From a virus: DNA of 64,000 nucleotides. Positions 1-64,000 of the stretch are shown here, in pieces. The DNA lies in IMG/VR virus record IMGVR_UViG_3300015171_000001, positions 93,281 to 157,280 of that record; one strand, given 5' to 3'. The notes under the pieces were generated by a model. The model searched no databases and was not told the origin of the DNA. It saw only the letters and a list, made by a program, of their open reading frames with translations. How positions within the stretch are numbered: the first letter of the stretch is position 1; each line of letters opens with the position of its first letter. The translations under genes were made by a program, and so were the position numbers.

Positions 1-1626
1 AATTATAAAATACAAATTCAAAATGTTAAATTGGCTGGTCAAGTTCCAGGAAGTGATTATGGATTATTTGATCTTGTTGTGCGATCTTTTACAGATACAG
101 ACAGAAGACCATATGTACTTGAAAGATATTCTAATTTATCATTAGATCCATCTTCAGTAAATTATATCGCAAGAAGAATTGGAGATTCTTATAGTTCAAT
201 TGACTATAATGGAAAAATTTTACAATTTGGTACATATAATAATCAAAGTAAATATGTGAGAGTTGAAATGACTGTTTCTCCAATTCCAGTAACAGCAGTT
301 CCTTATGGATTCGATTCTTATGCAAGTCCTATTGGTGGTCAATATGCACATTCAATTCCATTGATGACATATACAAGTGCAAGTATTTATTCTAAACAAC
401 CAGGAAAATATTCAAGTGGTATTGTTTTTCAACCTGCACCTGCTGGTGCTGATGCAGAATTATCCGCATTATATCCTGATGGTACTTCTCAAGGGGCTGA
501 ATTAGATAACTTACAATATTTTGCACCAATTCCAGAAAATTCAGTAACAGGAAATAATTATTTTGATTTAAATGATTTCTGTGGAATTCCTGCTGTATAT
601 AGTCCGTCTAATGAAAGTACTAATATATTGATGAGAAATTTCACATTAGGATTTCAACAAGGATTTGACGGGGGTTCTCCTTCTATTCCTAAATTATTAG
701 GAAATGATATTCTTCCTTCAAATACACAAGGATTAGACTGTACCTCAATTGTTTCCAGTGGAAGCGTTGCTTATAAAAATTGTTTAGATGCATTGTCAAA
801 TGCAGATGAATTTGATATTAACTTATTAGCTACACCAGGAATTCTTTATAACTTACATCCGCATGTTGTAAACTTGGGGGTTAACATTTGTGAAAATCGT
901 GGAGATGCATTTTATATCTTTGATATTTATGCAAATCAAACTGCTGGTGGAAACTCAATTGATAATGTTGTTTCTACTGCGGCTGAATTTGATACTAATT
1001 ATGCAGCTACTTATTATCCTTGGATTAAAATAGTTGATACAAACACAAACCAAATAATAACAGTTCCTCCTTCAGTTGTGATGCCTTCTATTTACGCACA
1101 AAATGATAAAGTTGCTAATGAATGGAATGCACCTGCTGGTTTAAATCGTGGTGGAATTACTCAGGCTGTTGGTGTTGTTGATAGATTGACACAAACAGAT
1201 CGTGATACATTATATGATGGCAGAGTTAATCCAATTGCTTCTTTTCCAGGAACTGGAATTGTTGCGTGGGGTCAAAAAACTCTTCAAGTATTGCCAAGTG
1301 CTCTTGATAGAGTAAATGTAAGAAGATTGTTGATTGCTCTTAAAAAGTTCATTGCAAGTTCTTCAAAGTATTTGTTATTTGAACAAAATGTCGCAACTAC
1401 AAGAAATAAATTCTTAAGTATTGTTAATCCTTATCTTGAAAGTGTTGTGCAACGTAATGGTTTATACGCATTCAGAGTTCAAATGGATGCCAATAATAAT
1501 ACGGCTGCATTAATAGATCAAAATATATTATATGGTAACATATTTTTACAGCCAACCAAATCCATAGAAATAATTTTACTTGATTTCCGTGTACTTCCTA
1601 GTGGAGCCGTGTTCCCAAATGACTAA
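1..1626 (+). CDS. 18: Tail sheath protein (T4 gp18-like), 5' end outside window
   Basis: Contractile tail sheath subunit, which polymerises round the tail tube and contracts to drive it into the cell. The reading frame is open to base 1, so the gene starts upstream; the TTG at 31 is only the first in-window start-like codon. Residues counted from 31 include a Ser/Tyr/Asn-rich surface domain. The last ~200 residues are typical of the conserved sheath C-terminus: a segment with LNRGGITQAVGV, then RLTQTDRDTLYDGRVNPI, then GIVAWGQKTL, then RVNVRRLLIALKKFI, ending in a beta strand IEIILLDFRVLPSG. The GxxxWGxKTL and VRRL features are hallmarks of the family. A hairpin terminator follows closely. 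Unlike T4, the tail-tube gene is not next door but lies about 18.7 kb downstream. Confidence 0.93.
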   Translation, partial: NYKIQIQNVKLAGQVPGSDYGLFDLVVRSFTDTDRRPYVLERYSNLSLDPSSVNYIARRIGDSYSSIDYNGKILQFGTYNNQSKYVRVEMTVSPIPVTAVPYGFDSYASPIGGQYAHSIPLMTYTSASIYSKQPGKYSSGIVFQPAPAGADAELSALYPDGTSQGAELDNLQYFAPIPENSVTGNNYFDLNDFCGIPAVYSPSNESTNILMRNFTLGFQQGFDGGSPSIPKLLGNDILPSNTQGLDCTSIVSSGSVAYKNCLDALSNADEFDINLLATPGILYNLHPHVVNLGVNICENRGDAFYIFDIYANQTAGGNSIDNVVSTAAEFDTNYAATYYPWIKIVDTNTNQIITVPPSVVMPSIYAQNDKVANEWNAPAGLNRGGITQAVGVVDRLTQTDRDTLYDGRVNPIASFPGTGIVAWGQKTLQVLPSALDRVNVRRLLIALKKFIASSSKYLLFEQNVATTRNKFLSIVNPYLESVVQRNGLYAFRVQMDANNNTAALIDQNILYGNIFLQPTKSIEIILLDFRVLPSGAVFPND

Positions 1627-1645
1627 TAATCAATAACTTATAAAC

Positions 1646-1677
1646 AAAAATGGAAACTGTAAAAAGTTTCCATTTTT
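1646..1677 (+). terminator. Intrinsic terminator after tail sheath gene
   Basis: A 13-bp perfect stem (AAAAATGGAAACT / AGTTTCCATTTTT) with a 6-nt loop begins 20 nt after the sheath stop codon. Its 3' arm ends in T5, giving a hairpin plus U-tract. Confidence 0.8.
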
Positions 1678-1722
1678 GTATATTAGTGGATATATTACAA
1701 ATTTATCCATATATGTAAATGT

Positions 1723-2576
1723 GTGGACAAATTACATATATTAAAAGAAGTTTTAGAAAAAAATAAAGAATGTTTTTGGATTGTGTTAAAATCTCACCAT
1801 CCTTTATTATTTAATGAAATCAACGATTTGTCTGGAAAAAATTTTTCGGAAAAAGTATATAAATTTTTAAATAATAATATCATTCCAAAATGTGAGTGTT
1901 GTGGCGGTAATTCTTCTTTTTTAAGTTTATATAAAGGATATTTAAAATATTGTTCTAATAAATGTAGAGGAAAGACGCAAACACAAAATGCGCAAAAAAC
2001 ATTAAATTGTGTTTTTTGTGGTAAAGAATTTTCAAAATTAAATTCAAGAAAAAACATAACTTGTTCTATTGAGTGTGCTAAAAATCATAGTGCTTCTAAA
2101 TCAGTTAGAGATGTGTGTGTAATTAAACAAAAAGAAACAGTATTACAAAAGTATGGGGTTGATCATTTTTCAAAAACAAAAATGTTTTCAGAAAAATTAA
2201 AAAATACAAAATTAATAAGATATGACGACGAAAACTATGTAAATTTTGTTAAAGCAAAAGAAACAAAATTGATTAAATATGGAAATGCTAATTTTAATAA
2301 TAGAGAAAAATCAAATAAGACCTGTTTAAAAAAATATAATGTTGACAGTGTTAGTAAAATTCCAGAAGTAAGAAAAAAAGCAGAAACAACAATGATGCTT
2401 AAATATGGAATTCATTGTGGATTATGCTTACTAATGCAGTTGTTCATTTAACTTCCAAGGAAATTTGGGCTAAAGATAAAAATCGTGTGAAATTATTAGA
2501 ATCCAAAGGATATAATGTAAATATTATATGGGAGGATCATAATAATGAAAGTTTAAGACAATTTGATTTAATTTGA
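1723..2576 (+). pseudogene. Decayed homing-endonuclease-like gene (catalytic part deleted, frameshifted)
   Basis: From a GTG at 1723, 242 codons encode an N-terminal Zn-finger region (CECCGG at ~57, CSNKC at ~77, CVFCGK, CSIEC). This is followed by degenerate repeats of the type KYGVDHFSK, KYGNANFNN and KYNVDSVSK, as seen in phage free-standing endonucleases; the minus-strand gene at 18750-20243 has the same layout. The frame terminates at 2451. In another frame (0 relative to base 3), about 2436-2576 encodes HLTSKEIWAKDKNR, then LLESKGYNVNIIWED, then a stop. That is the typical C-terminal end of VSR-like endonucleases. The nuclease core between is missing, so I read this as a deletion/frameshift remnant. 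Whether the 242-aa product is still made is unknown. Confidence 0.75.
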
Positions 2577-2594
2577 TCTAATATAAAATTAAAA

Positions 2595-2604
2595 TATATT
2601 TATA
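2595..2604 (+). promoter_or_regulatory. AT-rich promoter-like motif TATATTTATA
   Basis: TATATTTATA lies 18 nt before the ATG of the 2623 gene. The same or near-same decamer precedes several other late-type genes (4296, 13320, 21400, 24269, 33195, 50558). No -35 box is evident. Confidence 0.4.
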
Positions 2605-2622
2605 TACTAATTACAAAAAACA

Positions 2623-3168
2623 ATGATTACTTCGAACAATCCAATAGACACATCAGTTTCCAGTTTCAAAATGATTGCAAGTCCACTTGGTGGGGATTTG
2701 TTTCCTATTTTGAGTCAAATTACTGGGAGCGATTGGCAAAATTATAGTATTAGATATATTGATTTACATGATGCAATATTATCATCTGTTACATCTTCTA
2801 TTGTTACTGGTTCTATTCAAAATGCTGTCAGTGCGAGTTATGCGGTTTTTTCAAGGACATCAAATTCTTCTAGTTTTTCTACAAATTCACAAACAGCATC
2901 AATTTCAATTACATCGAGTTATGCATTGACTGCGAGTGGTTTTACAAATAGATCATATAATGCTTCTATTGGTGATGGTACAAGTCAAACATTTGTATTG
3001 GGTCATAATTTAGGGACAAATAGTTTATTATATTCTATGTATGATGTAACTTCTTCACAAGCTGTAATACCGAGTTTAACATTTACAGACAATAATAATG
3101 CTTCTTTACATTTTTCTAGTGTCCCCGCCGCAAATCAATACAGCATTGTTTTATTTAAACCAATTTAA
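2623..3168 (+). CDS. Small fibre-associated structural protein
   Basis: A 181-residue Ser/Thr-rich protein. Its centre contains the SASYAVFSRTS and ITSSYALTASG type of motif that is repeated dozens of times in the 1397-aa fibre protein at 4309, which suggests a shared beta-structured fibre fold or a co-assembling partner. The C-terminal ~70 residues (TSQTFVLGHNLGTNSLLYSMYD, read in two halves, to the final IVLFKPI) resemble a small beta-sandwich tip domain. That resemblance is inference; I do not recognise a named family. It sits between the endonuclease scar and the metallopeptidase-like gene, which starts 2 nt after its stop. Confidence 0.6.
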   Translation: MITSNNPIDTSVSSFKMIASPLGGDLFPILSQITGSDWQNYSIRYIDLHDAILSSVTSSIVTGSIQNAVSASYAVFSRTSNSSSFSTNSQTASISITSSYALTASGFTNRSYNASIGDGTSQTFVLGHNLGTNSLLYSMYDVTSSQAVIPSLTFTDNNNASLHFSSVPAANQYSIVLFKPI

Positions 3169-3170
3169 TT

Positions 3171-4271
3171 ATGTTATTAGAATCTTTATCAGAATATAAT
3201 AAAAATTGTATTTCTAGATTTTGTTCATATTGTTTTAAAACTTTAAAGATTGAAAATCCTTGTAAAGTAATAATGTGTTCAGAAACTCCTAGTAAAACTA
3301 GTTTTGCATATTATGACCCGAACAACAAATCTTTAAAAGTTTCTTATAAAAATAGAAATTTGGCAGATGTTTTAAGAAGTATTGCCCACGAAATTGTTCA
3401 TTATAAACAAGATTTATTGGGAATATTACATGAGAAGAGTGGAATTACAGGAAGTAAACACGAGAATCAAGCAAATTCTCTTGCCGGAATTTTAATGAGA
3501 AATTGGGCTAAAAAAGATCCTACTATATTTAAAACATTATTATCTGAATCAAATTCTGGTATTCAATCTAATGAAAAATATTCCAAAATAAAAGAATTAA
3601 TAAAGCAAGAAGTAATTCAAGTATTAAAAATTCTTCCACAGAACGAATCATTTTACAATTTAAAAAAAAAGAATAAACAATATTCAGATATAATAGATGG
3701 GGAAGTTGGGTTAAAAGTAAAAGTTATTGATAGAGTTGTAAATTTTTATATTGTCGTTGAATTTGTTGATAATTTAAAATTGACCGACGATAATTTTATT
3801 TCTGGAATGTATTATGGAAAAGGAAATTCTATTTATTTAAAAATAAAAGCATATAATCCAGAAAGTAAAATATTTAAAGATGATATGTCTGCGATGGTTA
3901 TTGGTGGGAAAAATTATTCTAAGTTTTTAAATTTAACTCCAAGAGATGTTATTTCCTCAAAAACATTGGAAAAAGTAACAGATCACGAAACAGTACATTA
4001 TTTTAATGATAAAATAAATAAAGTGGATCATTCTAATGTTAAACCCCAAGACATAAATTCAAAATACAAATATCTTTCTGAACCAGAAGAAATTCTTGCA
4101 TATACTGCACAATTGGTAAATGATATTAAAAATTCACACGAGAAAACATTAGAAGATTTTCTTAAAAAATCCTCGTGGTGGTTAGAATATGAAAAAGAAG
4201 TTTTTCCAAAAAATCCAAAAATTAGAAGTAAAATGTTATCAAAATTAGCAAATGCATGGAATGCTAAATAA
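3171..4271 (+). CDS. Protein with two tandem HExxH metallopeptidase-like domains
   Basis: 366 residues. The first domain carries H73-E-I-V-H77 with a downstream Glu (E98 in KHENQAN). The second carries H272-E-T-V-H276 with a downstream acidic helix (SEPEEILAYTAQL, E307). Both fit the gluzincin pattern HExxH plus a distal Glu zinc ligand, so the protein looks like a duplication of a small zinc peptidase domain joined by a Lys/Glu-rich linker. The N-terminus MLLESLSE contains an LxE tripeptide like the sites cut by T4 prohead protease, so packaging in the capsid is possible (inference). Context is late structural genes. Substrate unknown; a cell-wall or virion-processing role is only a guess. 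Confidence 0.6.
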   Translation: MLLESLSEYNKNCISRFCSYCFKTLKIENPCKVIMCSETPSKTSFAYYDPNNKSLKVSYKNRNLADVLRSIAHEIVHYKQDLLGILHEKSGITGSKHENQANSLAGILMRNWAKKDPTIFKTLLSESNSGIQSNEKYSKIKELIKQEVIQVLKILPQNESFYNLKKKNKQYSDIIDGEVGLKVKVIDRVVNFYIVVEFVDNLKLTDDNFISGMYYGKGNSIYLKIKAYNPESKIFKDDMSAMVIGGKNYSKFLNLTPRDVISSKTLEKVTDHETVHYFNDKINKVDHSNVKPQDINSKYKYLSEPEEILAYTAQLVNDIKNSHEKTLEDFLKKSSWWLEYEKEVFPKNPKIRSKMLSKLANAWNAK

Positions 4272-4295
4272 ATCAATTTCTAAATAATATTTCAT

Positions 4296-4305
4296 TATAT
4301 TTATA
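4296..4305 (+). promoter_or_regulatory. AT-rich promoter-like motif before fibre gene
   Basis: TATATTTATA ends 3 nt before the ATG at 4309. If the first six bases (TATATT) act as a -10 box, transcription would start at or next to the start codon, giving a leaderless mRNA. No Shine-Dalgarno sequence is present. Confidence 0.4.
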
Positions 4306-4308
4306 GTT

Positions 4309-7300
4309 ATGTCGATTTATATTCCAAATCAAACAACTATTGCTGGAAACCTTACTGTACAAGGAAGTATTACTGCCTCATATATTCAAGGCACAGCTTC
4401 TTATGTACAAGGAACATCTTCATATTCAACTATTGCTAATTCAGCATCATACGCATCCAGTAGTACATTGTCACAGACATCATCATATGCTTTAAATGCT
4501 GTTGGTTTAAATTCAGGAAGTTTTACAGGATCATTTACAGGATCAATATTAGGAACATCGAGTTTTTCAAATTCTTCTAGTTATGCTTTCAATTCAAATT
4601 TATCACAAACTTCTAGTTATAATTTAAATTCTATTTCGTCAAGTTATTCACTAAATTCAACGACTGCATCTTATGCATTAAATGCAGTAGGTTTAAATAG
4701 TGGATCATTCACTGGAAGTTTTTCGGGTAGTTTATTAGGAACATCTAGTTATTCATTATTATCTTTAAGTAGCAGCTATGCTTCTAGTTCTACTATTTCC
4801 CAAACGGCTTCTTATGTTTTAAATTCAATAAGTGCATCTTATTCACAAAATGCATTAACAGCTTCATACGCTCTTAATGCCATTGGATTAAATTCAGGCT
4901 CATTTACTGGTTCTTTCATAGGATCATTATTGGGAACATCTTCTTACTCAACTATTGCCAATTCTTCGTCTTATGCATCTAGTTCCACATTATCGCAAAC
5001 TTCTAGTTATGCATTAAATGCTATTGGGCTAAATACTGGGAGTTTTACAGGATCGTTTACTGGAAGTTTATTAGGATCTAGTTCATATGCATTAAATTCC
5101 AATAATAGCATAACTGCATCATATGCATCTAGTTCTATTTCTTCATCATTTTCGCAAACATCTTCATATACTAATGGAGGGGCAACGACAGGAAGTAATT
5201 CGTTTGTTGGAAATCAAACAATAACAGGAAATTTAAATGTTATTGGGACGGCATCTATATCTGTAATTTATACAAATTATATAACAGCGTCTACTGAGTA
5301 CAGTACGGGTTCAAATATTTTTGGAAATAGTCAAGCAAATACACATCAATTTACTGGAAGTGTATACATCACTGGAAGTTTAACTTCACCAAATATTACC
5401 GGATCTTTATTAGGAACATCTAGTTATGCAACTTTTTCAAATTCTTCAAGTTATGCTTCCAGTTCTACATTATCACAAACTTCTAGTTATAATTTAAATT
5501 CAGTAAGTTCATCATTTTCTACAACGGCATCTTATGCATTAAATGCTGTGGGTTTAAATTCAGGAAGTTTTACGGGATCATTTACAGGAAGTATTAATGG
5601 TTCAAGCTCTTATTCATCAAATTCTAACAATAGCATAAGTTCGTCGTTTGCATCGAGTTCTATATCTTCGTCATATACAGCAACCGCCTCAATTTCTTAT
5701 AATGTTAGTGGTAGTGGAACTGGTTCATTTACAGGATCGTTTTCTGGAACGCATACGGGGTCATATACTGGTTCTTATACAGGCTCATTTACGGGAAGTT
5801 TCACAGGATCTTTATCCGGCACTTCTTCATATTCTATTACATCTTCTTATGCATTAAATGCTGTGGGTTTAAATTCAGGAAGTTTTACTGGTAGTTTTAC
5901 TGGTTCTCACACAGGAAGTTTTAATGGATCAATGACGGGAAGTCATACAGGATCATTTACCGGATCTTATACTGGATCTTTTATTGGAAATCACACTGGA
6001 TCATATACAGGAAGTTTTAATGGATTAATGTCTGGAAGTTCAACTGGTTCTTTTACGGGATCTTATACTGGTAGTTTTACGGGAAGTTTTCTAGGAACCT
6101 CTTCATTTTCTTTAGTTGCCGGTAATTCAACAACATCATCCTATGCTTTAAATGCTGTCGGTTTAAATACTGGAAGTTTTACTGGGTCATTTACTGGATC
6201 TTTATTAGGATCTAGTTCTTATTCATTAAATTCTAATAATAGCATAAGTTCAAGTTATGCATCGAGTTCAGTATCTTCTTCATTTTCACAAACCTCGTCT
6301 ATTGGTTATAATGTTAGTGGAAGTGGAACGGGGTCATTTACAGGAAGTTTTACTGGAAGCTTTACTGGTATTATTACCGGATCATTACAAGGAACTTCAT
6401 CATTTTCATTTAATTCAGTTACTGCCTCTTATATATTAGGGGGAGCTACAGTTTCTTCTGCTTCTTATGCAACTTTCGCATCTAACGGAAGTGGCTCTTT
6501 TACTGGGTCTTTTTCTGGTTCTTTAACAGGAACATCTAGTTATGCAACGTTTGCAAATTCTGCATCATATGCATCTAGTTCTACATTGTCACAAACTTCC
6601 AGTTATAATTTAAATTCTGTAAGTTCGTCATATTCACAAACTTCTTCAACTTCTTCTTATGCATTAAATGCATTGAATTTAAATACAGGATCATTTACAG
6701 GAAGTTTCACCGGATCATTATTAGGAACATCTAGTTATTCAATAATATCTTTGAGTGGTAGTTATGCTTCCAGTAGTACATTATCACAAACTTCTAGTTA
6801 TAATTTAAATTCAGTATCAAGTTCTTTCTCAAATAATTCTATAAATAGCTTAACTTCTAGTTATGCATCAAGTTCAATATCTTCTTCATTTTCACAAACA
6901 TCATCAATTTCTTATAATGTTAGTGGAAGTGGATCGGGGTCGTTTACCGGAAGTTTTACAGGATCACTATTAGGAACTTCTTCTTATGCATTAAATTCTT
7001 TAACTTCTAGTTATTCAATTAATTCAACAACTGCGTCATATGCCTTAAATGGTGGCTCTAGTTCAACTGGAAGTTTTACTGGTTCATTTACTGGAAGTTT
7101 ATTAGGAACATCAAGTTATTCGTTAATATCTTTAAGTAGTAGTTACGCATCTAGTAGTACATTATCACAGACATCGTCATATGCTCTTAATGCAGTGGGA
7201 TTAAATAGTGGATCGTTTACTGGTTCATTTACTGGATCATTATTAGGATCTTCATCATATTCCATAACTTCTAGTTATTCTTCTACAAGCAATATATCAA

Positions 7301-8502
7301 ATACTGCCAGTTATAATTTAAATTCAATTAGTGCATCTTATTCACAAAATTCAGACACATCATCTTTTTCAAATAATTTATTTGTCTCTGGAAATTTATT
7401 TATATTAAATTCTTCTTCATTTGATAGCGGGTCGTTTATAACTGATGGAAGGGGAAATGTTTCAGGATCTTCATTTACAGGATCATTTAATGGAGTATTT
7501 ACTGGAAGTTTATTTGGCACATCCTCAAATTCAATTAGTGCATCATATTGTGTTAATTCTATAACAGCTTCTTATGCATTAAATTCTAATAATAGCATAA
7601 CTTCTAGCTATGCATCGAGTTCAATATCATCTTCTTTTTCACAAACAGCATCATATGTACTGAATGCAGTAGGTTTAAATAGTGGTTCTTTTACAGGAAG
7701 TTTTACTGGATCATTATTAGGTTCTTCAAGTTATTCAATAACAAGCGCATATTCATTAACTTCGAGCTATTTAAATACAACAATAATAGGAATTCAAGAT
7801 TTTATTGATTTATTAAGTACAGGATCTATTCTTGGTAATAACAATCAAATTATATCAAGTTCCTTATCAAATATTATTGGTTATAATAATTATATTTTAT
7901 TGTCTCCATCTAGTTCCACTATTGGATTTAATAATTCAATGAGTTTTGCGAGTAGGTCCTTCATAGTAGGAAATGGTAATAATATAAGTTCTGGAAGTAG
8001 TATTCATATATTTGGAAGTTCAAATAACATAACAACCGCAAGTAATTCTTATGTATTTGGACATAATATAACATTAACAAATATATCTAATTTAAATTAT
8101 TTTACTGGAAGTACGCGGTTGGATGGTGGAATGGTTAAAACCGATGGATTTGGAAATGTATCGGGATCATCTTTTACAGGTTCATTTAATGGAAATTTAA
8201 TAGGAACTGCCTCATATTCTAATTCATCAAGTTATGCATTCACATCTTCTTATGCATTAAATGCAGTGGGATTAAATACTGGCAGTTTTACTGGCAGTTT
8301 TACTGGATTAATGACTGGAAGTTATACAGGATCATTTACTGGATCATTCACGGGGTCTTTCACCGGAAGTTTATTGGGAACGGCTTCTTATGCATTAAAC
8401 TCTAATAATAGTACATCTTCTTCTTTTTCACAAACATCTAGTTATTTTATTAGTCAATCTATACTAAACAATAATGCAATGTATTACGCAATAGCCCTTT
8501 AA
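4309..8502 (+). CDS. Giant repetitive tail fibre / adhesin protein
   Basis: 1397 residues made almost entirely of Ser, Gly, Thr, Ala, Tyr and Asn. A unit of about 25-40 residues, built from SYALNAVGLNSGSFTGSF, GSLLGTSSYS and SYASSSTLSQTSSY, recurs more than ten times. In the middle (~residues 470-620) runs of TGSFTGSF/TGSYTGSF occur nearly uninterrupted. A segment at ~1155-1260 changes to GNNNQI, IGYNNYI, IGFNNSM, VGNGNNI and FGSSNNI, the spaced G-x-N-N pattern of YadA/trimeric-autotransporter head repeats. This suggests a long trimeric beta-structured fibre. No chaperone or lysin domain seen. The repeats invite length variation by recombination. Function as a host-recognition fibre is inference from composition and location. 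Confidence 0.75.
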   Translation: MSIYIPNQTTIAGNLTVQGSITASYIQGTASYVQGTSSYSTIANSASYASSSTLSQTSSYALNAVGLNSGSFTGSFTGSILGTSSFSNSSSYAFNSNLSQTSSYNLNSISSSYSLNSTTASYALNAVGLNSGSFTGSFSGSLLGTSSYSLLSLSSSYASSSTISQTASYVLNSISASYSQNALTASYALNAIGLNSGSFTGSFIGSLLGTSSYSTIANSSSYASSSTLSQTSSYALNAIGLNTGSFTGSFTGSLLGSSSYALNSNNSITASYASSSISSSFSQTSSYTNGGATTGSNSFVGNQTITGNLNVIGTASISVIYTNYITASTEYSTGSNIFGNSQANTHQFTGSVYITGSLTSPNITGSLLGTSSYATFSNSSSYASSSTLSQTSSYNLNSVSSSFSTTASYALNAVGLNSGSFTGSFTGSINGSSSYSSNSNNSISSSFASSSISSSYTATASISYNVSGSGTGSFTGSFSGTHTGSYTGSYTGSFTGSFTGSLSGTSSYSITSSYALNAVGLNSGSFTGSFTGSHTGSFNGSMTGSHTGSFTGSYTGSFIGNHTGSYTGSFNGLMSGSSTGSFTGSYTGSFTGSFLGTSSFSLVAGNSTTSSYALNAVGLNTGSFTGSFTGSLLGSSSYSLNSNNSISSSYASSSVSSSFSQTSSIGYNVSGSGTGSFTGSFTGSFTGIITGSLQGTSSFSFNSVTASYILGGATVSSASYATFASNGSGSFTGSFSGSLTGTSSYATFANSASYASSSTLSQTSSYNLNSVSSSYSQTSSTSSYALNALNLNTGSFTGSFTGSLLGTSSYSIISLSGSYASSSTLSQTSSYNLNSVSSSFSNNSINSLTSSYASSSISSSFSQTSSISYNVSGSGSGSFTGSFTGSLLGTSSYALNSLTSSYSINSTTASYALNGGSSSTGSFTGSFTGSLLGTSSYSLISLSSSYASSSTLSQTSSYALNAVGLNSGSFTGSFTGSLLGSSSYSITSSYSSTSNISNTASYNLNSISASYSQNSDTSSFSNNLFVSGNLFILNSSSFDSGSFITDGRGNVSGSSFTGSFNGVFTGSLFGTSSNSISASYCVNSITASYALNSNNSITSSYASSSISSSFSQTASYVLNAVGLNSGSFTGSFTGSLLGSSSYSITSAYSLTSSYLNTTIIGIQDFIDLLSTGSILGNNNQIISSSLSNIIGYNNYILLSPSSSTIGFNNSMSFASRSFIVGNGNNISSGSSIHIFGSSNNITTASNSYVFGHNITLTNISNLNYFTGSTRLDGGMVKTDGFGNVSGSSFTGSFNGNLIGTASYSNSSSYAFTSSYALNAVGLNTGSFTGSFTGLMTGSYTGSFTGSFTGSFTGSLLGTASYALNSNNSTSSSFSQTSSYFISQSILNNNAMYYAIAL
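4480..8400 (+). repeat. Degenerate coding repeats inside fibre gene
   Basis: Nucleotide repeats encoding SYALNAVGLN-SGSFTGSFTGS-LLGTSSYS recur across nearly the entire gene with many synonymous differences (gga/ggt/ggc, tca/tct/agt). The repeat is thus conserved at protein level more than at DNA level, which points to old duplications or selection against perfect DNA repeats. Confidence 0.8.
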
Positions 8503-8512
8503 AAATAAAAAT

Positions 8513-9937
8513 ATGAGAATCGTCATCAAAGATTATACCTTTAACAAAACATCAGGAACTATAACTTTCTCTGATTATACAACAATAACACAAGAAAATA
8601 TATTCTTAATTGTTGATGCTACAAATAATACAATAATATATCAAACTAATGCTAGTGGATTTGGTGGTACTGTTTCTGGTAATGTATTAACATTAATATA
8701 TAATACAAATACATCTGCATTCAATAACACAGACAAATTACAAATTTTTTATGAAGACACCACACCAGTGCAGCTTGTTAGTGGATCTTCGAGTGTTGTA
8801 ATAAAAAACACTCAGCCAGATGGCACGGAAAATGGGTTGCTTGTCAGACCTACAGGAAATACAAGGACTGTTACAGGGTCTTTAACAAATGGACAATTTT
8901 TGCAAATTGCTACTGCGGATTTGGGTGGATTGGGAATAAATGTCAACGGATTGACTGGGTCTCTTTCTGTTTCAGCATCGGTAGACAGTATTAATTTTTC
9001 TTCACTTGGATTATTTTCTTTTTCTGGAGGAACGGGATCAGCTATAATATCGTTAAATGGAAATTACGAATGTTCCATTGGAAATACAAAAGTTGTACAA
9101 ATTACAGCAGATAATGTTACCGGATCTGTCAACTTAACAATGGTTGATACTCTATGGTCAAGACTTACAAAAGTATATCAATCCACTGCTGCTAATTTAC
9201 AAACTGTTTCTTGGTTGTCTGATAGCTCTGGGAAGGGGATTACTAGTAATAGTGGATCATTAAATGTTTTTGTCAGCGGATCTATATTAGCAGCAAATGC
9301 TGCACAAGAAAATGGAAATTTGGCACTTATATTATCCGCATCAAATCAAAGTACTTCTTCTTTATTTCAAATATCATCTTCATTATCTAGTCTTGTTGGA
9401 TTAAATAATATATATGGACAAAAACAAATGGTTAGTAGCAGTGCTGTCGTTATTGCTTCTGATCAAACCCCAATATCTATATCAACAGTATCTACGGCGT
9501 CGTCATTTACTCCGTTAATAACTAGTGGATCTGCATACACTGCCAATCAATTATGTGGATCGGGATCTATGTTATTCACAAATGTCATAAGAAATAATTC
9601 CGGTCTATTAGAATCTATTTATATTAATTGCAAATCTGTACAAACCACCGGACTTAAATTTTATGCATTTAATTCAAATCCGTCCAGCACAACCTGGAAT
9701 GATAAAAGTGCGCCTTCAATTAATGCGGCAGATTTTAATAAATTAATAGGGGTTTATTCTTTAAGTAGTCCAGATAGCGGATTAGGAACTCATACAAATT
9801 ATTGTTTAGACGGTATTGGAAAATCTTTTTATATTTCAGGAAGTACATCATTATATGGTGTTTTAGTTGTGACAGGAACTCCTACATTTTTTAGTACATC
9901 AGATTTAATAATAACTCTAAATATAGTAGAAGATTGA
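8513..9937 (+). CDS. Tail-fibre-region structural protein
   Basis: 474 residues, rich in Ser/Thr/Gly beta strands. The N-terminal ~90 residues (MRIVIKDYTFNKTSGTITF ... FYEDTTP) form an apparent small beta domain that may bind a baseplate or fibre partner. The middle (~110-230) has the pattern of phage surface beta-sandwiches: TGNTRTVTGSLTNGQFL, DLGGLGINVNGLTGSL, GGTGSAIISLNGNYEC. The C-terminal ~150 residues form another beta-rich domain (LCGSGSMLFTNVIRNNSG, GTHTNYCLDGIGKSFYISG). No named family recognised. It starts 10 nt after the fibre gene and ends 3 nt before the next gene, so it is probably co-transcribed with them. Confidence 0.6.
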   Translation: MRIVIKDYTFNKTSGTITFSDYTTITQENIFLIVDATNNTIIYQTNASGFGGTVSGNVLTLIYNTNTSAFNNTDKLQIFYEDTTPVQLVSGSSSVVIKNTQPDGTENGLLVRPTGNTRTVTGSLTNGQFLQIATADLGGLGINVNGLTGSLSVSASVDSINFSSLGLFSFSGGTGSAIISLNGNYECSIGNTKVVQITADNVTGSVNLTMVDTLWSRLTKVYQSTAANLQTVSWLSDSSGKGITSNSGSLNVFVSGSILAANAAQENGNLALILSASNQSTSSLFQISSSLSSLVGLNNIYGQKQMVSSSAVVIASDQTPISISTVSTASSFTPLITSGSAYTANQLCGSGSMLFTNVIRNNSGLLESIYINCKSVQTTGLKFYAFNSNPSSTTWNDKSAPSINAADFNKLIGVYSLSSPDSGLGTHTNYCLDGIGKSFYISGSTSLYGVLVVTGTPTFFSTSDLIITLNIVED

Positions 9938-9940
9938 TTT

Positions 9941-12583
9941 ATGTTATTTTCGGCACTCAGAAGATCATTGCTGATAGGCAAAGTGAATATTTTGTCTGGA
10001 CTTTACGCACTAAATAGTGCTGTTACTCCATTTACCATGTCTTCGGTAATATCTGGAAATAACGTATTAACAAAATCGGGAATCGGAGCCATATCTTTAA
10101 CTAATAACAATAATTCTTTTTCAAAAGGAATTGCTGTTTCATCGGGAATATTGGGAGGAACAAATTCTAATTGTTTGGGAAGTGGAACTGCTAGTATCTC
10201 AAAAAATGCACAGATACAGTTAGATTGTGGACAAGGTTCTTATACCTCAAGCATTCCGGCGTTTAATGGAAGTGGATCGTTGTTAATTACTGGGAATAAC
10301 CAAATTCAAATCCAAAACACAATAAATGGATTTTCGGGGGGAACTTTTGTTCTGGGGGGTGCAACATTAAATACTCCTCCCAATACATCAATTGCGTCTA
10401 TTTTAGGGACAGGACAACTTTTTATAGATTCTGGGTCTGTTGTGAATATTAATTCACAAAATAACGGATTAAATGCAGGAAACACTCTTCTGTTCAGCGG
10501 AGTGTCTGGTTCTGGTACTATTAATTTTAATGGAACCACAGGTGGGAATACTATACAAACCAAGCAAGTGAGTTCTAGTTTATTTGTCGGTACTATAAAT
10601 ATTAATCCTTCGGGGACTTCTGGTGTTGGAAAAACACAATTAAATTTTACATTAAATCCTTCCGCGTCTATTAATGTAGGAACTAATGGAACTTTATATG
10701 TCGTGAATGGAAATAATTTCCCAGGAAATATTATTTTAAATGGCGGAACTACTGGGGAGACATTGGGACAATTAAGGATAGAAACTTCTGGATCAAATAT
10801 AACGGGAAATGTCATTCTTAGTGGAAGTGTGTCTACGGGAACAATTGGAAATAATGTTACCGGGGTAACGGTGATGATAAGCGGGCCTATTGTTGGAAAT
10901 TTTAGATTAATCAAGACTGGCCCTGGGACAATTATATTTGGAGGCGGAAATACATATACTGGCGGAAGTAATGCAGCAAATCAAGGAACACTTATAAATC
11001 AAGGAGTTATAGTGGCAACTACATTAAATAGTGTGACTGGAAGTGTTTCCTCTTCTAGTTTTGGAGTACCTACTTCGCCATCTGCAGGAACTATAAATTT
11101 GGGAAATGCTACATTGACAGGAAATTTAATAGTTATTAGTCCAGGAGAAACTACCGATAGAATTGTGAATTTGGGAGGATCTACTGGTGGTGGGGCTATA
11201 TATAATAGCGGATCTGGATATTTGAAATTTACAAGCGATCTTTCAATCACAGGAAACGGGACAAAAAGTTTTACTATGGGCGGTACGGGTCCTATGGAAT
11301 TTGTGGGGGCGATAAGTGATAATAGCCCTACAAACAAAACATATGTTACGAAATCAAATGCAAATACGGTAACACTTTCTGGGAATAATACATATACAGG
11401 AAATACACAACTATTAGGAGGGACATTAATGTTGGGAAGTGGAACTGCACTAGGTTCTGCTTCAAACAGTTGTTCTATAAATTTAAGTTCTTCTTTAGAT
11501 TTAAATGGCCAAACAATATTGAATAATATTTTTACAACAGGAGCAACTCCAACAATAACAAATTCAAGTTCTTCAACGGCAACCATAAATTCAACAATTA
11601 CTAATGGAAATGCCCCAATTTTTATTAGTGGTAGTAGTGGTAATATAGTATTACAAACAGTTACAGGAACTAGTGGATTAACTATTACAAAAAATGGAAC
11701 AAATACTTTAATATTATCCGGTTCTTCAGATAATGCATTTTGTGCATTAAAAATAAATAACGGACTTGTTGTGTTAAATAAATCTGGATCAGGACATTCT
11801 TCTAACAATTTAACCTTGATAAGTGGGACGGTGCAGTTTGGATCTAATAATGTTTCATTGTTAACAGGAACTGGTCAGTTGGCCACAACAACTATACATG
11901 GCGGAACATTTGATTTAAGTGGATCTACTGGAAACAATACCACATTAGGGTCTTTGAGTGGAAGTGGTGGTATTATAACAAATAATGGGTCTGTATCTTC
12001 TACACTGACTATTGGAGGAAATAATGGTGGCGGAGCTAATTATGCAGGAACTCTTCAGAATGGAACAAATACATTATTTTTAACAAAAATAGGAACTGCG
12101 GCAATAACTATGTCTGGAAATAGTACCCATACAGGATCGACTAGTATAACAGGAGGAGAACTACAAATTAACGGTTCTTTTAGTGGATCTACTATATTAA
12201 TAAATGGAGGAAGATTGAGTGGGACGGGTTCGGTGGGTAGTGTAATTTTATCAAATACCGCAAATTCAGTAATTGTTGGGGGTCTTGGTACTGGAAGTTT
12301 TGGGTCATTACTTATGACTGGGTCTTTATATTTTTCAGGGTCTACTTGTGCGTTGGATGTGTATGGAAATGGGTCAACGGCGGCATCTTCAATAGCTGTT
12401 AGTGGATCTACTACATTGAACAGTGCCACTATTAATTTTTTACAAACATTAAACACTGGGACTTATAATTTAATAACAAATACAGTATCGTGCGCGGGGC
12501 TAACTACAATAGGAACTAATAATACTGGACATACCCCATCATGTTCAATAGTTGGGAATAATTTAATTGCTACGATAACATAA
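9941..12583 (+). CDS. Adhesin-like protein with autotransporter-associated beta-strand repeats
   Basis: 880 residues. At least a dozen copies of a repeat with the pattern ktGxGtitlsGnNtYTGgt-i-xGtL are visible: KTGPGTIIFGGGNTYTGGS, TVTLSGNNTYTGNTQLLGG, AITMSGNSTHTGSTSITGG, LILSGSSDN. This matches the passenger-associated repeat of bacterial type V autotransporters, which folds as a parallel beta-helix. There is no signal peptide and no C-terminal beta-barrel, so it is not an autotransporter. In this position it is most likely a beta-helical fibre or tailspike-type adhesin (inference). Many tracts are more GC-rich than their neighbours (ggggggaac and ggcggaagt types), which could reflect acquisition of the repeats from a bacterium. 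Confidence 0.7.
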   Translation: MLFSALRRSLLIGKVNILSGLYALNSAVTPFTMSSVISGNNVLTKSGIGAISLTNNNNSFSKGIAVSSGILGGTNSNCLGSGTASISKNAQIQLDCGQGSYTSSIPAFNGSGSLLITGNNQIQIQNTINGFSGGTFVLGGATLNTPPNTSIASILGTGQLFIDSGSVVNINSQNNGLNAGNTLLFSGVSGSGTINFNGTTGGNTIQTKQVSSSLFVGTININPSGTSGVGKTQLNFTLNPSASINVGTNGTLYVVNGNNFPGNIILNGGTTGETLGQLRIETSGSNITGNVILSGSVSTGTIGNNVTGVTVMISGPIVGNFRLIKTGPGTIIFGGGNTYTGGSNAANQGTLINQGVIVATTLNSVTGSVSSSSFGVPTSPSAGTINLGNATLTGNLIVISPGETTDRIVNLGGSTGGGAIYNSGSGYLKFTSDLSITGNGTKSFTMGGTGPMEFVGAISDNSPTNKTYVTKSNANTVTLSGNNTYTGNTQLLGGTLMLGSGTALGSASNSCSINLSSSLDLNGQTILNNIFTTGATPTITNSSSSTATINSTITNGNAPIFISGSSGNIVLQTVTGTSGLTITKNGTNTLILSGSSDNAFCALKINNGLVVLNKSGSGHSSNNLTLISGTVQFGSNNVSLLTGTGQLATTTIHGGTFDLSGSTGNNTTLGSLSGSGGIITNNGSVSSTLTIGGNNGGGANYAGTLQNGTNTLFLTKIGTAAITMSGNSTHTGSTSITGGELQINGSFSGSTILINGGRLSGTGSVGSVILSNTANSVIVGGLGTGSFGSLLMTGSLYFSGSTCALDVYGNGSTAASSIAVSGSTTLNSATINFLQTLNTGTYNLITNTVSCAGLTTIGTNNTGHTPSCSIVGNNLIATIT

Positions 12584-12593
12584 CCCAAAAACA

Positions 12594-12812
12594 ATGACAA
12601 CAATAACAACATCCGCTATATTTACTATAGGACCAATAACAGACAATATGATAGACACTGTATCAGCCACAATATATTTATCTGGAACAAACATGACTTC
12701 TTTGAATATGACATTATGGTCTGGTCAAGATTATATTAATATTGGAAACTGGACAAATGACCAAGCTATTTCAAGAATTACTTCTTTATTAAATTCTGGC
12801 GCGGGTTCTTAA
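12594..12812 (+). CDS. Small protein at end of fibre cluster
   Basis: 72 residues, Thr/Ile/Ser-rich (begins MTTITTSAIFTIGPITDN, ends LLNSGAGS). It starts 10 nt after the adhesin stop and so belongs to the fibre operon. No recognised domain. The regular alternation of hydrophobic and Thr/Ser residues suggests a small beta domain. A fibre tip, cap or virion decoration role is possible but unsupported. Confidence 0.5.
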   Translation: MTTITTSAIFTIGPITDNMIDTVSATIYLSGTNMTSLNMTLWSGQDYINIGNWTNDQAISRITSLLNSGAGS

Positions 12813-13068
12813 TTATAATTAAAATAATTCTAAAATCGGTTTTAAGCGTTATAATTAATGAAATGGTGTCTTCATATTGAATTCTGTTAAAAATGTCACC
12901 TTGGTACATCCTGAGCCAAATAAACGGCAGTTGACAACTGATATTAAATTGCAAAACAATGACACCTTGAAAAATGAATTATTTAATTTAAATAAATTTT
13001 TGTTTTTTATAAATTATTTATTACTAATTATAAGAATATTATTAATTTATTATTATTAATTTATTATT

Positions 13069-13180
13069 ATTAATTTATTAATTTATTAATTTATTAATTT
13101 ATTAATTTATTAATTTATTAATTTATTAATTTATTAATTTATTAATTTATTAATTTATTAATTTATTAATTTATTAATTT
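13069..13180. repeat. Perfect tandem array of the octamer ATTAATTT (14 copies)
   Basis: 112 bp of uninterrupted ATTAATTT units (14 x 8 bp), flanked from about 13041 to 13192 by the related ATTATT/TTAATTT pattern. It contains no G or C at all, so it would melt easily. Possible roles are a DNA-unwinding element, recombination hotspot or spacer, or simple slippage product. Confidence 0.9.
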
Positions 13181-13319
13181 ATTATTATTAATACAAATAA
13201 TTGTAAAATATAATAATTAACGAGTCAAGTTAAAATAAATATTTATTGTGTTTTTTCTGAAAATTCCAGATTGAATTTTCCATATTTGAATTCCCAATCG
13301 TTGTTAATTAATTTAGAGT

Positions 13320-13329
13320 TATATTTATA
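13320..13329 (+). promoter_or_regulatory. AT-rich promoter-like motif before NTase-kinase operon
   Basis: TATATTTATA followed 9 nt later by the ATG at 13339; the same decamer as before the fibre gene. It would serve the five-gene operon 13339-17707. Confidence 0.45.
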
Positions 13330-13338
13330 ACATACGAT

Positions 13339-14619
13339 ATGATCAGAGAAAATACATTTAAAATATATGGGAATAATCTAAATCCAAAAATTTGGAAATC
13401 TGATGGGACTATAAAAACAGAAATTAGAGAAAAATTATTAGAAATTGCTGATAATTTTTATAAAGATTTAGAATTCAATTTTCCTTATTCAGATATTTTA
13501 TTATTAGGATCTAATGCAAATTATGATTGGAATGAATTTTCAGACATAGATTTGCATATTTTAATTGATAGTAAAAAACTAGGTATTAATGATAAATATA
13601 TACAACCATTCTTGGATGGATTGAAAGATAAATGGAATATTAAACACAAAATAACTTTACACGATATTCCTGTCGAAATGTATATTCAAAATATTGATGA
13701 TAAAAATGCTGCTCTTGGAATATTTTCTTTATTGAATAATAAATGGATTAAATTTCCAAAAAAACAAAAAATTTCATTTAATAAAGAAAAAGTAAAAGAA
13801 GATTTTAAAAATATAACTGGGATCATCAATCATATTATAAATAATAATGAATTAGAAAAAGGAAAAAAATTAGAAGATAAAATTTGGGAAATTAGAAAAC
13901 AAGGATTGGGAAATAGAGGAGAATTTTCTGATGGAAATATTTTATTTAAATTATTAAGAAGTTCTGGTTATATTAAAAAACTTATAGATTTTACAAATAA
14001 GTCATATGATGAGAAAGAATCTTTAAAAGAAAAAATTATTGGAGAAGGACTTAATGATCCACATATATTTAAAGCTATATTTATGGCAGGAATTCCTGGT
14101 GCCGGAAAAACAGAAGTATCAAAATATATTAAAGGTGGAACTGGATTGAAAGTAGTAAATATTGATATTTTTAATGAATGGTATTTGAAAAATAAAAAAG
14201 CAATTGATTTTGATAAATTTGATCAATTAATTAATTCTCAATTAAGTACATATATTCAAGGACATTTAGGACTTATTATAGATAAAACTTCCAGTGATTT
14301 TGATATGACATTAAAAACCAAAGAATCTCTTGAATTATTTGGATATGATACCGCTATGATATTTGTCACTGCTGATTTAGAAATAGCAAAACAAAGAGTA
14401 ATTAATAGACAAAAAGAAAATGGGAGAGAGGTAGATACTGATTATATTGATAAAGTCCACACAGCTTTGCAAAAAAGTATAGAGAAGTATACAAAAATTT
14501 TTAAAAATAATTTATTTATTATAGATAATACAGAAAATATTGATTTTGGTAGATTAAATAAACAAGTTAATAAATTTATTAATTCCCCTGTTAAAAATCC
14601 TCTGAGCAAAATTAATTAA
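13339..14619 (+). CDS. Nucleotidyltransferase fused to P-loop (zeta-toxin-like) kinase
   Basis: 426 residues, two domains. The N-terminal ~120 residues carry the minimal nucleotidyltransferase signature: G57-S58 followed by NYDWNEFSDIDLHILID with metal-binding D69 and D71, the GS...DxD pattern of the Pol-beta superfamily. The C-terminal half has a Walker A (GIPGAGKT at 251-258). Downstream are NIDIFNEW, IIDKTSSDFD, and FVTADLEIAKQRVINRQ, as in zeta-toxin or polynucleotide-kinase-like small-molecule kinases. The transferred group and target are unknown; RNA or protein nucleotidylation or phosphorylation is possible. It is the first gene of a tight operon with four ADP-ribosyltransferase-like paralogues (next start 2 nt after its stop). 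That makes a cluster of presumptive target-modifying enzymes. Confidence 0.75.
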   Translation: MIRENTFKIYGNNLNPKIWKSDGTIKTEIREKLLEIADNFYKDLEFNFPYSDILLLGSNANYDWNEFSDIDLHILIDSKKLGINDKYIQPFLDGLKDKWNIKHKITLHDIPVEMYIQNIDDKNAALGIFSLLNNKWIKFPKKQKISFNKEKVKEDFKNITGIINHIINNNELEKGKKLEDKIWEIRKQGLGNRGEFSDGNILFKLLRSSGYIKKLIDFTNKSYDEKESLKEKIIGEGLNDPHIFKAIFMAGIPGAGKTEVSKYIKGGTGLKVVNIDIFNEWYLKNKKAIDFDKFDQLINSQLSTYIQGHLGLIIDKTSSDFDMTLKTKESLELFGYDTAMIFVTADLEIAKQRVINRQKENGREVDTDYIDKVHTALQKSIEKYTKIFKNNLFIIDNTENIDFGRLNKQVNKFINSPVKNPLSKIN

Positions 14620-14620
14620 T

Positions 14621-15385
14621 ATGAAATTAAAAACACTTTTAACCGAAATTGAGTCTGAACAAGATCAAATATCAATTCTAAAAAAAGAATGCCCATTTGC
14701 TATTGAAATATATAAAAAATTTAATTATTTGTTTTTTAGAGGATCAAAAAATGTTTCTGTATTTGAAAAAATAAAACCTCTAGTTAATAGATTATCAAGA
14801 GATTCTTCTAATGTTGCTAATTTATTATTTGATAATAATAAAGACAATTCTTCCTATCAAAAAAGATCGAGTTCTATTATTTTTTCTGGAATTAAAAGAG
14901 TTGCTGAAATTTATGGGAATGTACATGTGTTTTTTCCAAAAGGAAATGCAAAAATAACATTTTCTAAAAGTGATTTTATATATACAAAATTAATAAATGT
15001 TCCTATGATATTAGATACATTTGGAAATGAGACTTTTAATTTTTTGTTTGATATTATAGCACCAGAACAAACAAAAGCAACTAGTTTTGAACAACTTGTT
15101 AAATATTTTAAAATAATAGACACGATGGACAAAAAACATTTATCCGAAATGACTTTCTCCAATACTAAATTTCAAGAATTTGTGTATAAGCCGTTTATAA
15201 AAAATAATGTTAAAAATTCATATGATTATTTTTCTAGTTTTGTTTCTAATAAAAATTTGAATTTCGTGGGGAATATATTAATGTCTGAATTGAATAATAT
15301 AAAACATCCCGAATTGTGGACACAAGAAGAAGGATATATGATAGATTTTAAACATTTTTATGATAATTTGAGAAATAAATTATGA
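14621..15385 (+). CDS. ADP-ribosyltransferase-like protein, paralogue 1 of 4
   Basis: 254 residues. Shares with the three following genes an FFRG motif (here LFFRG at ~37-41, candidate NAD-binding Arg), NVANLLFDNN, then KRSSSIIFS (candidate Ser-Thr-Ser-like strand), AEIYGNVHVFFPKGN, and a C-terminal WTQEEGYMID (candidate catalytic Glu strand). The R / S / E order fits R-S-E class mono-ADP-ribosyltransferases such as T4 Alt/ModA, but the match is by motif only. The N-terminus MKLKTLLTE contains an LxE site like the T4 capsid-targeting leaders removed by gp21 protease, so it may be an injected internal protein. Its TGA overlaps the next ATG (ATGA). Confidence 0.55.
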   Translation: MKLKTLLTEIESEQDQISILKKECPFAIEIYKKFNYLFFRGSKNVSVFEKIKPLVNRLSRDSSNVANLLFDNNKDNSSYQKRSSSIIFSGIKRVAEIYGNVHVFFPKGNAKITFSKSDFIYTKLINVPMILDTFGNETFNFLFDIIAPEQTKATSFEQLVKYFKIIDTMDKKHLSEMTFSNTKFQEFVYKPFIKNNVKNSYDYFSSFVSNKNLNFVGNILMSELNNIKHPELWTQEEGYMIDFKHFYDNLRNKL

Positions 15386-16167
15386 TTAAGTTAAAAAATA
15401 TACTCAGAGAAATTCAAGAAGTAGATCAACATGTTGCCTTGTTACAAAGGGATTGTGGATTAGCAATTCAAAAAATTGTAAATGAACATTTGGTATTTTA
15501 TAGAGGAGAAAAGGGTTCTGAATTTTTTATAGAAAGGACCGCAAGACCTAGAGTTAGTTTGGATGGGCCCAATATAGCCAATTTATTATTTGATAACAAT
15601 CCCGATAATGTACATTATACAAAAAGAGGGAAGTGTTTGATTTTTAGTTCTAACCAAGAGACTGCTAAACAATTTGGTCATTTACATGTTTTTATTCCAA
15701 AAGGAAATCCTTCTATATCATATATAAAAAGAGATTTTGTTGACTGTTATTTAATAAATCCTCCTCTAACAATATCCTATTTGGATAATATTAGCTATAT
15801 TTTTCGTAAAATACTTGATACTCCTGTAAAAATAAGGACAGTTGATTTCATAAAGAATGCTTGTAAATTTATAGATGATCATCCATTATTTAATGAAGAA
15901 GAAGAGGCTCTATCAATGTTAAAACGTTTGTATATGACCGAGGTGCATTTTACTGAGTGGATACTTCCTGTTTTATTGGGAGACGTAAAAAATTCTTATG
16001 AATATTTTTTGGAAAGCGCGTCTTATGAAAATATTTCAGACACAAATGGAAATAAAAATTTATCAGAATTTCGCAAAACTGATATATTTGACGAATTTTG
16101 GTCAGATTGTTCTGGTTATCTTATAAACAACGATTATTTTGTAAATTCTATTTTTCCAAAATTATGA
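15382..16167 (+). CDS. ADP-ribosyltransferase-like protein, paralogue 2 of 4
   Basis: 261 residues. Same motif order as its neighbours: LVFYRGEKG, then RPRVSLDG, NIANLLFDNN, KRGKCLIFSS, AKQFGHLHVFIPKGNPSIS, and a C-terminal WSDCSGYLIN. The position that is Glu in paralogues 1, 3 and 4 (WTQE/WTE) is Asp here, so activity may differ or be lost. N-terminus MIKLKNILREI again has an LxE. Start ATG overlaps the previous stop and its own stop overlaps the next start, implying coupled translation. The ADP-ribosyltransferase assignment is an inference; an unknown fold is the alternative. Confidence 0.55.
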   Translation: MIKLKNILREIQEVDQHVALLQRDCGLAIQKIVNEHLVFYRGEKGSEFFIERTARPRVSLDGPNIANLLFDNNPDNVHYTKRGKCLIFSSNQETAKQFGHLHVFIPKGNPSISYIKRDFVDCYLINPPLTISYLDNISYIFRKILDTPVKIRTVDFIKNACKFIDDHPLFNEEEEALSMLKRLYMTEVHFTEWILPVLLGDVKNSYEYFLESASYENISDTNGNKNLSEFRKTDIFDEFWSDCSGYLINNDYFVNSIFPKL

Positions 16168-16937
16168 AATTAATGTCCATTTTAAATAATATTAGATTAG
16201 TGGAATCTTATCAGCATATTGATATAAAGGATAAGTCAAATCATGATAATTTTATAAATGAATTTCATTCAAAATGTCAAGTGGCCATAAACAAATATAA
16301 AGAAGGTGTTAGATTTTATAGAGGATTTCCGGCTCCAGAAAAAGATATTGTATATTATATAGATCCCACAAATTATACGAGAAAAGCATCAGAAACGCAT
16401 AATTATATAAATTTATTATTTGATAATAATGCAGAATTGGGTCATGTTGGTAAAAGAAGCAAATCTGTAATAACTTGTACAGATTTTGGACAATCAGATA
16501 GATATGGAAAATCATACATTATTTTTCCAATAGGAGATCCATATATGTCATATGGAAAATCTCCAGACTTTTGGTATAACTTTGAGAACACAATTGGCCA
16601 CGTCGATGTAGTAAATTCCGAAATTAAGAGTATTTTAACCGACGCGCATCAAGATACAAATGATTCGGATATTAATATATTAAAAAAATCATTGAGAAAA
16701 GCACAAGAAATTTTGAAATATAGAGGGGAAGATGAAGAAGTTCAGTATTCTACAGAAGATTATTTTACCGAAGATAAAGATATAGTTGAGAATTTTTTTG
16801 ATAGATTAAATCCACAAAAAAATGGAATAGAATCAAAAAAATTATCGACAATGGGAAGAATGACTAGAAAAGAAATTTGGACAGAAGTACCGTGTTATGC
16901 AATAGATTATTATAAAATATATCAAATATTACCATGA
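16164..16937 (+). CDS. ADP-ribosyltransferase-like protein, paralogue 3 of 4
   Basis: 257 residues from the ATG at 16164. The frame is open further upstream to 16098, but that lies inside the previous gene. The ATGA overlap and the shared N-terminus MKLMSILNNI identify the true start. Motifs: VRFYRGF (~50), YTRKASE, YINLLFDNN, KRSKSVITCT, DRYGKSYIIFPIGDPYMSYG, and WTEVPCYAIDYY at the C-terminus with a possible catalytic Glu. It has a longer N-terminal extension than the others and an acidic insertion (~185-220). Confidence 0.55.
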   Translation: MKLMSILNNIRLVESYQHIDIKDKSNHDNFINEFHSKCQVAINKYKEGVRFYRGFPAPEKDIVYYIDPTNYTRKASETHNYINLLFDNNAELGHVGKRSKSVITCTDFGQSDRYGKSYIIFPIGDPYMSYGKSPDFWYNFENTIGHVDVVNSEIKSILTDAHQDTNDSDINILKKSLRKAQEILKYRGEDEEVQYSTEDYFTEDKDIVENFFDRLNPQKNGIESKKLSTMGRMTRKEIWTEVPCYAIDYYKIYQILP

Positions 16938-17707
16938 AACTAAAATCTATATTAAAAGAAGTTATATCAAAACAAGAAGTTGAACAACAAAGTTCTTTAG
17001 CAATTCAAAAGGCTAGGGAAGGAGTTTTATTATTTCGTGGGGACAAATCAGAAGAAAAATTTTTCTATAGAGATCCATCAACTAGAGTTAGAAAATCATT
17101 GTCTGGTTATAATATTGTAAATTTATTATTTGATAATAATCCACATTTAGAACATGCTCAAAAAAGAAGTAAGTCTATTATATTTTCAAGACAACAGGAC
17201 ATTGCTAATTATTATGGAAATAAATACATTGTTCTTCCAACACAAGATCCTTATATTTCTTTTATTAATGAAGACTTTGTTTATATAAAACCAAAAATAA
17301 GTGGAAGCACTATGAATAATAGTGCATTTGAATTACATTTATTATCTATAGCAAATATTTGTGGACATGATAATAGATTGTTTGATACATTTGATGAGGT
17401 TAGAGCATGTATTCAAAGTATTGATAAAAATATAAAACCAATGAAATTTGATCGCACACAGAATTATTCAATACTTTGGAATTTTTGTTTAAAAAATAAA
17501 GGACATTTATTGCAATCTATTTTTGAAGTATTTTCTCCAAAAGGACTTGGGGTAACAACAAAAAAATTATCTCAATTAACAAAGTCTGATAATTTCTTAG
17601 AAGGTTGGACTGAACAATCATGTTGGTTTATTAATAATGTTGAATTAAAAAATGAGTTTGGGGTAAAATTTAAAGATAATAAAAAAACCTCGTCAAAATA
17701 TGTTTGA
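16934..17707 (+). CDS. ADP-ribosyltransferase-like protein, paralogue 4 of 4
   Basis: 257 residues, last of the tandem array. Motifs: GVLLFRGDKS (~35), TRVRKSLSG, NIVNLLFDNN, KRSKSIIFSR, ANYYGNKYIVLP, DPYISF, and C-terminal WTEQSCWFIN. N-terminus MKLKSILKEVISK carries the LxE leader-like motif. The ATG overlaps the stop of paralogue 3 (ATGA). Immediately after its stop comes a strong sigma70-type promoter, so the operon probably ends here. Confidence 0.55.
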   Translation: MKLKSILKEVISKQEVEQQSSLAIQKAREGVLLFRGDKSEEKFFYRDPSTRVRKSLSGYNIVNLLFDNNPHLEHAQKRSKSIIFSRQQDIANYYGNKYIVLPTQDPYISFINEDFVYIKPKISGSTMNNSAFELHLLSIANICGHDNRLFDTFDEVRACIQSIDKNIKPMKFDRTQNYSILWNFCLKNKGHLLQSIFEVFSPKGLGVTTKKLSQLTKSDNFLEGWTEQSCWFINNVELKNEFGVKFKDNKKTSSKYV

Positions 17708-17731
17708 CAAGAAGTATCAATTGGTTATAAT
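17704..17731 (+). promoter_or_regulatory. Consensus sigma70-type promoter
   Basis: TTGACA (17704-17709), 16-nt spacer, TATAAT (17726-17731). The ATG of the next frame (17738) is only 6 nt after the -10 box, so the predicted transcript starts at the start codon. Confidence 0.8.
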
Positions 17732-17737
17732 ATTTTA

Positions 17738-17902
17738 ATGAAATTTTATACGGGAATAGGTAGTAGAAAAACGCCTATTGATATTAAGACGTTAATTATT
17801 AATATTACTAAAACACTTGCCAATAATTCTTATATTTTAAGAAGTGGAGGTGCCGATGGAGCAAATTTGTTTTTTGAAGAAACTAGAAAAAAGTTTATGT
17901 GA
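17738..17902 (+). pseudogene. Truncated SLOG/DprA-like fragment (54 aa)
   Basis: Encodes MKFYTGIGSRKTPIDI, then LANNSYILRSGGADGANLFF, then a stop after EETRKKFM. The GIGSR-TP and LRSGGADGA motifs are the nucleotide-binding start of the Rossmann-like SLOG family (DprA/LOG-like) common in phages, whose members are several times longer. This copy stops mid-domain. It still has a near-perfect promoter and its TGA overlaps the GTG start of the next gene, so it may now act as a short leader cistron. I see no continuation in the other frames. Confidence 0.65.
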
Positions 17903-18531
17903 AAGAGAATTTAAAAAAAGTTAAATTTCTTAGATTTGGTGGATTATCTCCAGTTATCCAATATGGATATGGAAATAATACTTTTCATGCACCACCAGCA
18001 AAAAAAGGTATTTATGCTTTCCCATATCCATTTATAGAATGGTTTTTGCTCGGGGGTAATTATGCAGATCCAAAAAAATCTATTGTAAAAAATCCAACAA
18101 ATAGAATTCAATATCTTAGAGATAAAAAAGGAAATTTAATTGATACTAATCATCCCGATTATGAAAAACATTCTGCCTGTGACAAAAATTGGACGGCAGA
18201 TAGAAGAAAAACAGAAGAAGATGATTTTTATGGTGTTTTATATCGTCCAAGTTCTAGAAAAATTTTCGAGTATAAAGGCGACATTTGGCATCACTTAGAA
18301 TGTAAAAATAATTTTGTGGTCAATAGACATAATGACTGGATTTTAACTAATTATAAAAACTATACAGATTGTTTATCAAAGCATATTCATAAACAAAAGT
18401 TTGATAGAATGCATGGCAAGTTTATGTGGTTAGATTCTAAAACTTGTTTTGGAGGAAATACAGTATTAAAAGCTCCACAATCTTTTTTTAATAAAGATGA
18501 CATTGAGGTTTTTATTGAAAGAATAAAATAA
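17899..18531 (+). CDS. Conserved phage protein of unknown function
   Basis: 210 residues starting at a GTG that overlaps the ATGTGA end of the SLOG fragment. Opening KVKFLRFGGLSPVIQYGYG, then TFHAPPAKKGIYAFPYPFIE and WFLLGG, resembles an uncharacterised family I associate with large T4-like phages (a recollection, not a search). Rich in aromatic residues, His and Trp (GDIWHHLECKNNF, RHNDWILTNYKNY). No membrane segment, no clear catalytic motif. Likely transcribed from the 17704 promoter. Confidence 0.6.
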   Translation: MKENLKKVKFLRFGGLSPVIQYGYGNNTFHAPPAKKGIYAFPYPFIEWFLLGGNYADPKKSIVKNPTNRIQYLRDKKGNLIDTNHPDYEKHSACDKNWTADRRKTEEDDFYGVLYRPSSRKIFEYKGDIWHHLECKNNFVVNRHNDWILTNYKNYTDCLSKHIHKQKFDRMHGKFMWLDSKTCFGGNTVLKAPQSFFNKDDIEVFIERIK

Positions 18532-18534
18532 ATG

Positions 18535-18562
18535 TTGACTTTTTGTGAATTTATATTATAAT
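18535..18562 (+). promoter_or_regulatory. Sigma70-type promoter before 62-aa gene
   Basis: TTGACT (18535-18540), 16-nt spacer, TATAAT (18557-18562), then 7 nt to the ATG at 18570. This repeats the short-leader or leaderless arrangement seen at 17704, 29596 and 55912. Confidence 0.75.
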
Positions 18563-18569
18563 AAATAAT

Positions 18570-18758
18570 ATGAATTATTTAAATGAAAGATTGTTGAGAA
18601 TGTTTGTAGAAGATAGATTTTTAGAAGATATGAAGAAATTTAATATAATTTCTAAAGATATTATAAATTCTTTAAAGAATAAAATTATACACCACGAAGG
18701 TAATAGACGGTTGGTAGTTAATAATAGAATAATCGAAGCATATCCAGAACTATTGTGA
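18570..18758 (+). CDS. Small hypothetical protein
   Basis: 62 residues, helical and charged (begins MNYLNERLLRMFVEDRF, then EDMKKFNIISKDIINSLKNK). It has its own promoter, which supports it being real. Its 3' end overlaps by 9 bp the 3' end of the convergent endonuclease gene. No recognised domain; size and charge are typical of early phage regulators (inference). Confidence 0.6.
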   Translation: MNYLNERLLRMFVEDRFLEDMKKFNIISKDIINSLKNKIIHHEGNRRLVVNNRIIEAYPELL

Positions 18759-20243
18759 AATTGGATTGTTCCATATCCATTTAGAATCTCCACAATCCCA
18801 TATTCTATCCCAATTGTTATTTCTCATATTTTCCCATTCGGATAAATTTTCATCAAAATTATTGACAATATCTTTTAATTTGTTTTTTGTAAAATACATT
18901 TTTGGATATGCTTCTTTGTAATCATCTGTGTAATAATATCTTGGAAGTGTATTGTCAAAAAATACAAATCCTAATTTTGAATAAACTTCCCCAGTAAAAA
19001 ATCGGCGGTCACTAAAAGATACTACACTATTTGGATTATAATTTTTAATAAAATGTTTGAATATTTTACTAATCCCACCAATAATAATTGTATTTAATTT
19101 ACAACAATACCTACTAACTTCCCATTCTATTTGTTGATTAAATTTGCTCTTACAAAGTGTCATTAAACTAACTAACTCGTCTTTATAATATAATCCCAAC
19201 TTAACTCCACTCTTATCTTCACCATTTAAATCATTGTTTTCTAGAAATGTACTACTATCAATATTATCCACTTCTTTAATTACACATTTTCTAGCACCTA
19301 TTTTATTTGATATGTTGCCCAATTTATTATTTATAATAGATTTTATTATTTCTGTTTTGTTTTGCCAATCGTCACTCTGAATCTGTAATAAGGTAATTCC
19401 ATTGATAATACATTTTTTTAATTTGTTTAAATGATATACCTTATTCTTTTTTCCGCCAATTTCACTGTGCCAATATATTCCATTATATTCTAATGCAATT
19501 TTTTTTGTGGGTATATAGAAATCTAATTCTTTTCCAGATAATATTTCTCTATCTCTTCTTGCAATAATTTCTTTTGTTGCCTCAGATAAAAATAAAAATA
19601 ATTCATTCTCGGCTTTCATTCTATATGGATTGCATTTTTCACAAAATATGTTGTTTGTGTTGTATGCTGTAATATAAAAAGTCAAGTCGCATACATTACA
19701 TTTAACTGGATATTTATTCTTCCAGTTATATCCTTTGTAGTCAGATATTTGAAAAAGTTCTGTCAGTTTTTCTTTTTTTAAAATAGATATTATTTTGTGA
19801 TAATTATTATCTCTTCTAGTTTGATTTTCTTTTTTTTTAAAAGCCTCTACTTTTGCAGCATTATCTACTCCATATCTTTCCAATAAAGTAGATTCACATT
19901 TTTCTAGATTATTATAATTCTCGTCTCCATATCTTTCTAATTTGGTGGATTTTACTTTATTAATATAATCTGGATGTTTGCTATAATGGTCCACCCCATA
20001 TTTTTCCAATAAAGATTTTTTTAAACTTTCTTTTCCGACATTACATTGCATGTGATGTCCACCATAATTTTTCAATAAAGTTTTTTTAACACCATCTCTA
20101 TTTTTTTGTTTTATAATAGGATTTGAACTAGAACACTTTTTAGAGCAAAATACTCTTTTTCTAATTTTTGGACTCTCAAAATTTATTCCACATGTTAAAC
20201 ATGGTTTAGTTTCATTGGTGTTTGGATCTTTTTTTCTAGGCAT
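18750..20243 (-). CDS. Free-standing homing-endonuclease-like protein
   Basis: About 497 residues from the ATG at 20243; the frame extends 9 codons further to a TTG at 20270. Domain order: Zn-finger (CLTCGINF, CSKKC); KYGVDHYSKHPD / RYGDENYNN / RYGVDNAAK repeats; a second finger (CNVCDLTFY, CEKCNP); then a PD-(D/E)xK or VSR-like nuclease core with LDFYIPTKKIALEYNG (D...ExN) and YWHSE. A C-terminal domain ends in SEWENMRNNNWDRIWDCG. The family is typical of phage free-standing mobile endonucleases. It is one of few minus-strand genes and lies next to the tail-tube gene, a plausible cleavage target in endonuclease-free relatives. Confidence 0.8.
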   Translation of the reverse strand: MPRKKDPNTNETKPCLTCGINFESPKIRKRVFCSKKCSSSNPIIKQKNRDGVKKTLLKNYGGHHMQCNVGKESLKKSLLEKYGVDHYSKHPDYINKVKSTKLERYGDENYNNLEKCESTLLERYGVDNAAKVEAFKKKENQTRRDNNYHKIISILKKEKLTELFQISDYKGYNWKNKYPVKCNVCDLTFYITAYNTNNIFCEKCNPYRMKAENELFLFLSEATKEIIARRDREILSGKELDFYIPTKKIALEYNGIYWHSEIGGKKNKVYHLNKLKKCIINGITLLQIQSDDWQNKTEIIKSIINNKLGNISNKIGARKCVIKEVDNIDSSTFLENNDLNGEDKSGVKLGLYYKDELVSLMTLCKSKFNQQIEWEVSRYCCKLNTIIIGGISKIFKHFIKNYNPNSVVSFSDRRFFTGEVYSKLGFVFFDNTLPRYYYTDDYKEAYPKMYFTKNKLKDIVNNFDENLSEWENMRNNNWDRIWDCGDSKWIWNNPISQ

Positions 20244-20359
20244 ATATGTGTTTAGTTCTAATATAGCCAATATATTACTCTATTTTTCAAAACATGTCTA
20301 TTTATTTTAATAATTATTATTTATAATAGAACAAACAACTAAATTAACTTGACAAATAT

Positions 20360-20848
20360 ATGGCACAACTGATAGAATCCAATGAAATATTCTTTACGGC
20401 ATTCGAGCCAAAAGTGAGTAACCGCTTTATCATGTACATTGATGGAGTACCTGCTTTCTTGATCAAAGGCGTAAAAAGACCCTCAATCAATCTTAACACA
20501 ATAAAACTAGACCACATCAACATTTATCGTAAATTAAAAGGTAAAGCAGAGTGGGAAGATGTGTCTTTAACTTTGTACGATCCCGTATCACCATCTGGCG
20601 CACAAACAGTAATGGAATGGATTAGATTATCACACGAATCGGTGTCGGGCCGAGATGGGTATGGGGACTTCTATAAAAAGGATGTATCTATTCAAGTATT
20701 AGGTCCCGTGGGAGATGTTGTAGAAGAATGGACCCTTAAGGGGGCCTTTGTGTCTGCTGCTGAATTTGGAGAACTTAATTGGGAAACCGGCGATCCAATC
20801 ATGATTAATGTAACGCTCTCGATGGATTATTGCATACTTCAATTCTAG
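20360..20848 (+). CDS. 19: Tail tube protein (T4 gp19-like)
   Basis: 162 residues, the usual size of myovirus tube subunits. Typical features are MYIDGVPAFLIKGVKRPSI near the N-terminus, HINIYRKLKGKAEWEDVSLT (loop and strand), SGAQTVMEWIRLSHE, and GDVVEEWTLKGAFVSAAEFG followed by a final beta strand. The tube stacks as hexamers inside the sheath. Codon use is visibly richer in C and G than neighbours (gtcccgtgg, ggcgatcc), as expected for a very abundant structural protein. An intrinsic terminator follows. In T4 gene 19 directly follows 18; here they are about 18.7 kb apart. Confidence 0.92.
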   Translation: MAQLIESNEIFFTAFEPKVSNRFIMYIDGVPAFLIKGVKRPSINLNTIKLDHINIYRKLKGKAEWEDVSLTLYDPVSPSGAQTVMEWIRLSHESVSGRDGYGDFYKKDVSIQVLGPVGDVVEEWTLKGAFVSAAEFGELNWETGDPIMINVTLSMDYCILQF

Positions 20849-20884
20849 TTTTTTATGTGAGTTTTATAATCAATTACTTACAAA

Positions 20885-20921
20885 ATAAAAAGACCAAATT
20901 TTAATTAATTTGGTCTTTTTT
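20885..20921 (+). terminator. Intrinsic terminator after tail tube gene
   Basis: AAAAGACCAAATT ... AATTTGGTCTTTTTT: a long AT-rich stem around an inner TTAATTAA, ending in a run of T, about 40 nt after the tail-tube stop. Confidence 0.85.
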
Positions 20922-21211
20922 ATTAATTACTTGAATAGATTGCCGCGAGAGTGTCTTACAACATTTCACAAAATAAATAGAAAATTATTGTTTTTATAAG
21001 AAATTTGATCTATATATTTCCGAAAGTTTCAAGATTAAAACAAAAGGTTTTTGGATTTGATCACAAAAAATTTCAATTTTTTGCTCGTGTTAAAATTTGA
21101 GATGATCTTTTTAACAGATTTGATCGCAAGATCAAATCGGAGAGGAGCCTAGAGTCCCTCTTGTCCAAAGAAGTAGAATAAATTTCTATGAAATTTTCAA
21201 CTCTGTGCTAG
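20922..21211. ncRNA. Structured non-coding stretch with GNRA hairpin
   Basis: No gene fits here. At 21117-21138 a 9-bp perfect stem GATTTGATC / GATCAAATC closes on a GCAA tetraloop (GNRA type). It is followed immediately by a second hairpin at 21140-21161 (AGAGG / CCTCT). GC content rises locally compared with the surroundings. It lies between the tube terminator and an endonuclease remnant, so a decayed intron or other mobile-element RNA is possible. I could not trace a complete group I core. Confidence 0.4.
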
Positions 21212-21412
21212 AGATGGTTATCCAAATTTATATACTCCGAAATTTATTTTAGAAAACAAATATTAAAACAAAAATTATCCATATTTGATAAAGATCTTAC
21301 TGAATGGGGAAACATGAAATTGAATGGATATGATAGAATTTTGGACTGTGGCAATATTAAATACGAAATGATTTTTAATAGATTAATTCTATACTCTCAT
21401 ATATTTATATGA
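21212..21412 (+). pseudogene. C-terminal remnant of a homing-endonuclease-like gene
   Basis: A 66-codon open stretch with no upstream partner reads SEIYFRKQILKQKLSIFDKD, then LTEWGNMKLNGYDRILDCGN. It aligns clearly with the C-terminus of the intact minus-strand endonuclease (PKMYFTKNKLKDIV, NLSEWENMRNNNWDRIWDCG). The N-terminal and catalytic parts are gone. The TGA stop lies 4 nt before the next gene's ATG. Confidence 0.75.
21400..21409 (+). promoter_or_regulatory. AT-rich promoter-like motif before SPRY protein gene
   Basis: TATATTTATA, 7 nt before the ATG at 21417 and overlapping the end of the endonuclease remnant. Same decamer as at 4296 and 13320. Confidence 0.4.
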
Positions 21413-21416
21413 ACAT

Positions 21417-22670
21417 ATGCCATTATTATCGTATTATTCTATATTGTCTGGAGGAAAAATAATTTCAATTATATCTGGTGGAGGAAATGGGGTGACATTT
21501 AGCCCAACCAACTCTGGAGCCAATATTACACTTCATAACGGCAATATCACTGCCACCGACACAGTTAACTCAACTAATAGGGCGATGTCGTATCTTACAA
21601 GTACAATAACTAACTTACAAAAGGTGTACCTAGAGTTTACTGTAAATATAGCAGGGTCCACAGTTGGTTCTCCTTATATTCCTCCAATTATAGGTGTATC
21701 AGATAACATCACACTCAACAATACAGCATATCCAGGAGGTTTCTCAAATGGTTTTGGCATAGAAGGAGGGAATGGAGGTCAATTTAGTGGCACTGTATCA
21801 GAACCATCCGGTAATCCGACAATAACAATGGCAAATGGAGATGTGATAGGATTGGCTATTAACGGTGTGACTGGAAATATATGGCTTAGTAAAAATGGCA
21901 CGTATGTTTTATCAGGAAATCCAGCAACAGCGACCAGTCCATCTTTTAATTTCTCGCCACCTCCGTCAAATTATTATCCATGTGTGGGGTTAATATCAGA
22001 CGGCACCAACGCAGGTAATATAAGTTTGAATTCAATATTAATTTACACCCCTCCTAGTGGATTTGTTTCTTTGACAGCAGCAACTCCCGTAATAGCTTTT
22101 GATGGAGCACACACTAATATACAAGGCATATTGACAAGTTCAGAATCGGTATTTGCAATGCAATCAGTTGGTGGATATATAAATTCCTTTATAAACTATG
22201 GAGCATCTAGTGGCAAAAGGTACATAGAATTTAAGATTCTATGTACTAATAGCGTCACTTGCGCAGTGGGAGCATCTACTTCCAGAAATTTAACCACTCA
22301 AATTGGGAATGTTGCCAATGGGTTTGCGGTTTATAATGCAGGCAGTGGAATAGGACAAACTGGACTTACTAACGACAATAACGCACCTTCCTACACTACT
22401 AATGACGTAGCAATGATAGCAGTTGATTTCTCATTAGGATACGCTTGGTACGGAAAAAATGGAACTTGGTTAACAAATACTGGAGGTGTTGGCAATCCAG
22501 TTTCTGGAACAAACCCATCATTTAATGGGGCGAATTTACAATCTGGTACTTGGTATCCTGGTGCAACTGTATCTGCCGGGACATCTACTCCTATAGTCCA
22601 AGTATACGCCCCTGCTTCTTCCTGGAATTATACTCGCCCCACAGGATTCTTAGGTTGGGACGGAAGTTAA
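21417..22670 (+). CDS. Virion surface protein with two SPRY-like domains
   Basis: 417 residues. Two successive beta-sandwich modules of ~190 residues each end in SPRY-type signatures: VIGLAINGVTGNIWLSKNGT with YYPCVGLISDG, and VAMIAVDFSLGYAWYGKNGT with TWYPGATVSAG. The paired IGLA-D...iwf-kNG and yPa motifs are the SPRY/B30.2 hallmark, used by phage fibre and decoration proteins for ligand binding. Gly/Ser/Thr/Asn-rich, no signal peptide. Directly followed by a glycosyltransferase gene. I infer a receptor-binding or decoration role. Confidence 0.7.
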   Translation: MPLLSYYSILSGGKIISIISGGGNGVTFSPTNSGANITLHNGNITATDTVNSTNRAMSYLTSTITNLQKVYLEFTVNIAGSTVGSPYIPPIIGVSDNITLNNTAYPGGFSNGFGIEGGNGGQFSGTVSEPSGNPTITMANGDVIGLAINGVTGNIWLSKNGTYVLSGNPATATSPSFNFSPPPSNYYPCVGLISDGTNAGNISLNSILIYTPPSGFVSLTAATPVIAFDGAHTNIQGILTSSESVFAMQSVGGYINSFINYGASSGKRYIEFKILCTNSVTCAVGASTSRNLTTQIGNVANGFAVYNAGSGIGQTGLTNDNNAPSYTTNDVAMIAVDFSLGYAWYGKNGTWLTNTGGVGNPVSGTNPSFNGANLQSGTWYPGATVSAGTSTPIVQVYAPASSWNYTRPTGFLGWDGS

Positions 22671-22736
22671 TAAATTAAATTAAATTGGAAAAATTTTTAT
22701 ATTTAAAATTTAATTAGTATTCTATTTATTTAGATA

Positions 22737-23798
22737 ATGATAAAGAAAAAGGTTTTATTTATTTTAAAAAGTAGAGAAGAGCCATTTTCAAAGAACGAAG
22801 AAATAACTTCGAAAAAGCAATTAAGTAGTGGATTATTTAATTCTGCTAATTTTGTTAATACATTTTTACAATCCTCCGAAGAATTTGAAAGTAAATTAGT
22901 ACATGTTAATGACAATAATTGCATTGATAGAGAAGTTTATTTATATAGACCCGACATTGTTATTATTGAGGCATATTGGGTAGTGCCGGAAAAATTCGAA
23001 ATTCTCCAAAAGCTACATCCAAAGGTAAAATGGATAATTAGAAATCATAGTGAGGTAGCTTTTTTAGCAAATGAGGGAATTGCATTTGATTGGAGCATTC
23101 GGTATGTAAATTATGATAATGTATATTTGTCTTGTAATGCAAAACAGACATATTTAGATTTTGTAAATATTTTAGAGAATGTTTATGTAGATAAAAAAGA
23201 TATTAAGAATAAAGTTTTATATCTTCCTAATACATACCCGATTGATTTTTGTGGTATAAGTACTAAACAGAAAGAATCGTTGGATATAAGCTGTTTTGGA
23301 GCGATTAGACCATTAAAGAATCACATGGTTCAAGTTATTGCCGCAATTAGATTTGCAAACATGTTAAATATGTCTTTAAATTTTCATATTAATGATGGAA
23401 GAATTGAAATGAAGGGGGATAATATATTAAAAAATATTAAATCTGTATTTAATAAATGTTCACGGCATAAATTAATAGAACATGATTGGATGGATCATTC
23501 TAAATTTAAAAAGGTTATAAAAAATATAGATATTGGATTACAGGTATCCTATACAGAGACATTTAATATTGTTGCGGCAGACCATGTTTCCTCTGGAGTT
23601 CCTGTTGTTGCAAGTAATAATGTTCCTTGGTTATTAGGAGATTTTCCATATTACGAGAATGACTCGACATTAATTGCTGATAAATTATTTGATGTTTATA
23701 ATAATAAAGAGTCATATTTAATTCACCAACAAAATAGATTAAAAGGTTGGAATGATAATAGTGAAAATATTTGGAAACAAATATTATCTAATATATAA
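22737..23798 (+). CDS. GT-B type glycosyltransferase (GT4-like)
   Basis: 353 residues. The N-terminal Rossmann half has KKVLFILKSREEP, RPDIVIIEAYWVVP and VKWIIRNHSEVAFL. The C-terminal half has DISCFGAIRPLKNHMVQV (nucleotide-sugar binding strand-loop) and IGLQVSYTETFNIVAADHVS plus GVPVVASNNVPWL, the E-x7-E-like donor site of GT4 enzymes. It would transfer a sugar from an NDP-sugar to an unknown acceptor: modified phage DNA, virion protein such as the adjacent SPRY protein, or host surface. A hairpin follows the stop. Confidence 0.78.
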   Translation: MIKKKVLFILKSREEPFSKNEEITSKKQLSSGLFNSANFVNTFLQSSEEFESKLVHVNDNNCIDREVYLYRPDIVIIEAYWVVPEKFEILQKLHPKVKWIIRNHSEVAFLANEGIAFDWSIRYVNYDNVYLSCNAKQTYLDFVNILENVYVDKKDIKNKVLYLPNTYPIDFCGISTKQKESLDISCFGAIRPLKNHMVQVIAAIRFANMLNMSLNFHINDGRIEMKGDNILKNIKSVFNKCSRHKLIEHDWMDHSKFKKVIKNIDIGLQVSYTETFNIVAADHVSSGVPVVASNNVPWLLGDFPYYENDSTLIADKLFDVYNNKESYLIHQQNRLKGWNDNSENIWKQILSNI

Positions 23799-23829
23799 GT
23801 GGGAAGTTAATATTATTTTAACTTCCCAC
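23799..23829. terminator. Bidirectional terminator-like hairpin between convergent genes
   Basis: 12-bp perfect stem GTGGGAAGTTAA / TTAACTTCCCAC with a 7-nt loop. It separates the + strand glycosyltransferase from the - strand His-rich gene. Neither side has a strong U-tract. Confidence 0.6.
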
Positions 23830-23841
23830 ATAAATAACTAA

Positions 23842-24081
23842 TTATTTATTATCATGATGTTCGTGATGTTCTCTATCATGTTTTTCTTCTCTATCTTTTT
23901 CTCTTTGTCGTTCTTTTTCTCGTTCATGCTCGCGATCTTTATCATATGATCTATGATGACATCCTCTATCATGATGGTGTTGTGTGTAATAGTCTCCAAA
24001 ATCAAGATCGACAGATTGTGACCAACTGCCAATTGTTGATAATGCGAGCATCATCGTACTTATTATTAATATATTTCTCAT
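23842..24081 (-). CDS. Secreted His/Asp/Glu/Arg-rich small protein
   Basis: 79 residues from the ATG at 24081 (upstream in-frame extension ignored because the signal peptide starts here). Residues 1-22 form a classical signal peptide: MRNILIISTMMLALSTIG with SWSQS as likely cleavage region. The mature part is a His cluster (HHHDRGCHHRSYD) and then a Lys/Glu/Arg/Asp run ending HEHHDNK. Probably exported by the host Sec system. The His/Cys clusters suggest metal binding (inference). It is one of three minus-strand genes. I know no homologue. Confidence 0.6.
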   Translation of the reverse strand: MRNILIISTMMLALSTIGSWSQSVDLDFGDYYTQHHHDRGCHHRSYDKDREHEREKERQREKDREEKHDREHHEHHDNK

Positions 24082-24154
24082 ATTTTTATATTTCGTTACC
24101 CAAACCATTTATTTGATTTGTTGATAAAATCCTATCATGGTTTGTTTATTTTTG

Positions 24155-24201
24155 ATATGGGGTATAGTACCCATATTGGATTAACCGGACACAATTTGTC
24201 C
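24155..24201. promoter_or_regulatory. Two operator-like inverted repeats between divergent genes
   Basis: ATATGGG-8 nt-CCCATAT (24155-24176) and GGACA-CAATT-TGTCC (24187-24201) sit in the 202-bp gap between the minus-strand secreted protein gene and the plus-strand 24284 gene. They are placed where a repressor could control both. Confidence 0.4.
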
Positions 24202-24237
24202 ATTTTTTCTAATTTAAGATCCAATTATTGAAAAAAA

Positions 24238-24278
24238 TTGATAAAAATCATTTTTATGATATAATTTTTATATTTATA
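24238..24278 (+). promoter_or_regulatory. Sigma70-type promoter plus late-type motif
   Basis: TTGATA (24238-24243), 16-nt spacer, TATAAT (24260-24265). TATATTTATA follows at 24269-24278, 5 nt before the ATG at 24284. Two alternative promoters for one gene are possible. Confidence 0.55.
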
Positions 24279-24283
24279 TTTAT

Positions 24284-24706
24284 ATGTTATTTTTTAATGA
24301 AGAAACTGATGTTGCTATATTTAAGTCCAAATGGCGTAAACCATTTTCTATTCTTAATAAGATAAATCCTATATGGTGGTTTTTAAATGAAGACGATCCT
24401 ACGCCAACACCAGATTATGCACCAACCAATCCACAATGGTTAAGAAATACACAGTGGAACTTAAGAAATCCTCTTCACAATTTTACTTTTTATGTAATAG
24501 GAGTCAGTGATAGAGACAATGTTCGTTTTGGAAATTCTCCAACAAATGTTTTTGATAAAAAATTAAAGTGGACATGGAGCGTAACTTATGTAAAATATTT
24601 ATATCTTCCATTTATAAGTTATGTTGGATCTTCGATGGCATGGTATATTGGGTGGAGAGATGGTGGTAATTTTGGATTAAAAATAACAAGTGCCAGCAAT
24701 GTTTAA
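24284..24706 (+). CDS. Conserved phage protein of unknown function
   Basis: 140 residues. Trp/Asn/Pro-rich: FSILNKINPIWWFLNEDDP, YAPTNPQWLRNTQWNLRNP, then LHNFTFYVIGVSDRD and a C-terminal SSMAWYIGWRDGGNFGLK. I recall this N-P-L-H-N-F...GWR-GGNFG arrangement from uncharacterised proteins of tailed phages, possibly an enzyme or membrane-associated protein. No confident fold. It precedes a group of small structural or internal proteins. Confidence 0.55.
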   Translation: MLFFNEETDVAIFKSKWRKPFSILNKINPIWWFLNEDDPTPTPDYAPTNPQWLRNTQWNLRNPLHNFTFYVIGVSDRDNVRFGNSPTNVFDKKLKWTWSVTYVKYLYLPFISYVGSSMAWYIGWRDGGNFGLKITSASNV

Positions 24707-24711
24707 AATTT

Positions 24712-25365
24712 ATGCCGAAGAATATAATTAAAAAATTTGAAAAGGAATATGGTAAAGATAAGGGGAAATCTATTTATTATGCCACGGCCAACAAATTAAA
24801 AAGAAATCCAGAAACATTTAAGAAAGATATTTCAGAAAGCAATAGCTCAATGGAAGTTCCTCAGATTTCTGGAGATGTGGTAAAGTTTATTACAGGAAAA
24901 TCAAAAGAAGAATCTCAAGATATTTACATGAAATATATTCTTCCAAGGTCTGTCGAGATTGAAAAAGAAATTAAAAACGCAACGGGAGCAGATGAAAAAC
25001 ATGATATTATGCATAAAATAGTTAAGAAAATATTGTTAGATAAAGGTGTTATTAAAGATAATTCCCTTAAAGAATCAGAGTTAAAAAAGCACATTAAAAC
25101 AATTATTAAAGAAGTTTTATTAGAAACTGATGTGAATAATGCAGAAGAAAAAGAGGAAGTTAAAATTGGAAAAGATATTTTAATAAGATGTGGTAATATT
25201 CTTAAATATAATGATTTGGATGAAGTTGAGGATGTAGAAAAAATACAGGAGTTAGCTAAAAAATTAATAGAAATACATGGTGAAAAAGTAAAACAAGATT
25301 TTGATCCAACTGGAAGACTTAAAAATTATCATCTTGGATTTAAAAAAGGAAACAATCAATTATAA
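24712..25365 (+). CDS. Phage protein with YATANKLKRNPE motif, probable virion/internal protein
   Basis: 217 residues, Lys/Glu-rich, helical. The N-terminal KKFEKEYGKDKGKSIYYATA then NKLKRNPETF resembles a short domain I recall from phage structural-cluster proteins. Around residue 125 is LKKHIKTIIKEVLLETD, the same amphipathic LxxIIKEVxxE motif that begins the products of 25394 and 26668. The last 75 residues form a separate small domain. It shares the operon with those genes. Function unknown; an internal or scaffold-related role is a guess. Confidence 0.5.
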   Translation: MPKNIIKKFEKEYGKDKGKSIYYATANKLKRNPETFKKDISESNSSMEVPQISGDVVKFITGKSKEESQDIYMKYILPRSVEIEKEIKNATGADEKHDIMHKIVKKILLDKGVIKDNSLKESELKKHIKTIIKEVLLETDVNNAEEKEEVKIGKDILIRCGNILKYNDLDEVEDVEKIQELAKKLIEIHGEKVKQDFDPTGRLKNYHLGFKKGNNQL

Positions 25366-25393
25366 AAATTTTTAAAATATACTTATACATAAT

Positions 25394-26668
25394 ATGAAAC
25401 GATCAGAATTAAAAGAATTAGTAAAACAGGTAATTTCGGAGCAAAAATTTAAAGATGCTCCAAAGGATAAAAAAGTAAAACCAGAACCAACAATTTCAAA
25501 AAATGATATTGGACAGGAAAAAGCTGTCAGAGAATTTCTATCATCAAGAAAGAATTATACATCACATTGTGAGCAATTGGAAGATGTTGCTAAATCATTA
25601 AAAATAAATGTTAAAGATAAGACTGGAAAGAAATTATCAGATGCTATTATAGATGAATTAAATAAGGATAAAAAGAATGTATCAAAGGTTTTCAAAGCTC
25701 TTAAGAGTAAGAAATTAATAACAGAATCTATAGATCAATTGATAGTTAATAAACATTTGAGATTGATTAAAGTGGTATTATTTAAAATGGGCGCAGTCAA
25801 AAATCCTATGGAAGTGGATGTTAAAAAGGACATTTCTTATTATGTTGAACCAGAAGATTTTACTGAATTTTGTGAAAAATTAAAACTCACTCCTCCAATG
25901 TATGATGATTCATTATCAATTGACGAATATGCTAATTTGTGGGCCGAAGAAGATGAAGAAAAAAACACACCAGAATCAACTTTAAAAACTCCAGAAATTA
26001 GCCCAGAAGAAAGAGAAGTAAGAAGATTTTTATCTACAAGAAAAGATACAAATAATCATATTGAACAACTGTTGCAAATATCTCATTTACTTGGAATAAG
26101 TGTAAAGGGAAGTGATATTGATGATTTATTTAAAGTTATTTCGGATAAATTAGATCAAGATCCAATTTCTATTGAAAAAGTATTTGATTTTTTAAAGCAA
26201 ACAAAATTGATTAAAGAAATTAAAAAAATATCTTTAATAGATTTAAGAAATATTATTAAAGAAGTGATTTCTTCTGAAATGGAAGAATCCACGATTAGGA
26301 AACCTAATAAACCATACCCAAGGATTGCTGTTGGACACGAGGCACACGAAACTTCCACAACTAGAAGTTCTTTGGAAAAAGCTAAAAAATTAAATAAAAT
26401 ATATGGGAAACCTACAGAAATTTATTTACAATCTATGCCGCCAGAAGAAAAAGGACCTTTATTTTTAGTCACTGCGACATATGGTGATAAACAACACTCT
26501 TTTGAAGGATTTTCTTGGGGATATAAAGGAGAAGGTTCGTTAGGATTAAAAGAATATTTGTTAAGTGTTGGAATTCCAGAAGGTATTGATAAAATTTATG
26601 AGTTTGATCAGAAATCAAATTATTTATATACCAATGAAGATGGATCATGGCATCTAGAAAGAGAATAA
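25394..26668 (+). CDS. Internally duplicated helical protein, probable virion/internal protein
   Basis: 424 residues. The N-terminal leader KRSELKELVKQVISEQ resembles a capsid-targeting peptide (LxE/IxE). Two related ~75-residue modules follow: AVREFLSSRKNYTSHCEQLE to VSKVFKALKSKKLITE, and EVRRFLSTRKDTNNHIEQLL to IEKVFDFLKQTKLIKE. After the second comes another DLRNIIKEVISSE segment (~283-295). The C-terminal ~110 residues form a distinct alpha/beta domain (IYLQSMPPEEKGPLFLVTAT, HSFEGFSWGYKGEGSLGLKE). A motif TATACTTATA lies 6 nt before the ATG. Its stop TAA overlaps the next ATG (TAATG). Function unknown. Confidence 0.5.
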   Translation: MKRSELKELVKQVISEQKFKDAPKDKKVKPEPTISKNDIGQEKAVREFLSSRKNYTSHCEQLEDVAKSLKINVKDKTGKKLSDAIIDELNKDKKNVSKVFKALKSKKLITESIDQLIVNKHLRLIKVVLFKMGAVKNPMEVDVKKDISYYVEPEDFTEFCEKLKLTPPMYDDSLSIDEYANLWAEEDEEKNTPESTLKTPEISPEEREVRRFLSTRKDTNNHIEQLLQISHLLGISVKGSDIDDLFKVISDKLDQDPISIEKVFDFLKQTKLIKEIKKISLIDLRNIIKEVISSEMEESTIRKPNKPYPRIAVGHEAHETSTTRSSLEKAKKLNKIYGKPTEIYLQSMPPEEKGPLFLVTATYGDKQHSFEGFSWGYKGEGSLGLKEYLLSVGIPEGIDKIYEFDQKSNYLYTNEDGSWHLERE

Positions 26669-27021
26669 TGAAAATTGGTATTAAAGAATTAAAGCAAATT
26701 ATTAAAGAAGTTATTTCTGAAAATAATTTGGGAGAAATGGTTCATAATTCAAGAACTGGTGTTGATTGGATTGGAGAAATGGAAAAGGCGGTCAATGCCG
26801 CACCACAACTTAATAATAATCAAGAATTAAAAAAAGTCTTGTTAAAAGCAATTGATGAACTTCATATTGGATCATTAAGAGGAAAATCAGACAAACTTCA
26901 AAATTGGTTAAATCTATTAAAGAAAACATTATCTTCTCCAAATTTTCAAAAAAACTGGAGAGTTTATAATTCAGAATTGACTAATTTTGCCGCCGCCATC
27001 ACAAAATTTGCTCGTTCTTGA
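26668..27021 (+). CDS. Small helical protein with capsid-targeting-like leader
   Basis: 117 residues from the ATG at 26668, which overlaps the TAA of the previous gene; the frame runs upstream to 26647 but the shared leader marks the start. It begins MKIGIKELKQIIKEVISENN, nearly identical to the leader of the upstream gene and to its internal copy. The rest is helical (NNQELKKVLLKAIDELHIG, KLQNWLNLLKKTL). Its last ~50 bp overlap the tail of the convergent minus-strand metallopeptidase-like gene. Confidence 0.5.
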   Translation: MKIGIKELKQIIKEVISENNLGEMVHNSRTGVDWIGEMEKAVNAAPQLNNNQELKKVLLKAIDELHIGSLRGKSDKLQNWLNLLKKTLSSPNFQKNWRVYNSELTNFAAAITKFARS

Positions 27022-27711
27022 AAGCCTTTGTTTCTTTAAGAGATATTGTATCCTAAATTTTTCACTATTTATTAGTGGAGATTGTAGTTTAAAACACTTG
27101 TTGCAATAGTTATCGTATTGTCGCATAGAAAACTTAAAATCGTCGCTTAGAATAGGCACTGTGCATGAATATGCGTTAATCTCATCTAGATAGTTATCCT
27201 CACACACAAAAAAATAATCAGATTCTTTCATGTGAGTTAATATTTGGTTTGTAACATGTTTATATGTTTTGGAAAACATGTGTTTCATAATTCTTTTTTT
27301 GTAACACGGATAAATATTATATATCGCATGAACATATTCGTGTTCTAAAACCAGATAATTTCCAGCACCAATATCAAATACCCCTATCAAATAACATCCT
27401 TCTTTGTAGATTCTTTTTATATATTTTTCTTTTGTGGTCAATTCATTATCATTAAATAATTCAAAAAATTCTTTCATGCACGATGCTGGAATATTATAAC
27501 CCAATACTCTGGTTTTCCAGTTTTTGATATTTTCGTATTTTTTGAATCCTTTCTTGAAGAATTCTTTTATAGTGAATTTGTGATGCAATAATTCTGCATT
27601 GTGGGATTCATAAAAAGCAGATATTCTAAATAACGATTGATTCATATCTTCTGGATTATAAAAATCAAGAACTTGAATCTTTTCATCATGAATCATTGTT
27701 AAAACTCGCAT
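26971..27711 (-). CDS. HExxH zinc-metallopeptidase-like protein
   Basis: 246 residues. LVLEHEYVHAIYNIYP gives H124-E-Y-V-H128 with a further Glu 49 residues on (EDNYLDEINAYSC, E177), a gluzincin-like HExxH...E zinc site. Cysteines at the end (YCNKCFKLQ) could bind a structural metal. There is no signal peptide or membrane segment, so it is cytoplasmic. It lies on the minus strand with its own upstream region, and its 3' end overlaps the preceding + strand gene by about 50 bp. Substrate unknown. Confidence 0.6.
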   Translation of the reverse strand: MRVLTMIHDEKIQVLDFYNPEDMNQSLFRISAFYESHNAELLHHKFTIKEFFKKGFKKYENIKNWKTRVLGYNIPASCMKEFFELFNDNELTTKEKYIKRIYKEGCYLIGVFDIGAGNYLVLEHEYVHAIYNIYPCYKKRIMKHMFSKTYKHVTNQILTHMKESDYFFVCEDNYLDEINAYSCTVPILSDDFKFSMRQYDNYCNKCFKLQSPLINSEKFRIQYLLKKQRLSRTSKFCDGGGKISQF

Positions 27712-27796
27712 AAATTCAAAATATCACATTTTATAAAAAATGTAAAGAACTTTATTTTTGAATTATTTTATTAAATAATTCGTATATATTAGAATC

Positions 27797-28645
27797 ATGA
27801 GCACACAACCAACGATAGTTCCAATTCAGTCTCCAAGTAAAAACGCACCTTCTTATATTCCTAATCAACCAAAGCAAGAGGAGAAAAAGAAAAATACTAA
27901 AGTTTTTAAATTACCAAGTCAAGGATATTTTTATCCAGAAGAATCACCATTAGCAAGTGGAGAAATTGAACTAAAATTTGTCACTGCAAAACACGAAGAT
28001 ATTTTGTCAAGTCAAAATTTTATTAAAAAGGGAATTGTTATTGACGAATTTTTGAAATCTGTTATTTTTGATCCAAAAATTAAACTGGAAGATCTTTTGG
28101 TCGGTGATAAGAATGCTATATTTGTATTTGCCAGAATTCTTGCATATGGAAAGGATTATGAAATTAAACAAAAATGTCCTGCGTGCGGAGAAGAAAATCA
28201 AGTTGTGGTAGATTTGGATAAATTATCTGTCAAGGAAATTGACTTTGAAAAATTTAAAAAGAATGTTAATTTATTTCAATACACTTTTCCTAATTGTCAA
28301 AGAGAAATTTTATTTAAATTATCGACCCACAAAGATGAGCAAGATGTTGATGTTGAACTAAAGAGTTTGGCTAAAGTAACTAAAAATAGTTCTTCACCAA
28401 CAGTTACTACAACATTGAAGAAAATGATCGTTTCTGTTGATGGAAAAGAAGATAAGGGATATATTAAATCTTTTATTGAAAAGGAACTCCCATCGGTTGA
28501 TAGTGCTGAGTTTCGAAAATATCTTAAGACTTTTATGCCAGACGTTGATATGACATATGATTTTACTTGTGATTCGTGTGGTCATACTCAAAAACTATCC
28601 ATCCCAATTGGGGTTAATTTCTTGTGGCCAGATGTTAATAGTTAA
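27797..28645 (+). CDS. Baseplate hub protein (T4 gp26-like), copy 1
   Basis: 282 residues. FKLPSQGYFYPEESPLASGE, then FVTAKHEDILSSQNFIKKG and VIDEFLKSVI, is the signature of the T4-type baseplate protein family (gp26 in annotated relatives). It has two Zn-ribbon half-sites (CPACGEENQV at ~122 and CDSCGHTQKL at ~258). A Pro/Gln-rich N-terminal tail (~30 aa) precedes the domain. It is followed 3 nt after its stop by a diverged paralogue and sits just upstream of the tape-measure gene, which supports a hub or baseplate assembly role. The exact T4 counterpart is less certain. Confidence 0.65.
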   Translation: MSTQPTIVPIQSPSKNAPSYIPNQPKQEEKKKNTKVFKLPSQGYFYPEESPLASGEIELKFVTAKHEDILSSQNFIKKGIVIDEFLKSVIFDPKIKLEDLLVGDKNAIFVFARILAYGKDYEIKQKCPACGEENQVVVDLDKLSVKEIDFEKFKKNVNLFQYTFPNCQREILFKLSTHKDEQDVDVELKSLAKVTKNSSSPTVTTTLKKMIVSVDGKEDKGYIKSFIEKELPSVDSAEFRKYLKTFMPDVDMTYDFTCDSCGHTQKLSIPIGVNFLWPDVNS

Positions 28646-28647
28646 TT

Positions 28648-29577
28648 GTGGGATATCCGACAGACATAATTTCACTTCCAAGTGAAGGATATTTTTATCC
28701 AAAAAAAAATCCATTGTCTACAGGTACAGTTGAGGTTAAATATTTGACTGGAAATCATGAGGAAATTTTATCAAATAAAAATTTGATAAAAAAAGGATTA
28801 TCGGTAGATATTGTTTTAAAAGATATTATTGTTGATAAAAATATTCCATATGAAGATATTTTGGTCATGGATAAAGAGGCTTTGATATTGGCCTCCAAAA
28901 TGTTAAGTTATGGTGGGAATCAGAAGTATAACATAAGATGTCCCAATTGTGAAAAAGAAATGGAAGTATCAATAAATTTATATTCATTTGAATCTAGTTT
29001 GTTTAATTTTTCCTGCTTTGAGAGAGGGAAAAATTTTAATTATTGTGAATTACCTTCTGGAGATATTATTTTTTATAAATTTCCAACAATTGCAGATGAG
29101 AGAAAATATTATGGGAAAGAAAAGACAGATTTTTTAAAAACAATAATACTTGCGGTCAATGAATCAAAAAATAAAAAAGTAATATCGAAATATATTGATA
29201 CCGAGTTTCTTTCTAAAGATAGTTTATATTTCAGAAAACATTTGGAAGTTAATTCTCCAGAAATAAATTCCAAATTTGGATTTAATTGTTCTGCGTGTGA
29301 ATATGTTAAAACAATGAAAATGCCTTTGGGAGATGTGTTTTTTAATTTAGATGAATATTATAGACTTAACTTACATGAAGAAATTTTTTCTCTGTGTTAT
29401 TATGGTCAAGGATTTGAAGAAAAAAGTGTTTATGAAATGCCAGTTTATAAGAGAAAGTTGTATTTGCAGAAGTTGAAAGATACTAAGGATAAAGAAAATG
29501 AACAAAATAATTCTTCTGAACCAAAGAAAAGTTCACAACCAAGTTCGGTAAATGTACCTAAACATTTTCACAAGTAA
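28648..29577 (+). CDS. Baseplate hub protein (T4 gp26-like), copy 2
   Basis: 309 residues from a GTG. Same core as copy 1: SLPSEGYFYPKKNPLSTGTV, LTGNHEEILSNKNLIKKG, SVDIVLKDII, Zn half-sites CPNCEKEMEV and CSACEYVKTM. It has an extra C-terminal helix and a Lys/Asp/Glu then Ser/Pro tail (KDTKDKENEQNN). The tandem duplication suggests the two form a hetero-complex or act at different assembly steps. Confidence 0.65.
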   Translation: MGYPTDIISLPSEGYFYPKKNPLSTGTVEVKYLTGNHEEILSNKNLIKKGLSVDIVLKDIIVDKNIPYEDILVMDKEALILASKMLSYGGNQKYNIRCPNCEKEMEVSINLYSFESSLFNFSCFERGKNFNYCELPSGDIIFYKFPTIADERKYYGKEKTDFLKTIILAVNESKNKKVISKYIDTEFLSKDSLYFRKHLEVNSPEINSKFGFNCSACEYVKTMKMPLGDVFFNLDEYYRLNLHEEIFSLCYYGQGFEEKSVYEMPVYKRKLYLQKLKDTKDKENEQNNSSEPKKSSQPSSVNVPKHFHK

Positions 29578-29595
29578 ATAATATTAAAAAAAGTA

Positions 29596-29623
29596 TTGAC
29601 TTTTTTTATTTTTGTCGTATATT
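29596..29623 (+). promoter_or_regulatory. Sigma70-type promoter before 29630 gene
   Basis: TTGACT (29596-29601), 16-nt spacer, TATATT (29618-29623), with TATAAT overlapping at 29623-29628. The ATG at 29630 is 6 nt after the -10, giving a leaderless or very short-leader transcript. Confidence 0.65.
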
Positions 29624-29629
29624 ATAATA

Positions 29630-30010
29630 ATGTATATAATATTTCTTATAATTGTTGCTTCCTATCTAATACTTATTCGTGTCCAAGATGGCACATCGCC
29701 GAAATTATCTGAGAGATTGTCAATGACAGATCCAGAACATAGAAAATTGTATTATGAGGCAAAAGAAGCTAAAGATATTGCTGATAATGATGTTAATAAT
29801 TGTCCAGGAAAAACATATCAAGAAAGAAAAGATAATCTTCTGAAATATTGTCGGGAAGAATTAAGTCCTGAACGCATGATGGAAATACAAGTTAGAACTA
29901 TGAGTAAAGATTCGTGGGAAGCTTACGAAAAAGAACATCCACTTATATTTATTAAATATGCAAATATGTTAAATGAAATTTTAAAAGATAAATCAAAGTG
30001 GCTGATATAG
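29630..30010 (+). CDS. Small membrane-anchored protein
   Basis: 126 residues from the ATG at 29630; an in-frame TTG at 29612 lies within the promoter and is unlikely. Residues 1-17 (MYIIFLIIVASYLILI) form a transmembrane segment, followed by a charged helical cytoplasmic domain (YYEAKEAKDIADNDVNN, EERMMEIQ-type helix). Ends by overlapping the GTG start of the tape-measure gene by 13 nt. Function unknown. Confidence 0.6.
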   Translation: MYIIFLIIVASYLILIRVQDGTSPKLSERLSMTDPEHRKLYYEAKEAKDIADNDVNNCPGKTYQERKDNLLKYCREELSPERMMEIQVRTMSKDSWEAYEKEHPLIFIKYANMLNEILKDKSKWLI

Positions 30011-33000
30011 ATAATAAAAATATAAAAAATGCAAAAGATGTTGCTGATAATATAGATTTATCAAAAAACGCATCTAAAGCCATTGCTAGTTATTGGGAAA
30101 TTATTTCCAATAAACTAGGAATTTCTTCGGACAAATCGTCAGAAATTGCTAAATTGGCAAAAGACCATTCTAATTCTCAAGAAAAATTTAATTTATTAAA
30201 AGCTAAAGAAAATGATCTTGTTGAGAAAATTGGAAAACAATCAAATAAAGAAGAATTAAATATTAAAGAGTTGATTAAACACAAACAAGAACTTTTAAAA
30301 AATACACAATCTAATATAGAATTTGATAAGAAATCCCACGAAGAAGGAAAATTATCAGAAATTGATCATGAAAAATTGATAAAAGATATTCAAAAAGAAA
30401 TGGATATAAAGAAAGAAATAGAAATTTTGCAATTATCAACAAAAGAATCCTTGACTCAACAAATAATAGATACAAAAATTTTATCAAAATCTCAGAAGGA
30501 TATATCCGATAGGTTACAAAATCAATTAAAATCTGTCAAAAAACAAGATGAATTACAAAAAAGTATTATTGGGCATGTTAGTAATATTTCTGGATCTTTT
30601 GGAGAAGTTGGAAAGTCTTTAGAAGCATTGGGTATTATTATAGAAGGAGTTATTGCAAATCCTTTGACTATTATTTTAGTATTATTGGGAATGGCAGTAA
30701 AATTATTTGTTGATCTTGATGCAGCAGGGGGAGAATTATCAAAGACTACACACCTTCTCCAATCTCAGACAGTAGATTTAAAAAAACAAATACAGGATAT
30801 AACTGTAGAATATTCTAAATATGGTATAACAGCTTCGGATGTTGCTAAAACTCAGGCAGGTATATTAGAATCAACAAATGATAATAATTTTGCTACATTA
30901 AAAACTGCAGCCTCAGTTGCATTAATGGATAAAAGATTGGGAGTCTCTGCAGAAAGTTCTACTGATGTATTGTCAATATTTAGAGGAATGAGTGGGATGT
31001 CTAGCGATGCCGCACTTAATTTGTCTGCACAGACAATACAAATGGCAAAATTGGCACATGTCGCCCCTGGTAAAATATTTGAGGATATTGCAAAATCTTC
31101 TGGAAAGGCATTGGTGTATATGAAAGGAGATGCTACTGCATTAGTTAAGGCCGCAATAGAAGCCAGACGGTTTGGTTCGTCTTTAGATGCAGTAGCATCC
31201 AGTGCAGATAGTTTACTAGATTTTGAAACTTCTATTAATTCAGAAATGAATTTGTCTCAAATGTTGGGAAAAAATATAAATCTTCAAAAAATGAGAGAAC
31301 TTGCATTTAATAAAGATTTGGGGGGATTAGCAAAAGCACAATCTGAATTTTTAAGAGAACAAGGTGGATTGCAAAATATGAATGTATTTGCACAAAAAGC
31401 AGCAGGACAAGCACTAGGACTCACTCTTGAACAAATGACAAAAATAAATGACCAAAACGCAATCCAAGATGATTTTGCTAAAGAAATGGCCGAAGCAAAA
31501 ACGAAAGATCCTGTTCATTATGCAGAAATGGATAAGTTTCAAAAGGATCAAATACAATATGAAAAACAAAAGGCTGATTTAGGAAAAAAATCAAAACTTT
31601 CTGGATATGAATCCTTAAAACAATTAGCCGAACAAGAAAAAACTCAGACTCAATTAGCAGATATGCAGGCAAAATTTAATGGACTGGTGGCGAAGTTAGG
31701 TGCAGCATTATTACCAATTGTATCTAAAATAATACTCCCATTATTACAAAAAATAACTGATGGAATCACATCATGGACTGGATCTACAGAAGATTTTTCT
31801 AAAGCACTCGACGACAATATTTCCAAATATAAGTGGTTATTAAAACTTATATATGAAATCTCAATTGGTGTATTTAAAATTTCTTCTTTAGTTGTATATT
31901 TTGTATTATTAGGAAAAATATTGTCTAGAATTGGAGTTTTTGGTGAAGAGTTTACGGAAACAATTTTGAAGTGGGTTGAAAGTATAAAAAATGTATTTTC
32001 GTGGTTTTCTAAAATATTTAAATTTATTCCAATTATTGGAAAATTTGGTGCGGCATTTTTAGAAGCTATTCCTGGGTTGGGAGAAATTATAATAGCCATT
32101 CAAACAATTTGGTCTGTTATTTCAAATGTTATTAAAAATTGGGACACATTGAAACAACAACTTATGAGTGGGGATATTGCTGGTTTATTCAAAACAATTG
32201 GAAAGATTATATTTGATACATTAACGGATGTTTTATTTTCTCCATTTGTTAGTTTATTAAATTGGGTCGGAAGTTTTTTTGGTGTTAAACTTGGAGATAT
32301 TTCCTTGAGTGCAGTTAAAGGATTATCAAAATTAATTTACGTGTATGCAATAGAACCAATTATAGATATTGGTCAAGCATTTATTGATATGTTCAAAAAT
32401 ATTTACAATGCGTTTAAATCTGGAATTTGGTCTGGAATTGGAGCACTAATATTAGAACCATTTAAATTTATCGCAAAAGCTTTGTACGATTGGTTTATTT
32501 CCCCATTTGTTAATGTATTAGATTGGATTGGGAGCTTTTTTGGTGCGCATCTAAAAGATTTTATTTTGGATGGATTAAAATCGGCAGGGAATTTAGCATA
32601 TGATATTTTAATACAACCTTTTATGGATGTATGGAATTGGTTAAAGAAAACATTTTTTGGCAATTCGCCATCCGAATTAGGATTGTTGATTGTGAATGGC
32701 ATAGGGGCCATAGGTGGATTATTATTGGATGTATTACTATCTCCATATAAAATGGCCTGGACATTGATTACAGACCTTTTTAGTTTTAACAACATAGGAA
32801 AGACAATAATGGAAACATTTGAAAAAATTGCGCCAATGATATTTGGGGCATTAATTTCTCCATTTCAAGATATTATAAAGTATATTCCTGATAATTTACT
32901 TCCAAAGGGAGTAAAGAATATATTTACAAATATTCCTGATAAAACATCCAAACCAGAAGATTTTCAATCCACAAACACTCAAGAACAATCAAAGCAATCT

Positions 33001-33156
33001 GTTAAAGTAGATTCTACTAATACAGACTTAAATGATGTTCTTTCTAAGTTAACTGCTGCAATAAACATATTGATGAATAATGGAATTACTGTAGAACTTG
33101 ATGGTCAAAAAGTAACAAAAGCAATAACTAGTAGGGTTGCTACACAGAACGTTTAA
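29998..33156 (+). CDS. Tail tape measure protein
   Basis: 1052 residues from a GTG overlapping the previous gene. The first ~190 residues are coiled-coil (KLAKDHSNSQEKFNLLKAKEN etc.). A hydrophobic segment at ~225-240 (NPLTIILVLLGMAVKLF) and an Ala-rich region GITASDVAKTQAGILES to SGMSSDAALNLSAQTIQ follow. Then several hydrophobic and amphipathic helices, and three related Trp-rich segments (LLNWVGSFFGVKLGDI, LDWIGSFFGAHLKDF, VWNWLKKTFFG). Length, coiled coil, membrane-active stretches and position beside baseplate genes fit a tape measure, which sets tail length and enters the host membrane. Which T4 gene it corresponds to (gp29) is by position. Confidence 0.78.
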   Translation: MADIDNKNIKNAKDVADNIDLSKNASKAIASYWEIISNKLGISSDKSSEIAKLAKDHSNSQEKFNLLKAKENDLVEKIGKQSNKEELNIKELIKHKQELLKNTQSNIEFDKKSHEEGKLSEIDHEKLIKDIQKEMDIKKEIEILQLSTKESLTQQIIDTKILSKSQKDISDRLQNQLKSVKKQDELQKSIIGHVSNISGSFGEVGKSLEALGIIIEGVIANPLTIILVLLGMAVKLFVDLDAAGGELSKTTHLLQSQTVDLKKQIQDITVEYSKYGITASDVAKTQAGILESTNDNNFATLKTAASVALMDKRLGVSAESSTDVLSIFRGMSGMSSDAALNLSAQTIQMAKLAHVAPGKIFEDIAKSSGKALVYMKGDATALVKAAIEARRFGSSLDAVASSADSLLDFETSINSEMNLSQMLGKNINLQKMRELAFNKDLGGLAKAQSEFLREQGGLQNMNVFAQKAAGQALGLTLEQMTKINDQNAIQDDFAKEMAEAKTKDPVHYAEMDKFQKDQIQYEKQKADLGKKSKLSGYESLKQLAEQEKTQTQLADMQAKFNGLVAKLGAALLPIVSKIILPLLQKITDGITSWTGSTEDFSKALDDNISKYKWLLKLIYEISIGVFKISSLVVYFVLLGKILSRIGVFGEEFTETILKWVESIKNVFSWFSKIFKFIPIIGKFGAAFLEAIPGLGEIIIAIQTIWSVISNVIKNWDTLKQQLMSGDIAGLFKTIGKIIFDTLTDVLFSPFVSLLNWVGSFFGVKLGDISLSAVKGLSKLIYVYAIEPIIDIGQAFIDMFKNIYNAFKSGIWSGIGALILEPFKFIAKALYDWFISPFVNVLDWIGSFFGAHLKDFILDGLKSAGNLAYDILIQPFMDVWNWLKKTFFGNSPSELGLLIVNGIGAIGGLLLDVLLSPYKMAWTLITDLFSFNNIGKTIMETFEKIAPMIFGALISPFQDIIKYIPDNLLPKGVKNIFTNIPDKTSKPEDFQSTNTQEQSKQSVKVDSTNTDLNDVLSKLTAAINILMNNGITVELDGQKVTKAITSRVATQNV

Positions 33157-33194
33157 TCATTAGTAAATAAAACAATAGTAGTTTTTTCTTTTTT

Positions 33195-33204
33195 AATATT
33201 TATA
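33195..33204 (+). promoter_or_regulatory. AT-rich promoter-like motif before baseplate gene
   Basis: AATATTTATA, 3 nt before the ATG at 33208, preceded by a T-rich stretch. Fits the recurrent late-type motif. Confidence 0.4.
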
Positions 33205-33207
33205 TTC

Positions 33208-35037
33208 ATGTCCGATGCTTTTGTAAATAATAATTTATCACAAACGTTTAATAATAATAATTCCACCACAATTTATGGTGTGTCCAATTATTCTGCATTT
33301 ATAGCAGGTTCTGATCAGGAAAATAATCCAACTGGAGGACCAGTTCCAACAGAATATTCTATTAATGCAGCAAGATTTAATGACGCTATTAATAATGTTT
33401 ATGGAGGATCGGATGTATATAATTCAGATAATCCCGCGTTGGATGTTGGGTTTAGACAACCATATGTTTATACAAAATTGACTGATTCTGATCTTATTAA
33501 ATATATTAAGAAATACGACACTAGAGCATTTCCAATAGGATCAACTGTTCAAGATACAGAGAGAATAGGTAAATTAATGATTTCTGGAAAGGGAATATTA
33601 TTCAATGCCACTCAATTTTTTTTACAAGGATATAATGCATTTAATGAAACTAGTTTATATAATCCATTGATGCCAATAACCGCAGTTGCTTCTTATGTTG
33701 GAATGGGATTAGTGCCAAGACCAAGAAGGTTTATTAATATTTCTAATTTTTCTATAGGATCTCTATTTGGATTTGGTAATTTAAATAGTCCTCCTCCAAC
33801 AGGAACTTTAGTATCAGCCGTTTCTAAGAATAATATTACTGTTAATGCACCAGAGGCATCATATGGAAACGGGACCACATATGCTGGATTACAGAGAGCA
33901 AGAACTGCATCGGCAGCATACAAAACATTTTCTAATATTTGGGGAACACAAACAAGTGACACTCCAAGTTTTTTAGCAACATTAGCATCAACATTTCTGC
34001 CAAGCAATTTGGCTCCAATGCCAACACAAAATGGAATTTATAAAATAGGAGATACCACAACATATGATATAATGACTGTAGATAAGATTGGAAGATTTAC
34101 TTCTGGGAAATATGTGAGAAATGGATCAATTGCAACATATTCTCCAAATTCTGTTATAGTTGCGGAGGTCATGCCAAATACACCAGATAATGTATATGAC
34201 GTTTCGGATTCAAATGATTTAGATGTTCCTATAGACAATAGTACCTCAAATTTGGTAAGTTTAATTTCTTCATTAACAAATACAAACACAAGATTTGGAA
34301 AAATAAATTCTTCTTTAACAAGTAAACAACAATACCAAAATTTACCAAATCCAACCGCACCAGCAAATATACAATCTGGAAATAATTATGAATCTCAAAT
34401 AAGCATAGCTTCTGGATCATATATCACAAAGTATGGGTTTTCGACACTGGGTATAAATGGTCAGGGGGATCAAATTAATGAATCATTTACCGTAACAAGC
34501 AATTCCGATATTAAAGATCTTGCCAAATTTTATTTTTATGATGTTTATAATAAAAAATATTTGCCATTTAGAAATACAATAACCGATTTGAATTTTTCAA
34601 CTAATGCAGAATGGGAAGAATATTCTTATATTGGTAGAGCAGATAATCTGTATACATATAAAGGATTTTCACGAACTTTGAGTTTTTCCTTTATAGTATA
34701 TGCAAATAGATTAGATGAACTTGGTCCAAGTTGGGCAAGAGCAAATTATTTGGCATCATTATTAGAGCCAATTGATTATGTTCAAGAATTTATTGTTCCA
34801 CCATTTGTTAAAGTTACTATCGGAAATTTATTTGTTGATCAACCTTGTATTTTGGATTCCTTTCAAATATCTATAGTTAATGAACAAACTTGGGATATTG
34901 ACAATGGATTACCACAATCATTTTCATGTGCAGTAGATCTAAAAGTTCTTCAAAAAGATGTTCCTAATATTGCCAATTTAAAATTTGCAGAGACTAAGAT
35001 AGTGACGGATGTGTATCAACTTACAGGAGCACAATGA
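33208..35037 (+). CDS. Baseplate / tail-associated structural protein
   Basis: 609 residues. The first ~400 residues are Asn/Ser/Thr-rich. The C-terminal ~200 residues are distinctive: PFRNTITDLNFSTNAEWEEY, SYIGRADNLYTYKGFSRTLS, FIVYANRLDELGPSW, PFVKVTIGNLFVDQPCILDS, WDIDNGLPQSFSC. This tube-like beta domain ('rates of x-GRADP-YtYkG') recurs in baseplate and tail-tube-initiator proteins of large myoviruses. It could correspond to T4 gp48/gp54, but I cannot confirm. Its TGA overlaps the next ATGATG start, suggesting coupled expression with the gp53-like protein. Confidence 0.6.
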   Translation: MSDAFVNNNLSQTFNNNNSTTIYGVSNYSAFIAGSDQENNPTGGPVPTEYSINAARFNDAINNVYGGSDVYNSDNPALDVGFRQPYVYTKLTDSDLIKYIKKYDTRAFPIGSTVQDTERIGKLMISGKGILFNATQFFLQGYNAFNETSLYNPLMPITAVASYVGMGLVPRPRRFINISNFSIGSLFGFGNLNSPPPTGTLVSAVSKNNITVNAPEASYGNGTTYAGLQRARTASAAYKTFSNIWGTQTSDTPSFLATLASTFLPSNLAPMPTQNGIYKIGDTTTYDIMTVDKIGRFTSGKYVRNGSIATYSPNSVIVAEVMPNTPDNVYDVSDSNDLDVPIDNSTSNLVSLISSLTNTNTRFGKINSSLTSKQQYQNLPNPTAPANIQSGNNYESQISIASGSYITKYGFSTLGINGQGDQINESFTVTSNSDIKDLAKFYFYDVYNKKYLPFRNTITDLNFSTNAEWEEYSYIGRADNLYTYKGFSRTLSFSFIVYANRLDELGPSWARANYLASLLEPIDYVQEFIVPPFVKVTIGNLFVDQPCILDSFQISIVNEQTWDIDNGLPQSFSCAVDLKVLQKDVPNIANLKFAETKIVTDVYQLTGAQ

Positions 35038-35339
35038 TGAACAGATATTCAACAACAATAACAGGTTCTAGTTATAATGGAAAAAGATTTTATAATACGA
35101 CAATATACCCAATAATTTATCCTTCGCAAAATGATATATACATAATTTCTAAAGAAACTGATAGGTTAGATTTTTTATCATTAAAATATTATAAAGATAA
35201 AACATTATGGTGGATTATTGCGCAGGCAAATAATTTAGGAAAAGGTTCGTTAAGTATTCCAACAGGTATACAAATTACAATACCAAATCCCTCAAATATT
35301 GATCAAATATTAAATAATTTTACATTAATAAATTCTTAA
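35034..35339 (+). CDS. 53: gp53-like baseplate wedge protein with LysM-like fold
   Basis: 101 residues. DIYIISKETDRLDFLSLKYY, then KDKTLWWIIAQANNLGKGSL and SIPTGIQITIP, has the LysM-like arrangement D-LD-ls-kyY-d-LWW-ia-aN-l-n-P-G-.i.iP found in gp53-type baseplate wedge subunits. ATG overlaps the previous stop. It lies between two large baseplate genes and would help close the wedge ring. Confidence 0.7.
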   Translation: MMNRYSTTITGSSYNGKRFYNTTIYPIIYPSQNDIYIISKETDRLDFLSLKYYKDKTLWWIIAQANNLGKGSLSIPTGIQITIPNPSNIDQILNNFTLINS

Positions 35340-35340
35340 T

Positions 35341-37548
35341 ATGGCGGATACGATATTATCGACAACTCCCTTTCACCAAATAACTTCAATTGAACCTTTT
35401 GTTATTGATGAATTAACAAGAAGATCAAAAGACTATAATTTAGTAAATTCTAAAGCGGGTCAGGCAGATTATAATTCAAATTATAGAGGACCACAAAAAG
35501 TTTTTGCCAGATTTTTTTCCAATGCTTATTCTAAAGACAATTCCAATGGATTCTTAATGTATAATTCAACAGGGCATACAAAATTTGAGCAGTTTTATGG
35601 AATTGATAAAAGTGGAAAACAAATTATAGGATTTGATATAAACTTAAATCCAATATCAATAGATATTATTCAGCAGGGATTGCCTAGACCTGGAATTGTT
35701 TCTATAAATGTAGAAACAATGGGAGATTCCGAAGTTGCTGGTGGAAAATATAGAAAAACAGAAGTTAAATGGATGTGTTTTGGATTTGATCAATTAAATT
35801 ATTTATCGCAATATTTTATGTCTCTTGGAACATATTGTTTTGTTGATTGGGGCTGGAATAATTGTGGAGCATCAAACATCATACCTTTAAGTGATTCTTC
35901 TTTAATTCAAATGCATTCTGATGAGAATTTTTTGTGGAATAAAATAACAAATTCTAAAGGAAATTACGACGCATCTTTAGGAATAATAAGTCATTATTCA
36001 TATACACAAAATTCAAATGGTTCTTTTGAGGTAACAACAATAATATCTAATACATTAAAAAATATTGGGGGAATCCAAATTGGAAATATAAAAACTCAAC
36101 CAGATGGAAATAATAAACAAAATTTAAAAGATTGGAGTGTAAATTATTTTGAAAAATATATTTCTTCTAATGGACATACGGGGGTTGCGGAAATTGATTT
36201 GGATGGTGTTAATGTTGAGAATAGATTCTTCGTTCCACAAGATGTAGACAGTAAACAGTCTTCTGGATTTTCTGTCAGTAATGGAAATTCAGATATTTGG
36301 GTTAGAATGGATTTGTTTGTTGATATTTTAAATACATTTTGTGCAATGTCAATGAAAGATTCTGTATTAAAATCATATGTTATAGACATATCTAATTCTT
36401 GGATTATGGGAAATCCAAATTTAAAATCTTCTAATGGAAATATTTTATTGATACCAAATTCATGTGCGCCAAAGGGGGTGCCAAAAGATCTTGATGATAA
36501 TAATAATGATTCTCCATCACCAATCGCAAATAATGTTTTATTTAAAATATTACAAACACATGCTAGAGATGATCATAATGCTATTTTGAATAAAAATTTT
36601 AGTGCCGACACATCATTTCCATTTTATGGAAATATAAATCCTGGTGTCGATGTGAATCAATATCCTGGATATGCTGGTAAAATTGGAAATTTATTTTTAA
36701 AATTATCTTTTTTAAAAGAATCAATTAATAACAATGACTCGTTTGAGAATTTAATGTCCGATATTCTTTCTAAAATGTCTTCAGCAGCAGGAGGAATTTG
36801 GAATTTTGATGTCAGACAAGTTGGATATAAATCTGGAGGACAATCACAAAGAGTTACGATAGCAGATACTAATTTTATTGGATTCAAATCTATACAAGAT
36901 TTGATTAGTAGAACAACAAAAAATTCAAATTCCACATCGGCAGACGGAAATTCAATTTATGTTTTTGAAATAGCAAAGAAAAATTCCGTTGTTATAAATT
37001 ATGGAAGCACAGTGGATATAACAAAAGAGGTAGCAATTAATACAATGGCCAATAATTTTAAAAATGCCCAAGGAGTTCCTAATTTTGGGGGAATAAATAG
37101 ACCTATTTTTGAACCAAAAAATATTGGAGAAGATGCCCCAAAATCTCCAGCAGTTAATGATAATTTGGAAATCTCAAAAAGACAACCATCTGATGATAAC
37201 TTTTTTTATTTAAAAATTAAAAAAACAGGAGGCCAAGGATTTTTCCATACATTTTTATGCGAACCAAATATAGGAGTTTTGTCTAAGTTATTACAGGACA
37301 ATTCTCCATTAAATGGAAATAATGTTGGGTGTATTCCGGGAATGACAATTGATCTTGAATTGTTGGGGATTTCTGGAATTAAATTTATGGATGGGTTTTT
37401 AATAGATCCCGCACCAAAAATATACGACCAAACTTTATTTCAAGTTACTAAGGTCTCGTATGAGATAAGTGATTCTCAGTGGATAACTAAAATAACTGCA
37501 TTAATAAGACCATTATTTTCAACTAATGTGGGGACAGGACAAAAATAA
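35341..37548 (+). CDS. Large baseplate/hub structural protein
   Basis: 735 residues. Features: an N-terminal segment NSKAGQADYNSNYRGPQKVF, then IDIIQQGLPRPGIVSINVET and KWMCFGFDQLNYLSQYFMSL with YCFVDWGWNN, a long Asn/Ser-rich middle, and a C-terminal domain GVLSKLLQDNSPLNGN ... GISGIKFMDGFLIDPAPKIY and FQVTKVSYEISDSQWITKI. The final domain resembles the beta-barrels of tail hub proteins. I assign baseplate or hub by operon position only; no T4 name given. It overlaps the next ATG by one base. Confidence 0.5.
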   Translation: MADTILSTTPFHQITSIEPFVIDELTRRSKDYNLVNSKAGQADYNSNYRGPQKVFARFFSNAYSKDNSNGFLMYNSTGHTKFEQFYGIDKSGKQIIGFDINLNPISIDIIQQGLPRPGIVSINVETMGDSEVAGGKYRKTEVKWMCFGFDQLNYLSQYFMSLGTYCFVDWGWNNCGASNIIPLSDSSLIQMHSDENFLWNKITNSKGNYDASLGIISHYSYTQNSNGSFEVTTIISNTLKNIGGIQIGNIKTQPDGNNKQNLKDWSVNYFEKYISSNGHTGVAEIDLDGVNVENRFFVPQDVDSKQSSGFSVSNGNSDIWVRMDLFVDILNTFCAMSMKDSVLKSYVIDISNSWIMGNPNLKSSNGNILLIPNSCAPKGVPKDLDDNNNDSPSPIANNVLFKILQTHARDDHNAILNKNFSADTSFPFYGNINPGVDVNQYPGYAGKIGNLFLKLSFLKESINNNDSFENLMSDILSKMSSAAGGIWNFDVRQVGYKSGGQSQRVTIADTNFIGFKSIQDLISRTTKNSNSTSADGNSIYVFEIAKKNSVVINYGSTVDITKEVAINTMANNFKNAQGVPNFGGINRPIFEPKNIGEDAPKSPAVNDNLEISKRQPSDDNFFYLKIKKTGGQGFFHTFLCEPNIGVLSKLLQDNSPLNGNNVGCIPGMTIDLELLGISGIKFMDGFLIDPAPKIYDQTLFQVTKVSYEISDSQWITKITALIRPLFSTNVGTGQK

Positions 37549-37916
37549 TGGATTCTATATCAACATATGATTTAATTAAAAAATCTATTGGAACTTATTA
37601 TTATCCAATATATTCTCATCCATTACCAACATCGCAAGATTATATTAATGGATATTTTGATAGATATTTTTATAAAAAAATAAATGCCAAAAATTTTATT
37701 GAAATAACTGAAAAGGATTATAATATGGTTTTATATAATTCATTTTGTCAAACATTAACATTTAAATGGATAATTATTGGAGCAAGAAATAATATTGTTG
37801 TCAATAATGTTTTGGAGGTTATGGGTGTGGAGGAACAAAATAAAGAAATATTGGCAATATACCCACAATTAAAAACTATATTAATTAATTTTTTGGAGTT
37901 TTGGCAAGGATATTAA
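37548..37916 (+). CDS. Small protein of baseplate cluster
   Basis: 122 residues, Tyr-rich: SIGTYYYPIYSHPLPTSQDY, INGYFDRYFYKKINAKNFIE, then helical segments to FLEFWQGY. Starts on the last base of the hub gene. Probably a baseplate or tail completion component (inference from position). No recognised domain. Confidence 0.5.
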   Translation: MDSISTYDLIKKSIGTYYYPIYSHPLPTSQDYINGYFDRYFYKKINAKNFIEITEKDYNMVLYNSFCQTLTFKWIIIGARNNIVVNNVLEVMGVEEQNKEILAIYPQLKTILINFLEFWQGY

Positions 37917-37963
37917 TATAAAATCTTTCCTAATTCATTAAAATGTTGTATTGTTAATATAAC

Positions 37964-39292
37964 ATGGTTTTGCGATCTATTGAAGAATTTTCAGTTTTAA
38001 CCGAAGGAAATTACTTTGTTCATATATTTTATACGAACAGCGATCATCCAAGTATATCAAATATGTCCTGCATTTGCGTTAAGAACCTCTCCACGGGGAC
38101 ATCTTATATAATATTGATCAATCATCTAGATTCTTTGGGAAAGTTGTTCCTAGTGGATATTAGGAATTTTTTTAATAATAGAAATTTTACTTTTTACGTT
38201 TTAGATAAAAAAAGTGTCATACAACAGCTTGATTTTAAGTGTGAAATTTATGATTTGAATTTATTAAGATACTTTCATTTTGGTACGGCGTATGAGCACA
38301 AGTATTCAAAATTAGAAAATGTTTATTTAAACAATGGATATTGCATTTATTCAGTAATTCCGAGTCTTTTAGTTTTATCAATATTTGAAGACATTTTTGA
38401 GAAGAATAAAAAATATTTTGTATTAAATAAATCTGAAGGGTATTTAACTGTAAACAATCTATATTTTAAGAATTTTTCTATAATTGAAAAGAATGGAATT
38501 TATGTGGACCCAGAATTATTTTTTGAATTTTTTAATAAGAAAAAATTAATTTGTGAATCATTAGTTCATACGCAATATAATTTATATTCCTCAACAGGTA
38601 GACCATCAAATAGATTTGGTGGTGTTAATTATTCAGCTTTAGAAAAGAAATCTGGTTGTCGAAAATCATTCATATCTAGATTTGGAGATGATGGAATTTT
38701 ATGTATGTTTGATTTTTCAGCATTTCACCCACGATTAATCTCAAATTTAATTAATTATAAATTTGAATATGATGATGAAATTTATAAGGATTTTGCAAAA
38801 CAATTGAATGAGGGAGAATATTCTGAAGAAAAAGTTTCTGAAGTTAAGACTTTAATTTTCGAAATTTTGTATGGGGGTATTGAAAACAAATTATCAAAGA
38901 CATTATATTTTAGAATGGTAAATGAATATATTGAATCTTTGTGGAAGTTTTTTCAAGAATATGGATATATTGAAACTACATTATTAAAAAGAAAAATAAC
39001 AAAAGATATTTTAAAGGATTGTACCCCAAATAAAGTTTTTAATTATCTTCTTCAATCCTATGAGTTTGAATTTAGTTTGGAGTTAATAGATCAAATAAAT
39101 AATATTTTAAATGATCATGAGTGTAAGTTAATCTTATACACATATGATTCTTTCTTATTTGATTTGCCTAAAAATGAGATTGGATTATTGACAAAAATAA
39201 GAGATATTTTAGAGAAAAATAAGACATTTCCAACAAAGTTGTATTTTGGTAAAAATTACAATGAAATGATTAAAATAGATAAAATAAATTGA
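37964..39292 (+). CDS. Family A-like DNA polymerase domain protein
   Basis: 442 residues with the polymerase motifs of PolA in order. TGRPS at 211-215 (thumb/palm TGRxS). Motif A, D250-FSAFHPRLIS (compare DxSxxELR). Motif B/O-helix, K295-TLIFEILYGG. A Q-motif NYLLQSYEFEFSLEL at ~360-374 (compare NxxLQsAGA). Motif C, LYTYDSFLFD with D395 (usually HDE, here YDS). The N-terminal ~150 residues (KLFLVDIRNFF, IYDLNLLRYF) could be a reduced exonuclease-like fold, with no intact exo motifs seen. It is much shorter than Pol I. It stands alone between baseplate and gp32 genes, while the phage also encodes a family B replicase. It may be a repair or gap-filling enzyme, or a diverged accessory factor. 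Confidence 0.78.
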   Translation: MVLRSIEEFSVLTEGNYFVHIFYTNSDHPSISNMSCICVKNLSTGTSYIILINHLDSLGKLFLVDIRNFFNNRNFTFYVLDKKSVIQQLDFKCEIYDLNLLRYFHFGTAYEHKYSKLENVYLNNGYCIYSVIPSLLVLSIFEDIFEKNKKYFVLNKSEGYLTVNNLYFKNFSIIEKNGIYVDPELFFEFFNKKKLICESLVHTQYNLYSSTGRPSNRFGGVNYSALEKKSGCRKSFISRFGDDGILCMFDFSAFHPRLISNLINYKFEYDDEIYKDFAKQLNEGEYSEEKVSEVKTLIFEILYGGIENKLSKTLYFRMVNEYIESLWKFFQEYGYIETTLLKRKITKDILKDCTPNKVFNYLLQSYEFEFSLELIDQINNILNDHECKLILYTYDSFLFDLPKNEIGLLTKIRDILEKNKTFPTKLYFGKNYNEMIKIDKIN

Positions 39293-39375
39293 GTCTTTTT
39301 GATTTTTTCTATATCGTTATTTATATGTATGTTTCTTATAAAAGAATTAAAATATAGAGCTACTAAATATAAAAT

Positions 39376-40194
39376 ATGAATGTTATCGACGATGTATTGA
39401 TTGAAATTTCTGCAAAAGCCAGCAATGGGTTAGTAGATTTTACAAAACCAGAAAGTTTAAGATTGTTAAGAGAGTTTCTTCAGAAAAATAAATTAGAAGA
39501 ATCTGAAATTAAATCTACTATAAATAAAATTATTAGTATACTAATCCCAGAAAGGATTGCTTATAATTCAGAAGGATATGCAGTAATTTTTGAAAATGAG
39601 GAAGATAAGATTAGTTCTCTTGGAAATGGTGATGTAACAGAAGAACCACCAAAAGATCCAACAAAATTCTCTTATAAAAATGATGATACTGTGACAAAAG
39701 ATGCTCCAAAACCAGTACCACAACAAAATCCTCCTGCACAAAAACAAAAAGCTCCACAGCCAGAGAATCAAACAGATTTGAATAAAATAGATGCCACTGT
39801 CGATCCTGAACAAAGAACTGGCAGTGAAGTAAAACAACCTGATACTACACCACAAAAAAATACAGACGGTTCTCCTAATGCACCAACAACGCCAGCAAGT
39901 TTATCTGATTGGAAACATTCTCCAGAAGAAACTAGAGCAAAAGCCGATGCGTTGGGGTGGGAACAAGATGAATTAGGATATTTTTGGTTACATGGTAAAT
40001 TACAAGCAATAACAACAAGAAAAGGTTATATTATGCCAATTTTAAATGGCGATAAAGCCACTCCCACAGATTGGCCAGAAGCAGAAGTATCCGATAATGA
40101 GAAATCATCAGAAGATGCTCCTGCACCAAAAGAGGAACCAACACCTGTTCCACAACAACCTGTAAAAGCACCAGTTGTTCCTCCAGCGAAATAA
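39376..40194 (+). CDS. Protein with proline-rich linkers, unknown function
   Basis: 272 residues. The N-terminal ~65 residues are helical (MNVIDDVLIEISAKASNG, SLRLLREFLQKNKLEE). A Pro/Gln/Asp/Thr-rich unstructured linker runs through ~90-175. A compact ~55-residue domain SDWKHSPEETRAKADALGWE, QDELGYFWLHGKLQAITTRK contains conserved Trp/Tyr. The C-terminus is again Pro/Glu-rich. The N-terminal LIE could be a prohead protease site. Follows the PolA-like gene and precedes the gp32 region. No family recognised. Confidence 0.5.
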   Translation: MNVIDDVLIEISAKASNGLVDFTKPESLRLLREFLQKNKLEESEIKSTINKIISILIPERIAYNSEGYAVIFENEEDKISSLGNGDVTEEPPKDPTKFSYKNDDTVTKDAPKPVPQQNPPAQKQKAPQPENQTDLNKIDATVDPEQRTGSEVKQPDTTPQKNTDGSPNAPTTPASLSDWKHSPEETRAKADALGWEQDELGYFWLHGKLQAITTRKGYIMPILNGDKATPTDWPEAEVSDNEKSSEDAPAPKEEPTPVPQQPVKAPVVPPAK

Positions 40195-40197
40195 TTT

Positions 40198-40608
40198 ATG
40201 GCAAATAACCAAAGTACGCAATTGTTATGTACGTTTTCGACAAATCAAGATCAACAAGAAGATATTGATAATATTATTGAGAAGTATTTTATTCCAAATA
40301 AACAAATTTATATTTTTAAAGAAGATGTTGATAATTCAGAAGCAGTGTTTTTAACATACAATGCTGAAGTAAATAGAGATCAAAATATAGAACATTATAA
40401 AAAGACAATCGCAGTTCATAGAAAAAAGATAGGAAATACATTTTACACAATCAATGCTTTGAATGAATTGATTAAGGAAAAAAATGATGGGGTTTTAGAT
40501 AAAACTTTTAAATTAGATTGGGAAGAATATAAAGACACTTTCATTTTACTTGGTAAAGAAAGTTATAAAATTATTCCTTTCTTCTTTTTTAAAATAAAAA
40601 GATTTTGA
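40198..40608 (+). CDS. Conserved hypothetical protein upstream of SSB
   Basis: 136 residues, begins MANNQSTQLLCTFSTNQDQQ, then IYIFKEDVDNSEAVFLTYN, RKKIGNTFYTINALNELIKE and a Phe/Lys-rich end. Small alpha/beta protein. I recall similar LLCTF...F-TYN proteins near gene 32 in T4-like phages, but function is not known to me. Starts 4 nt after the preceding stop. Confidence 0.5.
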   Translation: MANNQSTQLLCTFSTNQDQQEDIDNIIEKYFIPNKQIYIFKEDVDNSEAVFLTYNAEVNRDQNIEHYKKTIAVHRKKIGNTFYTINALNELIKEKNDGVLDKTFKLDWEEYKDTFILLGKESYKIIPFFFFKIKRF

Positions 40609-40733
40609 TAGATAGTATTTAATATAAATTTAAATACTTGTTCTTTTATAGTACACTTTAACTTGTGAATAATTGATATTGTTTACAAGTTATCAAACAA
40701 AAATACAAAAATAATAAATAACAAATAAAATAT

Positions 40734-41525
40734 ATGGCATTAGACATGAATAAAATGAAAGAGAGATTGGCAGCATCTAAAACAAAAGGAAAGGGGTCTC
40801 CTACATGGAAACCCGTTGCTGGTAAACAAACAATTAGAATAGTTCCTAACAAGTTCTCACCAGGAGATCCAATTGTAGATTTAGATTTCCACTACGGAAT
40901 TAACAATAAAACATTTTTGTCTCCAAAATCATTTGGAAGAAAAGATCCTATTGTTGAATTTGCTGAGAAGTTAATGAAATCTGGAAATTCTGAAGAATAT
41001 AAGGAAGGAAAGAAATTGTATCCAAAAACCAGACACCATCTCCCAATCTTGCTACGTGGAAGTGAATCTGAGGGTGTTAAAATTTGGGCATTTGGAAATG
41101 ATGTATATAATCAAATAGTGTCTATTATGTCTAATGAAGAAGAGTATGGAGACATTACTAGTCTTAAAAGTGGGCATGATATAATACTGGATTTTACACC
41201 AGGAGAAGGAAGCAATTATGCAAAAACAACCATAACAGCAAGAGTGGCAAAAACTCCAGTCACTACTGATAAGGAAGTCTTATTAAAGATTGATCAACAA
41301 AAAAATATTGTTGAACTTTTTAAGGAGCCAACTTATGCAGAATTGGAAAGTGAGTTTCAAAAGCACTTGAATCCCGAAACTGAGGAAGTTCCAGAAATTC
41401 CTGTAGATGACAATGAGGAAGAATCTACTTCAGAAGTTTCTACTAAAAAGTCCGAAACACCTACTGAAAAGGAAGAATCTTCAGATGATTTGATGGACGA
41501 ATTTGAAAAGATGTTCGCAAAGTAA
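40734..41525 (+). CDS. 32: Single-stranded DNA-binding protein (T4 gp32-like)
   Basis: 263 residues. The basic N-terminus (MNKMKERLAASKTKGKGSPT) corresponds to the cooperative self-interaction domain. The core OB-fold includes WKPVAGKQTIRIVPNKF, DLDFHYGINNKTFLSPKSFG and HHLPILLRGSESEGVKIW, and an acidic C-terminal tail (DDNEEESTSEVS ... DDLMDEFEKMF) recruits replication and recombination partners. The Zn-finger cysteines of T4 gp32 are absent: the region around the KTRHHLP motif has His residues but no CxxC. Its own terminator follows, separating it from uvsX, as expected for an abundant protein. Confidence 0.9.
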   Translation: MALDMNKMKERLAASKTKGKGSPTWKPVAGKQTIRIVPNKFSPGDPIVDLDFHYGINNKTFLSPKSFGRKDPIVEFAEKLMKSGNSEEYKEGKKLYPKTRHHLPILLRGSESEGVKIWAFGNDVYNQIVSIMSNEEEYGDITSLKSGHDIILDFTPGEGSNYAKTTITARVAKTPVTTDKEVLLKIDQQKNIVELFKEPTYAELESEFQKHLNPETEEVPEIPVDDNEEESTSEVSTKKSETPTEKEESSDDLMDEFEKMFAK

Positions 41526-41540
41526 ATTAAAAACATGATT

Positions 41541-41575
41541 ATACTCGCTATCAATATAAAGTTGATAGCGAGTAT
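41541..41575 (+). terminator. Strong intrinsic terminator after gene 32
   Basis: 14-bp stem ATACTCGCTATCAA / TTGATAGCGAGTAT with a 7-nt loop, followed by TTTTTATTT. Located just before the uvsX ribosome-binding site. Confidence 0.9.
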
Positions 41576-41593
41576 TTTTATTTAGGAGAAAAT

Positions 41594-42763
41594 ATGGCAA
41601 AGAAAAATGATCTGACAAAAAAGGTAGAAGTAGATGATAGAGATAGAGATAAAATTACAAATGAAATAGTTTCTATATTAAATAAAGAATCTAAAGATCT
41701 AGGAGATGTTGCGTTTTTTTTAAATGATGGAGACGTTACTAAAATATCAGATTGGGTTTCTACTGGAATTGACGAATTAGATCTTAAAATTTCTAATAGA
41801 AAAAATGGCGGATTACCAGCTTCTAGAATTATTGAAATAAATGCTGCTGAAGGCGCAGGTAAGTCATTATTAGCAGCAAATTTGGTAGTTTCTACTCAGA
41901 AAAAAGGAGGAATTGCCGTTTTATTTGATACGGAAAATGCTATATGTACAGAATTTTTAAAAGCTGTTGGTGTCAAATTTGATGGAAGTTTTATTTTATT
42001 TAAAAAGTTGCATTCAGTTGAAGATGTTTTTGCCAATATAGAAAGAATGATAATGCTTTTAAATGAAAAAAATAAAGATACTTTAGTAACTATTATTGTG
42101 GATTCATTGACAGCTATAATGCCAAAAATAACATTGGTAGCAGATTATGAAGCTGAAGGATATGGAACACAGAAAGCAAAATTATTATCTATATTTTTAG
42201 CTAAGTTAAATCCTTTGGTAGAACGAAATAAGGTTTGTCTAGTATTTACCAATCAATTAAGAGAAAAGATTGGTGTCATGGGATTTGGAGACAAAACTAC
42301 GACATCTGGAGGAAAAGCTTTGGGGTATTATGCTTCTGTAAGAATAAGACTAAAGGCTATTGGAAAAATAACAGATGCAAAAACTAAAGAGGTTCTTGGA
42401 GTAAAAACCGAAGCTATTATATATAAAAATAGAATGGGTCCACCACACAGAAAAAGTACATTCATGATTTATTTTGAATCTGGAACAGATAATGTTGAAA
42501 ATTGGATTACTGTATTAAAAGATCATGGAATTTCAACAGGGGCCAAGAAACCTCATAAATATAAAACGGATGCTGGAGAAGAGATTGAATTAACAAAACA
42601 AAATGTTAAGAAAATTTTAAGAGAAAAGGGAGATCTTTATAATGAATTATACGAAAAATTTTCTAAGGCATTAATTAAAGAATATAAAGAATATGATTCT
42701 GATATTGAAGTTGTGAATATAGATAATGGTGATAATGATGATTGTGAAGTTAATTTAGAATAG
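41594..42763 (+). CDS. uvsX: UvsX-like RecA-family recombinase
   Basis: 389 residues. Walker A AAEGAGKS at 84-91 (EINAAEGAGKSLLAANL), Walker B-like VTIIVDSLTAIMP, catalytic loop VCLVFTNQLREKIGVMG, and DNA-binding loop GDKTTTSGGKALGYYASVRI. This is the RecA/UvsX core that drives strand exchange and recombination-dependent replication with gp32. It has a clear Shine-Dalgarno (TTTAGGAGAAAATATG), one of few in this window. The acidic C-terminus (DNGDNDDCEVNLE) is usual. Lies between terminators, so it is a separate transcription unit. Confidence 0.92.
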   Translation: MAKKNDLTKKVEVDDRDRDKITNEIVSILNKESKDLGDVAFFLNDGDVTKISDWVSTGIDELDLKISNRKNGGLPASRIIEINAAEGAGKSLLAANLVVSTQKKGGIAVLFDTENAICTEFLKAVGVKFDGSFILFKKLHSVEDVFANIERMIMLLNEKNKDTLVTIIVDSLTAIMPKITLVADYEAEGYGTQKAKLLSIFLAKLNPLVERNKVCLVFTNQLREKIGVMGFGDKTTTSGGKALGYYASVRIRLKAIGKITDAKTKEVLGVKTEAIIYKNRMGPPHRKSTFMIYFESGTDNVENWITVLKDHGISTGAKKPHKYKTDAGEEIELTKQNVKKILREKGDLYNELYEKFSKALIKEYKEYDSDIEVVNIDNGDNDDCEVNLE

Positions 42764-42778
42764 AGTATTTTTTGGTGA

Positions 42779-42815
42779 GAAGCTACTGATTGATAATTTC
42801 GGTAGCTTCTTTTAT
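42779..42815 (+). terminator. Intrinsic terminator after uvsX
   Basis: GAAGCTAC ... GTAGCTTC, 8-bp stem around a 15-nt AT-rich loop, followed by TTTTATTT, 16 nt after the uvsX stop. Confidence 0.75.
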
Positions 42816-42867
42816 TTAAAATATATTGGTTTTATGTTTAAAATGTAGTAATATTTAATTACAGGTT

Positions 42868-43929
42868 ATGGATATTGAGGAGAAGAGAAAATTGTGGTCA
42901 TTATTTAAAAATGTTGAAAATAAAGAAGAGATTTTTAATAGAAAACAAAAAACAAAAAATAGTGATGTATTAATAGTTGATTTTTTAAATTGTGTGATTC
43001 GTTGTTTTGCTGCCAACCCACAATTAGACACTAATGGTGAACATGTTGGTGCTATTGTTGGAACATTAAAGAGTATTGGTTATGCTATTCGACAAATAAA
43101 TCCAACTCGTTGTATTTTAGTTTGTGATGGTTCTGGTGGATCTGCAAGAAGAAGAAAGATATTTCCTGCTTATAAAGCTAAAAGAAAAACTCGTATAAAA
43201 CTAAATAGGAGTTATATTGATACAGTTACAGTAGATTCCGAAGAAAAGAATTTATTAAATCAAGTTTATAAGTTAGTAAAATATTTTGATAATCTTCCTG
43301 TCACAGTCGCCTCTGTTGATGGTATTGAAGCTGATGACACTATCGCTTATTTATCTCAGGTTGTCTTTAGGGACAGCGAATCTGTCACAATCATGTCAAC
43401 AGACAAAGATTTTTATCAAATCGTTACAGACAAGATTAAGGTGTGGAGTCCAACAAAGAAAAGAATTTATGGACCCAATGAAATATTAAATGAATATGGA
43501 ATATCTGCCAAGAATTTTATTTATTATAGAATATTAGATGGAGATGTTTCTGACAATATTTCGGGAGTAAAAGGAGCCGGACTAGCCACAATCAAAAAAT
43601 GTTTTCCATTTCTATCAGAAGATGCACAAACAAATTTAGAAGAAATAATTAAACATGCCGTCTCAAATAAAAATAAATATAAAATCTATCAAACTTTATT
43701 AGATTCTAGTACAATAGTTGATAGAAATTATAAATTAATGCAATTGAATACATCTATCATACCAAGTTATCTAGAAATAGTTATACGAGATATTTCTGAA
43801 AAACAAATTCCAAAAATAAACAAGACGGAATTTTTAAAGTTATTAATAAATGATTCCCTACAAGACTCTATACCAAATCCTCATGTCTGGTTAGCAGAAA
43901 CATTTACAATATTGAATTCATTTGTTTGA
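42868..43929 (+). CDS. rnh: 5'-3' exonuclease / RNase H (T4 rnh-like, FEN family)
   Basis: 353 residues. Metal-binding acidic residues of the FEN superfamily are visible: LIVDFLNCVIRCF (~35), CILVCDGSGGSARR, DGIEADDTIAYL, VTIMSTDKDFYQIV, and the helix-hairpin-helix-like LDGDVSDNISGVKGAGLAT. It removes RNA primers and flaps during lagging-strand synthesis. Sits between uvsX and the gp41 helicase. Confidence 0.88.
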   Translation: MDIEEKRKLWSLFKNVENKEEIFNRKQKTKNSDVLIVDFLNCVIRCFAANPQLDTNGEHVGAIVGTLKSIGYAIRQINPTRCILVCDGSGGSARRRKIFPAYKAKRKTRIKLNRSYIDTVTVDSEEKNLLNQVYKLVKYFDNLPVTVASVDGIEADDTIAYLSQVVFRDSESVTIMSTDKDFYQIVTDKIKVWSPTKKRIYGPNEILNEYGISAKNFIYYRILDGDVSDNISGVKGAGLATIKKCFPFLSEDAQTNLEEIIKHAVSNKNKYKIYQTLLDSSTIVDRNYKLMQLNTSIIPSYLEIVIRDISEKQIPKINKTEFLKLLINDSLQDSIPNPHVWLAETFTILNSFV

Positions 43930-44011
43930 ATTTTAATATAAATAAAAATCCAAATTAAATTATGTACAATAGGTTACATATGTCCAACAGCAAAGAAAAA
44001 TAATAAGAAAT

Positions 44012-45334
44012 ATGCAACAAAATCCAATAGACAGTTTATCAAAGTTCGGAATATCATTTCAACAAAAATGTATTTCTAGTTTATTATCCGACAAAACATT
44101 TATTGAACAAATAATAGATATTTTAGATCCAACATATTTTGATAATGATGCACATCAATGGATTATTACGGAGATCAAAAGTTATTTTAATAATTATAAA
44201 CAATTAATTACCTTGGACGTATTTAAAGTTAGAATTGATACTTTGAGCGGGGAAGAATTAAAAAGATCTATTATTGATCAATTAAAATTAATTTATCAAA
44301 AGATTAAAGATCAAGACATCATTTATATTAAAGAACAATTTTTAAATTTCTGCAAAAATCAAAAATTAAAAACTGCAATTTGTGATTCTGTTGATTTATT
44401 GAAAATTGGCCAATATGAAAAAATTAAACAATTGGTTGATGACGCACTAAAAGCAGGAATGGAACAAAATGTTGGTCATGATTATTTGAACGATATTGAT
44501 GAAAGAATGACTAATATTATTAGACAAACAGTTTCTACTAATTGGGAAGTTATTGATGAATTAATGGATGGTGGATTAGGTTCTGGAGAATTGGGAGTTA
44601 TTGTTGCCCCTGCTGGGATTGGAAAAAGTTGGGGATTGGTTAAGTTAGGTGCGGAAGCAATGAAGTCTGGAAAGAATGTTGCTCATATTACACTTGAATT
44701 GAATGAAAATTATGTTGGCAGAAGATATGATTCTTGTTTTACTAGAATAGATTTTAAAGATATACCAAACGAAATTGGATTAGTAAAAGAGTCTTTAAAT
44801 AAAGTTACTGGAAAATTATTTATTAAAAAATATCCAATTAAATCAATTAGTGCAAATAGTATAAAAGCTTATGTTGAAAGATTGCGAATGTTAGGAACAA
44901 GAATAGATTTACTTGTGGTGGATTATGCAGATATTTTAAGGTCAATGTCTAGTGATAAAAATAGTAATTCTTATAGTGATGCCGGGAATATTTACGAAGA
45001 GTTAAGAACTGTTTTGGATGAATTGGGTATACCTGGGTGGACGGCGAGTCAAACAAATCGTTGCCTTTCTTTACAAACCATTGTGTATAAAGAAGTTACA
45101 AACGAATGTAAAATTTCGGAACTAAAAATAGGAGATAAAATATTAACAAACAATGGTTATAAAAAAGTCAGCAATATATTTCCAATAATAAAACAACCAG
45201 TTTATAGAATAAAATTAAAAAGTGGGAAATCAATAGATTGTTCTATAAACCACAAATTCCCCACAAGATATGGGAAGTTTTTAAGTATAGAACATGGATT
45301 ATCTGTTGGAGATAAATTATTTGTAAAAAAGTAG
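44012..45334 (+). CDS. 41: Replicative helicase gp41, N-extein plus N-half of split intein
   Basis: 440 residues. 1-350 are a DnaB-type helicase N-part: Walker A IVAPAGIGKSWGLVKLG (~197-213), then HITLELNENYVGRR, and LLVVDYADILRS (Walker B). Extein ends ASQTNR. Residues 351-440 (from 45062) are an intein N-fragment: catalytic Cys1 in CLSLQTIVYK (block A), GDKILTNNGYKKVSNIFP, and SGKSIDCSINHKFPT (block B with TxxH-like His), ending KLFVKK and a TAG stop. Partner is the 45799 gene; trans-splicing would give a ~455-aa helicase. Position and style match the known naturally split gp41 inteins of metagenomic phages. Confidence 0.92.
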   Translation: MQQNPIDSLSKFGISFQQKCISSLLSDKTFIEQIIDILDPTYFDNDAHQWIITEIKSYFNNYKQLITLDVFKVRIDTLSGEELKRSIIDQLKLIYQKIKDQDIIYIKEQFLNFCKNQKLKTAICDSVDLLKIGQYEKIKQLVDDALKAGMEQNVGHDYLNDIDERMTNIIRQTVSTNWEVIDELMDGGLGSGELGVIVAPAGIGKSWGLVKLGAEAMKSGKNVAHITLELNENYVGRRYDSCFTRIDFKDIPNEIGLVKESLNKVTGKLFIKKYPIKSISANSIKAYVERLRMLGTRIDLLVVDYADILRSMSSDKNSNSYSDAGNIYEELRTVLDELGIPGWTASQTNRCLSLQTIVYKEVTNECKISELKIGDKILTNNGYKKVSNIFPIIKQPVYRIKLKSGKSIDCSINHKFPTRYGKFLSIEHGLSVGDKLFVKK

Positions 45335-45359
45335 TTTTTATCTGTTTCCATCCATATAA

Positions 45360-45806
45360 ATATGGACGGCAACATATTTCAAAACTATAGAACAATTATT
45401 AAATCAAAAACCATTTTTACCATTTAAAAATTTAGTTAATGCTCATACACTAACACAAATAGATATTCTTATTAAAAAATATACCAAATATTTTTTAATA
45501 AATTTGAGAAAAGAAATGGTGGTAAATTTAATAAAATATAATGTAGATGGAGATTGGCTTTTTAGATTGGAAGAAAGTAAAAAATATAGAAAAGATGGAT
45601 TTTCTTTGGAATCTTGTAAATTAAGATATGGAGAAATAATCGGAACAAAATTATATGAAGATAGAAGAAAATCCATAATAACAAAAAGAGAAAATTACAC
45701 AGATATTACATGGAAAGAACTGTGTAATAAAAAAATAAGTAATTTAGGATTGAATGGATATATTAATAAATATGGAAAAGAATTAGGAGAAAAAAATTAT
45801 GCGTGA
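45360..45806 (+). pseudogene. Endonuclease-like ORF inside split intein locus
   Basis: An open frame from 45360 with no good start (ATA TGG ACG..., TTG at 45504). It encodes a helical N-part (KNLVNAHTLTQIDILIKKYT) and then DGFSLESCKLRYGEIIGTKL, YEDRRKSIITKRENYTDITW, NGYINKYGKELGEKNYA. The repeated KYG/RYG-E-xG-kxY motif is found in phage homing-endonuclease proteins. An ATG in another frame at 45362 gives only 22 codons, so the 5' part is probably broken. It ends 8 nt inside the intein C-half gene and supplies its ribosome-binding site. It is located exactly where free-standing endonucleases sit in other fractured split-intein genes. Confidence 0.6.
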
Positions 45807-46257
45807 ACATGGATTAAATAATAAGGATTTTATATTAGATGAAATTGAGAGTATAGAATTAATGGGAGATCAAGAAACAATAGATATTACTGTAGAAGAT
45901 ACACATATGTTTTTTGCAAATGATATATATACTCACAATTCTGGTTCTGAACAAGATATTGTTCAGGCAGGAAGTATTGCAGATTCTTATAGAAAAATTA
46001 TGACAGCAGATTTTGTATTGTCTCTTTCTAGAAAGATAAATGATAAAGAAAATAGCACTGCTAGGTTTCATGTTATCAAAAATAGATTTGGTTCGGATGG
46101 AATGACATTTCCAGCAATTATGAATACTTCTAATGGTGATATCAGATTATTTAAGTCTGATTCAGAAGAAGGAATGAATATTCAATCAAAAATGAACGAT
46201 GTAGAAAATTCAGTAAAAAAGATGTTAAAAGATAAATGGAACAGTAGAGAAGAGTGA
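45799..46257 (+). CDS. 41: Split-intein C-half plus C-extein of helicase gp41
   Basis: 152 residues. Residues 1-47 are the intein C-fragment: DEIESIELMGDQETIDITVE, then DTHMFFANDIYTHN with block F and terminal His46-Asn47 (block G), followed by Ser+1 (SGSEQDIVQAG). The C-extein of 105 residues carries the end of the DnaB core (RKIMTADFVLSLSRK, FHVIKNRFGSDGMTFP). A Shine-Dalgarno AGGAG lies 9 nt upstream, inside the endonuclease-like ORF. Together with 44012-45334 it reconstitutes gp41 by protein trans-splicing. Confidence 0.92.
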   Translation: MREHGLNNKDFILDEIESIELMGDQETIDITVEDTHMFFANDIYTHNSGSEQDIVQAGSIADSYRKIMTADFVLSLSRKINDKENSTARFHVIKNRFGSDGMTFPAIMNTSNGDIRLFKSDSEEGMNIQSKMNDVENSVKKMLKDKWNSREE

Positions 46258-46336
46258 GTAAGTAGTTTTGAAAAAAATAAAGGGGTTATATTGGTAGAAA
46301 TTAAAAAAATTTATATTAGAAAATATAGTTTGATTG

Positions 46337-46353
46337 GGACTACTTATAAGTCC
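46337..46353 (+). promoter_or_regulatory. Palindrome at nrdA start
   Basis: GGACTACTTATAAGTCC ends 4 nt before the nrdA ATG and contains the perfect palindrome ACTTATAAGT. A repressor or RNA hairpin here could control translation or transcription of nrdA. Confidence 0.4.
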
Positions 46354-46357
46354 ATAA

Positions 46358-48625
46358 ATGAATACAATAATGAGCACAAAAGAGATTTTAGTTAAAAAAA
46401 GAAATGGTGAATTAGAACCATTAAATATTGAGAAAATCAATAAGGTTATATCATGGGCAATAGAAGGATTAGAAGATGTTTCTATTTCAGATATAGAAAT
46501 GAATGCCAAGATTAATTTTATTGATGGAATTACTACTAAAGATATACACAACATCATTATTGAGAGTGCTGTAAATCTAATTGATATTGATCATAGTGAC
46601 TATCAATATGTTGCATCAAGACTTTTAAATTATTCACTTCGTAAAGATGTTTGGGGTGGAAAAAGACCGCCCAAATTATCAGATTTAATTAAGAAAAATA
46701 TAAAAAATGGTAAATATTCTCCTGCATTATTAGAAACATATACTGAATCAGAAATTAATAAATTTGATGAAATAATTGATCATGATAGAGATTTTAAATA
46801 TACCTACGCTGGTATAAAACAAATGACAGATAAATATCTATTAAAAGATTTATCAAAAGATGTTTTCTTTGAAACGCCACAATTTGCACATATGGCAGCA
46901 GGTATGTTTGTTTTTCAAAAATATTCAAAACTAAAAAGAGTAGAATATGTTAAACGATATTATAAAATGGCATCTGATTTTAAAGTGAATTGGAGCACTC
47001 CATTATTAAGTAAGCTTAGAACACCAGATTCTGCATTAGCTAGTTGCTGCCTTTTGGAACTAAATGACACAAAAGAATCCATCGATGCTGTTAATTATGC
47101 GGTTTCTGCTGCTACTTATAATGGTTATGGAATTGGTGTTAATATGGGAAGAATGCGAGGAATTGGTTCTCCAATTAACAAAGGAAAGATGTTCCATCCA
47201 GGAGTAATTCCATTTTTAAGAATTATTGAATCGGAGGTTAAAGCATGGACGCAAATTTCGAGGGGTGGGAGTGCAACTTGCACATTTCCTCTGTGGCATT
47301 ATGAGATTGAAGATATCTTACAATTAAAAAATGCGGTATCTGGAACTGCCCAAAATAGAATTTTTAATTTAGATTATACAATTGGAATTTCGCAATTATT
47401 TTATTCTAGATTTGTAAAAAACGAGAATATAACATTGTTTTCTCCTAGTGAAGTTCCTGATTTATATGATGCATATGGCACTGATAAATTTGAAGAACTT
47501 TATAAAAAATATGAATCGGATGATTCCATAATTGGTAGAAAAGTTATTTCTGCTAAACAATTATTTGAACTTTTGATTAAAGAAAGATTTGAATCTGGAA
47601 GAATTTATATATTAAATGTAGATAATGCAAACAAACATGGTAGTTGGTGTAACTCTATCTATATGAGCAACTTATGCTTAGAAATACTTCAGGATATTGT
47701 ACCATTGAAAAGTTTATGGGATGAAACATCAGAAATTGGAACATGTCTTTTAAGTGCGATAAATTGGTTAGAAGTAAAAACCGAACACGAAATGGAGAGG
47801 GCATGTGATTTAGTAATTAGAGTATTGGATGAAGTAGCAGATTTACAATCTTATTTTCATCCAGCAGCAGAGAGATTTACTAAACAAAAAAGAAGTTTGG
47901 GAGTAGGAATAACCAATTTGGCCGGATTTCTAGCATATCATAAATTAAAATATTCAGATAAAGAAGCATTGGAATTAGTACATAATAAAATTGAACAACA
48001 ACAATATTATCTTCTGAAATCAAGTAATCAATTGGCAATAGAGAAAGGAAAGTGTGAAAAGTTTGATACATCAAAATATTCTATTGGAAAACTTCCTATT
48101 GATTGGTATAATAAAAATGTTGATACCCTTATTTCAAATAATTTAAAAATGGACTGGGAAACTATTAGAAATTCAATTAAAGAACATGGTTTGAGAAATA
48201 CGACAGTCTCTGCAATTATGCCATGCGAAAGTTCGAGTGTCTGCAATAATTCAACAAATGGAGTTGAACCAGTGCGAGCTTTGTCCGTATTTAAAGGTTC
48301 TAAAAAGGGGTTGATTTCATTTTTAGTTCCCAATGTAAAAACTCATGGAGAACATTATACATTGGCTTTTGAACAACCAGATAATATTGGATATTTAAAT
48401 ATTTGTGCAATTATTCAAAAATTTACAGATATGGGGATGTCTATTAATGTTTATTATAATCCCGCCAATTATTCAGATAAAAAAGTTCCTTATCAAATCA
48501 TGTTAAAAGAAATGTTATATCATTCAAAAATGGGTGGAAAAACAATGTATTATTCAAATACACAAGATGGAAATAAACAATTTGAATCTAAGAATAATTG
48601 TAGTTCGGGGGCATGTTCCTTATAA
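46358..48625 (+). CDS. nrdA: Ribonucleoside-diphosphate reductase alpha subunit
   Basis: 755 residues, class I large subunit. It has an N-terminal ATP-cone (ILVKKRNGELEPLNIEKINK, ~7-95). The active site includes SCCLLELNDTKESID (first redox Cys), YNGYGIGVNMGRMRG, a loop NLCLEILQDIVPLKS, and SAIMPCESSSVCNNSTNGVE. A C-terminal Cys pair (NNCSSGACSL) is the thioredoxin/glutaredoxin-reducible tail. It makes dNDPs for phage DNA synthesis. A second ATG (46370) would remove 4 residues; the first is kept. Directly followed by nrdB. Confidence 0.93.
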   Translation: MNTIMSTKEILVKKRNGELEPLNIEKINKVISWAIEGLEDVSISDIEMNAKINFIDGITTKDIHNIIIESAVNLIDIDHSDYQYVASRLLNYSLRKDVWGGKRPPKLSDLIKKNIKNGKYSPALLETYTESEINKFDEIIDHDRDFKYTYAGIKQMTDKYLLKDLSKDVFFETPQFAHMAAGMFVFQKYSKLKRVEYVKRYYKMASDFKVNWSTPLLSKLRTPDSALASCCLLELNDTKESIDAVNYAVSAATYNGYGIGVNMGRMRGIGSPINKGKMFHPGVIPFLRIIESEVKAWTQISRGGSATCTFPLWHYEIEDILQLKNAVSGTAQNRIFNLDYTIGISQLFYSRFVKNENITLFSPSEVPDLYDAYGTDKFEELYKKYESDDSIIGRKVISAKQLFELLIKERFESGRIYILNVDNANKHGSWCNSIYMSNLCLEILQDIVPLKSLWDETSEIGTCLLSAINWLEVKTEHEMERACDLVIRVLDEVADLQSYFHPAAERFTKQKRSLGVGITNLAGFLAYHKLKYSDKEALELVHNKIEQQQYYLLKSSNQLAIEKGKCEKFDTSKYSIGKLPIDWYNKNVDTLISNNLKMDWETIRNSIKEHGLRNTTVSAIMPCESSSVCNNSTNGVEPVRALSVFKGSKKGLISFLVPNVKTHGEHYTLAFEQPDNIGYLNICAIIQKFTDMGMSINVYYNPANYSDKKVPYQIMLKEMLYHSKMGGKTMYYSNTQDGNKQFESKNNCSSGACSL

Positions 48626-48630
48626 ATATT

Positions 48631-49686
48631 ATGAAAACCGTTTTAAATTTAATAAATGTGCCAGTAGAAGAACGCATAATGTTTTTAGGACCAGAATTGT
48701 CCTTGCAGAGATTTGATCAAGTAAAATATCCAAAATTTCTAGAAATTTATGAAAAAATGGAGACTTTTAGATGGCAACCATCTAGAATAAATTTAAATAA
48801 AGATAGAATTGATTATGAAAAAATGAGTGATGTTGAATTACATGTTTTTCAATCTAATATCAGATGGCAGACAGCAGTAGATGCTTGTTTAAGTAGATCT
48901 ATTCATAATATTTCTCAATACATAACTAATTGTGAACTTGAAATTTGTTGTACGTCATGGGCATCGTTTGAAACGCTTCACTCATTTTCGTATACTTTTT
49001 TGTTTAAAAATGTTACAAAAGATGCGACAAAATTCTTTGATTCGATATTAGAAGATCCAATGATTATTGAGAGAGCAAAAAATATTACTAGTGCATATGA
49101 TTCTTTTTTTGGCAATCCAACAGATATAAAACAAACTATTTTTGATGCAATTTTAAATACTCAAGCAGTTGAGGGAGTTAGTTTTTATACTAGTTTTATA
49201 TGTTCTTTTTATTTTGGTGCAAAAGAAAAAATGACTGGATCTGCTGATATTATAAAAGAAATTGCCAGAGATGAAGCATTACATGTTTCTATTACGCAAA
49301 ATATATTTAAAAATTGGAAAACACATCCAGAAGAGGGATTTCAAGAATTATTGAAAAGAAATGAAGAAAAAGTATATGAATTTTATAAATTAATTGTTAA
49401 GCAAGAATCTGATTGGACTGATTATCTTTTTAGTAAAGGTTCATTATTGGGACTTAATTCCGAAATATTAAAATCATATACCGAATATATTGCCAATAAT
49501 CGACTTGCTAGTATGGGATATAAAAAGATATTTAAAACTAAAAATGATCCCACTGTTGGATGGTCTGCTGGATATTTTGATTCTTCTATTTCTCAACCAG
49601 CACCACAAGAAACAGAAATAACTTCTTATCTATCTAATGCGGCGAATACTGATTTGAATTTGAATGAATTTGAAGGATTATTATAA
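48631..49686 (+). CDS. nrdB: Ribonucleoside-diphosphate reductase beta subunit
   Basis: 351 residues from the ATG at 48631; the frame opens 6 codons earlier inside nrdA. Diiron ligands and radical site region: ISQYITNCELEICCTSWASF, ETLHSFSYTFLFKNV (ExxH), SFYTSFICSFYFGAKEK, EIARDEALHVSITQN (ExxH). C-terminus DLNLNEFEGLL supplies the peptide that binds NrdA. Usual size for NrdB. Confidence 0.93.
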   Translation: MKTVLNLINVPVEERIMFLGPELSLQRFDQVKYPKFLEIYEKMETFRWQPSRINLNKDRIDYEKMSDVELHVFQSNIRWQTAVDACLSRSIHNISQYITNCELEICCTSWASFETLHSFSYTFLFKNVTKDATKFFDSILEDPMIIERAKNITSAYDSFFGNPTDIKQTIFDAILNTQAVEGVSFYTSFICSFYFGAKEKMTGSADIIKEIARDEALHVSITQNIFKNWKTHPEEGFQELLKRNEEKVYEFYKLIVKQESDWTDYLFSKGSLLGLNSEILKSYTEYIANNRLASMGYKKIFKTKNDPTVGWSAGYFDSSISQPAPQETEITSYLSNAANTDLNLNEFEGLL

Positions 49687-49798
49687 ATGTATGTAATATC
49701 AAGATTAGTCATAAAAAATAATATTTTATAAAATTCGTGTAAAAAGTTATTTATTAAAAATAAGTTTAATATTTATTTTAAATGATAAATTTCACACA

Positions 49799-50137
49799 AT
49801 GAGTCCTGAATTAATTACAGCATTAACAACAACTGCAACAGCATTAATAACCGCAATATCAACATGGTGGTTATCCAAGCCAAAAGACAAAAACGATTAT
49901 TTTAAAACTTTACTTGAAGCAAATGAGAAATTTAGAGAGGAAGTTAGGGAAGATTTAAAGTCTGCAAAAGCAGAAATAGAAAAATATAAAGAGAAAATTG
50001 AAGAATTGGATGCTTCTATATCTAGTTATTGCGATAAATTACTTGAATATGAACGACTTATAAAGACTTACGAATCACAAATATCCGAAAATAAAGAGGA
50101 AATAAGTTATTTAAGAAATAAATATGAAACAAAGTAA
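49799..50137 (+). CDS. Membrane-anchored coiled-coil protein
   Basis: 112 residues. Residues ~5-25 (LITALTTTATALITAISTWW) form one transmembrane segment, then a long charged coiled coil (FREEVREDLKSAKAEIEKYK ... EISYLRNKY). The architecture resembles small phage holin- or spanin-like or sensor-adaptor proteins. It overlaps by 14 nt the start of a receiver-domain gene, so they are translationally coupled. I infer a possible functional pair. No family recognised. Confidence 0.6.
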   Translation: MSPELITALTTTATALITAISTWWLSKPKDKNDYFKTLLEANEKFREEVREDLKSAKAEIEKYKEKIEELDASISSYCDKLLEYERLIKTYESQISENKEEISYLRNKYETK

Positions 50138-50537
50138 TGTGCAAGAGGTTCTTTTAGTGGATGACGATCCTATTTTTCTAAAATTATTTTCCATTTATTT
50201 TAAGGAAAATTTTCCCAATTTTAATATAATAAAAACAACTTCTCCAATAGAAGCTCTTAAAATATTTAGAAATAAGATAAAAAAGAAAACCCCAATTACA
50301 TTTTCTGTTATTGATTGGAAAATGCCAGAAATTACTGGAGAATTTTTATCAGTCATGTTTAAAAAGGAATCTGATAAAATTAAAACAGTGTTATTGACAG
50401 GTTCTAGTGATTCTGTATTTTTAAAACATTTCTCGGCATATAAATTTGATTTGATATTATCAAAAAGAGATAAAATAGAGGATATATTTGAAAAATTGAG
50501 AAATCTGATAAAAGTGGAAGATTGTTGTCAGAAATAA
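50124..50537 (+). CDS. Stand-alone response-regulator receiver domain
   Basis: 137 residues, a complete CheY-like REC domain and nothing else. VLLVDDDPIF gives the acidic pair D14/D15. SVIDWKMPEITGEF gives the phospho-acceptor D64 with the M-P turn. VLLTGSSDS gives T92, and DLILSKRDKI gives K114. All four canonical positions are present, so it could be phosphorylated by a host histidine kinase. There is no DNA-binding output domain. It overlaps the membrane coiled-coil gene upstream. Receiver domains are rare in phages; it might divert or titrate host signalling (inference). Confidence 0.85.
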   Translation: MKQSNVQEVLLVDDDPIFLKLFSIYFKENFPNFNIIKTTSPIEALKIFRNKIKKKTPITFSVIDWKMPEITGEFLSVMFKKESDKIKTVLLTGSSDSVFLKHFSAYKFDLILSKRDKIEDIFEKLRNLIKVEDCCQK

Positions 50538-50557
50538 TGTTTTTAATGTGTTCGCGC

Positions 50558-50567
50558 AATATTTATA
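50558..50567 (+). promoter_or_regulatory. AT-rich promoter-like motif before 50574 gene
   Basis: AATATTTATA, 6 nt before the ATG. Same motif class as at 33195. Confidence 0.35.
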
Positions 50568-50573
50568 TAGATT

Positions 50574-51050
50574 ATGGCAATAAAGACTTTAAGACAGTTG
50601 GTTAACGAAATTACACAATCTACTTCTGAACACCAAAGAAGTGTAAATAAATATGTTCAAGAAATTGAAAAAGTTTTGAAGAAAGAGATGGGAGACTATT
50701 GTTCGGTAAATGTTGATGATAGTCAAGTGATTATACTGGATGATGGTGAGTCTGGAAATGCATTTGATGTTCATATTCGAGTTTTATCAAGAAACTTATT
50801 TTCACTAGAATGTTTTATTGGTGGAAAACATGGTAAAAAGTATACAGAAACTAATCTTACTATGGACGATCTTTTAGATTGGATCAAGAATGAACTTAAA
50901 CAAGAAGTTGAAGAATTGGACAAGTCTACTGAAGATGATTTGGATGAAAAGGGTTATGATGGTTCTGAAAAAGGAAAAAAGAAAGAAGATAAATCTTTTA
51001 CAATTTCAAGCAAAGATTTAAATAGAAAAGCAGGCGGTCCACAAAAATAA
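50574..51050 (+). CDS. Hypothetical acidic/basic-tailed protein
   Basis: 158 residues. N-terminal MAIKTLRQLVNEITQSTSEH has a leader-like LVNE. Then a small alpha/beta domain (NKYVQEIEKVLKKEMGDYCS, VIILDDGESGNAFDVHIRVL, LFSLECFIGGKHGKKY), and a highly charged C-terminal tail (DDLDEKGYDGSEKGKKKEDK). It immediately precedes the MoxR/VWA pair and may be part of that operon. Function unknown. Confidence 0.5.
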   Translation: MAIKTLRQLVNEITQSTSEHQRSVNKYVQEIEKVLKKEMGDYCSVNVDDSQVIILDDGESGNAFDVHIRVLSRNLFSLECFIGGKHGKKYTETNLTMDDLLDWIKNELKQEVEELDKSTEDDLDEKGYDGSEKGKKKEDKSFTISSKDLNRKAGGPQK

Positions 51051-51055
51051 TTTAT

Positions 51056-51943
51056 ATGGTTTTTGATATCAATGAGGAAATTTTAAAATATCCCAAGCCC
51101 ATTGATTTGTTTATAAAAGATTTTCAATGGAAACTTTTAGTTAGAAATTTCTTACAAAAAAAGAATGCTTTATTAGTAGGATTGAGTGGAACAGGAAAAA
51201 CAATTTCAATAAAGAAATTGGTAGATGTTACAAAACAACAAGATAATTTTTATTATTTTAACTTAGGAGCCTCACAAGATCCAAGGTCTGTTTTTATAGG
51301 TAATACTCATTATGATAAAGATAAAGGAACTTTTTTTGATGAGTCCGATTTTATTAAAGCAATTACTACGGAAAATAGTATTATTTTATTAGATGAAATT
51401 TCTAGATGTCATCCAGATGGTTGGAATATTTTATTAAGTGTATTAGATGATCACCAAAAATATATTAGATTGGACGAGAAAGTTGGGAATAAGGTTATTA
51501 AGGTCGCTAAGGGGGTTATATTCTTCGCAACGGCAAATGTTGGCTCTGCATACACATCAACGAGAATAATGGACAGGGCGTTAATTGGGAGATTTAATAA
51601 CCAATTAATTATTGATCCATTAACTGGAAATCAAGAAGAAGAATTTTTAAATCAACAATATCCAGAAATAACCGAGTTTAATTTTATAATATCTGATATA
51701 GCTGGTCACACAAGAGAAGAAATTAAAAAATCATCAGCCAAATTGACAAATTATTTATCTACCAGGGAAACTAAAGAAATGTGTGAATTGTATATGGATG
51801 GATTTTCAATTGAAGAAATTGCTGATTTGTGTATATATCCCAATTTTTCTGATGATGGAGGAATAGAATCTGAACGAGTTTATATTAAACAGTATGTACA
51901 AAAACATATTAGGAGAGAATCCGATCCAAATTCATTGTTTTAA
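51056..51943 (+). CDS. MoxR-type AAA+ ATPase
   Basis: 295 residues. Walker A GLSGTGKT at 42-49. Walker B SIILLDEISRCHPDGWN (~103). Sensor 1 GVIFFATANVG. Arg finger region IMDRALIGRF. MoxR-type ATPases remodel or activate partners together with VWA-domain proteins, and the next gene (overlapping by one base) encodes exactly such a protein. Similar MoxR-VWA pairs are known in T4-like and other large phages, where their target is unknown. Confidence 0.85.
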   Translation: MVFDINEEILKYPKPIDLFIKDFQWKLLVRNFLQKKNALLVGLSGTGKTISIKKLVDVTKQQDNFYYFNLGASQDPRSVFIGNTHYDKDKGTFFDESDFIKAITTENSIILLDEISRCHPDGWNILLSVLDDHQKYIRLDEKVGNKVIKVAKGVIFFATANVGSAYTSTRIMDRALIGRFNNQLIIDPLTGNQEEEFLNQQYPEITEFNFIISDIAGHTREEIKKSSAKLTNYLSTRETKEMCELYMDGFSIEEIADLCIYPNFSDDGGIESERVYIKQYVQKHIRRESDPNSLF

Positions 51944-53817
51944 TGAGCGAAAAACTACATTCTAATTTTTGGTTAAATAAAGACATATTACAAAACATTT
52001 TTGAAGCAAATAATGTTCTTGGATATATTCTTTATAAAAAGATTATAAGCAATTATGTAAATATAATAGCAAATGAAGATCTTGAAATAACATTTAGTGA
52101 TGATGAAAAAAATCAAACAAATGGAAAAACGATAACAATTTCTTCAAAATTAGATTTTGATAAATTTGATGTTAATATTGGTGTAGCTTTGCATGAAGCA
52201 TCTCATATTAGATTAACAGACTTTACAAAATTATTAGATTTTTCAAGAAAAATTCCATTGGATTTATATGATATAAGAAGGCATAAAAATATTGGTATTG
52301 ATATTTTTGAGAAATTTTGTTTTTTGGTTTTTAATTATATAGAAGACAAATTTATAGACGACTATATTTATACTAATTTTTTAGGATACCGACCTTATTA
52401 TATAGCAATGTATAATGAATATTTTAATTCCGAAGTGGTAACTAAAATTTTAGAATCTGATTACTATAGAAAATCAGATTTGAATTCATATGAATTTAGA
52501 TTAATAAATTTATCCAATGAAAAATCAGATTATTTAGCTCTTCCAAAATTAAAAGAGATTTATGATTTAATAAACTATAAAAATATTTCTAGATTAAAAA
52601 AGATAGAAGATAGATTAAATTTATCATTTGATATAAGTAAGGTTATTTTGCAAGAAATTTCTGTGTGCAAAGGCGAAAAAAACTATTCTCTATTTAATAA
52701 GAGTGAAATTAAAATTGACGAGGGAAAAGAAGTTGATAATAAAGAAAATGAAGTTCCTGAATCAATTAATAAATTAAAAGATAATCAAAAACGACTTATT
52801 AATGGAGAGTTAAGAAAAAGTACTATCAGCAAAGATGTAAAATCCCAAATAGATTCATTACAAAATTGTGATATACATTATAAATTGATTGGAGATGGTA
52901 CAGATAAAATTCCTAATGTCCCATGTATTATTATAGAAAGAATAACAAAAGAATATTTAATGTCTCTCGAAGATAAAATAACATTAAGATTAGAAAATAA
53001 AAATAATGAGAAATTTATAAATAGAGGAATTTGTAGGGGAGATTTATTATACAATAAAGTAAAATTTTTCCCTGAGATACTACAAGAAATAATGCAGAAT
53101 AAAAATTCTGGGAAATTGGATAAGAAAAAATTATATTCTGCAGAATTTAATGAAAATATTTTTTATAAAAAAGAAGGTGCTTCTAAGGAAAGAAAGATTT
53201 TTGTGCATATATCTATTGATGCTTCTGGCTCTATGGATGGTATAAAATGGGAACAAACTATTGTTTTTGTAATGTCATTGGCAAGATTATTCTCAAAAAT
53301 AAAATTGGTAGATTATATTGTGTCTTTTAGAGAAACAACAAAATCAAAAACATCATCTTATCCTTTATTGACGATTGGGTTTGATTCTAAAAAAGATAAT
53401 TTTGAAAAATTAAAAGATTTGTTTAGATATACTATTCCACATTCTTCTACTCCAGAGGGATTGTGTTTTCAGGCAATGGGAAAATATTTTGATGATTCAT
53501 GCCCAAATTATTTGATAAATATTTCTGATGGTGCTCCATGTTATAAATTTCCAAATGGAAAAGTATATTCTGGAAAATCAGCAGCAATGCATACAAAGAA
53601 ACAAATAGAAATGCTCCTTAGAAAAGGAATACATGTGTTTTCTTATTTTATTTATGATAAAAATGAAAATAATGGAAAAGAAATATCTTATATAACAAGT
53701 TTTTTATTTAAAATAATGTATGAAAAACATGGATATTTAATTGATACTGACCAACTTACACAAGTTTCTGAGTCATTAACCAAAGAATTTTATAAAAAAT
53801 TACTTGACCAATTATAA
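51943..53817 (+). CDS. VWA-domain protein with N-terminal HExxH motif
   Basis: 624 residues. N-terminal domain with H84-E-A-S-H88 (VNIGVALHEASHIRLTDF), a metallopeptidase-type zinc motif. The middle is helical with charged linkers (EGKEVDNKENEVPESINK). The C-terminal VWA domain has a MIDAS motif: KIFVHISIDASGSMDG (DxSxS), then FRETTKSKTSSYPLL and LINISDGAPCYKFPN for the second and third loops. Co-expressed with the MoxR ATPase. The combination of ATPase, VWA and peptidase-like domain suggests a metal-dependent remodelling or chelatase-like complex (inference). Confidence 0.78.
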   Translation: MSEKLHSNFWLNKDILQNIFEANNVLGYILYKKIISNYVNIIANEDLEITFSDDEKNQTNGKTITISSKLDFDKFDVNIGVALHEASHIRLTDFTKLLDFSRKIPLDLYDIRRHKNIGIDIFEKFCFLVFNYIEDKFIDDYIYTNFLGYRPYYIAMYNEYFNSEVVTKILESDYYRKSDLNSYEFRLINLSNEKSDYLALPKLKEIYDLINYKNISRLKKIEDRLNLSFDISKVILQEISVCKGEKNYSLFNKSEIKIDEGKEVDNKENEVPESINKLKDNQKRLINGELRKSTISKDVKSQIDSLQNCDIHYKLIGDGTDKIPNVPCIIIERITKEYLMSLEDKITLRLENKNNEKFINRGICRGDLLYNKVKFFPEILQEIMQNKNSGKLDKKKLYSAEFNENIFYKKEGASKERKIFVHISIDASGSMDGIKWEQTIVFVMSLARLFSKIKLVDYIVSFRETTKSKTSSYPLLTIGFDSKKDNFEKLKDLFRYTIPHSSTPEGLCFQAMGKYFDDSCPNYLINISDGAPCYKFPNGKVYSGKSAAMHTKKQIEMLLRKGIHVFSYFIYDKNENNGKEISYITSFLFKIMYEKHGYLIDTDQLTQVSESLTKEFYKKLLDQL

Positions 53818-53840
53818 AAAGTGTAGTATTGTTTTATAAT

Positions 53841-55925
53841 ATGATTCTAAATGATGTTATTGCACCAGTGGAAAAGAACAATGTTTCTAACGAACATGTA
53901 TTTAAAATAAAAACCTCAAGTAAGGCATTTGAGATTTTGAGTAAAAGCATTTATTCAGATCCTATTGCTGCTCCAATTAGAGAACTTTCGGCAAATGCTT
54001 GGGATTCTCATAAACGCGCAAAAAATCCAGAACAATTTATTGTTCATTTGCCAAATGAGATGAACTCTACTTTTTATGTTCGCGATTTTGGCACAGGAAT
54101 GTCTGAAGAAGATATTCATAATATTTATACAACATATTTTGAATCAACAAAATCTAATTCAAATGATGAAATTGGATGTCTTGGCTTAGGAAGCAAAACA
54201 CCATTTTGTTGTACAGATATTTTTGTGGTAACATCCTTTTTTAATGGAATTAAGAAAATTTTTAGTGCATTTTTGGAGAATGGTCTTCCAAAGATTGCTA
54301 AGATGCACGAAGAACCAACAGATGAAAAAAATGGATTAATGGTTGCTTTTTCTGTTAAATCTTCAGACTTTTCTAATTTTTATCAAAAGGCAAAATCTAT
54401 TTTTTCTAATTTCAATGAAAAACCAAAAATCATTGGACATGAAATTACTTTTGAAGATTGTAATCCTGTACATATTGGCCACGGTTGGATTACATATGAT
54501 AAACAATCTTATTATAGTGGAACAGCATCTGCATTAATGGGCAATATTTTGTATCCAATTAAGTCTGACCAAATTGGGTTAACTCGCTCAGATAGTGAGT
54601 TGATCCAGTCTATTAAACTTGTGTTGAAATTTGATATTGGAGAAATTGAAATGTCTGCCTCTAGGGAACACTTGCAGTATACATCAAAAACAATCTTGGC
54701 AATTAATGAAAAACTCCAATTTTTTAAGAAAGACTATATTGAGATTTTTGAGAAAGAAATTTTGGCACAACCAGATTTTTATTCTGCAAAAATGGTTTAT
54801 TTTAAATACGAGAATATTTTAAATAAATTGAAATCTTCGTTTGTTGCAAATAAGTCTGGATGGATTTTTGATGGGAAAGATTTGAAAGATGATATTGTTC
54901 ATCAATCAGGCAACCCATATGAAGTAACATATTTTCCTCCAAATTCAAAAAAATCAAAAAAATCAAAAAAGGCTAAATTTTATGTTAATCAGTATATTGT
55001 ATGTTATATTGGGGATGCTAAAAATTCTATTGGAAGAATTAAACAAGATTTTAATAATTGTGGCGCGTGTTTATTTAATCCTATTGATGATGCTCAATTG
55101 ATAAAAAATATTCAAGATTACTATGGATCTAGTCTAGTTTTTAGGAAGACTTCTGACTTAACAGATACTCCAAAATTAAAACAGGCACCCAGAGAAAGAA
55201 ATATTAAGTCTTTGTATGTTTTTAATAGAATGTCGGATTCATGTTCAAGAAATTCTTATTATGATTCTAAAAATAGAATCCGAGATTGGCATTTAGAAGA
55301 TGTTGATGTTACTTCATCAGACCCAATTATTTATTTTAATATTAGGAATTATGATTTTGTGGATTTCTCTGAACATGATTCTCTTTGTATTAGAAAATCA
55401 ATTTCTGTATTTTTAAATAAAATAGATCCAACTAGAACAATAAAAATATATGGTTTGAATAAAAAACTTACCAATATGTCAAGCACATTTATTAATTTTT
55501 CTGATTTTATTTTGAAGTACAAAAAAGAAATACAAGAATTATATTCTGAATTGGAAATATTTAAATTTTTTGATGAATATAACAACAAAATAATTAAAGA
55601 TTTAAGTAAGAATTATAAATCTATTAAAAATAAGAATTCTATTGCACATAAAAACTTTCGTAAAATTGCCGCATTAGAAAAATATGTAAAAATTTGTAAG
55701 AAAAAAAATGTAAAAGATAATTCACATAAATTTGATATGATTAATGTGCATACATTTGAATATTTATTTAATAAGGATGCGAAAATGCCGTTGAAAAAGA
55801 TTATTGGTGATTATAAAATGGAATTGTTTACTAAATATCCAATGTTGGGACTTATAAATGAAGCCTTGGTACAAAACACACAAGAAATTTTGATTGATTA
55901 TATTAATTTCATTGACAAAGTATAA
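53841..55925 (+). CDS. rIIA: rIIA-like GHKL ATPase
   Basis: 694 residues from the ATG at 53841; the frame extends 4 codons upstream to a TTG, not used. GHKL motifs: RELSANAWDSHKRA (E..N in motif N), YVRDFGTGMSEEDIHNIY (DxGxG), and EIGCLGLGSKTPFC (GxGxG lid). This identifies a Bergerat-fold ATPase of the rIIA type, a membrane-associated T4 protein involved in lysis control and exclusion by lambda Rex. The C-terminal ~300 residues are Lys/Asn-rich and poorly conserved. It is directly followed by rIIB, as in T4. Confidence 0.82.
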   Translation: MILNDVIAPVEKNNVSNEHVFKIKTSSKAFEILSKSIYSDPIAAPIRELSANAWDSHKRAKNPEQFIVHLPNEMNSTFYVRDFGTGMSEEDIHNIYTTYFESTKSNSNDEIGCLGLGSKTPFCCTDIFVVTSFFNGIKKIFSAFLENGLPKIAKMHEEPTDEKNGLMVAFSVKSSDFSNFYQKAKSIFSNFNEKPKIIGHEITFEDCNPVHIGHGWITYDKQSYYSGTASALMGNILYPIKSDQIGLTRSDSELIQSIKLVLKFDIGEIEMSASREHLQYTSKTILAINEKLQFFKKDYIEIFEKEILAQPDFYSAKMVYFKYENILNKLKSSFVANKSGWIFDGKDLKDDIVHQSGNPYEVTYFPPNSKKSKKSKKAKFYVNQYIVCYIGDAKNSIGRIKQDFNNCGACLFNPIDDAQLIKNIQDYYGSSLVFRKTSDLTDTPKLKQAPRERNIKSLYVFNRMSDSCSRNSYYDSKNRIRDWHLEDVDVTSSDPIIYFNIRNYDFVDFSEHDSLCIRKSISVFLNKIDPTRTIKIYGLNKKLTNMSSTFINFSDFILKYKKEIQELYSELEIFKFFDEYNNKIIKDLSKNYKSIKNKNSIAHKNFRKIAALEKYVKICKKKNVKDNSHKFDMINVHTFEYLFNKDAKMPLKKIIGDYKMELFTKYPMLGLINEALVQNTQEILIDYINFIDKV

Positions 55926-55940
55926 AAAATAACATAATAT
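55912..55940 (+). promoter_or_regulatory. Sigma70-type promoter before rIIB
   Basis: TTGACA (55912-55917), 17-nt spacer, TAATAT (55935-55940), with the ATG 6 nt after the -10. The -35 lies inside the end of rIIA. Confidence 0.65.
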
Positions 55941-55946
55941 ATTACT

Positions 55947-56768
55947 ATGAATATTCCACAAGTTATTACATCAAACGGAACAGTAAACTATGTTTTAGAC
56001 GGAAAGTCATTTCTTTTTCACAAAGAAAATCCATTTCACTCAAAGATTTTGGATGCTTTACATAAGTCAAACACTGAAATATTAAAGAAGTATTCGGATG
56101 TCTCTAACACAATTAATGAATGGGGATGTGGAAGAGTATTTTCTAGATGTGGAAACATTTATATTAAAACTGATAGCGAAGAAATCTTGTTAAGTGATAA
56201 AATTCATGAGAGGATTATTACTTTAATTCATGATAATATTGACTGTAATTATTTAATTAGATTTTTATTTAATTTGATGGAAAACAAGTCAGTAGAATCT
56301 ATCAAGTCTATGTATGATTTTCTTCAACACAAGAATTTGCCATTGACAGATGATGGGTGTTTTCTAGCATATAAAGCCGTCAGTAATAATTATTATGATA
56401 AGCATAGTGGAAAATTTTTAAATACTGTTGGATCTATTTTAGAGATTCCAATAGAACAAGTAGATCCTAATAGGAACAACGAATGTTCTTATGGATTGCA
56501 TGTAGGTGCTATTGATTATGTTATTGATTTTGGAAATTTGGAAAGGAATTTTAAAATTCCTGTTGAAGATTCCGAGACCAAGTATTTTGGAGATAGAGTG
56601 GTTATTGTAAAAGTAAATCCTAGAGATGCTATTGCTGTTCCAATAGATTGCAATTTCCAAAAACTGAGAGTGTGTAGATATGAAGTAATCAGCGAATTAC
56701 TTGATGGAGAGTCTTTTTATACAGACTCTGTTGTACATGTCTCCAAATATTTAACAAACGAAGAATAA
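55947..56768 (+). CDS. rIIB: rIIB-like protein
   Basis: 273 residues, close in size to T4 rIIB. Features of the family: DFLQHKNLPLTDDGCFLAYK, AVSNNYYDKHSGKFLNTVGS, GLHVGAIDYVIDFGN, and VIVKVNPRDAIAVPID near the C-terminus. Partner of rIIA at the membrane in T4. It has its own promoter, so it can be made independently. Confidence 0.85.
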   Translation: MNIPQVITSNGTVNYVLDGKSFLFHKENPFHSKILDALHKSNTEILKKYSDVSNTINEWGCGRVFSRCGNIYIKTDSEEILLSDKIHERIITLIHDNIDCNYLIRFLFNLMENKSVESIKSMYDFLQHKNLPLTDDGCFLAYKAVSNNYYDKHSGKFLNTVGSILEIPIEQVDPNRNNECSYGLHVGAIDYVIDFGNLERNFKIPVEDSETKYFGDRVVIVKVNPRDAIAVPIDCNFQKLRVCRYEVISELLDGESFYTDSVVHVSKYLTNEE

Positions 56769-56771
56769 ATT

Positions 56772-57161
56772 ATGAATAAACAAAAACCAGAAACAAAAAC
56801 AAAGAGAGCAAAATTAGAAGTAAATTTTCCAAATGGATATTTTACTGTTGAAGATTTGCAAAACTTATATAAAGATGCCGTGAATATAACCCTTAGATTC
56901 AAATTGACAAAGGCAAAGGAGTCAAAACGGGTTGTTACGATTGGAACTATTAAACGCGACATAGGAAGACCGCAATTGATTTTTGCTAAAAAGCCTATTT
57001 CAAATGAGACTTTAATTAAAGCCAATAATGTTAAAGAAATTACGCTAGATTCGGAATATGCTGTTCAAGTTGTTGAGGCTTTGAAAATTAGGAATACTTC
57101 TAAAAAAGAAGATGTTGAAGAAACTCAGAAAGTTGAAACTTCTGAACATGCTTCTGTTTAA
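56772..57161 (+). CDS. Small basic protein, possible DNA-binding
   Basis: 129 residues. Basic N-terminus (MNKQKPETKTKRAKLEVNF), a helix-rich segment FTVEDLQNLYKDAVNITLRF, LTKAKESKRVVTIGTIKRDI GRP-like, and an acidic C-terminal tail (KKEDVEETQKVETSEH). The central pattern could be a winged or helix-turn-helix motif, but this is weak. Starts 4 nt after rIIB and ends at a strong terminator, so it is rIIB-operon distal. Confidence 0.5.
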   Translation: MNKQKPETKTKRAKLEVNFPNGYFTVEDLQNLYKDAVNITLRFKLTKAKESKRVVTIGTIKRDIGRPQLIFAKKPISNETLIKANNVKEITLDSEYAVQVVEALKIRNTSKKEDVEETQKVETSEHASV

Positions 57162-57185
57162 TTAAAATAAATTTTTATTTTAAAC

Positions 57186-57218
57186 AAAAAGACGTATAAT
57201 TTAATATTATACGTCTTT
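57186..57218 (+). terminator. Intrinsic terminator abutting next gene
   Basis: 13-bp perfect stem AAAGACGTATAAT / ATTATACGTCTTT with 5-nt loop, then CATTTTT. It ends 8 nt before the ATG at 57226. The downstream gene therefore cannot have a normal leader from upstream transcription unless it reads through. Confidence 0.85.
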
Positions 57219-57225
57219 CATTTTT

Positions 57226-57510
57226 ATGGATTATTATTTACTTGAATTGAATTCTACAAAATTTATTTTGTTTGATGATAAGTTTGGAATAGAAGGAGAA
57301 GGGTCTACTCCAATTGGGTCTTTTTCTCCTAGAGAAACTATTGCATGTTTGACAAAAGGAAATTTGCAAAAATTATCTAAAGAACTTAATAAAATTGGAG
57401 AAGATGATTCCAAAGCAGTGTTTTATTACATGCGAAAAGTTGGAAAATTATATAAGTGTGTAGAAGGACTTCCTCAAAAATTTAAATATTTAATAAAGGC
57501 GGGAAAATGA
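57226..57510 (+). CDS. Small hypothetical protein
   Basis: 94 residues: MDYYLLELNSTKFILFDDKF, then GIEGEGSTPIGSFSPRETIA, helical LTKGNLQKLSKELNKIGEDD, and a basic end YLIKAGK. No recognised family. Its TGA overlaps the ATG of the next gene, and it begins 8 nt after a terminator. Confidence 0.5.
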   Translation: MDYYLLELNSTKFILFDDKFGIEGEGSTPIGSFSPRETIACLTKGNLQKLSKELNKIGEDDSKAVFYYMRKVGKLYKCVEGLPQKFKYLIKAGK

Positions 57511-57713
57511 TTTATTTTGTTTTATTTTTATTTTTAACACAGATTGTATTTGCATATATCGTTATTATAAAGATTTCGAATATTATTGATGTAATTACAG
57601 AACAAAAATCTTTGTTAAATAAACAAGCATCACAAGTTAATTCTTATATGAACAAGATTTCCGAAGTATATAAGACGATAAATCAACTCAAAAAAAGTTT
57701 AAAAAATAAATAA
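57507..57713 (+). CDS. Small membrane protein with coiled coil
   Basis: 68 residues. Residues 1-24 (MIYFVLFLFLTQIVFAYIVI) form a transmembrane segment, followed by a coiled coil (ITEQKSLLNKQASQVNSYMN ... QLKKSLKNK). Starts in an ATGA overlap with the previous gene. Shape resembles spanin- or holin-associated peptides, but nothing specific. Confidence 0.55.
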   Translation: MIYFVLFLFLTQIVFAYIVIIKISNIIDVITEQKSLLNKQASQVNSYMNKISEVYKTINQLKKSLKNK

Positions 57714-57721
57714 CATATTTT

Positions 57722-57964
57722 ATGGAAATTCCTATTTTAAAAATTGGAGATGAATTAATATTTAATATATTTAAAGTTTCTTTGTTGATTCCATCTATTT
57801 TTGTCAAAAAAATTCATGGTAATGAATGGTGTGATGATAATTTAATTAAAATGGGGGTTATTGTAGACACCAAGATTTATTTCGAAAAATCAGATAGTCA
57901 TTGGGGATTTATATTTTGTATTTTTGGATTTGGATTTTGTCTTAATAGACAATGGGGTTATTAA
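57722..57964 (+). CDS. Small hypothetical protein upstream of DNA polymerase
   Basis: 80 residues: MEIPILKIGDELIFNIFKVS, LIPSIFVKKIHGNEWCDDNL, then VDTKIYFEKSDSHWGFIF and a hydrophobic aromatic end CIFGFGFCLNRQWGY. It ends 3 nt before the polymerase ATG. Position suggests a possible small partner of gp43 (inference). Confidence 0.45.
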   Translation: MEIPILKIGDELIFNIFKVSLLIPSIFVKKIHGNEWCDDNLIKMGVIVDTKIYFEKSDSHWGFIFCIFGFGFCLNRQWGY

Positions 57965-57967
57965 AGC

Positions 57968-59638
57968 ATGTATAAATCTATTTTTTATGATAGACGATCT
58001 CAATTTATTCATATTAACGATGATAAAAAGGGATGGGTTAGATTTCCATATAAAAAATATGCATATAGGTTATGTTCCACTGGGACATATAGAAGTATGT
58101 TTGGTCAGAAATTAGAAAAGATAACAAAAGTAGATCCTAATGAAGAAGGATTATTTGAAAGCGATGTTCCGGTAGAAACTCGAATTTTAGTTGATGGGTA
58201 TTATGAAAGCAATGAATCATCTAAAGGTCATAGTATAATTTATTTTGATATTGAGACAGAAGTTGATAAAGGACTTCCAAATCCACAAAACGCATTACAA
58301 CGAATAACAGCTATATCGTTATATTCGAATAATCTTAAAAAATATTATGCGTTGATTTTGGATGAACATAATAAGTTATCTGAGTTTGAATATCCAAATG
58401 TTGAAATTCTTAGATTTGATAATGAAGAAGATTTGTTATTAGAATTTTTGAAAATTTATAAAATGTGCAAACCAGATATTTTAACTGGGTGGAACAGCGA
58501 TTTTTTTGATATTCCATTTATTTATAATAGATTGGGAAGATTGTTTGGTGACAATAAGGCTAAGGAATTATCTCCATTGGGTATTTGTTATTATAATGAT
58601 TTTAAAAAGAGGATGGTTATTGGGGGAGTTTCTTGTTTAGATTATTTAATTGTGTATAAGAAATTTTCTGGAGAACCTGCACCAAATTACAGATTAGACA
58701 CAATTGCAAAAAAAGTTTTGGGAAGAGGGAAAATACAATATGATGGAAATTTAAATGATCTTTTAGAAAATGATCTAAAGAAATTTTTAGAATATAGCAT
58801 TAATGATACTGAATTATTAGTTGAGATGGATGCGAAGTTGAGTTTTATTCAATTATCAATAGATATTTGTCATTCGGCTCATGTACAATATGAAGATTTT
58901 GGAACATCTTCTAAGATAATGGAAGGAGTTTTATTATGTTTGTTGAAAAATAAAGGATTGGTTGCTCCTAATAAACCTGCACAAAAAGAGGATTATGATT
59001 ATGAAGAGGATGAAGAAAAATTTGCTGGTGCGTATGTTAAAGAACCAATTCCTGGTTTATATGAATGGGTTATTAATGCCGATTTAAATTCTCTATATCC
59101 AAATACTATTAGAACATTAAATATTTCGCCAGAAACAAAAAAAGGAAAGGTTTTAAATTGGAAAGAAATAATAGATGTTAATGAAATTGGGAATTTAAAA
59201 TCTATAAAAGATGAAAGTGAAATTCAATTGCAAATAATTAATACAAAAGAGGTTGTTAAATTAACAAAAGAAAAGTTTCTAAAATTAATAAAATATAAAA
59301 ACTTTTCTGTCAGTGGCAATGGCATTTTATATGATCAAAGTAAAGATGGTTTGTTAAAACAAATTATTAATACTTGGTATTCTTTGAGAAAAGAATATAA
59401 GGCAAAAATGAAAAATGCTATCGAAAATAAAAATAAAGAAGAAGAATCTTTTTGGTCTAGAAGAGAACAGGTTCAAAAGATTTTGCTTAACTCACTTTAT
59501 GGTGTACTTGGACTAAAGTCAGGAAGATTATTTGATTTAGATAATGCTGAAGCAGTAACATTGTCAGCACAATTAATTATAAAAAATAGTTCTGTATTAG
59601 CAAATAATTATTTTGGTAAAATTAAAAGAAATTTGTAA
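57968..59638 (+). CDS. 43A: DNA polymerase (T4 gp43-like, family B), N-terminal part
   Basis: 556 residues. Exo I YFDIETEV (D94/E96), Exo II WNSDFFDIPF (N176, D181), Exo III YSINDTEL (Y276, D280). Pol motif A ADLNSLYP (D372). Motif B KILLNSLYGV (K504). It stops at TAA just after a helix ILANNYFGKIKRNL-like end. This is exactly the linker that in RB69-type enzymes leads into motif C, which opens the next gene. It therefore contains exonuclease, fingers and half of the palm but not the motif C aspartates, and cannot polymerise alone. Confidence 0.92.
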   Translation: MYKSIFYDRRSQFIHINDDKKGWVRFPYKKYAYRLCSTGTYRSMFGQKLEKITKVDPNEEGLFESDVPVETRILVDGYYESNESSKGHSIIYFDIETEVDKGLPNPQNALQRITAISLYSNNLKKYYALILDEHNKLSEFEYPNVEILRFDNEEDLLLEFLKIYKMCKPDILTGWNSDFFDIPFIYNRLGRLFGDNKAKELSPLGICYYNDFKKRMVIGGVSCLDYLIVYKKFSGEPAPNYRLDTIAKKVLGRGKIQYDGNLNDLLENDLKKFLEYSINDTELLVEMDAKLSFIQLSIDICHSAHVQYEDFGTSSKIMEGVLLCLLKNKGLVAPNKPAQKEDYDYEEDEEKFAGAYVKEPIPGLYEWVINADLNSLYPNTIRTLNISPETKKGKVLNWKEIIDVNEIGNLKSIKDESEIQLQIINTKEVVKLTKEKFLKLIKYKNFSVSGNGILYDQSKDGLLKQIINTWYSLRKEYKAKMKNAIENKNKEEESFWSRREQVQKILLNSLYGVLGLKSGRLFDLDNAEAVTLSAQLIIKNSSVLANNYFGKIKRNL

Positions 59639-60520
59639 ATGAATGATGAAAATATAATATATTGTGATACAGATTCTTTGTATTTATCTACTAATCAATT
59701 ACTTACAGAAGAAAATAAAAAAGACAGAGAATTTTGTAAAAAATACACAGCAAAGTTTTGTCAAGATGTCTCGGAGTATATTAATAATTCATATTTTGAG
59801 TTGACGACAGATATTTTTAATACCAAAGAACATTTTTTAAATATTGAAGCAGATGCCTGTTCGGAAACAGTATTGTGGACTGGAAAAAAGAAATATGCCA
59901 TGAATTTATTTTGTGAATTGAGTAAAAATAAATGGTATGATTCTCCAAAATTAAAGGTTATTGGATTAGATACAAAAAGATCTTCTTTTCCAAAATTATT
60001 TAAGGAATTGATGGAAAAAATTATTTCTAAAATCTTAAATAAAGAAGATAATAATGCAGTTAATATATTAATTGAAGAATATAAAAAAATAGTAAAAACT
60101 TGTGATTATGTTGATTTGTCTAAGAATACTGCGGTCAAGGAGATATCAAAATATGAACAGAGGGATAGAACACCATTTAATACAAAATTCATCAAGAAGA
60201 CCCCTTCTCACGTAAAAGCTGCCATATCTTATAATGACTTCATAAAGTTTAAGAATCTAACAAAAACTTGTGAGTTAATTACCGATGGAGAAAAAATCAA
60301 ATGTCTTTATTTAAAAGACAATCCTTATAAATTAGAAGTTCTCGCCTTTAGGAATGACGGGAAAGATCCAAAAGAATTAATTGAATATATTGAAAAATAT
60401 ATTGATAGAAATAAAACATATGCTTCTGAGATTGAAAATAAAATTGAGTCTTTTTATAATGCAATGAAATGGAAGTTGAAATCTGATAATGAAGATAAAT
60501 TTAATGAATTCTTTTCATAA
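59639..60520 (+). CDS. 43B: DNA polymerase (T4 gp43-like, family B), C-terminal part
   Basis: 293 residues. The ATG directly follows the TAA of the previous gene in the same frame. Residues 7-15 IIYCDTDSLY are motif C with catalytic D10 and D12. Then LWTGKKKYAMN (KKKY motif) and a thumb domain. With the N-part it totals ~849 residues, about the length of T4-like polymerases, so nothing is missing except continuity. Likely a two-subunit enzyme made by stop-start reinitiation, or occasional readthrough. Confidence 0.92.
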   Translation: MNDENIIYCDTDSLYLSTNQLLTEENKKDREFCKKYTAKFCQDVSEYINNSYFELTTDIFNTKEHFLNIEADACSETVLWTGKKKYAMNLFCELSKNKWYDSPKLKVIGLDTKRSSFPKLFKELMEKIISKILNKEDNNAVNILIEEYKKIVKTCDYVDLSKNTAVKEISKYEQRDRTPFNTKFIKKTPSHVKAAISYNDFIKFKNLTKTCELITDGEKIKCLYLKDNPYKLEVLAFRNDGKDPKELIEYIEKYIDRNKTYASEIENKIESFYNAMKWKLKSDNEDKFNEFFS

Positions 60521-60535
60521 AAACATTAAAATAAT

Positions 60536-60564
60536 TTGAAATAAAAAACAAATTGATATATTAT
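60536..60564 (+). promoter_or_regulatory. Sigma70-type promoter before sliding clamp
   Basis: TTGAAA (60536-60541), 17-nt spacer, TATTAT (60559-60564), 8 nt before the ATG at 60573. Confidence 0.5.
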
Positions 60565-60572
60565 TAATAATA

Positions 60573-61301
60573 ATGAAAAAATCAAATATATTAAGATTTA
60601 TATCAAAATACAATTTGTCTACCATTGAACAAGTAAAATTAATTAGTTCAAAAAAAGATAGACAGTTATCTACTTCATTTGTTTCAGATGATAAATCAGT
60701 TTTGGGAAAAGTTCTTTTTAAAGATTTTGATTCAGAAGATTTTCAAGTGGGAATATCTGAAACAGATAGATTAAAATCTCTTCTTTCTGTATTGGAAGAA
60801 GATATTGAGATTTCTTATAAAAAAGAAGGAGATAAGATTACTTCTCTTACATTATCTGATAAAACAACTAATATTGATTATGTAACTTGCGAGGAATGTG
60901 TTATTCCTAAAGTTCCAATTCTTTCTAAAATTCCAGTTTTTGATGTTGAGCTTATTTGTGATAAGGATTTTATTACCAAATTTATAAAAGCTAAAAATGC
61001 ATTACCAGAATCCAATACATTTGCAATTGTTCAGGATGATTCTAAATTAAATATTTATTTGGGGTATTCCTCAAATAATACAAATAGAGTTAAATTAGAA
61101 GTGAAAGGTGTTTCTGGCAAGGACAAAATTCCAAAAACAATTCATTTTTCTTCGAAATATTTTAAGGAAATACTAGTAGCAAATTCCGAAGTAACTGAAT
61201 TTAAATTTTATGTTTCATCAAAGGGATTAGCTAAAGTAGAATTTGAAAAAGATAATTTCTTTTCGGAGTATTTCTTTGTAGAAATAAAAATAGAAGATTA
61301 A
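60573..61301 (+). CDS. 45: Sliding clamp (T4 gp45-like)
   Basis: 242 residues. Matches the gp45-type trimeric clamp in size and style: IEQVKLISSKKDRQLSTSFV, KVLFKDFDSEDFQVGI, DRLKSLLSVLEEDIEISYKK, VELICDKDFITKFIKAKNAL. Clamps polymerase to DNA and, in T4, activates late transcription. It follows the two gp43 parts and is itself followed by a ClpP-like gene rather than gene 44. Confidence 0.82.
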   Translation: MKKSNILRFISKYNLSTIEQVKLISSKKDRQLSTSFVSDDKSVLGKVLFKDFDSEDFQVGISETDRLKSLLSVLEEDIEISYKKEGDKITSLTLSDKTTNIDYVTCEECVIPKVPILSKIPVFDVELICDKDFITKFIKAKNALPESNTFAIVQDDSKLNIYLGYSSNNTNRVKLEVKGVSGKDKIPKTIHFSSKYFKEILVANSEVTEFKFYVSSKGLAKVEFEKDNFFSEYFFVEIKIED

Positions 61302-61304
61302 TAT

Positions 61305-61922
61305 ATGGCAAATGACTCGCAAGAATGTATTAAAACTTTTTTAATTGGAGAAGATTTTGACGCTCCATTATTAGAAAAATTCTTAGTTTTTCATAATAAA
61401 GTCGTTGCCGATTCTGATACAGAAGCTATAATTTATATAAATTCTTTTGGAGGAAATATGGATGTATTAAGTTCTATAATTAGTTTAATACAAAGTACGG
61501 ATGTAATTTATCATACTGTAAATATTGGATGTTGTTGTAGTGCAGCATGTCTTTTAGCTGGATTAGGAACAATAAGATGGGCATCTTCTATCAGTACATA
61601 TTTGTTTCACGATTATTTGGTTACTATGAATGGTAATAAAAAACAAATAATGGAAAATATGCAATGGAATGATGAGTTTGCCAAAAAGATGTTTGATGTT
61701 TTTTCAAAAAGAACAAATAAAAATTTGTCTTGGTGGTTAGAAAATGCATATAATAAGAAAACCCATAATTTTTGTTTTGATGCAAAAAAAGCAATTGAAT
61801 TTGGTGTGGCAGATATAATTGGATTGCCAAAAGTAAAAAATCAATTAAATAGTTATATAGAATATCCATCGGGGTTTTTAAATAAATTTCAAAAGAAAAT
61901 AAAAAGTGAGAAGATTAAATAG
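61305..61922 (+). CDS. ClpP-like serine protease
   Basis: 205 residues. ClpP/crotonase fold signatures: IIYINSFGGNMDVLSSIISL (substrate-binding SxGG), NIGCCCSAACLLAGLG with catalytic S79, RWASSISTYLFHDYL with catalytic H102. The third catalytic residue, Asp of the DRDxFM element, aligns here with Asn (KKTHNFCFDAKKAIEFGVAD), so the triad may be altered. Comparable phage proteases act in prohead maturation or host-protein turnover, but lying between clamp and clamp-loader genes suggests a replication-stage role (inference). Confidence 0.8.
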   Translation: MANDSQECIKTFLIGEDFDAPLLEKFLVFHNKVVADSDTEAIIYINSFGGNMDVLSSIISLIQSTDVIYHTVNIGCCCSAACLLAGLGTIRWASSISTYLFHDYLVTMNGNKKQIMENMQWNDEFAKKMFDVFSKRTNKNLSWWLENAYNKKTHNFCFDAKKAIEFGVADIIGLPKVKNQLNSYIEYPSGFLNKFQKKIKSEKIK

Positions 61923-62070
61923 AAATATTAAATTACGATCTAATGATTTTGGTGCATATAATATAATATCTTATATTAAAGATGCTAAAGTTGATGCGAA
62001 ATTAAGAAGAAGAATTAAATTAACTAGAAAATTTATTTTTGATAGGAATTTGGAAGAGATTAATAAATGA
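61906..62070 (+). CDS. Small very basic protein (54 aa)
   Basis: Starts at GTG 61906, overlapping the ClpP-like gene by 17 nt, and ends in an ATGA overlap with gene 44. Sequence MRRLNRNIKLRSNDFGAYNI, SYIKDAKVDAKLRRRIKLTR, KFIFDRNLEEINK. Highly Arg/Lys-rich. The tight two-sided overlap supports it being real. It occupies the place where other T4-like phages may have clamp-loader or regulatory genes. Too short to be a normal gp62; function unknown. Confidence 0.55.
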   Translation: MRRLNRNIKLRSNDFGAYNIISYIKDAKVDAKLRRRIKLTRKFIFDRNLEEINK

Positions 62071-63017
62071 ATTTTTTTGATGTAAATGTAGATGAAGAAA
62101 ATCCAAAAGAGCAACATTCTTTGTGGGTAGAAAAATATAGACCGACTATATTGGATAATTACTTAGGTAATGAATCCTTTAAAAAGGATCTAAAAAAATT
62201 TATTGATCAGCAAGATATAACTCATATTTTGTTGTGTGGAGCGGCTGGAATTGGTAAAAGCAGTGCTGCAAAATTAATTGTTAAAAATATTAATTGTGAT
62301 TATATAATTATTAATGCATCCGAAGAAAATGGCATTGATATAATTCGCACAAAAGTTAAAAATTTTGCCAGCACAATAGGATTTAAAAAACTAAAAGTTA
62401 TTGTTTTTGAAGAATCAGATGGATTATCTTCCGAAGCCCAAAATTCTTTAAAAGCAATTATAGAAACATATTCAAGTCATACAAGATTTATTTTTACATG
62501 TAATCATATTGAAAAAATTATTCCTCCATTAATAAGCAGATTTGAAATATACAAATTGCAATCGCCAGTAAAAAAAGAAATAGCTCTCCATTTAGTTAAA
62601 ATATTAAAAAATGAAAATGTTACTTTTAATTTAAAAGATATTGGATTAATTGTAGACGCTTACTATCCAGATATTAGAAGTATTATTAAATTTGCTCAGC
62701 AGTCAACATTTAATAATAAGTTAGAAATTAATACTACGGAGATTGTTAATAGTGATATTAAATTAAAATTTTTGGAACTCTTAAAAGTAAACACCGATTT
62801 CAATATTATTCGTCAATTTTTCGCCGATAATAAAGTTAAAGATTTTTCGGAATTTTATTCTTTATTATATGAAAAAATAGATTTGTTTGCTAAAAACAAA
62901 GTTGGTGAAGTTATTTTAATTTTAGCAGATTCTCAATATAAAGAATCATTTGTAGTAGATCGAGAAATTAATTTTTCTTCTTGTATTTATCAAATATTAA
63001 TGGAAATTAATAAATAA
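62067..63017 (+). CDS. 44: Clamp loader large subunit (T4 gp44-like)
   Basis: 316 residues, same size as T4 gp44. Box II WVEKYRPTILDNYLGN. Walker A CGAAGIGKSSAAKL (58-65). Walker B VIVFEESDGLSSEAQNSLKA. Sensor 1 TRFIFTCNHIEKI. SRF-type Arg finger PPLISRFEIYKL (SRC). Loads gp45. The usual small subunit gp62 is not seen downstream, where a phosphoesterase gene follows. Confidence 0.9.
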   Translation: MNFFDVNVDEENPKEQHSLWVEKYRPTILDNYLGNESFKKDLKKFIDQQDITHILLCGAAGIGKSSAAKLIVKNINCDYIIINASEENGIDIIRTKVKNFASTIGFKKLKVIVFEESDGLSSEAQNSLKAIIETYSSHTRFIFTCNHIEKIIPPLISRFEIYKLQSPVKKEIALHLVKILKNENVTFNLKDIGLIVDAYYPDIRSIIKFAQQSTFNNKLEINTTEIVNSDIKLKFLELLKVNTDFNIIRQFFADNKVKDFSEFYSLLYEKIDLFAKNKVGEVILILADSQYKESFVVDREINFSSCIYQILMEINK

Positions 63018-63022
63018 TATTT

Positions 63023-63706
63023 ATGCCACGCACGCTTATTATTTCTGATTTGCATAACAGAGTTGATTGGGTAGAAGATTTTATAAAAAAAATTAATCCT
63101 GATTTCACAGTATTTTTGGGAGATTATTTTGATAGTAAAAATGATAGCAAAGAAATAACTGCTAAAACAGCATATTGGTTAAAGAAATCTATTAAACATA
63201 AAAATAGGTGGCATTTGCTTGGAAATCATGATTTAGCTTATTTCTTTTCACAGAATAAACATATAAGAATAACTCCTGGGTTTACACAATATAATTTAGA
63301 AACCATATCATCCATTTTAACTACAGAAGAAATAGATAATTGTTTTAATTTAGTATGTTTTATTGAAGGATATACACTATCTCATGCGGGATTTTCTCCA
63401 GAATTATTTGATGATAACCCAGATGAAAAAGAAATTGCCAGACAATGTGACGAAGCATTGCTTTTATTAAAAACGGGCCAAATCCCAAAAATAGTAAATT
63501 ATTGGCCAGGATGGAATGGTTGTCAAATAGAAGGATGTTTGATGTGTAGATGGGAAGAATTGGGGATAATTTATAATTTAAAACAAATTGTTGGACATAG
63601 TGTGGGAAAAGATGTAAAATATAATTTCAATAATGTTTGTCTGGACACGGCGAATAAACATTATGGTATAATTGAAAATGGAAAATTAGAAATATATGAA
63701 AGATAA
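63023..63706 (+). CDS. Calcineurin-like metallophosphoesterase
   Basis: 227 residues. Motifs: TLIISDLHNRVDW (DxH), VFLGDYFDSKND (GDxxD), WHLLGNHDLAYFF (GNHD), TLSHAGFSPEL (H), KQIVGHSVGKDV (GHxx). A complete dinuclear metal site, so it probably hydrolyses phosphomonoesters, diesters or a nucleotide such as ApppA or a capped/cyclic species. Starts 5 nt after gene 44. Precise substrate unknown. Confidence 0.85.
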   Translation: MPRTLIISDLHNRVDWVEDFIKKINPDFTVFLGDYFDSKNDSKEITAKTAYWLKKSIKHKNRWHLLGNHDLAYFFSQNKHIRITPGFTQYNLETISSILTTEEIDNCFNLVCFIEGYTLSHAGFSPELFDDNPDEKEIARQCDEALLLLKTGQIPKIVNYWPGWNGCQIEGCLMCRWEELGIIYNLKQIVGHSVGKDVKYNFNNVCLDTANKHYGIIENGKLEIYER

Positions 63707-63729
63707 TTTAAAGAAAAGGAAACATTTTT

Positions 63730-63843
63730 ATGGAAATTGATTTATATGGGTTGACACAACCAGCAATTATTTTAGTAAATGATAGTGGAACAAAATATAC
63801 TAATCAAACTGCTGGGGTTGCCAACAGTGACTCGATTTTCTAA
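63730..63843 (+). CDS. Short ORF (37 aa), possibly truncated gene
   Basis: Preceded by AAAGGAAAC (Shine-Dalgarno-like). Encodes MEIDLYGLTQPAIILVNDSG, TKYTNQTAGVANSDSIF. The first residues look like the start of a longer folded protein, and it ends just before a TnpB fragment, so it may have been cut by the element. I do not recognise it. Confidence 0.4.
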   Translation: MEIDLYGLTQPAIILVNDSGTKYTNQTAGVANSDSIF

Positions 63844-63868
63844 ATAAATTAAAGAAAATTAAAATATT

Positions 63869-64000
63869 TTGACATTTTTTAAGAAGGATGATCTAACTTT
63901 GAAGAATAGGACATATGAATGTGTTAAGTGTGGTAATGTAATTGATAGAGATTACAATGCATCATTAAATTTGAAGAAGTGTGGAGAAGAATTTTTAAAA
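63869..64000 (+). pseudogene. tnpB: C-terminal zinc-ribbon fragment of a TnpB-family protein, continues past window
   Basis: The open frame begins after a TAA (63860) and has no catalytic N-part upstream. It encodes [33 protein letters not shown]. CxxCG followed by DRDxNAS is the signature of the TnpB/OrfB zinc-ribbon and RuvC-III end (last catalytic Asp). The TTG at 63869 is not a credible start. I read it as a remnant of an IS200/IS605-type element or a domesticated nuclease, truncated at the 5' side; the 3' end is outside the window. Confidence 0.75.

Follow-up and report, generated by a model that had tools for sequence, protein, structure and literature searches.

Four tandem genes in the genome of a phage probably encode proteins that are carried in the phage head, injected into the host and active there as enzymes, possibly as divergent ADP-ribosyltransferases (ARTs) of the R-S-E type. 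The genes lie in the window, the 64,000-nucleotide stretch analysed here, which forms the right-hand part of an IMG/VR virus record of 157,280 bases. They are paralogous and belong to a family found in tandem arrays, begin with a leader of the T4 internal-protein (IP) type, occur in a phage with a prohead protease, follow a promoter motif and a kinase partner, and share a set of conserved residues.

Four coupled paralogues and their family

Paralogues 1 to 4 occupy positions 14621-15385 (254 aa), 15382-16167 (261 aa), 16164-16937 (257 aa, with its ATG at 16164) and 16934-17707 (257 aa), all on the plus strand. An earlier note on this DNA had described them as adjacent and ATGA-coupled, and reading of the open reading frames (ORFs) together with blastp of all pairs confirms this: an ATGA overlap is present at each junction, and six of six pairs match at 24.6-32.3% identity (E values from 2e-10 to 3e-38). 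Among the shared motifs listed in that note, FRG, NLLFDNN and KRSxS align in register across the four copies, whereas the glutamate conserved in the family is not that of WTE. No further copies were found in the 157,280-base record. A Pfam search with the paralogues gave nothing credible, and a PHROGs search led to families 12810 and 11975, both of unknown function. Right after the array, a 54-aa ORF at 17738-17901 (IGSRKTP...LRSGGADGAN) resembles the start of a SLOG-type nucleotide- or ADP-ribose-binding domain truncated by a stop, and has no Pfam match.

The family extends to Agrobacterium phage Atu_ph07, Salicola phage SCTP-2, the giant-phage records LR756508 and LR756502 and about 30 IMG/VR contigs. 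A pattern scan of IMG/VR returned 35 loci, and an iterated HMM search gathered 138 ORFs, or about 116 without duplicate loci. Adjacent co-directional family pairs number 53, of which 39 overlap, and a phage carries between 1 and 12 family domains. The Atu_ph07 array consists of 11 genes (AUZ94865-AUZ94875) with 12 domains, including one protein with two domains, one fused to a zeta-type kinase and one whose N-terminal part was read by eye as a GNAT acetyltransferase. PHROGs 11975, 12810 and 15932 are the family itself (E values down to 6.6e-110), with a second, shorter subfamily in 11975 and 15932. The A1 pattern scan of IMG/VR gave 139 pattern matches and none was confirmed, and the A5 scan returned nothing beyond Atu_ph07 itself. 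Because no relatives turned up when 85k prokaryote genomes were scanned with a single pattern, the family appears to be restricted to phages, within the sensitivity of that pattern. Family domains fused to other modules were seen at L042:14821-16152, L027:10952-11983 and L006:3936-5021; by eye, these modules are repeats at the C-terminus and, at the N-terminus, a ParB-like region and a GNAT-like domain.

The operon partner of the four genes, at 13339-14619 on the plus strand, joins a pol-beta-type nucleotidyltransferase domain to a zeta-toxin/PNK-like P-loop kinase (Pfam Zeta_toxin, 5.9e-16; NTP_transf_2, 3.6e-4). At nine non-redundant loci, the window included, the family has a zeta/PNK-like kinase gene next to it or fused to it, with the fusion in Atu_ph07 found in AUZ94865; many family loci have no adjoining kinase. 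Beside the Atu_ph07 array, L006:1391-3188 encodes two proteins, one with a nucleotidyltransferase/ligase-like KLDGS motif and the other nucleotidyltransferase-like, a pair that echoes the nucleotidyltransferase-kinase partner in the window.

The sequence TATTTATA, a putative phage late-promoter element, stands at 13322-13329 on the plus strand, 9 bp ahead of the gene that opens the operon. In the 157-kb record, 19 copies lie no more than 45 bp upstream of a plus-strand start, where 2.0 would be expected by area; for its reverse complement the figures are one copy against 1.3. Other copies precede the genes for tail tube gp19, a gp25-like baseplate protein, a sheath-like protein and the S77 prohead protease. 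The T4 late promoter TATAAATA shows no enrichment upstream of genes (1 against 1.3 expected), and TATTTATA, the enriched element, was chosen after that search and is therefore post hoc, its enrichment being strong nonetheless; it may serve as a late-type promoter of this phage. Copies in the window stand at 2597, 4298, 13322, 20318, 21402, 24271, 26621, 33197 and 50560, often 3-9 bp ahead of an ATG, so near the start codon that some mRNAs could have almost no leader.

Elsewhere in the window, a split ORF at 44012-46257 has an intein-like C-terminal remnant (HMFFANDIYT) behind a helicase-like gene, two abutting ORFs at 57968-60520 are apparently one DNA polymerase in two parts, and 1723-2451 matches Pfam DUF7487, of unknown function, at 9.2e-17.

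A leader of the head-targeting type

The N-terminus of copy 1, MKLKTLLTE (14621-14647, plus strand as for all four), is of the capsid-targeting-sequence (CTS) type and ranks first among 199 phage ORFs by a leader matrix built from the leaders of 77 relatives, with T4 and the window excluded. Copy 4, with MKLKSILKE (16934-16960), ranks second, and copy 2, with MIKLKNILRE (15382-15411), ranks fourth and has hydrophobic residues at 4, 7 and 8 and Glu at 10 like T4 IPIII. In copy 3, direct reading of MKLMSILNNIRLVE (16164-16205) shows the hydrophobic residues kept and a later LVE, with Asn at residue 9 in place of the usual Glu, and this leader falls outside the top 40 of the 199. The L-x-E noted earlier in all four copies is thus present (LTE at residues 7-9, LRE at 8-10, LVE at 12-14 and LKE at 7-9 in copies 1 to 4), but not at its usual position in copy 3; CTS features are found in copies 1, 2 and 4 and are degenerate in copy 3. 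Across the family, [LI]xE occurs within residues 4-14 in 89 of 110 distinct N-termini, and a stricter leader regex matches 59 of 116 family ORFs against 41 of 502 other ORFs (p = 7e-24).

Applied to 244 T4 ORF starts, the same matrix places IPIII first, IPII second, the gp22 scaffold fourth and Alt twelfth; the IPII and IPIII leaders are identical, so the top two amount to one independent match. The T4 leader sequence, by direct reading, is MKTYQEFIAEA, and in IPI an ITE lies well downstream of the N-terminus, comparable to the late LVE of copy 3. Targeting by IPIII depends on residues 4 and 7 of its leader, and processing on residues 8 and 10 (PMC9026906). Copy 2 reproduces these determinants position for position, and copies 1 and 4 reproduce them in a leader one residue shorter.

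The leader is also carried by 31 of 448 other ORFs inside or near arrays, and those with Pfam matches above cut-offs are zeta-type kinases, a C39-type peptidase and an amidoligase. Unrelated leader-tagged proteins of this kind lie at L038:8684-9403, L048:1813-2529, L014:5521-6252, L026:5695-6270, L019:2010-3089 and L038:14661-15299; besides the enzymes just named, one of these six is an HGTS..GI protein that appears ART/PARP-like by eye and has no Pfam match.

A prohead protease of the S77 family is encoded in the same phage (PF03420 at G000:74638-76200, with 47.9 and 33.5 bits against a cut-off of 27 bits), and 9 of the 13 contigs that carry the family encode one too. In the phage studied here, the 559-aa protease ORF (G000:74605-76281, outside the window) is split by an intein-like insert, in frame and about 370 aa long, which starts at ...CVASGSLIMTYEGW and ends at ...FWSGN|S (loci L057, L076 and L077). 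A similarly split S77 match was seen in a 576-aa ORF in the record of L038 (G005).

In Atu_ph07, the array corresponds to gp53-gp63 and lies within CDS 31-76, as checked against the gene numbering of PMC6102473 on gp2, gp4, gp5 and gp70. In virions, 29 of the 46 products of CDS 31-76 were detected, a count for the block and not for each array protein (PMC6102473). If detections were random within this block, 6.9 of the 11 array products would be expected in virions, and the probability of none would be 9e-7 when genes are treated as independent. The virion-rich block offers indirect evidence for packaging of the array.

Taken together, the cross-scan of T4, the S77 protease, the leader on relatives as well as on unrelated enzymes, and the promoter motif make a capsid-targeting-type leader on the family well supported, as the earlier note had proposed. 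Its suggestion of an expanded set of injected proteins draws support from the same tests, from which we infer packaging, cleavage and injection. The products would be made late, alongside virion proteins, and the N-terminal M[KR]LxxILxE leader would target them into the prohead core, like the leader of T4 IPIII. The S77 protease would then cut after the Glu of L-x-E, and the mature protein of about 245 aa would exit the head with the DNA into a new host.

Conserved residues and candidate functions

Residue conservation was taken from a family alignment of 90-117 sequences, numbered by copy 4. Overall identity in the family is about 20%, against 96-98% at five charged residues: R35 of FRG at the end of strand 1 (residues 34-37; codon 17036-17038, 96%), R53 (17090-17092, 97%), R78 of KRS (17165-17167, 97%), D114 (17273-17275, 96%) and E223 (17600-17602, 98%), which starts strand 5 (223-226) and stands two residues before a Trp (E-x-W). 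Position 85, at the end of strand 2 (17186-17188; all codons on the plus strand), is Ser or Thr in 79% of members and Cys in copy 3, at a place where R-S-E ARTs have a motif of the Ser-Thr-Ser type, and P102 (96%) and G95 (95%) are further conserved. The Glu of WTE (E227 in copy 4) was rejected as the catalytic residue, being conserved in 13 of 90 sequences only.

AlphaFold models of copy 4 (pLDDT 84.8, pTM 0.83) and of a short member (pLDDT 86.0, pTM 0.82) run from the FRG strand through a helix, the S/T-ended strand, a helix, two strands and a helical insert to the strand started by E223 and a last strand. This predicted order of strands and helices fits the R-S-E ART core. Arginine- and asparagine-specific ARTs have a Glu or Gln two residues before the catalytic Glu; this [EQ]xE is absent from the family, in which position 221 is mostly D, N, G or K, and H, F or R in the window copies.

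Foldseek found no PDB match to either model at E <= 1e-3. Against the viral library BFVD, three ARTs are among the first named, non-family matches, all weak (E 0.18, 0.81 and 0.86). With hhalign, only YRG aligned to an ART alignment of the ModA/ModB/Alt type, at a probability of 2%, and sequence searches of Pfam and the PDB with A2, A3, A7 and A9 gave nothing coherent. A PDB match of A7 at 2e-4 (chain sc-apCC-6-SLLA) was discarded, as it covers the helical insert only. The best Pfam match, to the ADP-ribosyltransferase DRAT (E 0.0025), pairs profile positions 145-201 with residues 26-82, apparently out of register, and was thus not used as evidence.

The ART identity put forward in the earlier note is therefore partly supported: the conserved R, S/T and E residues and the predicted strand order are consistent with it, whereas significant Pfam, PDB and profile matches were not found. 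The structure prediction suggested there as a check divides in the same way, with a strand order that fits R-S-E and no significant fold match in the PDB. In view of the weak viral fold matches, the YRG-only profile alignment and the missing [EQ]xE, ART chemistry is only a lead, and ADP-ribosyl transfer is given slightly less than an even chance. The mature domain is probably an enzyme with an arginine-rich active site of R35, R53, R78, D114 and E223 together with S/T85, which would modify host or defence molecules, most plausibly by NAD-dependent ADP-ribosyl transfer on a very divergent R-S-E-type fold.

The strongest alternative, possible though clearly less probable than the preferred reading, retains packaging and injection and assigns the domain another chemistry, in which the conserved R, D and E residues bind a polyphosphate or nucleic-acid end and act with the kinase and nucleotidyltransferase in nucleotide- or RNA-end chemistry. 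Three invariant arginines exceed what an R-S-E enzyme needs, a significant ART fold match is lacking, and the recurrent kinase, with the nucleotidyltransferase domain in the window, would suit such a role; on the other side, strand and motif order match the R-S-E ARTs, there are weak viral fold matches to ARTs, and many loci have no kinase beside the family.

T4 Ip1-3 are leader-tagged, injected proteins, each of which blocks a different GmrSD restriction enzyme (PMC12373910). This one-target-each arrangement offers the best analogy for the retention of several diverged copies by one phage, and under the preferred reading the tandem copies would diversify targets in the same manner. In an unlikely alternative, the family would be, like Ip1-3, head-packaged, non-enzymatic inhibitors of defence proteins whose copies track target variants. 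The leader type is that of Ip2 and Ip3, and divergence within arrays is fast; however, the strict family-wide conservation of the five charged residues is unusual for pure binders, and Ip1-3 have only the leader in common (PMC12373910).

A structural or scaffold-core role in the head without any action on the host is very improbable: the resemblance of the leader to that of gp22 and the late-type promoter would fit, but some phages have a single domain and others as many as 12, members are fused to enzymatic domains such as the kinase, and the conserved residues are pocket-like. There is equally little to recommend early cytoplasmic, unpackaged proteins with a chance CTS likeness or simply an N-terminal helix of the fold, since the leader, which AlphaFold does render as a short low-confidence helix, transfers as a matrix to the T4 IPs and recurs on unrelated neighbouring families, and the Atu_ph07 array lies in a cluster of virion-protein genes.

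Significance and comparison with known systems

Of the hundreds of uncharacterised genes in a jumbo phage, few can yet be assigned to the set whose products enter the host at the first moment of infection. The leader signature described here picks out the T4 internal proteins although T4 was not used to build it; it can thus be transferred between phages and gives a simple way to screen whole genomes for injected cargo. It marks the family, widespread and covering three PHROGs, and the tagged kinases, peptidase and amidoligases as candidates for a part in host take-over or counter-defence, and the ART question for the family is now directly testable at the bench. A bolder and rather doubtful extension is that the family is a phage-restricted enzyme superfamily of new or very divergent fold, in expanded arrays of head-packaged effectors, forming 'injection islands' with tagged kinases, peptidases and amidoligases that can be recognised by the leader alone in large T4-related phages.

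T4 Alt is a head protein that is cut and injected. With Alt, ModA and ModB, the R-S-E clade of T4, the family shares an Arg of the YRG type that ends strand 1, an S/T (in most members) followed by Ala at +6 and F/Y at +9 after strand 2, and a Glu with which a late strand begins. It differs in having no significant sequence, profile or fold similarity to them except YRG, no [EQ]xE, the extra invariant R53, R78 and D114, and a helical insert between strands 4 and 5. PHROGs 11975, 12810 and 15932, which hold the same family, are annotated as 'unknown function', with no leader or active-site reading attached.

A survey of viral NAD and ADP-ribose systems reports ARTs in more than 40% of jumbo phages, frequently packaged (PMC9503650). 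Its main text makes no mention of Atu_ph07 or SCTP-2, so the family may have gone unrecognised there. An injected effector repertoire of the same general kind is known from phage polyvalent proteins, which combine ART, GNAT and other injected domains (PMC5512222; PMC9503650). There a single giant polypeptide contains the parts, whereas here most of them are encoded by genes of their own, each product having its own head-targeting leader.

The closest parallel in leader design is with T4 IPI, IPII and IPIII, which likewise have a leader of about 9-10 residues with hydrophobic residues at E-6 and E-3, L/I at E-2 and the Glu itself, a gp21/S77-type protease in the same phage and variable gene sets. 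In contrast, the mature domains here are unrelated to IPs and belong to one large family of paralogues, which is marked by invariant charged residues and forms arrays that reach 12 domains. Head cargo of the T4 type is familiar, and what would be added here is an expanded, conserved and probably catalytic family of it.

What the first reader, a model, noticed from the sequence alone, without database searches (positions are those of the whole stretch)
44012..46257. Naturally split intein in replicative helicase gp41
The helicase is encoded in two genes. The first ends in an intein N-fragment starting at Cys (codon 351) and bearing block A and B motifs; the second opens with a 47-residue intein C-fragment ending His-Asn, then Ser. 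Exteins total about 455 aa, a full helicase. Known naturally split gp41 inteins from metagenomes have this layout, and some of those are very fast trans-splicers. The exact N- and C-fragments here may be a new allele.
Basis: partly seen in the sequence, partly recalled or inferred. Interest (0 to 1): 0.85.

Follow-up and report, generated by a model that had tools for sequence, protein, structure and literature searches.

The report
Split phage helicase intein, decayed endonuclease
A phage's DNA-unwinding enzyme is encoded in two pieces that are predicted to be stitched together by a self-splicing split intein; the DNA-cutting gene that normally sits between the pieces is only a broken relic here, and related viruses show that this loss has happened repeatedly while the split intein stayed intact.

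Summary
A DnaB/gp41-type helicase is split after residue 350. ORF 1 (44012-45334) ends in a 90-residue intein N-fragment (Cys1, block B His). ORF 2 (45799-46257) opens with a 47-residue C-fragment ending His-Asn|Ser. The exteins total 455 aa and join exactly as in intein-free homologues.

They hold the N-terminal 40% of a free-standing Vsr-like (EDxHD, I-Bth0305I-type) homing endonuclease. Compared with intact genes in two close relatives, its promoter motif is lost, its start codon is out of frame and its catalytic half is deleted.

Catalytic splicing residues are invariant in all 69. Intein dN/dS is low in close pairs whose endonuclease is gone or truncated. Two near-identical allele pairs catch the deletion.

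It is therefore a new allele of a known arrangement ('fractured genes' with gp41-type split inteins), late in the homing cycle. Splicing itself is inferred, not shown.

The parts
44012..45061 (+). N-extein: DnaB/gp41-like helicase residues 1-350, ending ...WTASQTNR
   Evidence: PHROG 19 E 2e-58; intein-free homologues run on across this point
45062..45331 (+). Intein N-fragment, 90 aa, Cys1 and block B His64; stop TAG 45332-45334; net charge +10
   Evidence: gp41-1 intein match E 1.8e-14; Cys1 and His64 invariant in 69 of 69 loci, charge
45351..45366 (+). Relic of the endonuclease control hairpin (TCCATATAAATATGGA) over the old start codon ATG 45362-45364; the TATTTAT motif of relatives is lost and the ATG is out of frame with the body
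   Evidence: Alignment with L002/L003; motif survey; hairpin survey; frame reads 21 codons then stop
45360..45803 (+). Remnant of a free-standing Vsr-like (EDxHD) homing endonuclease: residues 4-151 of about 355, catalytic domain deleted, no in-frame ATG
   Evidence: Open frame; aligned to intact L002/L003 endonucleases; profile match E 3.9e-34; no Pfam or PHROG hit
45785..45789 (+). AGGAG, Shine-Dalgarno-like, 9 nt before the C-fragment ATG, lying inside endonuclease-remnant codons
   Evidence: Sequence; most relatives lack such a motif there; function inferred
45799..45939 (+). Intein C-fragment, 47 aa, ends His46-Asn47; net charge -10
   Evidence: gp41-1 C-fragment match E 5.4e-5; NCBIfam intein_Cterm 27.5 bits over cut-off 15.6; HN invariant in 69 of 69
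45940..46254 (+). C-extein: helicase residues 351-455, +1 residue Ser; stop 46255-46257
   Evidence: PHROG 19 positions 509-600, E 8e-6; collinear with intein-free homologues

Best explanation
A fractured helicase gene. Two cistrons make N-extein-IntN and IntC-C-extein. The basic IntN and acidic IntC bind and fold into one class 1 intein; Cys1 starts the N-S acyl shift, Ser+1 takes over the N-extein, Asn47 cyclises, and a 455-aa helicase is released (this chemistry is taken from the intein family, not shown here). The gap between the halves once held a free-standing Vsr-like homing endonuclease with its own promoter motif and start-codon hairpin, which would have copied the insert into helicase genes lacking it. 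In this virus that gene is dead: promoter motif lost, start out of frame, catalytic half deleted. The split intein is kept because the helicase cannot be made without splicing.
For: Catalytic residues all present and invariant in 69 distinct loci. N-fragment matches gp41-1 at E 1.8e-14 and C-fragment at 5.4e-5. Intein-free homologues are continuous at the junction. Close relatives L002/L003 hold an intact 348-355-aa endonuclease between the halves, related to I-Bth0305I/Vsr by profile (E 4e-7) and by fold (Z 11.1 and 10.0). The window keeps only residues 4-151 of it. Near-identical allele pairs with and without the endonuclease exist. Intein dN/dS about 0.06-0.1 in three close pairs where the endonuclease is truncated or lost. 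Opposite charges of the fragments.
Against: No splicing experiment. The window's own deletion junction and start frameshift are seen in one assembly only; no second contig carries them. Some more diverged endonuclease-less pairs have dN/dS up to about 0.4. Past mobility of this particular copy is inferred.
Confidence: 0.88

Rival explanations
1. The two helicase pieces work as separate subunits without splicing, as reported for the mobE-split NrdA of phage Aeh1 and the split DNA polymerase of phage 25.
For: Precedents of split phage enzymes that assemble without splicing (PMC2988022).
Against: An unspliced pair would not need Cys1, block B His and His-Asn, yet all are invariant in 69 of 69 loci, and the intein is under purifying selection in close pairs. 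The break lies inside the conserved ATPase core, after ...WTASQTNR.
Confidence: 0.04
2. Assembly or sequencing artefact: really one gene with a contiguous intein.
For: Metagenomic assembly; the window junction was found in no other contig.
Against: The three ORFs lie in three different frames. 68 other distinct loci from many assemblies are split at the same site and none is contiguous there.
Confidence: 0.03
3. The endonuclease remnant is still a working protein, for example a DNA-binding regulator translated from a downstream start (TTG 45504, 100 aa).
For: 148 codons remain open. I-TevI of T4 also acts as an autorepressor by binding an operator (PMC3943268; PMC2988022).
Against: No ATG in frame, promoter motif lost, start shifted by a net +4 nt. 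The seven other remnant loci keep the opposite, C-terminal end, so there is no pattern of keeping the N-terminal part.
Confidence: 0.08
4. The intein is dead and the helicase a pseudogene, replaced by another helicase.
For: None direct; phages can carry broken genes.
Against: Both ORFs are fully open with intact motifs, and a search of the 157-kb record with the helicase N-part found no second copy, although the record may be incomplete.
Confidence: 0.03

Closest known systems
gp41-1 and gp41-8 naturally split inteins (Carvajal-Vallejos et al. 2012, as reviewed in PMC11766414)
   Same: Same host enzyme type, Cys1 and Ser+1, class 1 mechanism, split at the usual endonuclease position. Fragment sizes 90/47 here against 88/37 (gp41-1) and 94/50 (gp41-8) in the review's table. 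Sequence match to gp41-1.
   Different: New allele; the best N-fragment relative found is 71% identical. Splicing and rate unmeasured. The gp41-8 sequence was not at hand, so it was not compared.
Fractured genes (Dassa et al. 2009, doi 10.1093/nar/gkp095; known from memory and from citing papers, text not held)
   Same: A conserved phage replication enzyme broken in two by a split intein, with a free-standing endonuclease gene between; relatives L002/L003 have exactly this.
   Different: Here the endonuclease is only an N-terminal relic. Eight of 69 loci have remnants and 15 have none.
I-Bth0305I / EDxHD homing endonucleases (PDB 3R3P)
   Same: The catalytic domain of the relatives' endonuclease matches by profile (E 4e-7) and by predicted fold (Z 11.1).
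   Different: The window has lost this domain. The relatives are free-standing between intein halves, whereas I-Bth0305I is listed as an intron protein and reviewed among group I intron endonucleases.
T4 I-TevI expression control (hairpin plus late promoter; PMC2988022)
   Same: A hairpin occludes translation start in read-through mRNA, and a promoter is placed so that its own transcript would lack the 5' arm. The intact relatives have the same layout.
   Different: Motif TATTTATA rather than the T4-type TATAAATA; the hairpin covers the AUG itself; promoter activity untested; the motif is lost in the window.

Membership tests
Naturally split class 1 intein | Cys (or Ser) at position 1 of the N-fragment | tested here: met
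   Cys at 45062; 69 of 69 loci
Naturally split class 1 intein | Block B histidine (T/S-x-x-H) | tested here: met
   SINH, His64 of the N-fragment; 69 of 69
Naturally split class 1 intein | C-terminal (His-)Asn followed by Ser, Thr or Cys | tested here: met
   THN|S at 45931-45942; HN in 69 of 69, +1 Ser in 68 and Cys in 1
Naturally split class 1 intein | Two fragments on separate ORFs whose exteins rejoin to one known protein | tested here: met
   collinear with intein-free homologues
Naturally split class 1 intein | Protein trans-splicing | not testable with these tools
   Needs co-expression
gp41-1-like intein | Sequence similarity of both fragments to gp41-1 | tested here: met
   E 1.8e-14 and 5.4e-5
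gp41-8 allele | Same insertion site and closer similarity than to gp41-1 | not tested
   Sequence not available in the library; only fragment sizes compared
Fractured gene | Split intein in a conserved phage replication gene | tested here: met
Fractured gene | Intact free-standing endonuclease gene between the halves | tested here: not met
   Only residues 4-151 of about 355 remain in the window; intact in L002/L003
EDxHD (Vsr-like) homing endonuclease | Vsr-fold catalytic domain, in the intact relatives L002/L003 | tested here: met
   DUF559/MTES_1575, 3R3P profile match E 4e-7, model Z 11.1
EDxHD (Vsr-like) homing endonuclease | Catalytic domain present in the window's remnant | tested here: not met
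   Remnant ends at residue 151 of the profile; no Pfam or PHROG hit

The most novel reading that the evidence does not exclude
Breaking this intein is a one-way ratchet. Once the helicase gene is split, the split state is kept, perhaps actively (translational coupling, timing or dosage of helicase), long after the endonuclease is gone. It does not revert to a contiguous mini-intein, even in loci such as L166 where the two ORFs overlap by four bases and a single indel might fuse them.
Probability: 0.25. Interest if true: 0.65.

Novelty: new member of a known kind. Interest (0 to 1): 0.45.

Why it matters
The pair is a ready candidate for the trans-splicing toolbox (oppositely charged halves, Ser+1, native start codon on the C-fragment). 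More generally, the 69-locus series shows every stage of a homing cycle in split genes: intact, truncated and lost endonuclease, including near-identical allele pairs. That makes it testable whether split inteins persist merely as leftovers of endonuclease insertion or for a reason of their own.

Tried and rejected
A single contiguous intein broken by a sequencing error was rejected (three frames, 68 other split loci). Exact-match scans for the window's deletion junction and for an N-intein stretch found no second contig. A scan of the cellular genome collection (84,980 species) with the N-fragment found no relative, so the family looks phage-bound at that sensitivity. A first idea that TATAAATA (the T4 late consensus, present in the window's hairpin) was the promoter was dropped: TATAAATA is never within 60 nt upstream of a listed + strand ORF start here, whereas TATTTATA is in 11 of 19 cases. 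Same-ORF intein pairs in the set all lie at a different helicase site near the P-loop. Overall folding z-scores of the endonuclease leaders were uneven (median -1.37), so the hairpin argument rests on start-codon pairing, not on total stability. Foldseek alone gave the I-Bth0305I match only E 0.08; profile and VIA-align support it better. The fractured-genes paper is not in the library, and the gp41-8 sequence was not found there.

Full report
What is there. The window is bases 93281-157280 of a 157,280-bp virus record. ORF 44012-45334 encodes the N-part of a DnaB/gp41-like helicase (PHROG 19, E 2e-58). At codon 351 (Cys, 45062) it runs into 90 residues that match the solved gp41-1 split intein at E 1.8e-14. 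ORF 45799-46257 begins with 47 residues ending His-Asn, which match the gp41-1 C-fragment at E 5.4e-5, then continues from Ser into the rest of the helicase (PHROG 19). The exteins sum to 455 aa.

Is it a real intein site? A search of viral contigs with the N-extein gave 37 loci. Apart from L002 and L003, those whose contigs extend beyond the junction are intein-free helicases that run straight across the point corresponding to residues 350/351. L002 and L003 (62% and 53% identical in the N-extein) have the same split intein: N-fragments 61-62% identical, C-fragment ORFs 60% and 52%.

What lies between the halves. In L002 and L003 the gap is about 1.07-1.1 kb and holds one ORF of about 350 aa. 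Its C-terminus matches Pfam DUF559 and MTES_1575. A 16-member profile matches the homing endonuclease I-Bth0305I (PDB 3R3P) at E 4e-7. An AlphaFold model (mean pLDDT 86, pTM 0.47) matches 3R3P at Z 11.1 over 95 residues and E. coli Vsr at Z 10.0; Foldseek alone ranks 3R3P first but only at E 0.08. This is the Vsr-like EDxHD class. In the window the gap is 464 bp and holds an open frame without ATG (45360-45803). It aligns to residues 4-151 of the L002/L003 endonuclease profile and stops just at the C-intein ATG; the catalytic domain is missing. The ATG that corresponds to the endonuclease start (45362) is out of frame with the body, by a net +4 nt relative to L002, and reads only 21 codons. 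The profile finds no other copy in the record.

Control element. In 38 of 45 loci with an intact or near-intact endonuclease the spacer carries TATTTAT (5.05 expected from dinucleotide shuffles), a median of 21 nt before the endonuclease ATG. The start codon pairs with upstream sequence: median probability 0.92, against 0.11 for intein-C start codons (Mann-Whitney p 8e-14). Related loci are not independent, and for L003 the script picked an upstream ATG, so the p-value is only a guide. In the window TATTTATA occurs 19 times on the + strand, and 11 of these lie within 60 nt upstream of an ORF start, a zone that is 4.9% of the sequence; those ORFs include a head-decoration-like and a tail-tube gene. 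I read TATTTATA as a late-type promoter of this phage group (inference). The layout equals the T4 I-TevI device, where a hairpin blocks translation from read-through mRNA and a late promoter makes an mRNA lacking the 5' arm (PMC2988022). The window keeps a shortened hairpin (45351-45366) without the TATTTAT motif.

The wider family. Searches with the endonuclease and both intein fragments gave 69 distinct split loci at this helicase site: 46 with an intact or near-intact endonuclease, 8 with a remnant (the window among them) and 15 with none (gap -4 to 101 bp). In none are the two halves in one ORF at this site; the only same-ORF cases lie at another site near the P-loop. Every remnant other than the window's keeps the C-terminal end of the endonuclease; the window alone keeps the N-terminal end. 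On an extein tree (quick method, many weak branches) the intact/decayed state needs 17 changes, so loss has recurred. Two allele pairs show it directly: L178/L176 differ by a 937-bp deletion, and L064/L065 by a 1270-bp deletion between TTACAAAAAA repeats, each pair 99.6-99.7% identical elsewhere in the segment.

The intein stays functional-looking after endonuclease loss. Cys1, block B His and His-Asn are invariant in all 69; +1 is Ser in 68 and Cys in 1. dN/dS over the intein is about 0.1 in the endonuclease-less pairs L151/L152 and L083/L098, and about 0.06 in the truncated pair L084/L092; more diverged endonuclease-less pairs reach about 0.2-0.4. N-fragments are basic and C-fragments acidic (window +10 and -10), which suits electrostatic association of two halves.

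Mechanism. Shown by sequence: the split, the intact catalytic residues, the junction, the truncated endonuclease. Inferred from family knowledge: trans-splicing to a 455-aa helicase; past homing by the endonuclease; present immobility of this copy. An AGGAG lies 9 nt before the C-fragment ATG, inside endonuclease-remnant codons. Most relatives lack such a motif there, so the deletion may have supplied a ribosome site (inference).

Rivals. Non-covalent assembly without splicing has phage precedents (PMC2988022) but does not explain the invariant splicing residues. An assembly artefact does not explain 68 other split loci. A surviving function of the remnant cannot be excluded, but nothing points to it.

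Verdict. It is a genuine new allele of a known kind, a gp41-type split intein in a fractured gene, caught after its endonuclease died. The part I have not seen reported is the graded and repeated endonuclease loss with no case of re-fusion; I could not check it against the original fractured-genes paper, which is not held.

Noticed in passing
window + strand, e.g. 2597, 4298, 13322, 21402, 24271, 33197, 50560: TATTTATA occurs 19 times and 11 lie within 60 nt upstream of ORF starts: a likely late promoter motif of this phage, reverse complement of the T4 late consensus.
   Followed up: partly
same virus record outside the window, G000:C1 69.6-75.9 kb (L192, L193): Contiguous inteins in a 1407-aa portal-like ORF (two of them) and a 560-aa prohead-protease-like ORF; gene names are from reading the sequence only.
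   Followed up: partly
L002 140-3099 and 9970-12917; L003 537-3679: Relatives carry further fractured genes: UvsX/RecA and ribonucleotide reductase split by inteins with endonucleases between. The window's own recA (41594-42763) and RNR genes (46358-49686) are uninterrupted.
   Followed up: partly
L199 (Shigella phage ESh36, ON528746.1) 2882-5862: A T4-like phage isolate (record marked unverified) with a fractured gp41 at a different site, an endonuclease-like ORF between, and a C-fragment ending Lys-Asn|Ser: a possible laboratory model.
   Followed up: partly
L166 and L168: Nearly identical helicase exteins but diverged inteins (dN 0.19, dS 0.85), suggesting replacement of the intein by recombination.
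   Followed up: no
L050, L068, L077, L084 and others: Many of these helicases carry a second intein near the P-loop (residue about 206), contiguous in some loci and split in others.
   Followed up: no
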